DNA of 32,444 nt from Synechococcus sp. GreenBA-s (lineage in GTDB: Bacteria > Cyanobacteriota > Cyanobacteriia > PCC-6307 > Cyanobiaceae), in the NCBI RefSeq assembly GCF_024345855.1, contig NZ_JAGQBX010000027.1, forward strand, positions 1 through 32,444. The letters run 5' to 3'. Position 1 is the first letter of the stretch. Each line of letters opens with the position of its first letter. Position numbers and translations under genes: made by a program. The notes beneath the pieces were generated by a model, which was not told the origin of the DNA, did not search any database, and saw only the letters and a program-made list of their open reading frames with translations. Below, in pieces: positions 1-32,444 of this stretch.

Positions 1-504
1 GCCAGGCCCGCCGTGCCTCGCTTCACTCCAGCAGGTCGGCGCTGACCCACTGGCAGGGGAAGGGGCTGCCCTCCATAGGCCTGCCAGCTGCGGGTGAACA
101 GCTCCAGGCTGCCCCTGGAGACGTTGCTGGCGGCTGGACCGGCGCGTTCAGGGACCGGGTCCCCTGGCTGTGATGGTCCGGGTGTTCGGAGCTCGCCGGG
201 CCTGCGGTGGCCTGGTTGGTCGGATCCGTCATCTCCCCTGCCACGGTCCGTCTGTTCATCCTCGCCGCCCGGTCCTGCCGGCCCGGTCCTGGCGCCAGGG
301 GCAGGCGACCTGGTCAGGTCGCCCAGTCAGACCGCCCCGGAAGCTCCCCGCGATCCAGGGGCCGGCCCATTGAAACGATTTGCACGGCGAGGCGCTGTCA
401 GGCCAGCAGGATTTCCTTACCATGGCCCCCAGGCGAAACGCCAGCCAGGCGGTCCCGCACACTCCCGGAACCTGCGGCCATTCCCAGGAACCTGCGACCA
501 GCCG
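1..504. other. GC-rich stretch without a secure gene
   Basis: Open frames exist on both strands but read as Pro/Gly/Arg/Ser-rich translations without domain character, as expected from GC-rich non-coding DNA. A minus-strand frame ending at position 23 could carry the tail of something, but I recognise nothing in it. A 14-base direct repeat (GGAACCTGCGRCCA, at 467 and 487, period 20) lies just before the first credible gene. No promoter or RNA gene is visible. Confidence 0.5.
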
Positions 505-843
505 ATGGGCAGTCCGATCAGCCGCGAAACCTTTCTGGCCCGGGCGATCGCCCGCTTCGGGAACCGCTACGACTACGGCGCCATCGTCTACAAGAGCTTC
601 AAGACCCCGGTGACGATCCGCTGCACCATCCATCCGGTGCGCGACATCAAGATCACCCCCGAGAAGCACCTGCAGACCACCGGCGGCTGCAAGTTCTGCC
701 TCCGGGACCGGCGGCTGCAGATTCTGGAGCGCGGCTTTGCCGCCGAGGCCGCCCCGGACCATCCCCTCGGCGAACGCCCCCCTGTGGAGCTGCGCCCCAC
801 CACGCTCTCGGAGCGGCTGGTGGATGCGGTGCGCCGCGCCTGA
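505..843 (+). CDS. DUF723-like zinc-ribbon protein
   Basis: A 112-residue protein. Its first 70 residues follow the pattern of the DUF723-type domain found in phage and bacterial proteins, some of them linked to nucleases: an F-x-A-x-A-R-F-G-x-R-Y-D-Y opening, a V-x-I-R-C-T-I-H segment (Cys40, His43), a conserved H55, and a G-C-K-F-C knuckle (Cys62, Cys65). These Cys/His residues could bind one zinc. The usual C-x-x-H-G is C-T-I-H-P here. The tail after residue 70 is unlike anything I know. The ATG at 505 is chosen because the domain begins within ten residues of it; the frame is open upstream to 94, but that part looks non-coding. No clear ribosome-binding site. Function unknown; nucleic-acid binding is a family-based guess. 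Confidence 0.6.
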   Translation: MGSPISRETFLARAIARFGNRYDYGAIVYKSFKTPVTIRCTIHPVRDIKITPEKHLQTTGGCKFCLRDRRLQILERGFAAEAAPDHPLGERPPVELRPTTLSERLVDAVRRA

Positions 844-926
844 GCGGCGTGTCGTGACCGACTGAGGCGCCACCCCACCCACCGACCCGGTCGATCCACG
901 CCCGCCTCAGCCCGCTGCCGACGCCA

Positions 927-1520
927 TCAGGCCGCTGCGGCTGGCATCAGCGAGGAGTGGTGGTGCTGGATGTGCCAGTCCGTTCCGTCGAAGCTGTAGA
1001 CGAAGGAGTAGCGCGCTGCCACCCGCCGGGGTTCCTGGCCCGCCGGATGGAGCAGGAAGCTGTAGGTGCCGGCATCGAGGGCCTCGTTACAGCCCAGCCG
1101 CACCGTGCGGCTGTCGATCCGGCCTTCGGGGGCCTGGGCCAGGAACTGCACGAAGTAATCGGCGATGGCGGCGTGGTCGGCCCGGGGGATGGGCGAGAGG
1201 GTGGGCAGCAGCAAGGCATCCTCGCCGTAGAGCGCCGCCACCTGTTCGGGATCGCCGCTGGCCAGGGCGGCGTTCCAGCGATTGAACAGGGCCGCCACGC
1301 CGGCCGTATCGATCGGCGCACAGACGGTGCTGGCTGGCCCGGCCGGCCCCTGACTGGCCGGGGCGGCCCACGTCGGCGATCCAGCGGGCGCCAGCAGCAG
1401 CCCCAGGCCCAGGACCAGGCCGAGCAGCACGCCCTGGAGCCGCTGGTGCCACGCCCGAGGCTGGCGCCACGCCCGAGGCCGGCGGGCGGTGGTCAGGCCG
1501 GGGGGGATGGGGGCTGCCAT
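927..1520 (-). CDS. Secreted NTF2-like (SnoaL/CaMKII-association type) protein
   Basis: A 197-residue protein. The N-terminus is a long Arg-rich stretch followed by a hydrophobic core (residues about 35-52, Leu/Gly-rich) and a likely A-x-A cleavage site, which suggests Sec export. The mature part (about 68-190) has the NTF2-like pattern: F-N-R-W-N-A-A-L-A-S-G-D-P, then V-A-A-L-Y, a D-A-L-L-L-P-T-L-S segment, and a closing D-W-x-I-x-H-H-H-S-S strand typical of SgcJ/EcaC and CaMKII-association-domain relatives. Members of this fold bind small molecules or dimerise, and role cannot be read from sequence. The ATG at 1520 is the first good start after an in-frame region without one, and AGGA lies about 11 bases upstream. 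It stands alone on the minus strand. Confidence 0.75.
   Translation of the reverse strand: MAAPIPPGLTTARRPRAWRQPRAWHQRLQGVLLGLVLGLGLLLAPAGSPTWAAPASQGPAGPASTVCAPIDTAGVAALFNRWNAALASGDPEQVAALYGEDALLLPTLSPIPRADHAAIADYFVQFLAQAPEGRIDSRTVRLGCNEALDAGTYSFLLHPAGQEPRRVAARYSFVYSFDGTDWHIQHHHSSLMPAAAA
1448..1483. repeat. 18-bp tandem duplication inside the signal-peptide region
   Basis: Two adjacent 18-base units (1448-1465 and 1466-1483) differ at one base. They duplicate the six residues P-R-A-W-R/H-Q in the Arg-rich n-region of the NTF2-like protein on the minus strand. The reading frame is kept. Confidence 0.8.
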
Positions 1521-1682
1521 GGGAACCGCGTCGTCCTGACTACGGACACGCTTAGCCAGGGCCGCCCGCTGTCGCCAGGACCCCCTGCCCTGCCCCGTGC
1601 CGCGGTCCCATGCAGCCGCCCCAGGGCTGCCCGCCAACGCCCGGCCCGTTGCCGGCAGCGGCTGCCGCCCTAACTTCCAGCG

Positions 1683-2348
1683 ATGGCCCTGCGACTTCCC
1701 CCCTACCAGCCCCTGCCGCCGCCGCCCTCCGGCGAGGCCGGGCTGCTGGAGGTTCCCCTGGCCCAGCTGCGGCCCACCCAGCTGTGTGTGGGGATGGCGG
1801 AGATCCGTAGCCGCCAGATCGATTTCGCCAAGGACACCCCCGAGCAGCGCCGCCAGTACCTGCGCAAGAAGCCCACCCCCCTGGTGCGCAGCGCCAGGGG
1901 CGAGTTCTGGATCGTGGATCGCCACCACCGGCTGCGGGGGCTGATGGAGCTGGATCCGCAGGCCACCTGCTTCGGGTACGTGGCCCTGCAGCTGGCGGTG
2001 AGCGAGCGGCACCGGGTGCTGGAGGAGCTCCACAGCCGCGGCTGGCTCTACCTCTACGACGGTCGCGGCCTGGGACCCCTGCCCGCCACCGCCCTGCCGG
2101 ATCAGCTTATCGGCACCCAGGACGACCCCTACCGCAGCCTGATCTGGAAGCTGAAGCGGGAGGGAGTGGTGGCCGCTGCTCCCCTGATCCCCTTCCATGA
2201 ATTCCGCTGGGGCGCCTGGCTGCGCAGCCGTCAGTTGCCCCCCTTCGGCTCCGATCGGCTGGACGCCGCCCTGCCGGCCGCCCGCGCCCTGGCCCGCTCC
2301 GCCTCCGCCTCCCACCTGGCGGGCTGGCAGGGGCTGAGGCGACCCTGA
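1683..2348 (+). CDS. ParB/Srx-like domain protein (ParBc_2 type)
   Basis: A 221-residue protein of the 'putative ParB-like nuclease' family (PF08857 type). It has the family landmarks: a PTQLCVGMAEI segment (31-41), an R-K-K-P-T-P-L-V stretch (61-68), and the D-R-H-H-R-L-R motif (79-85), which matches the ParB/sulfiredoxin nucleotide-binding signature. The C-terminal half keeps the W-K-L-K-R-E-G block usual in these single-domain proteins. There is no HTH or DNA-binding domain and no ParA nearby, so this is not a chromosome-partitioning ParB. Members occur widely in cyanobacteria and proteobacteria with unproved function. ATG start at 1683. Confidence 0.85.
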   Translation: MALRLPPYQPLPPPPSGEAGLLEVPLAQLRPTQLCVGMAEIRSRQIDFAKDTPEQRRQYLRKKPTPLVRSARGEFWIVDRHHRLRGLMELDPQATCFGYVALQLAVSERHRVLEELHSRGWLYLYDGRGLGPLPATALPDQLIGTQDDPYRSLIWKLKREGVVAAAPLIPFHEFRWGAWLRSRQLPPFGSDRLDAALPAARALARSASASHLAGWQGLRRP

Positions 2349-2372
2349 TCCCTCGCGGTTCAGCCCGAGGGA
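2349..2372 (+). terminator. Hairpin directly after the ParB-like gene
   Basis: TCCCTCG (2349-2355) and CGAGGGA (2366-2372) form a perfect 7-bp stem with a 10-base loop, starting right after the TGA stop. No T-run follows at once (only TTTT at 2394), so it may be a weak terminator or an mRNA 3'-end hairpin. Confidence 0.4.
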
Positions 2373-2413
2373 GGTATAGGGTTCAGGATGGGATTTTGTG
2401 CGGTTCCGCCTAC

Positions 2414-2770
2414 ATGAAGCCAGCCACCAGTCGTCGCGCCCACCCGCGCCATGAGGTGCCGAGCATGGTGGGGGCCGTGCGGGTGGAGCTGGTGCTGCCG
2501 CAGGCTCACCACCACGGCACCCTCTGGGATGTGGCCCGTGAGGGCACCTGTGTGCTGATCCACGGCGACCCGGGCCTGGACGTGGGTCAGAGCCTGGAGC
2601 TGCGCTTCCGCCACGACGTGGTGATCGAACCGATCGTCCTGCAGGCTGAGCTGCTCTGGCAGAAGCTCACCGGCGTGAACACCTTCGCCGGCTTCCGCTT
2701 CCTGGCGGGCCCGCTGCCGGAGGGCACCTTTCTCGACGACTACATGCGAATGAACTGGGCCGATCACTGA
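2414..2770 (+). CDS. PilZ domain protein (c-di-GMP receptor)
   Basis: A 118-residue single-domain PilZ protein. The c-di-GMP binding signature is visible: R-A-H-P-R (R8 and R12, the RxxxR motif) and D-V-A-R-E-G (39-44), the D-x-S-x-x-G motif with Ser replaced by Ala. A beta-barrel of alternating hydrophobic residues follows to about residue 100. Such proteins bind c-di-GMP and change activity of a partner such as a motor, pilus or glycosyltransferase; no partner domain is fused here. The ATG at 2414 is preferred over an in-frame TTG at 2396 because the RxxxR motif then lies at the usual distance from the N-terminus. It ends convergently with the Nif11 gene, overlapping by 7 bp. The window also encodes three GGDEF proteins, so a receptor fits the setting. 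Confidence 0.8.
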   Translation: MKPATSRRAHPRHEVPSMVGAVRVELVLPQAHHHGTLWDVAREGTCVLIHGDPGLDVGQSLELRFRHDVVIEPIVLQAELLWQKLTGVNTFAGFRFLAGPLPEGTFLDDYMRMNWADH

Positions 2771-3072
2771 GCCCGGCGCTCGCCTTCGCCGGTTTCGGGG
2801 CTGTCCCAGTGGTGGCGGATCAGCACCATGCCGCGGCGGCCGCAGAGCCGCCACCAGGTCTGTTCCAGCTGCTCGTCGGCCTGCTCCAGCAGCAGCCGTG
2901 CCTGGTGGCGGATCAGGTCGGCGGCGCTGATCGCGTAGCCCTGCTCGCGGGCCAGGCCGGCGGCCACCCCGGCGGAGAGGGCGCCCACATCGCCCACCTG
3001 CTCGAAGCGCTCCTGCAACGCCGGATCGTGTTCCAGCCGCTCCAGAAAGGCCTGCACCTGGTCGTCAGCCAT
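2764..3072 (-). CDS. Nif11-domain protein
   Basis: A 102-residue protein. Residues 1-65 match the Nif11 leader pattern: V-Q-A-F-L-E-R-L-E-H-D-P-A-L-Q-E-R-F, a G-D-V-G-A-L helix break, then A-R-E-Q-G-Y-A-I-S-A-A-D-L. In cyanobacteria this domain is used as the leader of RiPP precursors (prochlorosins, nitrile hydratase-like leader peptides) but also occurs in stand-alone proteins tied to nitrogen metabolism. Here no Gly-Gly cleavage site follows the domain and the tail (66-102) has one Cys and few Ser/Thr, so a lanthipeptide core is unlikely. Two tryptophans and a basic R-L-C-G-R-R-G segment mark the tail. ATG at 3072; divergent from the universal stress protein gene. Confidence 0.7.
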   Translation of the reverse strand: MADDQVQAFLERLEHDPALQERFEQVGDVGALSAGVAAGLAREQGYAISAADLIRHQARLLLEQADEQLEQTWWRLCGRRGMVLIRHHWDSPETGEGERRAQ

Positions 3073-3209
3073 GGCGGCCCGTGACGTGGACCCAACAGTT
3101 AGCAGCCGTTCCCGGCCCTGGCCAGGGGGGCGGACGGCGGCAGCTGGGCGGCAGGCGCTGGGCGCCAGGGGCGATCGTTCCTAGCCTCGGGGCAGCCGTC
3201 TCCCAGGCC

Positions 3210-3698
3210 ATGGCCAGCCCCCTGCCCGCTCGCCACCTGCTCGTGCCCACCGACGGTTCCGAGCTCTCGGAGACGGCCGTGCAGCAGGCCGTGGCCCTCG
3301 CCGCTGTTCTTGGGGCGCGGATCACCTTCTTCCATGCCCAGGAGAGCTTCTACGGGCGCCCCGACATGGCGATCTTCGGCGAGGGGCTGGCCGTGGACCC
3401 CAAGGTGGGCGAGCAGTTCGCCAAGGCCAGCGCCGCCTGGACCGAGGAGCTGCTGGCCAGGGCCAGGGCCGCGGCGACGGCGGCGGGGCTGGAGTCCGAC
3501 GCGGTGACCAGCGTGGATCCGGTGGTCTACGAGGCGATCCTGAAGGTGGCCCGTGAGCGCGGCTGCGATCTGATCGTGATGGCCTCCCACGGCCGCCGCG
3601 GCCTGGCCGGCCTGCTGCTCGGCAGTGAGACCCAGCGGGTGCTCACCCACGCGCCGATCCCGGTGCTGGTGGTGCCGGGCCGGGCTGAGGAGGGTTAG
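3210..3698 (+). CDS. Universal stress protein (UspA family)
   Basis: A 162-residue single USP domain. It opens with L-V-P-T-D-G-S-E-L-S-E-T-A and ends with the P-I-P-V-L-V-V strand typical of the family. The ATP-binding loop reads A-S-H-G-R-R-G-L-A-G-L-L-L-G-S, which is the G-2x-G-9x-G-S pattern with its first Gly replaced by Ala, so nucleotide binding is likely but not certain. These cytoplasmic proteins dimerise and are induced by starvation, redox or energy stress. The ATG at 3210 is the start giving a normal USP N-terminus; the frame is open further upstream without family similarity. It ends 4 bp from the convergent ATP-grasp gene, with a hairpin across both stops. Confidence 0.9.
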   Translation: MASPLPARHLLVPTDGSELSETAVQQAVALAAVLGARITFFHAQESFYGRPDMAIFGEGLAVDPKVGEQFAKASAAWTEELLARARAAATAAGLESDAVTSVDPVVYEAILKVARERGCDLIVMASHGRRGLAGLLLGSETQRVLTHAPIPVLVVPGRAEEG

Positions 3699-3708
3699 GT
3701 CCTCAGCC
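3683..3708. terminator. Hairpin covering two convergent stop codons
   Basis: GGCTGAGGA (3683-3691) and TCCTCAGCC (3700-3708) form a perfect 9-bp stem with an 8-base loop. It includes the TAG of the stress-protein gene (3696-3698) and the TGA of the minus-strand ligase gene (3705-3703). There is no T-run on either side. It could act on transcripts from both directions as a 3'-end structure. Confidence 0.45.
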
Positions 3709-5220
3709 GCCGCTCCCCAGCCGCTCCGAGGCCCGCGCGATCAGCTGGCTGGCCGTGGCCTCGTACACCGCCTCGGCCTGGGCGTCGCTGCGGCCGATGC
3801 AGGTCATGCCGAGCTTGCCGTACTGCGACAGGCAGCCCAGCAGGTGGAAGACGCTCCCCTGCAGCCGCGCCGGGTCGTAGTGCAGCCCGGCATCGGCCAC
3901 GATGTCGATCAGGTCCACAGGCAGCAGGCCCCGCAGGCGGGGATCGCAGAGGTTGTCGGTGGCCATGTAGTGCAGGGGCTGGCCCGTGGGTGAACGGAAC
4001 AGACCGGTGGCGGCATCCAGCGCGCCGGTGGTGATGGCCCGCAGGGCCATCGTGGGATGGGTGGTGCCGCCCTGGCGCAGGTTCACCTCGATCGCCTGCA
4101 GGTCCCAGCGGCCGTCGATGTGGCGGGCGATGAAGTCCACCGCGTAGCGCTCCAGGGCCCCTTCGGCCGCCAGGGCCTCGCCCACGGCCCGGCCGTGGCG
4201 CATCAGCTCCAGCCGGTAGGGCTCGGCGGCGGGGAAGCGACAGCCCAGGTAGGTCTGGCCGCTGGGTCCCCCCAGGATCTGCTCGTGGGTGGAGAGCACC
4301 TCCACCGTGCCCGGCCTGCCGCCACCGCCCGGGTGGATCGTGCCCTGCACGCTGGGGGAGCTGAGGGCGTCGCCGCCCTCCAGCCAGGCCTCCACCAGGG
4401 CCCCCTGCTGGGCCACCAGCTCGCGCCACTGGGGCGGCGGCATCGCCAGCTCCTCCAGGGCCTGGCGGATGCGGCCGCGGCGCTGGGCGACGCTCAGACC
4501 GTCCAGCAGCAGTGCCTCCAGATCCAGGGGGGCGTTGCCCTCGCCGCTGAACCCCTCATTCAGCTTCACCACGCAGCGCCGCAGCTGCGGCTGGGCCTCC
4601 CACAGCTCGGCGGTCACCTCGGCCAGGTCGTCGAGGTTGTGCACCAGGCCGCTGCCGGGGGGATGGGGCACCCCGCAGCGGGCGAACAGCTCGCGGCTGC
4701 CGGCCTTGCTGCCCCAGTAGCCGAGGGCCGGATCGGTGCCGAGCAGGGGCACCTGCAGCCGCTCGGAGAGCTGCTTCTCCAGCTCGGTCACCACGTAGCA
4801 GGCGATGAAGCTGCGTCCGGGCCGCAGCAGCTCCTGGATCCGCGCCAGCAGCTGGGGCCGCTCCAGCAGCTTGGCGGTGAGGGGCCGACTGGAGGCGTCG
4901 TCGGCATCGAAGAGGTGCAGGCGACGGCGGGCGTGGGAGGTGGGCACGCCGGGCAGCAGCTCCAGCACCGCATCCACCACGAGCTCGGGCAGCAGCTTGC
5001 TGGTCACGTAGATGGCGCGCACGCCGGGGTCCCGCAGCCGCACCAACGAGAACAGCTGGCGCTCCTCGTAGTGGTGCGCCCCGGTGACCAGCTCCATCTG
5101 GGCCTGGTCCATCGTCAGCGACGGCACCACCAGCAGGTCGAAGTCGGTGCCGTTGCGGCCCTGCTCGTCGCCCCAGTCCGGCAGCAGCTGGGCCTGCAGG
5201 TCGCGGAAGCTCAGGGCCAT
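3703..5220 (-). CDS. ATP-grasp peptide ligase, PGM1-related
   Basis: A 505-residue ATP-grasp enzyme. Evidence includes V-V-K-L-N-E-G-F-S-G-E-G-N (217-229), a nucleotide-binding strand and glycine-rich loop, and E-V-N-L-R-Q-G-G-T-T-H-P (378-389), a metal-binding ExN followed by the substrate loop typical of the group related to PGM1, the pheganomycin peptide ligase. An N-terminal pre-ATP-grasp region (1-200) and a C-terminal cap (about 410-500) flank the core. The family joins a carboxylate to an amine through an acyl-phosphate; for PGM1 the amine is a ribosomal peptide. Substrate here is unknown. ATG at 5220, divergent from sdhC over about 100 bp. A Nif11-domain gene lies 630 bp beyond its 3' end on the same strand, but no co-transcription is implied, because that gene is downstream and the stress-protein gene separates them. 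Confidence 0.8.
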   Translation of the reverse strand: MALSFRDLQAQLLPDWGDEQGRNGTDFDLLVVPSLTMDQAQMELVTGAHHYEERQLFSLVRLRDPGVRAIYVTSKLLPELVVDAVLELLPGVPTSHARRRLHLFDADDASSRPLTAKLLERPQLLARIQELLRPGRSFIACYVVTELEKQLSERLQVPLLGTDPALGYWGSKAGSRELFARCGVPHPPGSGLVHNLDDLAEVTAELWEAQPQLRRCVVKLNEGFSGEGNAPLDLEALLLDGLSVAQRRGRIRQALEELAMPPPQWRELVAQQGALVEAWLEGGDALSSPSVQGTIHPGGGGRPGTVEVLSTHEQILGGPSGQTYLGCRFPAAEPYRLELMRHGRAVGEALAAEGALERYAVDFIARHIDGRWDLQAIEVNLRQGGTTHPTMALRAITTGALDAATGLFRSPTGQPLHYMATDNLCDPRLRGLLPVDLIDIVADAGLHYDPARLQGSVFHLLGCLSQYGKLGMTCIGRSDAQAEAVYEATASQLIARASERLGSGG

Positions 5221-5306
5221 GGCCGGCGGCCGGCAGCTGGGCCCATCCTGCTGGTCGTGGGGCCGACGGGCGAGTCGGTTGCACTCCGTAGGATTCGGGG
5301 CCGTTG

Positions 5307-5313
5307 GTGGAGC
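5307..5313 (+). promoter_or_regulatory. Ribosome-binding site supporting the GTG start of sdhC
   Basis: GGTGGAG lies 8 bases before the GTG at 5322. No ATG is available in this frame, and the competing TTG (5304) and GTG (5307) have poorer spacing to a purine-rich site, so 5322 is chosen. Confidence 0.5.
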
Positions 5314-5321
5314 TTTGCGGC

Positions 5322-6064
5322 GTGGAGGCCTCTCGCCCCTTGGCCACGGCTCTCTCCGCCCCTGACCGGGACGCCGGTGATCTCCTCGCGCCCCCCGTTA
5401 CCCCGCATCCCGTTGTCCCGGATCCCTTCGCCGGGCGCCTTGCCTCCGGCTGGATCGCCGCCACGGGGCTGAGCCTGGTGCTGTTTCTGCTGGCCCACCT
5501 GCTGGGGGTGTCGCTGGCGCCGCTGGATCCGTTGCGCTTCGAGGCCTATGCGGCCGCCCTGCACGCCAGCCCCTGGCTGCCGCTGGCGGAGCTGGTGCTG
5601 GTGGCGGCGGCCCTCACCCACCTGGCGCTGGCGCTGGGCAAGGTCCTCGCCAACCGCCGCGCCAAGCTCGGCGCCGTGCCGCGTCCCGCCGGTTCTGCGG
5701 GCCTGGTGAGTCGTCGCGGCGAGCCGCTCGCGGCGCTGGCGGCCCGCAGCGCCCCCCTCAGCGGCACGCTGCTGCTGGTCTTTCTGGCCGTGCATCTGGC
5801 CCAGCTGCGCTGGCTGCGGCCGGCGGCCGGCCAGGAGCTGGCGGCCCTGCGGGCGGCCCTGGCCTCCCCCGCCGCCCTGGCGCTCTACCTGGCGGCGGCC
5901 CTGGCCCTGGGGCTGCACCTGTTCCAAGGGGCGGAGGCCGCCCACCGCAGCCTGGGGCTGCTGGACCCCGCCAACGGGGCCCGGATCCGCCGCTGGGGCC
6001 GCGCCCTGGCGGCGGGGCTGGCCGGCGGCTTTGTTCTGGTGCCCCTGCTGCTGGTGCTGCGGCC

Positions 6065-6068
<4 letters not shown>
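5322..6068 (+). CDS. sdhC: Succinate dehydrogenase cytochrome b subunit
   Basis: A 248-residue membrane protein of the b558-type SdhC family, which anchors the complex, binds haem b and passes electrons to quinone. Five hydrophobic helices are visible: one after a polar N-terminus of about 40 residues, carrying F-L-L-A-H-L-L-G; one with T-H-L-A-L-A-L-G-K; one with L-A-V-H-L-A-Q; one with [12 protein letters not shown]; and a last C-terminal helix. The histidines in helices 1-4 are candidate haem ligands, as in the five-helix di-haem anchors of Bacillus and Wolinella type. The stop overlaps the sdhA start as ATGA, showing translational coupling. The start is a GTG chosen from its ribosome-binding site. 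No SdhD is needed for this type. Confidence 0.88.
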
Positions 6069-7975
<1,907 letters not shown>

Positions 7976-8049
7976 GGCTCAGGACTGTGGACGCTGGCCA
8001 TGGACGGCCAATACACTTACCGCAGTGAAGGTAGTGACGGTGGCCTGAG

Positions 8050-9297
8050 GTGGGTGCTTCGCCCTTGCTGTCCCGGATCCGGCGCCCCACCTGGTTCACC
8101 ACGGCCAACCTGGTCCTTGGTCTGTTCCTGCTCTGTCTGCTGCTGCTGCCGGTGGTGCTTCTGGGCACCCTGAGCCGCATGGACCAGTCGCAGATGGAGC
8201 TCCAGGCCAAGGAAATCTCCATCTTGGTCACGGATATCCGCCGCTACTACTCCGACAACGTGGTGCAGCGGATTCAGGAATCGGACGGGAAGGCTGTTCT
8301 CACCGATCGCTACCGCGAGATCCACGGCGGCATCCCCATCCCGGCCACCCTCTCGATCGAGCTGGGTCAGCTGTTCGAGCAGGCCCATGACGACGGTCGG
8401 ATCCAGTACCGCTTTATTTCCGACTATCCCTTCCGGGGCCGGGGCGCACGGCCCCTGGATCGCTTCGAACTTGAGGCCATCAAGCAGTTCCGCAGCAACC
8501 CGAGTCTGCAGCAGTTCACCCAGGTGCGGAACCCCTTCTTCGGGGATGACAGCTACCGGCTGGCGACACCTGTGCTGATGCGCAAGGCCTGCGTGACCTG
8601 CCACAACGCCCATCCCGATTCGCCCAAGCGCGACTGGAAGGTGGGCGATGTGCGCGGCATCCAGGAGATCACCATCAAGGACCTCCACACCGAAGGCGGT
8701 GATGATTTCGCCTATCTGGGGCTCTATCTGGCCCTGGTGGGTCTGACGGCCACCGGAGCGATCCACCTGTTCCGGCGCCAGTCCGCCCGGCTGCAGCGCA
8801 GCAACGGTCAGCTGCTCGAGGCCCGTCACCGGGAGGAGGCGATTCAGCAGCGCCTGCGTGGCAAGGTCGAGGAGCTCTCCCTGCTGGCCTCCGTGGTGGG
8901 CAGTTCCACCGTCGGGGTCACCATTGCAGACATGGACCGGCCGGATACCCCGCTGATCTATGCCAATCAGGCCTTCTACGACCTGACGGGCTTTGACGAG
9001 GCCGAAACACTCGGCCGCAACTGCCGTTTCCTGCGCGGGCCCCTCACGGACCCCGACACCAGCGCCGCCATCCGCCGGGCGATCGCCAAGGGTGAGCCCT
9101 GCACCGTGGAGCTGATCAACTACCGCCGTGACGGCACCCCGTTCTGGAATCGGCTCAACCTCTATCCGGTGGGAGGCTCTCCAGGCCGGCCCAAGTTCTA
9201 CGTTGGCAATCAGACCAGGATCACCGATCCCAGCATGCCGATGCAGGCCGGAACCCCCCAGGGCGAGCCTCCCCCTGCGTCTGCTCCGCAGGGATGA
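8050..9297 (+). CDS. Membrane sensor: c-type haem DUF3365 (Tll0287-like) domain plus LOV domain
   Basis: A 415-residue sensor with four parts. Residues 17-40 form a membrane helix. Residues 41-215 are a periplasmic or lumenal DUF3365 domain like cyanobacterial Tll0287: D-I-R-R-Y-Y-S-D-N-V-V at 62-72 and a covalent haem site C-V-T-C-H (181-185). Residues 220-242 are a second membrane helix, followed by a charged coiled coil. Residues 276-392 are a PAS fold with the LOV signature G-R-N-C-R-F-L-R-G (322-330), where Cys325 would form the flavin adduct under blue light, plus N-Y-R-R-D-G-T-P-F-W-N and Y-V-G-N-Q. The Gln usual after GRNCRFL is Arg here. There is no output domain; the next gene, 8 bp on, is a diguanylate cyclase. 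The GTG at 8050 gives the membrane helix a short N-terminal lead; no strong ribosome-binding site. Confidence 0.88.
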   Translation: MGASPLLSRIRRPTWFTTANLVLGLFLLCLLLLPVVLLGTLSRMDQSQMELQAKEISILVTDIRRYYSDNVVQRIQESDGKAVLTDRYREIHGGIPIPATLSIELGQLFEQAHDDGRIQYRFISDYPFRGRGARPLDRFELEAIKQFRSNPSLQQFTQVRNPFFGDDSYRLATPVLMRKACVTCHNAHPDSPKRDWKVGDVRGIQEITIKDLHTEGGDDFAYLGLYLALVGLTATGAIHLFRRQSARLQRSNGQLLEARHREEAIQQRLRGKVEELSLLASVVGSSTVGVTIADMDRPDTPLIYANQAFYDLTGFDEAETLGRNCRFLRGPLTDPDTSAAIRRAIAKGEPCTVELINYRRDGTPFWNRLNLYPVGGSPGRPKFYVGNQTRITDPSMPMQAGTPQGEPPPASAPQG

Positions 9298-9305
9298 CGA
9301 CCTAG

Positions 9306-10559
9306 ATGCTGCGCTCTGCCCTGGCTGAGGAGGTCAACAGACGGCTGCTGCTTCTGGTGGGGGCCGTCGGGCTGATGGGCAGTGTGCTCACCGGTGTGGC
9401 CGGTGGGTCGCTGGCGGTTCTCCAGTCCAATCGGGATGTGGCCACCCAGGCCGACCAGATCAGCCAGGCGGTGAGCACCATTCTCCAGCTGGAGGCCACC
9501 CTGCCGGAGAAGCAGGCCGTGCTGCAGCTCTACCGCAACCAGCCCTTCTTCCTCCAGAGCGATGTGCTCAATGCGGTGCTCGTCCTCGACGCCAGCGGCC
9601 GCACGATCCTCAGCTCGCGCCAGGCTTTGATCAACCGATCCATTCGGGATCTTCGCAGCACGCCCCTGCTCCGGGATGGCGATACCCAGCGCCGGATCGA
9701 CTGCTTCCTCGGTCAGCTCTCCTCGGCGGCGGCGCCCACCGCTAAGCCCTGTGAGCTGGAGGGTCATCGCTTCCACTGGCCCTGGTCCACCACCCAGATC
9801 GCCCTGCGGGAGGTGCAGCTGTTTCAGTTCGGCATCGATCCGAAGGGGAGCCGATACCTGATCCTGATCAGTCTCGGCACCCAGGCCACCAACAGCGGGG
9901 TGCTGCACCTCGTGCTGCTGATGGTGCTCAGCAGTGCTTTGATCCTGGGCCTGATGCTCTGGAGTCTCACGTGGGCCCTGCGTCGCCAGCTTCTGCCTGG
10001 CCTGCAGCAGCTGGCAGAAACCGATGGCCTCACCACGCTGGCCAATCGCCGCAACTTCATGGACCTGAGCCAGCAGGCCCTGCTGCAGGCCGAGACCTCC
10101 CAGACGTTCCATGTGCTCGCCATCATCGATATCGATCACTTCAAGCGGATCAACGATCAGCATGGCCATCTGGCTGGCGATGCGGTCCTGCGGCAGCTGG
10201 CCGACACCCTGCGGGACGGGCTGCGGGACAGTGACCTCGTGGCGCGCCTTGGGGGTGAGGAGTTCGCCCTGTTGCTGCGCTGCGATGCCGTGATGGCCGA
10301 TGAGGTGCTTGAGCGCCTGCGCAGCAGCGTGGAGTTCAGTGAGTGTGTCTGGGACGATGTCGTGATCCCCGTGACCATCAGCCTTGGCGCTGCTGCCACG
10401 GAACATCTCGGGTTCGATCTCGATTATCTCTACGCCGCCGCGGATGCCTCCCTCTACCGCGCCAAGAACGAGGGGCGTAACTGCATCCGCTGGGCCACGG
10501 CCCGGAAGGGCGATCCGGAGCGCGAGAGCTGGACCTCCAGGCTGATCATCCAGGCCTGA
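9306..10559 (+). CDS. Membrane-bound diguanylate cyclase (GGDEF)
   Basis: A 417-residue enzyme that would make c-di-GMP from two GTP. Helices at about 13-39 and 198-224 enclose a periplasmic sensory region (40-197) of no recognised family, which contains two cysteines, C133 and C149. The cytoplasmic GGDEF domain begins at about D-G-L-T-T-L-A-N-R-R (240-249) and has the metal/GTP segment D-I-D-H-F-K-R-I-N-D, the catalytic G-G-E-E-F (316-320) and a complete inhibitory site R-D-S-D (307-310) five residues before it. It is therefore probably active and feedback-controlled. It starts 8 bp after the haem-LOV sensor gene, so the two are almost surely one operon. It ends convergently with the GGDEF-EAL gene. 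Confidence 0.92.
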   Translation: MLRSALAEEVNRRLLLLVGAVGLMGSVLTGVAGGSLAVLQSNRDVATQADQISQAVSTILQLEATLPEKQAVLQLYRNQPFFLQSDVLNAVLVLDASGRTILSSRQALINRSIRDLRSTPLLRDGDTQRRIDCFLGQLSSAAAPTAKPCELEGHRFHWPWSTTQIALREVQLFQFGIDPKGSRYLILISLGTQATNSGVLHLVLLMVLSSALILGLMLWSLTWALRRQLLPGLQQLAETDGLTTLANRRNFMDLSQQALLQAETSQTFHVLAIIDIDHFKRINDQHGHLAGDAVLRQLADTLRDGLRDSDLVARLGGEEFALLLRCDAVMADEVLERLRSSVEFSECVWDDVVIPVTISLGAAATEHLGFDLDYLYAAADASLYRAKNEGRNCIRWATARKGDPERESWTSRLIIQA

Positions 10560-10595
10560 CGAGCGCAGAATCGGCCTGTCCTGGATCTGGCCTGT

Positions 10596-12368
10596 TCAGT
10601 CGGCGCTGTAGCCCCTTGGCCGTCCGTAGTAATAGCCCTGTCCATGGGTGCAGCCCATCTCCAGCAGGCCGAGGTGTTGCTTTTCTGTCTCGATTCCTTC
10701 GGCAATCACCGTGAAGTTGAGATCCTGCGCCAGCGTGATCATCGACTGGAGCACGGTCTGCTTGCGGCGATCCATCAGGAAATCGGCAGCGAAGCTACGG
10801 TCGATCTTGATGGCATCAATCGGTAGCTTCGCCAGCCATGACATGCTGGAGTAGCCCGTTCCGAAGTCATCGAGATACACGCGTACACCAGCCTGGCGCA
10901 GGTGCTGCAGCTCACGGGTGGTCTGCTCGGGATGATCGATCAGCATGCCTTCGGTCACTTCGACACTGAACAGAACCGGGTCGAGGTCGCGCTCCTCTGC
11001 CTGGGCCAGGAACCAGCTGGCGAAGCCCTCTTGTTTCAGCTGCAGCGGGCTCACGTTGATGGAGGTGCGCAGGGACCGGCTAAGGCGCTGCAGGCGTTTC
11101 ACATGGTCCATGGCCTCCCTGACCACCCAGCGTCCCAGCGGCAGGATCAGACCGGTTCGCTCCGCCAGTGGGATGAATTCCGAGGGGTTCAGGGCCGGCC
11201 GGCCGGGGCTCTGGATCCGAACCAGGCTCTCCTGGCCCACCGTCTGTGCATCGGTAAGGGTCACGATCGGCTGGTAAACCAGTTCCAGTTCGTTGTCCTC
11301 GATGGCCTGCTTGAGCTGTCGCTTGAGAACAATCGTTCGCTTGACCTCCAGGTCGATGGAATCGTTGTAGTGAGAGATCTTCGGATCATTCTTGGCCTTG
11401 GCGTCGTACATCGCCAGGTCGGCCCGCCGCAGCAGTTCATCGATGCCGATCTCAGGATCGGTGGTGCCGGCGATGCCCACACTCATGGAGGGCCGGATCA
11501 GATAGTCCTCGGCGATCCAGGGTGTGGCCAGCCGCTGCTGCAGCCGCATGCCCAGTTCCAGGGCCTCGATTTCATCGAGGCGGCCGCTGGTGAGCACCAC
11601 GAATTCATCGCCACCGAGCCTGGCCAGGGTGTCGCCGGAGCGCAGGCCCTGTTGCAGCCGCTGACCCACCTCCACCAGCAGCTCATCGCCCACATGGTGG
11701 CCGTAGAGATCGTTGATCTCCTTGAATCCGTTGAGATCGCAGAACAGGATCGTCACCTGACCCGCCTGGGCCTCCAGGTCCGCGAGGGCCTCGGCGATGC
11801 GGTTCTGCAGGGCCCGGCGGTTGGGCAGCCCTGTGACCGGGCACTCCACCACCTGGGCCGCCAGGCTGCGCTGCTGCTCCCGCAGCTGGGCATTGCGGGT
11901 CTCGCTCTCGGCGCGGCGCTCGTTGGCCAGATCAGCCCGGCTCTGGAGTTCGGCGTTGGAGAGCAGCAGGCTGATGTCGCGGATGGTGAAGACCAGCGGC
12001 CCGGACGCTTCCCGCTTCACCTCACGCCATTGAATCTCCACGGCCCGCAGGGGGTCCTGGCTCAGCAGGCCCGTCAGCCGTCCGCTCTGCCCTTCGCCGA
12101 CCTTGCCCTGGAGGGCCGTCGCGTCCAGCAGGGGCTGGCCGCTGCAGCTGCGTGGCAGTTGGCTGAAGAGCGGCTCTCCGAGCATCAGCAGCTTGGACCG
12201 CCCGCAGAACGTCACAAAGCCCGCGTTGCACCACAGAACCCGGGCCTCGGCGTCGGTGATCACCAGGCCATCGCCGATGCTGTCCAGGGCCTCCTCCAGC
12301 CAGCCCAGGGTGCGGCGCAGTTCCGCGACCAGCTGGCCTTCCACGGCCTTCAGAGGGGTGCCTGTCAT
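10596..12368 (-). CDS. PAS-GGDEF-EAL dual c-di-GMP enzyme
   Basis: A 590-residue cytoplasmic protein. A PAS domain (about 22-135) begins with L-D-S-I-G-D-G-L-V-I-T-D-A; a coiled coil (140-172) follows; then GGDEF (175-335) with intact G-G-D-E-F (252-256) and inhibitory R-S-G-D (243-246); then EAL (345-585). In the EAL domain the signature is E-S-L (380-382) instead of EAL, keeping the metal-binding Glu; N-V-S-P, E-V-T-E, D-D-F-G-T-G (500-505), K521 and A-E-G-I-E-T-E are present. Both cyclase and phosphodiesterase activities are possible; which dominates cannot be told. The ATG at 12368 overlaps the stop of the upstream PAS gene as ATGA, which fixes the start. Confidence 0.92.
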   Translation of the reverse strand: MTGTPLKAVEGQLVAELRRTLGWLEEALDSIGDGLVITDAEARVLWCNAGFVTFCGRSKLLMLGEPLFSQLPRSCSGQPLLDATALQGKVGEGQSGRLTGLLSQDPLRAVEIQWREVKREASGPLVFTIRDISLLLSNAELQSRADLANERRAESETRNAQLREQQRSLAAQVVECPVTGLPNRRALQNRIAEALADLEAQAGQVTILFCDLNGFKEINDLYGHHVGDELLVEVGQRLQQGLRSGDTLARLGGDEFVVLTSGRLDEIEALELGMRLQQRLATPWIAEDYLIRPSMSVGIAGTTDPEIGIDELLRRADLAMYDAKAKNDPKISHYNDSIDLEVKRTIVLKRQLKQAIEDNELELVYQPIVTLTDAQTVGQESLVRIQSPGRPALNPSEFIPLAERTGLILPLGRWVVREAMDHVKRLQRLSRSLRTSINVSPLQLKQEGFASWFLAQAEERDLDPVLFSVEVTEGMLIDHPEQTTRELQHLRQAGVRVYLDDFGTGYSSMSWLAKLPIDAIKIDRSFAADFLMDRRKQTVLQSMITLAQDLNFTVIAEGIETEKQHLGLLEMGCTHGQGYYYGRPRGYSAD

Positions 12369-12769
12369 GGCACCTGTTCCGCGTCTTCGGGCAGTGGGGT
12401 GAGGGTGGCTCCGAACAGCCACTGGTCGTTCTGCTTCTCCGCCACGATGAAGTGCTCGGAGATCACCCCGCGGCCATCGCTGCAGATGGTCTTGAGGCGC
12501 AGGGGGTGGGCCAGGATCGTGGACTGTTCGGTGGCCTGGAAACGGGAGAAGCCCAGCTGGTGGGACATCTGAAAGGCCTCGGGCAGGATGCGGCTCAGGG
12601 ATGTTCCGGCCAGATCGGCCTGGCTCCAGCCGAAGGCCGCCTGGAAGGCCGGGTTGATGGCCACCACGTTGCCGAGATGATCGGCCAGCACGAAGGGGCG
12701 GTCGCCCGCCTGCAGCGAGGCGATGGAGGGAACGGGCTCAGCCATGCTGCCGGGGGCACCAAGTCCCAT
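12365..12769 (-). CDS. Single PAS-domain protein
   Basis: A 134-residue protein that is nearly all one PAS domain: D-R-P-F-V-L-A-D-H-L-G-N-V-V-A-I-N-P-A-F opening, then F-G-W-S-Q-A-D-L-A-G and a W-L-F-G-A-T-L-T-P-L closing strand. No cofactor-binding motif such as GRNCRFL is visible. It is translationally coupled (ATGA) to the PAS-GGDEF-EAL gene, so it may be a detached sensory or partner subunit of that enzyme. The ATG at 12769 is preferred to the one at 12745 because TGGAG lies 6 bases upstream. It is divergent from sdhB over 69 bp, so the two promoters share a small space. Confidence 0.8.
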   Translation of the reverse strand: MGLGAPGSMAEPVPSIASLQAGDRPFVLADHLGNVVAINPAFQAAFGWSQADLAGTSLSRILPEAFQMSHQLGFSRFQATEQSTILAHPLRLKTICSDGRGVISEHFIVAEKQNDQWLFGATLTPLPEDAEQVP

Positions 12770-12775
12770 TCTGTA

Positions 12776-12780
12776 CTCCA
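12776..12780 (-). promoter_or_regulatory. Ribosome-binding site of the PAS gene
   Basis: TGGAG on the minus strand, 6 bases before the ATG at 12769. It decides between two in-frame ATGs eight codons apart. Confidence 0.6.
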
Positions 12781-12825
12781 CTTGGGTGAGAACGCCTTGG
12801 CCAGAATGGACTCGCCCGCTGGGTC

Positions 12826-12831
12826 GAGAGG
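12826..12831 (+). promoter_or_regulatory. Ribosome-binding site of sdhB
   Basis: GAGAGG ends 7 bases before the ATG at 12839. It favours this start over an in-frame ATG at 12806, which has no comparable site. Confidence 0.6.
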
Positions 12832-12838
12832 CCGGCCG

Positions 12839-13579
12839 ATGCGTCCCACCCTCTCCCTCACCCTGCGCCTCTGGCGCCAGGTCGCCCCGGACCAACCTGG
12901 CCGCTTCGAGAGCCACCGGCTGGAGCACGTTTCCGCCGATCTCTCGCTGCTGGAGGCCCTCGATCTGCTCAATGAGCGCCTGGTCGCCGCCGGCGAGCGG
13001 CCGGTGCACTTCGAGCACGACTGCCGCGAGGGCATCTGCGGCAGCTGCGGCTTCCTGGTGAATGGCCAGGCCCACGGCCCCCGGCCGGCCACCACCGTCT
13101 GTCAGCTGTATCTGCGCCACTTCGCCGATGGCGCCACCCTGGTGCTGGAGCCCTGGCGCGCCGCCGCCTTCCCCCTGATTCAGGACCTGGCGGTGGAGCG
13201 CTCCGCCCTCGATCGCCTGATCGCGGCGGGGGGCTACTGCTCGGTGCCGATCGGCAGCGCGCCGGAGGCCAATGGCCTGCTGGTGGGCCGCGAGCAGGCC
13301 CGCTCCGCCTTCGAGACCGCCACCTGCATCGGCTGCGGCGCCTGCATCGCCAGCTGCCGCAACGCCTCCGCCAGCCTGTTTGTGGCCGCCAAGCTGGCCC
13401 ACCTAGGGCAGCTGCCCCAGGGCCAGCCCGAGCGGGCCCGCCGGGCCGCCGCGATGCAGGCGCAGATGGCGGCCGAGGGCTTCGGCAGCTGCAGCAGCCA
13501 GCTGGAGTGCGAGGCCGTCTGCCCCCAGCAGATCTCCGCCGACTGGATCAGCTGGATGCACCGCGAGGCGCGGACTTGA
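12839..13579 (+). CDS. sdhB: Succinate dehydrogenase iron-sulfur subunit
   Basis: A 246-residue electron-transfer subunit. All ligands for three clusters are present: 2Fe-2S at C62, C67, C70 and C88 (D-C-R-E-G-I-C-G-S-C motif); 4Fe-4S from C163-x2-C166-x2-C169 with C228; 3Fe-4S from C173, C218 and C224. C173 is followed by Arg-Asn rather than Pro, and L-P-Q-G-Q-P-E-R lies between the clusters, as in the non-classical succinate dehydrogenase/fumarate reductases of Bacteroidetes and epsilon-proteobacterial type. This agrees with the b-type SdhC. The gene has its own ribosome-binding site and lies 4.9 kb from sdhA, so it needs its own promoter, probably in the 69 bp shared with the divergent PAS gene. 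Confidence 0.95.
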   Translation: MRPTLSLTLRLWRQVAPDQPGRFESHRLEHVSADLSLLEALDLLNERLVAAGERPVHFEHDCREGICGSCGFLVNGQAHGPRPATTVCQLYLRHFADGATLVLEPWRAAAFPLIQDLAVERSALDRLIAAGGYCSVPIGSAPEANGLLVGREQARSAFETATCIGCGACIASCRNASASLFVAAKLAHLGQLPQGQPERARRAAAMQAQMAAEGFGSCSSQLECEAVCPQQISADWISWMHREART

Positions 13580-13832
13580 TGCCGCCCTCCCCGGCGTCGG
13601 TTCAACGGGCGGCGGCACTGGCCCCGGCGACGGTTCCGGGATCGGGCGGGAACGCGCCCTGGGATTCGCGATCGGTCTGCGACGCGCTCAATCGGGGCCA
13701 GGGAGGGATGGCGGCATTGAAGGCCCTCGGCTCCCTGGGCCCGGCTGCCTTTCTTAAGAGCTGTGTGCTGAGCCACGCCCATCCTTGGTGGGGGGTTAGC
13801 AACGGCAGCAGCAGCAGCGGCGGCACCCGGCC

Positions 13833-15356
13833 GTGACCTTCTTTCTCAAGCTCACCGAGGCGATCGCCAGTCGCCAGTCGCTGCTGATCACCGGGCTGGA
13901 TCCCAACCCGGAGATGCTGCACACCTGGAACCGCAGCCGCGGCGGCGGCACCGGCTCGTTCCTCTCCCAGGCGCGGCGCTGGATCAAGGCGGTGATCGAC
14001 GCCACCGCCGACCACGTGTGCGCGGTGAAGCCCAGCCTCGGCTTCTACCAGGCCCTGGGCGCCGTGGGCATTGACCTGCTGCGGGAGGTGCGGGAGCTGG
14101 TGCCGCCCGATCTGCCCCTCATCCTCGATGCCAAACACGCCGACCTCAACTCGGCCTCGGCCCTGGCCCATTACCTGTTCCACGACCTGGGCGTCGATGC
14201 GGTGTCGCTCTCGCCCCTGGCCGGCCAGGACATCGCCGCCCCCTTCCTGCTGCACACCGACCGGGCCGTGGTGGTGACCTGCCACAGCTCCAGTCCGGCG
14301 GCGCGGGTGCTGCAGCACCACCCCGATGAGAACGACCCCTTCTATCTGCGGGTGGTGCGCGAGAGCCAGCTGTGGGCCACGCCGGAGCAGTTGCTGCTGG
14401 AGGTGGGCACCAGCGATCCGCGCATCCTCGAGCGGGTGAGGGCCGCCGCCCCGGAGCACGTGCTGATCCTGCGCAGCCTCTGGGGCCGGGAGGAGCGGCT
14501 GGAGGCCCTGCTGCAGGCGGGGCTCACCAGCGCCGCCGATGGCCTGCTGCTGCCGCTGCCCCAGAACCTGCTGGTGGAGGAGGGGCTGGCGGAGGGGGCG
14601 GCCGCCCTCAAGCGCCAGATCAGCGCCGTGCGCGAGCGGGTGATCGCCGCCCGCAGCCCCGCCGCCGACCGCTGCGACCTGTGGCTGCCCCAGCCGGCCG
14701 CCGCTGCGCCGGCCGCCGAGCCGTCCGCCCCCGAGCCGCCCACCGCTGCCCTTCGCCCCGACCCATCGGCCGATCCCCTGGCCCCGCTGATCGTGGATCT
14801 GTTCGACATCGGCTGCCTGCTGTTCGGCGACTACGTGCAGGCCTCAGGTGCCGTGTTCAGTTATTACATCGACCTGCGCCGCATCATCTCCGATCCCAAC
14901 CTGTTTCACCGGGTGCTGCACACCTACAGCGAGCTGCTGCAGGGGCTGAGCTTCGATCGCATCGCCGGCATCCCCTACGGCTCGCTGCCCACCGCCACCG
15001 GCCTGTCGCTGCAGCTGCACAAGCCGCTGATCTATCCGCGCAAGGAGGTGAAGGCCCATGGCGCCCGTCGCCAGATCGAGGGCGACTTCCGCGAGGGCGA
15101 GACCGTGGTGGTGGTGGACGACATCCTGATCACCGGCGGCAGCGTGCTCGATGGCATCGCCAAGCTCGCCAGCTCGGGTCTGGTGGTGCGCGATGTGGTG
15201 GTGTTCATCGACCACGGCGGCCAGGCCAGGCAGCGCCTGGCCGAGGCTGGCTACCGCACCCACGCGGTGCTCGACATCGGCCGCATCACGGCGGTGCTGC
15301 TGGCTGCCGGGCGGCTCACCCCCGAGCAGGCGGTCCAGCTGGGCGCTCAGGCATGA
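13833..15356 (+). CDS. pyrFE: Bifunctional OMP decarboxylase / orotate phosphoribosyltransferase
   Basis: A 507-residue fusion carrying the last two steps of UMP synthesis in reverse order of the animal enzyme. Residues 1-280 are PyrF: G-L-D-P-N-P-E-M-L (21-29), K-P-S-L-G-F-Y, and the catalytic D-A-K-H-A-D-L (99-105). A Pro/Ala-rich linker spans 286-315. Residues 320-507 are PyrE with the PRPP loop V-V-V-V-D-D-I-L-I-T-G-G-S (425-437) and R-K-E-V-K-A-H-G. The N-terminal PyrF-PyrE order is known in cyanobacteria. The start is GTG at 13833, chosen from family alignment; there is no obvious ribosome-binding site and an in-frame stop lies a little upstream. The 3' end overlaps the convergent GGDEF-EAL gene by 10 bp. 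pyrC lies 4.5 kb downstream on the other strand. Confidence 0.93.
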   Translation: MTFFLKLTEAIASRQSLLITGLDPNPEMLHTWNRSRGGGTGSFLSQARRWIKAVIDATADHVCAVKPSLGFYQALGAVGIDLLREVRELVPPDLPLILDAKHADLNSASALAHYLFHDLGVDAVSLSPLAGQDIAAPFLLHTDRAVVVTCHSSSPAARVLQHHPDENDPFYLRVVRESQLWATPEQLLLEVGTSDPRILERVRAAAPEHVLILRSLWGREERLEALLQAGLTSAADGLLLPLPQNLLVEEGLAEGAAALKRQISAVRERVIAARSPAADRCDLWLPQPAAAAPAAEPSAPEPPTAALRPDPSADPLAPLIVDLFDIGCLLFGDYVQASGAVFSYYIDLRRIISDPNLFHRVLHTYSELLQGLSFDRIAGIPYGSLPTATGLSLQLHKPLIYPRKEVKAHGARRQIEGDFREGETVVVVDDILITGGSVLDGIAKLASSGLVVRDVVVFIDHGGQARQRLAEAGYRTHAVLDIGRITAVLLAAGRLTPEQAVQLGAQA

Positions 15357-17074
15357 GAGTGGTGCCGCCGGCTGCTGGCATAGTCCTCGATCAGCCGTAA
15401 GGTCTCCTTCTGGCCCTGGGGCCGGCCGAACAGGTAGCCCTGGCCGAAGTCGCTGCCCAGCCGCGCAACGATGCGCCGCTGGTCCTCCGTCTCCACGCCT
15501 TCGGCCACCACCTCGAGGCCCAGGGCCTTGGCCAGGGAGATGATCGCCCCGGCGATCATCTCGTCCTCCGGGTTGGTCACCAGGCCATCCACGAAGGAGT
15601 GATCGATCTTGAGCACGCCCACGGGGAAGCGCTTCAGGTAGAGCAGGGAGGAATAGCCCGTTCCGAAGTCGTCGATCGCCAGGCGCACCCCCAGGTCGCG
15701 GAGTCCATTGATGGTCGCCGTCGTCGACTGGATGTCATCGACGAGCATGGTCTCGGTGATCTCCAGGTAGAGGCTGCCGGGGGCCAGTTCGCTGCTGTCC
15801 AGAATTCCCGCGATGCGCTGCTGGAGTCGGGCCTCGTTCAGGGTGCGGGCCGACAGGTTGGAGGAGAGCCGCAGGTCCGCCAGCCCGTCGATCCGTTGCC
15901 AGCGGGCCATGGCCCCGGCGGCCTGGTTGAGCACCTCCAGGTCGATGTGCACGATCACCTCCGACGCTTCCGCCTGGGGGATGAAGGCGCTGGGGGGGAG
16001 CAGTCCCAGCTGGCGATGGCGCCAGCGAGCCAGGGCCTCGAAGCCCACCAGGCTGCGGTCGGAGAGCCGGTAGATCGGCTGGTAGAAGCTCTCGATCTCG
16101 CCGTTCTCAATCGCGTGGCGCAGCTCCCCTTCCAGATAGAGGCGCTCTCTCGCCTCGGCGCGCATCGACTCCTGGAAGATGGCCCAGTGGCCCCTACCGC
16201 GGCTTTTTGCCTGATACATCGCGATGTCGGCGTTCTCCAGCAGCGCATGGGCCTCCTGCCCCGTCTCGCCGAAGGCGATGCCGATGGAGGCGCTGTGGCT
16301 CAGTTCCGTGCCCGCCACCACGATCGGACGGCGGATCGCCTCGATGATGCGCTGGGCCAGATCGGTGGCGGCGCCCACCGTGGCGGTCTGGCTGATCACG
16401 ATGAATTCATCGCCCGACAGCCGTCCCACCAGATCCGACTCCCGCACCGACTCCCGCAGCATGCGCGCCACGTTGATGAGCAGCTGGTCGCCCGCGGCGT
16501 GGCCGTGGGCGTCATTGACGATCTTGAAGCGGTCGATGTCGATGAACAGCACCACCTGCTGCATCTGCCCCTGCGGCTCTCTGGCGAGGGCCTGGTTCAG
16601 GCCCTCGAGCACCAGGCGCCGATTGGGCAGACCGGTGAGCGCATCGTGGGTGGCGTCGTGGTGGGCCTCGTCCCGGGCGTGGCGCTCCGCCGAGATGGCC
16701 CGCAGCAGCCCGATGCTCAGTTCGATGCTGCGGGCCATCGCCCGCAACAGCGACCGTTCCTCCACGTCGAAGGGATCGCCGAGCCTGCCCACGACCAGCT
16801 GCTCTTTACCGATGGTGGCCCAGCAGGTGTGCAGCGTGCCGCTGCGGATCTGAACCTCCGCCGGTCTCGCGTCCGCCAGCTCCACCAGCCGGGCCCCCTC
16901 GCGGGGACTGAGGCCGATGCAGCAGGTGATGCCGTCCCTGTCGAAGATCGCCCCCACTTCGGCATCCACCGCTTCCGTCACCCGGTTCACCGCATTGCGC
17001 AGGTTGTCGGGATCGTCGGTGGAGAAGGCCGAGAGGATCTCGGAGAGCAGGTGCAGCGACCAGGACGTCTCCAT
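15347..17074 (-). CDS. GAF-GGDEF-EAL dual c-di-GMP enzyme
   Basis: A 575-residue cytoplasmic protein. Residues 10-125 look like a GAF domain, with no recognisable cofactor motif but a Cys pair at 51-52. GGDEF (138-300) has S-G-D-E-F (220-224), the first Gly changed to Ser, and an intact inhibitory site R-E-S-D (211-214). EAL (318-565) is fully conserved: E-A-L (346-348), N406, E-I-T-E-T (438-442), D-D-F-G-T-G (468-473), K489 and A-E-G-V-E-T-E. Phosphodiesterase activity is therefore likely; cyclase activity is uncertain, though some SGDEF proteins are active. The ATG shares its first base with the stop of the upstream FIST gene (TGATG), so the two are coupled. Confidence 0.92.
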   Translation of the reverse strand: METSWSLHLLSEILSAFSTDDPDNLRNAVNRVTEAVDAEVGAIFDRDGITCCIGLSPREGARLVELADARPAEVQIRSGTLHTCWATIGKEQLVVGRLGDPFDVEERSLLRAMARSIELSIGLLRAISAERHARDEAHHDATHDALTGLPNRRLVLEGLNQALAREPQGQMQQVVLFIDIDRFKIVNDAHGHAAGDQLLINVARMLRESVRESDLVGRLSGDEFIVISQTATVGAATDLAQRIIEAIRRPIVVAGTELSHSASIGIAFGETGQEAHALLENADIAMYQAKSRGRGHWAIFQESMRAEARERLYLEGELRHAIENGEIESFYQPIYRLSDRSLVGFEALARWRHRQLGLLPPSAFIPQAEASEVIVHIDLEVLNQAAGAMARWQRIDGLADLRLSSNLSARTLNEARLQQRIAGILDSSELAPGSLYLEITETMLVDDIQSTTATINGLRDLGVRLAIDDFGTGYSSLLYLKRFPVGVLKIDHSFVDGLVTNPEDEMIAGAIISLAKALGLEVVAEGVETEDQRRIVARLGSDFGQGYLFGRPQGQKETLRLIEDYASSRRHHSHA

Positions 17075-18270
17075 CAGCTGATGGCCAGGGTCACCAGGGT
17101 CTGGTTGTGGAAGCCCCCGGCGCCCTTGGTGCGGGCGATCTCGCCATAGGTGTAGAAGCCCGCCATGGGAACCCCGCCGCTGGTGGCGGCGATCAGATCG
17201 GTTTCCTCGTGCAGGTTCGACGCGTCGAAGATCGAGCGCCTGGATACGCAGTCGAACAGCAGCAGGCCAACCGGTGGGGCCCCCTCCAGGCCCCCGATCG
17301 CCAGCTTGAACGACTCCTCGGCAGCCTCCAGCACCGAGTCCACGTCCCCTTCGGTGAGGAAGGCCAGGCCGCCCTGGGGCACCTCGGCCACGGTGAGCAG
17401 CTGGCGGTTCAGGAAATCCGCGCCCGACACATGCCGCATCTCGATCTTGTCGCGCCGGCGCACGCCGATCGGATGGCAGGCGGCGAAGGCGGCAAAGGCG
17501 GCGGCATCGTGGCGCACCGGCTCCGGGGGATCGAAGAACTCGAGGTAGACATCCAGGGCAGGCCGGTCGTCCAGGGACGCCAGCACGTTGCCCTTGCTGC
17601 CGGTCACGAGCATGGGGGGACTGGCCGTCTTCCAGCCGTGGCTCACACCGATGCCCAGGGGGGCCTCCGAGCTGATGGCGGCCGCCACCACGGCCTGGGT
17701 CAGCACCCGATCCCCCAGGATCTGGCTGGTCCGTTTCATGGCCAGGTCGTCGCCGGCACAGCCCCCCACGAGGGGCACATCGAGGCTGGCCACGTCGTAG
17801 GCGCCGCGCACCACATCCATCTGGTCGCCGCAGAGCCCATCCGCCAGCAGCAGCAGCACCGTGTGCTCGCGCTGGGGCAGCCGCTCGAGGCAGTAGGCCG
17901 CCTGCGTGGCGGCCTGGCGCAGCCCCTGGCCGTCGCCCTGGCCCATGCCGGTGGCCACGCTGATGCCCTCACCCCCCAGGGCCCAGAGCACCAGGGACTG
18001 GCGCAGGGAGCCCGCGTCGGCGATCTCCCCGGAGGTGGTGCAGCCGATCACGGCGGTCCCGTCCGGGAGCCCGTCCCGCAGACCTGCCGCTACGGCGGCC
18101 AGGTCGTAGTGGGGTGACGCGAGCAACACCACGAGCTTGGGCTGCGTCGGTCCGGCGATCCCCTGGAGCGCTTCGGCGAGGGCGGCCTGGCTGTCGGGGA
18201 GGGTGGAGCTCCCCACCCGGACCCATCGTCTGGGGGAATCCGTGGTGCTGGATCCCATCGACTCTGACAT
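17074..18270 (-). CDS. FIST-domain sensory protein
   Basis: A 398-residue protein with the FIST N-terminal domain (about 40-230: L-V-V-L-L-A-S-P, a V-I-G-C-T-T-S-G-E-I strand, L-V-G-G-C-A-G-D-D) and the FIST C-terminal domain (about 240-390: P-A-L-D-V-Y-L-E-F, L-L-F-D-C-V-S-R-R, closing with G-G-V-P-M-A-G-F-Y-T-Y-G-E-I-A). FIST proteins are soluble ligand sensors, proposed to bind amino acids or similar small molecules, and usually work with signalling partners. Here the partner is the translationally coupled GAF-GGDEF-EAL gene. The start may be the ATG at 18270 or the next at 18258; no ribosome-binding site settles it. Divergent from the antiporter gene over 130 bp. Confidence 0.9.
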   Translation of the reverse strand: MSESMGSSTTDSPRRWVRVGSSTLPDSQAALAEALQGIAGPTQPKLVVLLASPHYDLAAVAAGLRDGLPDGTAVIGCTTSGEIADAGSLRQSLVLWALGGEGISVATGMGQGDGQGLRQAATQAAYCLERLPQREHTVLLLLADGLCGDQMDVVRGAYDVASLDVPLVGGCAGDDLAMKRTSQILGDRVLTQAVVAAAISSEAPLGIGVSHGWKTASPPMLVTGSKGNVLASLDDRPALDVYLEFFDPPEPVRHDAAAFAAFAACHPIGVRRRDKIEMRHVSGADFLNRQLLTVAEVPQGGLAFLTEGDVDSVLEAAEESFKLAIGGLEGAPPVGLLLFDCVSRRSIFDASNLHEETDLIAATSGGVPMAGFYTYGEIARTKGAGGFHNQTLVTLAIS

Positions 18271-18400
18271 CGCGGTTCGGTTGGGGCGGGAACAGACCGC
18301 CGCATTCTTTAATCAAGCTATACCTCAGCCGGGGTAAACCGCATCGGCACCGTTTCACGACGGGTCTACGGTCGCCCCCACTCCCTCGTCCTCCGTCGCG

Positions 18401-19819
18401 ATGCTTGCCGCTCTGCCCCTGCTCCGTGGCATTGCGGTCCTGGCTGAAGCGGCGCCAGGTCTGGCGGCAGGCGATGGGGGCAGCACGGCTTCCGTGGGCC
18501 TGGAGGCCGTGCCGGTCCAGGGCCGGCTGCTGTTCCTGGGTGTGCTGTTCCTCGGCACCCTGGCCGTCAGCCGCTTCTCGATCCGCATCGGCATTCCCTC
18601 CATCCTCGGGGTGCTGCTGCTGGGGTTGTTCATCAATATCAACTCCCTGCATCTCAGCCACCACCAGGCCGAGGACCTGCACGTCTTCGGCCTGGCTCTG
18701 CTGCTCTTCTACGCGGGCCTCAAGACCGAGCTGGCCGCGATCCGGGGCTTCCTGGAATACGGCCTGCTGCTCGCCATCGGCGGGGTGATCGCCTCGTCCA
18801 CCGTGCTGGGGCTGATGATCTGGTGGCTGGCCTCCGATTCGGGGGCCCAGCTGGCTCCGGGTCTGGCCAACAGCATGCCCCTGGCGGCGGCCCTGCTGAT
18901 CGCCGCCTGCCTGGGGTCCACCGATGCCGGCGCCACCCTGAGTGTTCTGACGCAGGTGCGCCATCGGATCCCCCAGCGGCTGCGCCACCTGCTGGAGTTC
19001 GAGTCAGCGGTGAACGACCCGGCGGCTCTGCTGACCTACGGCCTGATCGTGGGGGTGTTCGTGGCCGGTTCCACGGCCAGCGCCGCCACGGCCGCTGGGC
19101 CCGGCCTCGAGCTCACGGTGCTCGACGGGCTGCGCGCGTTCCTGCAGCAGATCGGCGTCGGAATGATCGTGGGGGTGACCTTCGGCTACGTGGCCAAGTT
19201 CGTGATCGACTGGCTCGTGCATGAGAAGGCCCAGCTGCTGGTGGTGGCCATGTCCATCGCCTTCGTCGACTACGGCTGCAGCCACTTTCTCGGTGGCGCG
19301 GGTTTCGTGGCCGTCTACGTGACGGGGATGTTCATGAGCAACATGCGCTACCGCCGCCCCGATGTGAACCACGAGTCGATCCAGGAGGTGCTGCTGCCCT
19401 TCAACACCATGACCGAGATCACGATCTTCCTGCTCTTCGGTCTGCTGGTGTCGCCGAGCGATCTGTTGCCCTCCCTGTCGATGGGGGTGGTGACTGCCGC
19501 GGCACTGATGTTGGTGGCCAGGCCCCTGAGCGTGCTGCTCTGCCAGCCCTTCTCCCCCTTCAGCTGGCGCGAGGGGCTGTTGATCTCCTGGTGCGGGCTG
19601 CGCGGCGCCGTGCCCCTGGCCCTCTCCTACAACGTGGTGCTGGTCATCCCGCGCCTCCGCGGCGTCGATGCCGCCAGCGTGGAGACCCTGGCCCAGAACG
19701 CCCAGAGCATCGTGTTCGTGGTGGTGGTGCTCAACCTGCTGCTGCAGGGCTTCACCCTGCCGCGGCTGGCCAGCTTCCTGGGGCTGCAGCCGGAGCCGCC
19801 GGCCGAGCTCCAGGCCTGA
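18401..19819 (+). CDS. CPA1-type cation/proton antiporter
   Basis: A 472-residue membrane protein with about a dozen hydrophobic helices. Motifs of the Na+(K+)/H+ exchangers are present: G-S-T-D-A-G-A (172-178), E-S-A-V-N-D-P (201-207) with the ion-binding N-D pair, and W-C-G-L-R-G-A-V-P-L-A-L-S near residue 400. This places it nearest the NhaP/NhaP2 group that exchanges Na+ or K+ for H+ and supports pH and salt balance. Ion choice cannot be told from sequence. No C-terminal RCK domain is present, and the protein ends soon after the last helix. ATG at 18401; it ends 3 bp from the convergent pyrC stop. Confidence 0.9.
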   Translation: MLAALPLLRGIAVLAEAAPGLAAGDGGSTASVGLEAVPVQGRLLFLGVLFLGTLAVSRFSIRIGIPSILGVLLLGLFININSLHLSHHQAEDLHVFGLALLLFYAGLKTELAAIRGFLEYGLLLAIGGVIASSTVLGLMIWWLASDSGAQLAPGLANSMPLAAALLIAACLGSTDAGATLSVLTQVRHRIPQRLRHLLEFESAVNDPAALLTYGLIVGVFVAGSTASAATAAGPGLELTVLDGLRAFLQQIGVGMIVGVTFGYVAKFVIDWLVHEKAQLLVVAMSIAFVDYGCSHFLGGAGFVAVYVTGMFMSNMRYRRPDVNHESIQEVLLPFNTMTEITIFLLFGLLVSPSDLLPSLSMGVVTAAALMLVARPLSVLLCQPFSPFSWREGLLISWCGLRGAVPLALSYNVVLVIPRLRGVDAASVETLAQNAQSIVFVVVVLNLLLQGFTLPRLASFLGLQPEPPAELQA

Positions 19820-19822
19820 GCC

Positions 19823-20947
19823 TCACACCAGCCGCCAGGGCAGGACCTCACCGGCGTGGAACGGGACCAGCCGGGTGGGATGGTCGGTGCCGTTGGCCAG
19901 CTCCAGAGCCACGGGCACCGCTTCGGCCGCTTCGGCCTCGGTGTCCTGGCGTTCCAGGCTGAGGCTGCCGGCATTGGGCGGCAGGCCGTAGAAGCGCGGG
20001 CCGAAGTCACTCGCAAAGGCCTCGAGCCTGTCGAGGGCGCCCTCCTGCTCAAACACCGTCGCGTAGCTCTCGATCGCGTAGGGGGCGTTGTAGATGCCGG
20101 CGCAGCCGCAGGCCGATTCCTTGGCCTCGCGGGCGTGGGGGGCCGTGTCGGTGCCCAGGAAGAACTTGGGGTTACCGGAGGTGGCCGCCGCCCGCAGCGC
20201 CAGCCGGTGCCGTTCGCGCTTCGCCACCGGCAGGCAGTAGAAGTCCGGCCGCAGGCCACCGGCGAACAGGGCGTTGCGGTTGATGTGCAGGTGGTGGGGG
20301 GTGATCGTGGCCGCCAGGTTGGGGCCGGCCCCGGCCACGAAGGCCGCGGCGTCGGCGGTGGTGATGTGCTCGAACACCACCTTCAGGCCGGGGTGGCGCG
20401 CCAGCAGCGGGATCAGCTGGCGCTCGATGAATACCGCCTCGCGATCGAAGATGTCCACCGCCGGGTCGGTCACCTCGCCGTGGATCAGCAGCGGCAGGCC
20501 GATCCGCTCCATCGTCTCCAGCACCGGCCCGATGTGGGCCAGATCGCGCACGCCGGCATCGGAGTTGGTGGTGGCCCCGGCCGGATAGAACTTGGCCGCC
20601 GTGAGGATCCCCTCGGCTTGGCCCCGCTCCAGCTCGGCTGGATCCAGGCTCTCGGTGAGGTAAGCCGTCATCAGCGGGGTGAAACCGGCTGCCTCGCTCC
20701 CCTGCAGCGCCGCCAGGATCCGCTGCCGGTAGGCCGCCGCCGCCGCCGCGGTGGTGATCGGTGGCCGCAGGTTGGGCATCACGATCGCCCGGGCGAACTG
20801 GCGGGCCGTGTGGCCCACCACGGCCCGGAGCATGGCGCCGTCGCGCAGGTGCACGTGCCAGTCGTCCGGGCGCCGGATCGTGAGTCGGGTGCCGGGCGCG
20901 GTGGCGTCGGGAGCGGTGGCGCCGGGACTGGTGGGGCTGGGGGTCAC
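19823..20947 (-). CDS. pyrC: Dihydroorotase
   Basis: A 374-residue amidohydrolase of the homodimeric E. coli PyrC type, third step of pyrimidine synthesis (carbamoyl-aspartate to dihydroorotate). The metal site is complete: H-V-H (31-33), the lysine that becomes carboxylated in [12 protein letters not shown] (K119), H156, H194 and the catalytic D267 in G-T-D-T-A-P-H. An extra N-terminal stretch of about 20 Pro/Ala/Thr residues precedes the barrel. The ATG at 20947 overlaps the stop of the YqhA-family gene as ATGA, so the two are coupled. With pyrFE this makes two pyrimidine genes in the window, not in one operon. Confidence 0.94.
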
Positions 20948-21456
20948 TCGGCCGACCTCCGGGCGTGGGGGCCCCCGGCCACCAGCCAGGCGCTCAGGGC
21001 CAGCAGCAGCACGCTGCCGCAGAACATCAGCAGACTGGTGGGGCCGGCGATCGTAAAGACGAGCATCGACTTGAATGCCGCCACGATCAGCGCCACCACG
21101 ATCACCTTCACCAGCTTTTCTTTGAGGGCATCCAGGGTGCGGATGTCGAGCAGGCCGCTGCCGCCATCGTGGCCGGGAATCCGTGCCGCATCGATGTCGG
21201 AGATCAGCAGTTCATACACGCCGTAGCCAAAGATGAGCAGGGCGATGCCGATGAGATAGAGGTCGATGCCTCCCACGAGCTCTCCGAGCAGCTTGGCCAT
21301 GATGGCGCTCTCCTTGCCGCCGGCCATCAGCAGCTTGAGGGCCGAGAGAATGATGCGGGTGCCGCAGATGAAGGCGGTGGCGCTGCTCAGCAGGCTCATC
21401 ACCACCGGCAGGATGGCGATCAGCCGGATGCGCCACAGCCAGCGCTCGAAGGCCAT
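20944..21456 (-). CDS. YqhA-family (UPF0114) membrane protein
   Basis: A 170-residue protein with four hydrophobic helices: one near [12 protein letters not shown], one in [19 protein letters not shown], one in [11 protein letters not shown], and one at the end. The conserved [10 protein letters not shown] block and the L-D-A-L-K-E-K-L loop are those of YqhA. Function of the family is unknown. The ATG at 21456 gives the normal family length; the frame stays open to a TTG at 21564, which would add 36 hydrophilic residues, and I cannot rule out that longer form. Translational coupling to pyrC (ATGA) is seen, without an obvious functional link. Confidence 0.85.
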
Positions 21457-21619
21457 CTCCAGGCGCGACCGCCTGGCTGGAACGCGATCCCCGCGCTGGG
21501 CGTCCCCGTGCTGGGGGGCCTCGGGGTGGGACTCGCCCTGGTGGCTGGAGGAGTGGGAGGCCAAGAACCCCGGAGTGGCACGTCCCTCGACCCTAGGAGC
21601 CGGCCCTTAGCGTGCCCCC

Positions 21620-21886
21620 ATGGCCCACGACGCCGTCGCCATCCGCCTGCAGCCCCGCTCCAGCCGCGACCAGGTGCTGGGCGAACGCGACGGGGCCATC
21701 GCCATCCAGCTGCAGGCGCCGCCGGTGGACGGCGAGGCCAATGCCGCCCTGCTGCGCTTCGTGGCCCGGTGCCTGGGGGTGCCCCCCCGCGATGTGACCC
21801 TGGTGCGGGGCACCACCTCGCGCCACAAGTGGATCGCGGTGCGGGGCCGCTCCGCGGCTCAGGTGCGCGCGGCGCTGCTGGTCTGA
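21620..21886 (+). CDS. DUF167 (YggU-family) protein
   Basis: An 88-residue small protein. The family signature is clear: R-L-Q-P-R-S-S-R-D opening, the central P-P-V-D-G-E-A-N-A-A-L loop, V-A-R-C-L-G-V-P-P-R-D-V, and V-R-G-T-T-S-R-H-K close to the end. Length is normal. Function is unknown, though the gene is very widespread. ATG at 21620; followed 65 bp later by the GAP-family gene on the same strand. Confidence 0.92.
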   Translation: MAHDAVAIRLQPRSSRDQVLGERDGAIAIQLQAPPVDGEANAALLRFVARCLGVPPRDVTLVRGTTSRHKWIAVRGRSAAQVRAALLV

Positions 21887-21951
21887 GCTCCAGAATCCAC
21901 GCCAGTGCCGAGCCGGCCCAGCCGTGCGCCGCGCGTCTCCCGCCTGCCCGC

Positions 21952-22653
21952 ATGCTGCCGTTCCACTGGCTCACCCAGACCGTCGCCCTCGGCCTGGGCA
22001 TCGCCTTCAGCCCGATCAACATCGCCCTGGTGGCCCTGCTGCTGCTGGGGCGCCAGCCGCTGCTCCGCTGCGCCACCTACCTGGCGGGCTGGGCCATGGC
22101 CAATGGCGGTGCCCTCTGCGCCGTGGTGCTGGTGGGGCAGCGCTTCAGCTGGGCCATGCACCTGGGCTCCCGCGGCCAGGTGCTGATCGATCTGATCGGC
22201 GCCGGGGCCCTGGTGGGCCTGGGCCTGTTCCAGCTCACCCCGGCGGTGACCCTCGGAGAGGAGGGCTGGGCCATGCAGCTGATGGGCCAGCTGCCGGAGC
22301 TGGAGTGGGTGCCGCTGCTGGGCCTGGGGGCCGGCTGCGCCCTGATCAGCCCGGAAAACCTGGTGTTCTATGTGAAGGAGGGCGGCATGCTGCTCGCCAA
22401 CCACACCAGCTGGCGCGGTGATCTGGAGGTGGGGGTGGTGTTCGTGGCCATGGCCACCTCGCTGCTGCTGCTGCCGCCCCTGCTCTGGCTGCTGAGCGGC
22501 GGCCGCCTGCGGGAACCGCTCACCCGCCTCAACGACTGGCTCGTGCACCGGGCCGAGTGGCTGGTGGGGGTGTTCGCCCTGCTGCTCGGGATCTACCTCG
22601 GCTGGCAGGGGCTCGATGGCCTGCACCAGATGACCCTGCTCGCCGCTGCCTGA
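21952..22653 (+). CDS. GAP/LysE-like membrane protein
   Basis: A 233-residue protein with six hydrophobic helices. The first carries the G-L-G-I-A-F-S-P-I-N-I-A-L-V-A-L-L-L-L pattern typical of the GAP (Sap, sulfolipid-addressing-like) branch of the LysE superfamily, with a central polar loop before helix 4. Members are thought to export small molecules or lipids; the substrate cannot be given. ATG at 21952. It lies 69 bp before the amino-acid transporter genes and on the same strand, so it may be the first gene of that transcript. Confidence 0.8.
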   Translation: MLPFHWLTQTVALGLGIAFSPINIALVALLLLGRQPLLRCATYLAGWAMANGGALCAVVLVGQRFSWAMHLGSRGQVLIDLIGAGALVGLGLFQLTPAVTLGEEGWAMQLMGQLPELEWVPLLGLGAGCALISPENLVFYVKEGGMLLANHTSWRGDLEVGVVFVAMATSLLLLPPLLWLLSGGRLREPLTRLNDWLVHRAEWLVGVFALLLGIYLGWQGLDGLHQMTLLAAA

Positions 22654-22722
22654 TCCCCTACCCCACCGCTGCGGCCGTTCCTGGCAAACTGCGCCGACAT
22701 CCCGCCGCCCTCCGCCCCGCCC

Positions 22723-23784
22723 ATGGCCCGAATGCGCAAGCTGCTCTCCGCCGCCTCCCTGCTGGCGGCCCTGGCCCTGGTGGGCTGCGCTCCCGAGGAG
22801 GGCGGGTTGCAGAGCCAGAAGCTGGCCACCCTCAAGGGCCGCGGCAAGCTGATCTGTGGGGTGGACGGCAAGCTGCCGGGCTTCAGCTTCGTGGCCCCCG
22901 ACGGCCAGTACTCCGGCCTGGATGTGGACGTCTGCAAGGCCGTGGCGGCGGCCACCCTCGGCGATCCCACCAAGGTGGACTACCGCGACCTCAACTCCAG
23001 CGAGCGCTTTGCGGCCCTGGCCAGCGGCGAGGTGGATCTGCTCTCGCGCAACACCACCGTCACCCTCAGCCGCGACGCGGCCGGCGGCAACGGTCTGAGC
23101 TTCGCGCCGCCCGTCTTCTATGACGGCCAGGGCGTGATGGTGCCCGTGGCCAGCGGCATCAAGGGCCTCAAGGATCTGGCCGGTAAGCCGATCTGCGTGG
23201 AGACCGGCACCACCACCGAGCTCAACCTGGCCGACCGCATGCGCGAGATCGCTGCGGCCTACACGCCCCTGAAGTTCCAGACCGGCGACCAGACCTACGC
23301 CGCCTATCTGCAGGGCCGCTGCGTGGCCGTGACCAGCGACCGCTCCCAGCTGGCCGGCAAGCGCACCAATTTCCCCGACCCCGCCGCCCACACCCTGCTG
23401 CCGGAGGTGCTGAGCAAGGAGCCCCTAGCACCGGCCACGGTGAACGCCGATCCGGCCTGGAGCGATGCGGTGCGCTGGACCGTGTACGCCCTGATGCAGG
23501 CCGAGGAGCTGGGCATCACCCAGGCCAACATCGACACCAAGCTGGCCGAGGCCAAGGCCAAGACCAACCTCGCCGACCTGCGCCGCTTCCTGGGGGTCGA
23601 GGGGGAATTCGGCAAGCAGCTGGGCCTGGCCCCCGACTTCGTGGTGAAGGCGGTGAAGGCCGTGGGCAACTACGGCGAGATCTTTGAGCGCAACGTGGGC
23701 ACCGGCTCCAAGCTCAAGCTGGAGCGGGGCCTCAACCGCCAGTGGCAGCAGGGCGGCCTGATCTATTCGCCCCCGTTCCGCTGA
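22723..23784 (+). CDS. natF: Amino-acid ABC transporter substrate-binding lipoprotein
   Basis: A 353-residue periplasmic binding protein. A signal sequence ends in the lipobox L-V-G-C (Cys22), so the protein is lipid-anchored. The mature part is a type II (SBP family 3) fold: K-L-I-C-G-V-D-G-K-L-P-G-F-S, G-L-D-V-D-V-C-K-A-V, E-V-D-L-L-S-R-N-T-T, and C-V-E-T-G-T-T-T-E. It resembles AapJ and Synechocystis NatF, which bind neutral and acidic amino acids such as glutamine and glutamate. The gene heads a four-gene set (lipoprotein, two permeases, ATPase) with short or overlapping junctions; its TGA overlaps the next ATG (TGATG). The symbol is by similarity and gene order. Confidence 0.9.
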   Translation: MARMRKLLSAASLLAALALVGCAPEEGGLQSQKLATLKGRGKLICGVDGKLPGFSFVAPDGQYSGLDVDVCKAVAAATLGDPTKVDYRDLNSSERFAALASGEVDLLSRNTTVTLSRDAAGGNGLSFAPPVFYDGQGVMVPVASGIKGLKDLAGKPICVETGTTTELNLADRMREIAAAYTPLKFQTGDQTYAAYLQGRCVAVTSDRSQLAGKRTNFPDPAAHTLLPEVLSKEPLAPATVNADPAWSDAVRWTVYALMQAEELGITQANIDTKLAEAKAKTNLADLRRFLGVEGEFGKQLGLAPDFVVKAVKAVGNYGEIFERNVGTGSKLKLERGLNRQWQQGGLIYSPPFR

Positions 23785-24776
23785 TGGGCGAGCCCTTCTC
23801 CGGGCCCCTGCCCTGGTGGCGTGACCGGCGGGTGCTGCCCTGGCTGATGCAGGGCGCTGTGGCCCTGGTGGTGCTGCTGCTGATCGCCTTTCTGCTGGGC
23901 AATCTGGTGCGCAACCTCAGCGCCGCCGGCATGCTGCTCAGCTTCCGCTGGCTGCAGCAGCCCGCCGGCTTCGACGTCTCCGAGACCCTGCTGCCCTTCG
24001 ATGCCGGGCTGCCCTACTGGCGCGCCCTGGTGGCGGGTCTGGTCAACACCCTGCGGGCGGTGCTGGTGGGCCTGGTGGGCGCCACGGCCCTGGGCACGCT
24101 GGTGGGTCTGGCCTCCTTCAGCTCCAATGCGTTGCTGCGCGGCCTGGCCCGCGCCTACGTGGAGCTGATCCGCAACATCCCGCTGCTGCTGCAGCTGGTG
24201 TTCTGGTACTTCGTCGTGTTTCTCGCTCTGCCCAACGGCGAGGCGGCCCTGCAGCTGCCGGGGGTGGTGCTGGCCAAGTCGGGGCTGTTTCTGGCCTGGT
24301 TCGGCGAGGGCCTGCGCTGGAGCGGCCCCACCCTGGTGGAGGGAGTGTGGCAGGCGCCGCTGCGGCTCACGGTGGAGTTCTCCGCCCTGGTGACCGGCCT
24401 CGTGGTGTACACAGGCGCCTTCATCTCCGAGGTGGTGCGCGGCGGCATCACGGCGGTGCCCAAGGGCCAGTGGGAGGCCGCGGCCTCCCTGGGGCTGGGG
24501 CCGCTGGTCACCCTGCGCCGCATCGTGCTGCCCCAGGCCCTGCGGGTGATCGTGCCGGGGCTGAACACCCAGTACATCTCCCTGGCCAAGAACTCCGCCC
24601 TGGCGGTGGCCGTGGGTTACACCGACCTCTATTCCGTGGCCGAGACCACCCTCAACCAGACCGGCCGGGCCGTGGAGGTGATCCTGATCCTGCTGGGGGC
24701 CTACCTGGTGATCGATCTGGCGATCTCGGCGCTGATGGGCTGGTTCAACCGCCTGGTGCGGATCCGGGAGCGCTGA
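23784..24776 (+). CDS. natG: Amino-acid ABC transporter permease 1
   Basis: A 330-residue inner-membrane permease of the HisMQ type. One N-terminal helix and a long periplasmic stretch precede the BPD core. The core has the L-V-N-T-L-R-A-V entry, the L-I-R-N-I-P-L-L-L-Q-L segment, and the EAA loop E-A-A-A-S-L-G-L-G-P-L that docks on the ATPase. The extra segment between helices is as in AapQ and NatG. The ATG overlaps the stop of the binding-protein gene, and the next permease starts 4 bp after its stop. Confidence 0.93.
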   Translation: MGEPFSGPLPWWRDRRVLPWLMQGAVALVVLLLIAFLLGNLVRNLSAAGMLLSFRWLQQPAGFDVSETLLPFDAGLPYWRALVAGLVNTLRAVLVGLVGATALGTLVGLASFSSNALLRGLARAYVELIRNIPLLLQLVFWYFVVFLALPNGEAALQLPGVVLAKSGLFLAWFGEGLRWSGPTLVEGVWQAPLRLTVEFSALVTGLVVYTGAFISEVVRGGITAVPKGQWEAAASLGLGPLVTLRRIVLPQALRVIVPGLNTQYISLAKNSALAVAVGYTDLYSVAETTLNQTGRAVEVILILLGAYLVIDLAISALMGWFNRLVRIRER

Positions 24777-24780
24777 AGCC

Positions 24781-26070
24781 ATGACGTCGTCCTTCCCGCC
24801 TGCCTCCCCTGCCCCGGAGCCCGGGCCCTCCGCTGGATCCGGATCTGGCATGTCCCACCCCGCCCTGAAGCCGCCCCTGGGCACCCGCTTGCGGTCGGAG
24901 CTGTTCGGCAGCCCCGGCAATTCCGCCCTCACCCTGGTGCTGCTGGCCGCCCTGGGGTCCGCCGCCTTCGGGCTGCTGCACTGGGGCCTGGTCCAGGCCC
25001 GCTGGGCCGTGGTGCGGGCCAACAGCACCCTGTTCGCCGTGGGCCGCTACCCCCTCGATCAGCAGTGGCGCCTCTGGCTGCTCACCGCGCTCCTGGCGGC
25101 GGCGGCCGGCCTGGCCTGGGGCCTGCTGCGCTCCCACCCACGCCGCGATCGGGGCGGGGAGCTCTGGCCTCGCAACGACCGGATCGCTGTGGTCCTGCTG
25201 GCGGCCACGGCCCTCGCCGTGCCCTGGTGGCTGCGGCTGGAGCCGCTGATCCAGGCGCGCTGGTGGGGCATCACCGCCCTGCTGCTGCTGGTGCGCTGGG
25301 CGGCTGGCCACTGGGGCCAGCGGTTGCCGGCGCGGCTGCTGGCCCTGCTGCCGCTGCTCTGGCCGCTGCTCTACCTGGTGGGCATGCTGCTGATCAACGG
25401 CGGCGTTGGCCTGCTGCCTGTCCCCCCCGGCGACTGGGGCGGCCTGCTGCTCACCCTGATCGCCGCCAGCTTCGCGATCCTGCTCTGCTTCCCCCTCGGG
25501 GTGCTGCTGGCCCTGGGGCGCCGCAGTGACCTGCCGCTGCTGCGCTGGGGCTCGGTTCTCTACATCGAGTTCATCCGCGGCGCCCCGCTGATCACCCTGC
25601 TCTTCCTGGGCCAGAACATGATCGGCTTCCTGCTGCCCGGGGGCCTGGCGCCCGATCGGGTCTGGCGGGCCGCCTGGGTGCTCACCTTCTTCGCGGCGGC
25701 CTACCTGGCCGAGGCCGTGCGCGCCGGTCTGGTGGCGATCCCCCCCGGCCAGCTGGAGGCGGCCCGCTCCCTGGGCCTCACCGTTCCCCAGGCCCTGCGC
25801 ACCGTGGTGCTGCCCCAGGCCCTGCGGGTCGCCCTGCCCACGATGGTGGGCCAGTTCATCTCCCTGCTCCAGGACACCACCATGCTCTCGCTGGTGGGTC
25901 TGATGGAGCTGATGGGCACCGCCCGCACGGTGATGGCCAACCCGGCCTACCTGGGCCGCAACGCCGAGGTGTACCTCACCCTGGCGGTGCTGTTCTGGTG
26001 CTGCTGCGCGGCCCTGGGCCTGGGCAGCCGTGCCCTGGAGCGCCGCCTCGATCCCAACCCCGCGTCCTGA
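24781..26070 (+). CDS. natH: Amino-acid ABC transporter permease 2
   Basis: A 429-residue permease of the AapM/NatH type, longer than its partner because four hydrophobic helices precede the core. The core has [15 protein letters not shown] and the EAA loop [14 protein letters not shown] hydrophilic N-terminus of about 35 Pro/Ser/Gly residues comes first; a start at the ATG for M-S-H-P in position 24 of the protein is possible. The gene starts 4 bp after permease 1 and ends 11 bp before the ATPase, so one operon. Confidence 0.92.
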
Positions 26071-26081
26071 AGCCCCGAGTC

Positions 26082-26846
26082 ATGAGTTCCGCCCTGCATC
26101 CCCCCACGGCCCACCGGATGATCGAGGCCAGTGGCGTGCACAAGTGGTACCCCAACGGCTTCCACGCCCTGCGCGGCGCCAGCCTCAGCGTGCACCGCGG
26201 GGAGGTGGTGGTGATCATGGGGCCCTCGGGCTCGGGCAAGAGCACCTTCATCCGCACCTTCAACGCCCTGGAGGATTTCCAGCAGGGCACGATCACGGTG
26301 GATGGCATCGCCCTCTCCAACGACCTGCGCCAGATCGATGCGATTCGCCGCGAGGTGGGCATGGTGTTCCAGCAGTTCAACCTGTTCCCGCACCTCACGG
26401 TGCTGGAGAACCTCACCCTGGCGCCGGTGCTGGTGCGGCGTCGCGACCGCGCCGAGGTGGAGACCCAGGCCCGGGCCCTGCTGCAGCGGGTGAACATTGC
26501 CGAGCAGGCCGACAAGTTCCCCGGCCAGCTCTCCGGCGGCCAGCAGCAGCGGGTGGCGATCGCCCGCTCCCTCTGCATGGAGCCCAAGATCCTGCTGTTC
26601 GACGAGCCCACCAGCGCCCTGGATCCGGAGATGGTGCGCGAGGTGCTGGAGGTGATGCAGGACCTGGCCCGCGACGAGGGCATGACGATGGTGGTGGTGA
26701 CCCACGAGGTGCGCTTCGCCCGCGAGGTGGCCCATCGGGTGGTGCTGATGGACCACGGCGAGGTGGTGGAGGAGGCGCCGCCGGAGCTGTTCTTCACCAA
26801 CCCCGCCCATCAGCGCACCCGCGCCTTCCTGGACCAGATCCTCTGA
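26082..26846 (+). CDS. bgtA: Amino-acid ABC transporter ATP-binding protein
   Basis: A 254-residue ATPase that powers the transporter from the cytoplasmic side. Walker [11 protein letters not shown]-loop [10 protein letters not shown], signature L-S-G-G-Q-Q-Q-R, Walker B I-L-L-F-D-E-P and the H-loop V-T-H-E are all intact. It is close to the GlnQ/AapP/BgtA group. In Synechocystis the BgtA ATPase serves NatFGH from a separate locus; here the ATPase gene is joined to the permeases. The ATG at 26082 is 11 bp after the permease stop. The symbol is by similarity. Confidence 0.94.
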
Positions 26847-26893
26847 GGCGAAGGCCGGGGGTCTGGGGATCAGGAGGCCATCAGCTCTGCCGA

Positions 26894-28285
26894 TCAGCCC
26901 ACCAGCTCCAGGCCGAGACCCAGCAGCCAGCGGGCCGCCCCAACGGCGGCGGCTGCCCCGATCAGCGGCAGTACCCCCCAGCGCCAGCGCAGCAGTGCCA
27001 GCGCCGAGAGCACCAGGATCGCCAGGGCGCCCCAGTCGAGGCCGCCGCCGGCCTGGGGCCACAGCACCGGGCCCGTGAACAGCAGCGCCAGGGTGGCGAT
27101 CACCCCCACCACGGCGGCGGTGATGGCCGTCAGCGGCGCCCCCAGGCGCAGGTCGTTGCGGCTGGCCTCCACCAGCGGCGCCCCGGCCAGGATGAAGCTG
27201 AAGGAGGGCAGAAAGGTGAACCACACCACCGTGAGCGCCGCCGCCGCCGCCGCCCACCAGCTGCCCGGCGCCAGGCCGAGCAGGTTGCCCTGCCAGCCCC
27301 CCAGGAAGCCCACGAACGCCACCACGAGGATCAACGGCCCCGGGGTGGTCTCCCCCAGGGCCAGACCATCCACCATCTGGGCGGCACTGAGCCAGCCGTA
27401 CTGCTCCACCGCCCCCTGGGCCACGTAGGGCAGCACGGCGTAGGCGCCGCCGAAGCTGAGCAGGGCCACCTTGGTGAAGAAGCGGGCCATGGTGGCGAGC
27501 ACCCCATCCCAGCCGTCCGTCCAGCTGAGCAGGGCCAGGGGCAGGCCCAGGGCCAGGCCGCTCACCAGCAGCGTCACCGCCAGGCTGCGCCGGCTGAAGC
27601 GCCCATGGACCGGGGTGGGGGTGTGGTCGTCGTGCAGGGCCGGGGCCAGGGCGCCGGCGGGCTCGGCGGTTGGCGCGGCCTCCACGGCCTGGGCCTTCGC
27701 CCCCCCGGCCCCCCGGCCGCCAGCGCCGGGTTTCACGATCAGGGCCGGCCGCCAGCGGCCGAGCAGGGCACCGCCCAGGGCCGCCGCCGCCACGATCAGC
27801 GGGTAGGGGAGCTTCAGCAGGCTGAGCCCGAGAAAGGCGGCCAGGGCGATCAGGCGCAGGGCCGGCGTGTGCAGGGTGCGGCTGCCCACCCGCCAGGCGG
27901 CCTGCAGCACGATCGCCACCACGGCCGGCTTGAGGGCCCAGAAGACCGCCGCCAGCAGCGGCAGCTGGCCCCAGAGCACGTAGATCGTCGAGAGGCTGAT
28001 CAGCATGGCCACCCCCGGCAGCACGAACAGCGCCCCGGCCACCAGGCCGCCCCAGGTGCCGTGCATCAGCCAGCCGATGTAGGCCGCCAGCTGGGTGGCC
28101 TCCGGCCCCGGCAGCAGCATGCAGAAGTTAAGGGCGTGCAGGTAGCGACGCTCCGAGAGCCAGCGGCGCCGTTCCACCAGCTCGCTGTAGATCGTCGCCA
28201 CCTGGCCCGCCGGGCCGCCGAAGCTGGTGAAGCCCAGCTGCAGCCAGTAGCGGGCTGCGGCCCTGAAGCTCACGGGCGCCGTCAT
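26894..28285 (-). CDS. chrA: Chromate transporter, long-chain ChrA
   Basis: A 463-residue membrane protein made of two homologous CHR domains. The first has L-G-F-T-S-F-G-G-P-A-G-Q and L-P-G-P-E-A-T-Q-L-A; the second repeats the theme with K-V-A-L-L-S-F-G-G-A-Y-A-V-L-P-Y and L-G-E-T-T-P-G-P-L-I-L. A Gly/Ala-rich hydrophilic linker joins them near the middle. Full-length ChrA exports chromate; in some cyanobacteria the gene is tied to sulfate supply. A wrecked sulfate-binding gene and an Rrf2 regulator lie 1.2-2 kb upstream, which is suggestive only. The ATG at 28285 begins the first CHR domain at the normal distance. Confidence 0.92.
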   Translation of the reverse strand: MTAPVSFRAAARYWLQLGFTSFGGPAGQVATIYSELVERRRWLSERRYLHALNFCMLLPGPEATQLAAYIGWLMHGTWGGLVAGALFVLPGVAMLISLSTIYVLWGQLPLLAAVFWALKPAVVAIVLQAAWRVGSRTLHTPALRLIALAAFLGLSLLKLPYPLIVAAAALGGALLGRWRPALIVKPGAGGRGAGGAKAQAVEAAPTAEPAGALAPALHDDHTPTPVHGRFSRRSLAVTLLVSGLALGLPLALLSWTDGWDGVLATMARFFTKVALLSFGGAYAVLPYVAQGAVEQYGWLSAAQMVDGLALGETTPGPLILVVAFVGFLGGWQGNLLGLAPGSWWAAAAAALTVVWFTFLPSFSFILAGAPLVEASRNDLRLGAPLTAITAAVVGVIATLALLFTGPVLWPQAGGGLDWGALAILVLSALALLRWRWGVLPLIGAAAAVGAARWLLGLGLELVG

Positions 28286-28476
28286 GGACGAGTGAAGGGG
28301 TGGTGGCGCCCATGATCCCGCGCGCCCCAGGCGATCCCAGGGCCACCGCCGTGGCCGTGGCCGTGGCTGCAGGGGCCGGGCCCAATCCGATGGAGTCGTC
28401 TCAAGATCCAGCCTGGACATGCGCTGTCTTCGCTGCCACCTCCGCCACGGGTTCCCTCTGGCGGCTCCCGCGCCAG

Positions 28477-29265
28477 CTAGCTCCGCTGGCCGCCGTGGCG
28501 CCGCACCACCTCGCCGGAGCGCAGCAGCAGCGCTTCCCCTCGCTCCAGCACCCGCCACGACTCATTGCAGGTGAGGGGCTCGGTGCTCACGATCGTCACC
28601 ACGTCCGTCTCGGTGGTGACCTGGGAGAAGTCCACGGTCACAGCGTCGTCCGCCAGGGTGGCGGTGGTGAAGGGGGAGCGGCGGGTGATCGTGTGCAGGC
28701 GCGTGCCGCCATAGGCATAGAGCCAGCGGCCGTTGCTGAGCAGGCAGTTGAAGATGCCCTGGTGGGCCAGTTGATCCGAGCAGCGCACCAGGGTGCGGAA
28801 GATCGCCGCCTCATCGTCCGGTTCGACCCCGGCGGCGTTGAGGCTGTTGAGGATCCAGCAGAAGGCGGCTTCGCTGTCGGTGTTGCCCACCGGGGTGTAG
28901 TCGCCGGCGGCCGGAATCACGCCCCGGATGTCGCCGTTGTGGGCGAATACCCAATCCTGGCCGCACCAGCGGCGGTTGAAGGGGTGGCAGTTCTTAAGGG
29001 CCACCAGGCCCTGGGTCGCTTTGCGGATGTGCGCGAGTGAGTAGAGCGCCTTGAGATCCAGGTCCGCCAGCTGGGCCGCCACCGGCGAGAAGGCCGCGGC
29101 TGCCTCCTCCCGGTAGATGGTCAGGGCGCCTCCGGCCGGATCGAAGCTCGCCAGGCCCCAGCCGTCGCCGTGCACGCCCGTCTCACCCCCCCGCCGGGCC
29201 AGGCCCCGGAAGGAGAACTGCATGTCGGTGGGGGTGTTGGCGCTGAGGGCCAGGAGTTCGCACAT
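28477..29265 (-). CDS. Class II glutamine amidotransferase (YafJ/EgtC-like)
   Basis: A 262-residue Ntn-type enzyme. The predicted nucleophile is Cys2 (M-C-E-L-L-A-L-S), exposed after removal of Met1. Other family points are H-G-D-G-W-G-L-A, a central S-L-A-H-I-R-K-A-T-Q-G, H-P-F-N with F-A-H-N-G-D-I (oxyanion and glutamine-binding loop) and T-D-S-E-A-A-F. It should release ammonia from glutamine or hydrolyse a gamma-glutamyl bond, as EgtC does; no synthase partner or ergothioneine genes are visible. The ATG at 29265 is fixed by the need for Cys2. The upstream frame is open but has no family similarity. Stop codon TAG. Confidence 0.92.
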   Translation of the reverse strand: MCELLALSANTPTDMQFSFRGLARRGGETGVHGDGWGLASFDPAGGALTIYREEAAAAFSPVAAQLADLDLKALYSLAHIRKATQGLVALKNCHPFNRRWCGQDWVFAHNGDIRGVIPAAGDYTPVGNTDSEAAFCWILNSLNAAGVEPDDEAAIFRTLVRCSDQLAHQGIFNCLLSNGRWLYAYGGTRLHTITRRSPFTTATLADDAVTVDFSQVTTETDVVTIVSTEPLTCNESWRVLERGEALLLRSGEVVRRHGGQRS

Positions 29266-29403
29266 GGCGGTTCGGGGGGGCCGAGGGTGGCCCCGGATTG
29301 GGGCAGCGGCGGCGCGCGGGGCTAGGCCATTGGGAGCGGGCGCAGCGTGAATCGACAACCGACGATGAGCCTACGGGCTGGTTTCGGTCGCCCTGGTGGC
29401 CAT

Positions 29404-29426
29404 AAAAACCCGGCCCTGAAGCCGGG
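29404..29426 (-). terminator. Rho-independent terminator after the sulfate-binding remnant
   Basis: Read on the minus strand, a 6-bp GC stem (CCCGGC/GCCGGG, 29426-29409) with a 6-base loop is followed by TTTTT (29408-29404). It lies 28 bp after the stop of the remnant gene and upstream of the amidotransferase, so it separates the two. Confidence 0.75.
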
Positions 29427-29453
29427 GCTGCCTGCAACCCACGGCATGTCAGA

Positions 29454-30088
29454 TCAGAGTGAGCGGGTCTGGCTGGAGATCTGGTCCCACACGCCGCCCT
29501 TGCCCTCGGCTGTCACCGGGCGAAGGCCATTGCCCGTGAAGGCCTTCTGTGCGGCTGGCGTGTAGAGAAACCTGGCGAAGGCTTCCGCCACCTTGCGGGT
29601 GCCCTTCTTGTCCATGGTCCTGTCCACCACGGCGGCCGGCATCTCGGTCAGCACGTTGGGGCTGAAGACCTTGTCGATCGTGATCCATTCGCCGGTGCGC
29701 TTGGCGAGGATCGCTTCGGTCTCCCAGTTGAGCAGCGCGTTGCCCTTGCGGCGCTTCCCATCGGTGTCGGTGGCTTCGCGGGCGTCCTTGGGCAGCCCCT
29801 CGACGTTCCAGCGGGCGCCACCGGAGGTCCTGGGGTTGGCCAGAACGTTGTCCACGTCCTTGTTGTCCAGATCTTTCCAGCCTTGGATCGTCCTGGGATG
29901 GCCTTGGCGGATGAAGGCCACCACGGTGGAGTTGACCGGGGTGGCGTTGTTGGGCAGCCGGCGCTCCCAGCCCTTCTGGATCAGACCGGCCTGTTGCTGA
30001 CGCTGGCGGCGCCGGTGACGCTCAGGGCGGCTGCAGCGAGGCCCGCACCGATACGGCGGTACAGGGTGACTGGAAAGAAACGACGTAA
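29454..30088 (-). pseudogene. sbpA: Sulfate ABC transporter substrate-binding protein, degraded
   Basis: The C-terminal part of a sulfate/thiosulfate-binding protein is clear: A-G-L-I-Q-K-G-W-E-R-R-L-P-N-N-A-T-P-V, N-P-R-T-S-G-G-A-R-W-N, L-L-N-W-E-T-E-A, and A-V-V-D-R-T-M-D-K-K-G-T-R-K-V-A-E-A. Upstream, in another frame, is a signal-peptide-like run (R-R-I-G-A-G-L-A-A-A-A-L-S-V-T-G-A-A, about 30065-30010) with a stop right before it and no start codon. Most of the N-terminal lobe (over 100 residues) is missing between the two, the junction shifts frame, and the helix region expected after G-G-A-R-W-N also seems deleted. A rho-independent terminator survives downstream. It cannot give a working binding protein; the only intact frame (156 residues from 29924) is a C-terminal piece. 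Confidence 0.8.
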
Positions 30089-30113
30089 TCAGACCGCATA
30101 CATGCAGAAACCA

Positions 30114-30152
30114 GGAATTGACGGGCCTGGCACCGCTAGTCCCGTCAATTCC
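30114..30152. promoter_or_regulatory. Perfect 12-bp inverted repeat between the sulfate-binding remnant and rrf2
   Basis: GGAATTGACGGG (30114-30125) and CCCGTCAATTCC (30141-30152) are exact reverse complements with a 15-base spacer. The site lies 79 bp before the Rrf2 start and 26 bp beyond the remnant of the divergent sulfate-binding gene. That is where an autoregulated operator would be expected. It may also act as an RNA hairpin in the leader of rrf2. Confidence 0.6.
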
Positions 30153-30230
30153 ATCGGCAGCTCCGTCGAGCCGCCAGGCCCCGCCGGACGGCTGTCACAA
30201 TCGGCCCAGACCCTGCGCCGGCGCGAGCCC

Positions 30231-30662
30231 GTGGCCTTCAGCTCCAAGACCGAGTACGGCCTGGTGGCCCTGATTGAGCTGGCCGCCATCCATTCCAGTG
30301 GCGCGGTGCTGCAGGTGGCCGAGATCGCGTCCCGCCAGTCGATTCCCGACCGCTACCTGGAGCAGATGCTCACCAGCCTGCGCCGGGGCGGCATCCTGCG
30401 CAGCATCCGCGGTCCCAAAGGCGGGTATCAGCTGGTCAGGCCCCCGGCGGAAGTGCTGGTGTCTGAGGTGGTGAGCTGCCTGGAGGGCGATGCCGTCTCC
30501 CGCGACGGGATCGAGCGCAGGACGCCTGAATTCCAGGTTCTCCATGGTCTGGCCGGCCAATTGGAGCGGGCCCGGCTGGATCTGCTCCAAGGCACCACCC
30601 TGCAGCAGCTGCTGGAGCGGCGCGATGCCCTGTTCCAGGCCCAGGCCATGTACTTCATCTGA
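30231..30662 (+). CDS. Rrf2-family transcriptional regulator
   Basis: A 143-residue DNA-binding protein. The winged-helix part is clear: F-S-S-K-T-E-Y-G-L-V-A-L opening, then S-I-P-D-R-Y-L-E-Q-M-L-T-S-L-R-R-G-G and the wing S-I-R-G-P-K-G-G-Y-Q-L. A helical dimerisation region follows. Iron-sulfur sensing relatives (IscR, NsrR) have three clustered cysteines; here only one Cys is present (S-C-L-E-G-D-A), so it is more like CymR/CysR-type regulators that do not bind a cluster. Neighbouring sulfate-binding remnant suggests a sulfur or cysteine role (inference). The GTG at 30231 gives the family N-terminus; longer frames upstream would include the inverted repeat and lack similarity. Confidence 0.88.
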   Translation: MAFSSKTEYGLVALIELAAIHSSGAVLQVAEIASRQSIPDRYLEQMLTSLRRGGILRSIRGPKGGYQLVRPPAEVLVSEVVSCLEGDAVSRDGIERRTPEFQVLHGLAGQLERARLDLLQGTTLQQLLERRDALFQAQAMYFI

Positions 30663-30984
30663 GCCCGACGCCTGGGGCAGGGCACTGAGCTGTTGGGCCT
30701 GGAGCGAGTGGACCCAGCGCGATGGGGCCGGGAGGCCTTGGCCTGGGAACTGGCAGACCTGGAGCGCGCAGGCCTGCCGGTGACGCGCCTGGCCCGGATT
30801 CAAAGCCCACAAAGCCGACCAGAAACCGTGCCAATTTTTCATCCATTGCGCGGTGAGCCCCCGGCTGCCAGCGTTTTGCCGCCCATGAAAAAGCCCCCCG
30901 TTGACGGGGGGCTGGAGAGTGTGGAAGTGAAGGCGAGGTCGCGGCTGTGTGAGGTGTGCGACCAGGCTCTGGATCCGGAAAGGA
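30663..30984. other. Intergenic stretch between rrf2 and the porin gene
   Basis: 322 bp between convergent genes. It contains the strong terminator of the porin gene (30888-30913). No second terminator for rrf2 is clear, although a short T-run occurs at 30834. I see no credible small gene; open frames in it read as shadow-like translations. Confidence 0.6.
30888..30913 (-). terminator. Rho-independent terminator of the porin gene
   Basis: On the minus strand a perfect 9-bp GC-rich stem (AGCCCCCCG paired with CGGGGGGCT) with the 4-base loop TCAA is followed by TTTTT. It lies 71 bp after the porin stop codon and is the strongest terminator in the window. Confidence 0.9.
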
Positions 30985-32444
30985 TCAGAACTTGAACTGG
31001 GTCTGAACCACGCCGCCGAACACGTTGTTGGTGTCGTTGCCGGCGGTGTACTGGCCGTTGGGGCGGCTCAGGTAGAACAGCGCCGGGGTGACGCTGATGT
31101 TGTCGGTCACCTGGAAGCGATACCACCATTCCCAGGCATAGTTGCCGTCGTTGGGGCCGCCGAGACCGTCGTTGTTGTCGAGGCCGGTCACGAAGGTGGG
31201 CTGACCCACGGCCATACCGGCGGCGTTGCCCTTGATGAAGGCATCCTTCCACTGCAGACCCACCTGCCAGGACTGGGTCTGGTTGATGTTCTTGGCGCTG
31301 CCATAGGACTGGGCCACAGCGAAGTCGGCCTGGTTGACCGCGCTGATGCCCCAGCCAAGGCTCACCGAGGGAATCCAGCCGGCGTTGAGGGGCTGCCAGG
31401 CCGCCGTGAGGGCGAAGTTGTTGCTGTAGGCAGAGCCGCCGTCACTGAAGCCGCAATCCAGGGTCTGGCGGGCAAACTGGGTGCCGCGGCGCGTCATGTT
31501 GTCGCCACACTGGCCGTAGCGCCAGGCTGCCGCCAGGGCCCACTGGGGAGCTGCCAGGCCCAGCTGGGTGGTCCAGCTGCCCTTGCTGCCGTCGGTCATG
31601 ATGCCGCCGACGTTCGGGTCGCTGTTGTCACCCGCGGGGGCCACATAGCTGGTGGAGACGGCGAAGTAGGGCTTGCCCTTCTTCACGTTCTGCTTCCACA
31701 TCAGGCCGGCCGTGCTGCCGGTGGCCTTGTTGTAGGTGGCGGGAGCACCGTGCAGGGTGAACACATCCAGGATGCCAGCGTCGTAGAACGACGGCCGCAC
31801 GGCCAGGAATTCAGTGTTACGGGCCTTGGCACCGATCAGCGCAGTGAATTCCTTGCCGATCGGGAAGCGGTAGTACAGACGGTCGATGCCGAGAACGTCG
31901 TTCTGCTTGTTGGTGCTGTAGGCCCGATCGAGGGCCATCAGGTTGTAGGGGTTGCCGTCGAAGGCGCTGTTGGCGAAGTTGCCGGCCCGCAGACGGGTGT
32001 ACAGCAGGTCCTTGCCGGTGAAGCTGGTGTTGAGGTTGAGGCGGACGTCGTAGTTGAAGCTGGTGGCGCCCCAGTTGGCCCGGTTGGTGCGGGCGAATTT
32101 GCCACTGTTCCCCGTGGTGGGACCATCCTTGCCGTCTTTGAGGGGTTTGAACGAGCCGCTGGCACCGGAAGGAGCGTCCTGGCTGCCGCCGAAGGAGTTG
32201 GCACCCAGCACGAAGACCGTGTCGCCCTGCAGCTTGGTAGTGGTGGAGAACTGGGTGGCTTCCAGCTCACCCACCTTGGCCTCCAGGCCATCCACGCGGC
32301 CCTTGAGCACGGCGAGTTCCTTCTCGAACTCCTTCATCAGGCGCTTCAGCTCGTCGGTCACCTCGGTGATCCGGTCGAGGCAGGCGTTCAGCAGGGCGGC
32401 CGCTTCATAGCGGGTCATCGCCTGCTTGCCCTTGAAGGTGCCGT
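30985..32444 (-). CDS. SLH/OprB-type outer-membrane porin (Som family), 5' end missing
   Basis: The last 486 residues of a cyanobacterial major porin; the start lies beyond position 32444. The visible part begins inside the SLH domain (G-T-F-K-G-K-Q-A-M-T-R-Y-E-A-A-A-L-L-N-A-C-L), which holds the peptidoglycan. A coiled coil follows (E-L-K-R-L-M-K-E-F-E-K-E-L and onward, ending near V-G-E-L-E-A-T). The rest is an OprB-like beta-barrel of alternating aromatic/hydrophobic strands, ending in the terminal Phe (Q-T-Q-F-K-F) used for barrel insertion. Such porins (SomA/SomB, 'iron uptake porin') form the main route for ions and small solutes in picocyanobacteria. The ATG at 32418 is an internal Met within the SLH motif, not the start. 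Confidence 0.93.
   Translation of the reverse strand, partial: GTFKGKQAMTRYEAAALLNACLDRITEVTDELKRLMKEFEKELAVLKGRVDGLEAKVGELEATQFSTTTKLQGDTVFVLGANSFGGSQDAPSGASGSFKPLKDGKDGPTTGNSGKFARTNRANWGATSFNYDVRLNLNTSFTGKDLLYTRLRAGNFANSAFDGNPYNLMALDRAYSTNKQNDVLGIDRLYYRFPIGKEFTALIGAKARNTEFLAVRPSFYDAGILDVFTLHGAPATYNKATGSTAGLMWKQNVKKGKPYFAVSTSYVAPAGDNSDPNVGGIMTDGSKGSWTTQLGLAAPQWALAAAWRYGQCGDNMTRRGTQFARQTLDCGFSDGGSAYSNNFALTAAWQPLNAGWIPSVSLGWGISAVNQADFAVAQSYGSAKNINQTQSWQVGLQWKDAFIKGNAAGMAVGQPTFVTGLDNNDGLGGPNDGNYAWEWWYRFQVTDNISVTPALFYLSRPNGQYTAGNDTNNVFGGVVQTQFKF

Follow-up and report, generated by a model that had tools for sequence, protein, structure and literature searches.

A predicted haem c and LOV receptor encoded next to a diguanylate cyclase in a conserved cyanobacterial cassette

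In Synechococcus sp. GreenBA-s, a gene for a membrane protein with a predicted extracytoplasmic haem c domain and a cytoplasmic LOV domain is followed 8 bp later by a gene for a membrane diguanylate cyclase (positions 8050-9297, then 9306-10559). These positions refer to the window, i.e., the whole stretch of DNA analysed here, a complete contig of 32,444 nucleotides. We suggest that the first protein is probably a single receptor in which haem-c and LOV sensors on opposite sides of the membrane regulate the cyclase in trans, and elsewhere also a phosphodiesterase.

The sensor gene (8050-9297, plus strand, as for all its features below) has a GTG start codon and encodes 415 residues. The open reading frame, Pfam, motifs, a structural model and hydropathy give the order membrane segment, sCache_heme domain (DUF3365/Tll0287-like), membrane segment, helical linker and LOV domain. 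Hydropathy places the membrane segments at residues 21-39 (8110-8166) and 220-238 (8707-8763). Between them lies the Tll0287-like domain PF11845, residues 47-209 (8188-8676; E 6.3e-22, 79 bits, cut-off 24.1), with CVTCH at residues 181-185 (8590-8604) as the predicted covalent haem c site. Because hydrophobic segments flank this domain on both sides, it is predicted to be extracytoplasmic, and the balance of Lys and Arg around both segments is consistent with both termini being cytoplasmic. In one relative, L117, the second membrane segment lies under the hydropathy threshold used. A helical linker at residues 239-281 (8764-8892) leads to the LOV domain, residues ~286-391 (8905-9222), in which GRNCRFL at residues 322-328 (9013-9033) holds C325, the predicted flavin-adduct cysteine. 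The LOV assignment comes from a PAS_9 match in Pfam (residues 291-389, E 1.9e-17), sequence matches to LOV domains in the PDB (E 3e-32) and fold comparison, in which the modelled LOV part resembles 6rhf_A (Z 17.1, rmsd 2.0 over 106 residues). LOV domains account for the matches listed in this fold comparison, which barely covers the Cache part. Given a mean pLDDT of 72.5, the model is trusted for outlines only; it has long helices at residues 19-77 and 220-281, either side of the haem domain, and its pLDDT is below 50 in residues 269-285. No enzyme or output domain is present in the 415 residues according to Pfam (E up to 0.01).

A preliminary description of this DNA had named the CVTCH motif in a Tll0287-like domain, the GRNCRFL motif after a second membrane helix, the missing output domain and the membrane GGDEF gene 8 bp downstream. 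Each of these is borne out by the sequence, the Pfam and LOV matches, hydropathy and the open reading frames. The same description raised the question of whether the DUF3365-LOV pair extends beyond one genome, and it does. We collected 18 full-length haem-LOV proteins from 15 cyanobacterial genomes, namely the window protein, the paralogues L115 and L116 from its own genome, L005-L012 from a named collection and L117-L123; all 18 have both CxxCH and GxNCRFL. In a sample of the order, 14 of 299 genomes and 4 of 35 genera carry a haem-LOV protein, and L011 appears to add the fifteenth genome. In a sample of the phylum (386 genomes), the full-length proteins among the matches listed are confined to the own genome and G030, in a search where distant two-piece scorers could be missed. 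From the search of the named collection, 80 of 117 Tll0287-like relatives were kept. The LOV motif is absent from all 71 other Tll0287-like loci with an open frame (of 72; L050 has no open frame). The eight of these other loci that were scanned with Pfam have a class III cyclase (five), GGDEF (one) or GGDEF-EAL (two, one with an extra PAS).

What the haem domain senses can be approached through its cysteines. In 17 of the 18 haem-LOV proteins the only cysteines of the haem domain are those of CxxCH, which are C181 and C184 in the window; L007 has one more, 27 residues before the motif. According to a 2026 preprint, a signalling-type sCache_heme member without the axial Cys of Tll0287 binds NO tightly, and a stand-alone member with this Cys looks redox-like (PMC12889525). 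By the absence of the axial Cys, the haem-LOV proteins would be of the signalling, NO-binding type. Since the NO-binding member lacks it too, we consider NO the likeliest haem input, by analogy with one distant homologue in a preprint (PMC12889525). The haem domain alone has no match among PDB sequences at E up to 1, so the absence of the axial Cys was judged against the stand-alone Tll0287-type paralogue of the own genome (L001), which has a further Cys, and not against the Tll0287 crystal structure; Tll0287 itself is outside the alignment. The own genome also encodes ResB, a cytochrome c maturation protein. In the preliminary description the role of the haem, redox or gas, was called unproved. 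The gas role now has a better candidate, NO, for signalling-type members (PMC12889525), and the axial Cys of the redox type is absent here.

It is possible, though we doubt it, that the haem domain nevertheless serves in redox reactions or electron transfer, the role proposed for Tll0287 types that stand alone; the receptor would then monitor redox conditions in the periplasm or lumen, not NO. His92, which aligns ten columns ahead of the Cys of L001, is present in 17 of 18 haem-LOV proteins and in none of the 71 other family members, so that ligation may differ from that of the NO-binding member; to take His92 as a haem ligand is a guess. The redox-like behaviour of the stand-alone members (PMC12889525) and the position of the window copy beside succinate dehydrogenase genes point the same way. 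Set against this are the lack of cysteines beyond CxxCH in 17 of 18 proteins, the retention of a separate stand-alone paralogue in the same genome, and the tight NO binding of the sole signalling-type member assayed (PMC12889525). Nor is there any SdhA or SdhB match above 45 bits near the other cassettes. We therefore keep NO as the favoured ligand.

The gene order around the sensor is conserved. The preliminary description had asked whether a GGDEF gene always follows the haem-LOV sensor: all 18 loci have one next to it, and it is of one cyclase family. For L007, whose reading frame stops 38 bases before the contig end, the remaining tail, the cyclase and an EAL gene are on L201, which we infer to be linked to it; the L201 genes were kept outside the motif and tree sets. 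Sensor and cyclase frames overlap by 4 bp in 6 of 17 loci. Behind the cyclase, a third gene of EAL type is present in 16 of the 17 loci with enough DNA, the exception being the window; the L011 contig ends too soon for this check. All six third genes scanned with Pfam match EAL and, less strongly, GGDEF; three of them also have a GAF domain. Across the 15 aligned third genes the GGDEF motif is lost and the E(A/V)L, N, DDFG, K and EG(V/I) stretches are kept, with the last E of EGVE replaced by D in L115 and L119. All 17 cassette cyclases examined have an intact GGEEF. From these motifs, the usual cassette looks like a sensor, a cyclase and a phosphodiesterase. The distance matrices of the genes correlate with r of 0.945 (16 loci), 0.896 (15) and 0.946 (14), and none of 2000 shuffles was as high in any case; the L005 cyclase, whose frame is short (323 residues), was omitted from the tests that use the cyclase. 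The shuffles keep the shared species history, which explains part of the correlation, and only the sorting of paralogues addresses that history. In all three gene trees the paralogues of the own genome sort alike, L115 with L119 and L116 with L006.

The cyclase gene of the window (9306-10559, plus strand) starts with ATG and encodes 417 residues, in the order membrane segment, extracytoplasmic domain, membrane segment, helix and GGDEF domain (reading frame, Pfam, and hydropathy, which gives two membrane segments). The GGDEF domain spans residues 237-392 (10014-10481, plus strand; PF00990, E 9e-40) and has GGEEF and an I-site-like RxxD motif. When the model was compared with PDB folds, the GGDEF part headed the matches listed, which gave no name for the extracytoplasmic fold. 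There are 33 matches to this cyclase in the own genome, itself included, and only the two other cassette cyclases match well past the GGDEF half into the sensor half. Relatives of residues 1-234 occur in 19 of 299 genomes. We fetched 12 loci of the cyclase family that have no haem-LOV gene (L183-L194). In all ten of L185-L194, the cyclase lies directly behind two related binding-protein genes. At L185 and L190, the two loci scanned with Pfam, both upstream genes are assigned to NMT1-type binding proteins (for the second protein of L185, the scanned range begins about ten codons too early). Binding-protein matches are found at none of the 17 cassette loci other than the window. Thus the cyclase family mostly stands behind either sensor genes or binding-protein genes, an arrangement that speaks for signalling through a separate protein. 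The remaining two loci, L183 and L184, depart from this pattern, with the cyclase in an operon of ATP-grasp, Alpha-E and transglutaminase genes. The L192 cyclase is split into two pieces.

These loci bear on whether the two proteins meet at all. The genes might be co-transcribed while the proteins make no contact, with the cyclase controlled by the extracytoplasmic domain that it carries and the haem-LOV protein signalling elsewhere. That the cyclase family also occurs without a haem-LOV gene would fit such independence. We hold it to be unlikely, because the gene order is the same in 18 of 18 loci, the inheritance is matched, and the pairing with binding proteins suggests that this family takes signals from proteins encoded upstream. 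We thus prefer regulation of the cyclase by the receptor in trans. As the cyclase family elsewhere follows two binding-protein genes, the sensor and cyclase may touch on the outer face of the membrane, rather than through coiled coils alone. The earlier proposal, that two inputs are passed in trans to the cyclase and perhaps through coiled coils, survives in part. Both cofactor motifs are conserved, the GGDEF gene is always next, the distances correlate and the model has a long helix from membrane to LOV domain, though of low confidence at its end. However, the typical locus adds a phosphodiesterase-type gene that the window does not have, and the contact may be at the outer face.

The window copy is set apart from the other cassettes. 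It has neither the third gene nor the C-terminal helical tail: 27 residues follow its LOV domain, compared with 82 to 102 in 16 others and 56 in L007, which is broken at the contig end. Since the window alone is without both, this single case fits a tail that speaks to the phosphodiesterase. Its sensor branches outside the other 17 haem-LOV sensors (support 89/80) and has the longest end branch among them. Homology to sdhA and to the neighbouring EAL gene ends ~2.6 kb apart in the window and 81 bp apart in the nearest relative, L195. The extra segment at 7976-10595, which holds the sensor and the cyclase, is thus absent between the two genes in L195. Two older residents of the sdhA-sdhB gap lie beyond it on the minus strand. 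One is a convergent PAS-GGDEF-EAL gene (10596-12422; reading frame, Pfam, motifs and synteny), which has GGDEF and EAL motifs and a true start inside the frame, so that codons up to 12365 were used. The other is a single PAS-domain gene (12365-12757; Pfam and synteny). This sdhA and sdhB were found in ten of 20 genomes searched. Four of the ten have them side by side, and the other six have a PAS-GGDEF-EAL gene in between. Among these six, the window alone has the sensor pair in the gap. The most plausible history is that the pair was inserted later. A search within each of the two 201-base stretches taken at either end of the inserted segment gave no repeats, and a comparison of stretches from its two ends listed no common word of 8-14 bases.

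The first 234 residues of the window cyclase are only 26% identical to those of the L116 cyclase, and its nearest full-length relatives, at 45 and 46% identity, are those of L183 and L184 in the sensor-less operon (a weak grouping, 82/76). For these reasons, the origin of the window pair may be more complex than direct descent from the cassette. We also considered whether the PAS-GGDEF-EAL gene is the third gene in inverted position. This was rejected, since the tree places it among other EAL proteins and outside the cassette set (support 100/100, at a point where long branches meet), and since the gene occurs between sdhA and sdhB in five relatives that have no sensor pair there. A functional tie between the sdh neighbourhood and the cassette was likewise discarded, as no SdhA or SdhB match above 45 bits was listed in the surroundings of the 17 other cassettes (the L007 and L011 stretches are short). 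The window copy could be degenerating, or be a recently inserted piece of little function, such that the working cassettes of the genome would be only the three-gene ones at other sites; the missing tail and EAL gene, the long branch and the absence from this site in the nearest relative would agree with that. We find this quite improbable, since both frames are open and the cofactor motifs, GGEEF and RxxD are all present. We prefer to view the window copy as a reduced version that would act on the cyclase only.

For the LOV domain, N357, N367 and Q388 are invariant in all 18 haem-LOV proteins, and we take them to be the flavin-binding Asn, Asn and Gln of the pocket. The canonical LOV motif is GxNCRFLQ, with a final Q. 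The residue after NCRFL is Q in 11 of 18 proteins, R in six (R329 of the window and five others) and H in one, so the window does not match the strict consensus. Our claim, at the level of sequence, is a LOV-fold domain with an adduct cysteine, short of that consensus. That the domain has given up light sensing to serve as a flavin redox sensor or dimerisation part, as R or H in place of Q might hint, is very unlikely, since the adduct cysteine and the other pocket residues are invariant in sequences down to 48% identity.

Taken as a mechanism, the sensor would be a transmembrane receptor, probably a dimer, that carries haem c on its extracytoplasmic Cache domain and a flavin on its cytoplasmic LOV domain. 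The membrane helix and the helical linker would join the two halves. Two inputs, NO or a different haem ligand on the outer side and blue light on the inner side, would each shift the pose of this helix. Having no enzyme of its own, the receptor would regulate in trans, presumably by physical contact, the membrane cyclase encoded directly behind it. In most relatives it would regulate the phosphodiesterase of the third gene in the same manner. In oxygenic phototrophs, the membrane is a site of reactive oxygen and nitrogen chemistry at the times when blue light is present. We tentatively put forward, as a doubtful extension, that the receptor integrates NO or redox state outside with blue light inside and pushes the cyclase one way and the phosphodiesterase the other; c-di-GMP would then be a readout of light and nitrosative or redox stress in combination. 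If true, the protein would be a two-sided coincidence detector with its cofactors across one membrane, and the LOV tail would perhaps contact the phosphodiesterase.

The haem-LOV receptor and cyclase in some cyanobacteria suggest that one receptor may listen to both sides of the membrane. With a natural receptor that carries haem c on the outside and flavin on the inside, one could test whether cells combine these inputs, and by what means. It would add a photosensory member to the newly described NO-binding Cache family and would offer a ready-made two-input c-di-GMP switch for study.

H-NOX proteins are soluble and bind their haem non-covalently. In H-NOX modules such as SwH-NOX and its partner, the haem NO sensor is separate from its c-di-GMP enzyme (PMC8846402), as in the cassette described here. 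The fold differs, and the sensor described here has an additional LOV domain and a haem c predicted to be extracytoplasmic. Pfam finds no HNOB match in the sensor (E up to 0.01), and the likeness to the H-NOX module is one of function, not of membership. Control of c-di-GMP by a cyanobacterial LOV domain, which we propose here too, is known from the LOV-GGDEF-EAL protein SL2 of Synechococcus elongatus, in which blue light raises phosphodiesterase activity (PMC8846402, PMC5812497). In SL2 the LOV domain is fused to the enzyme and the accessible text names no haem domain, whereas the sensor here has no enzyme domain. DgcO-PdeO of E. coli combines a gas-sensing cyclase and a phosphodiesterase in one operon, and the two form a complex in vitro; unlike in the haem-LOV cassette, each enzyme has its own haem domain (PMC8846402).

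The closest parallel in architecture is the sCache_heme/DUF3365/Tll0287 family, which shares the Cache domain with CxxCH between two membrane helices, and whose NO-binding protein from P. azotoformans, like the sensor here, has no axial Cys (PMC12889525). The sensor differs from this family, as far as the preprint text extends, in the LOV domain inside and in lacking an output domain; the accessible main text nowhere uses the word LOV (PMC12889525). Within the literature searched, DUF3365 and LOV occur together in a single paper, on cobalt resistance in Geobacter. In the full-text literature searched, which was judged mainly from titles and the starts of abstracts and had most subscription journals outside it, we found no report of the haem-LOV pairing. 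Thus the parts and the logic are already known, and the haem-LOV combination and its conserved cassette appear to be new. A related haem domain is also found in fusions with class III nucleotide cyclases (L013, L021, L060, L064 and L067, with L064 from a Vulcanococcus MAG), where, in contrast to the haem-LOV sensor, the cyclase is in cis and no LOV motif was found. In the cyanobacterial L064 and L067, the haem domain is joined to the nucleotide cyclase through an HNOBA (heme NO binding associated) stretch that scores just over the cut-off.

The closest relatives of the membrane GGDEF cyclase that adjoins the haem-LOV sensor gene in the window (L183 and L184) lie within an ATP-grasp/Alpha-E/transglutaminase operon, which in L183 also has a DUF2126 gene downstream. 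At other loci with cyclases of this family (L185-L194), two related binding-protein genes are found directly upstream of the membrane GGDEF gene in all 10 of 10, and these genes together with the GGDEF gene apparently constitute a separate sensor-cyclase module. The haem domain of the sensor, sCache_heme, has relatives that are joined to a class III cyclase in one chain in two cyanobacterial loci (L064, 7713-9290; L067, 7944-9467), and both fusions have a short HNOBA match between the two domains.

Genes for c-di-GMP enzymes are located between sdhA and sdhB in six of ten genomes, and the gap is closed in four; in the window, the contents of this gap occupy 7976-12757. Elsewhere in the window (15347-18270, minus strand), a GGDEF-EAL gene starts at the end of a FIST-domain sensor gene. 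This is another case in the window of a sensor with no enzyme domain of its own adjoining a c-di-GMP enzyme.

A plus-strand gene at 2396-2770 with a PilZ domain match is a possible c-di-GMP receptor; its own genome has nine PilZ matches, eight of them above the cut-off. Members of the Rrf2 family include NO sensors and iron-sulphur sensors. In the Rrf2-type regulator gene (29883-30662, plus strand), the Rrf2 domain covers residues 120-245, so the true start lies further downstream.
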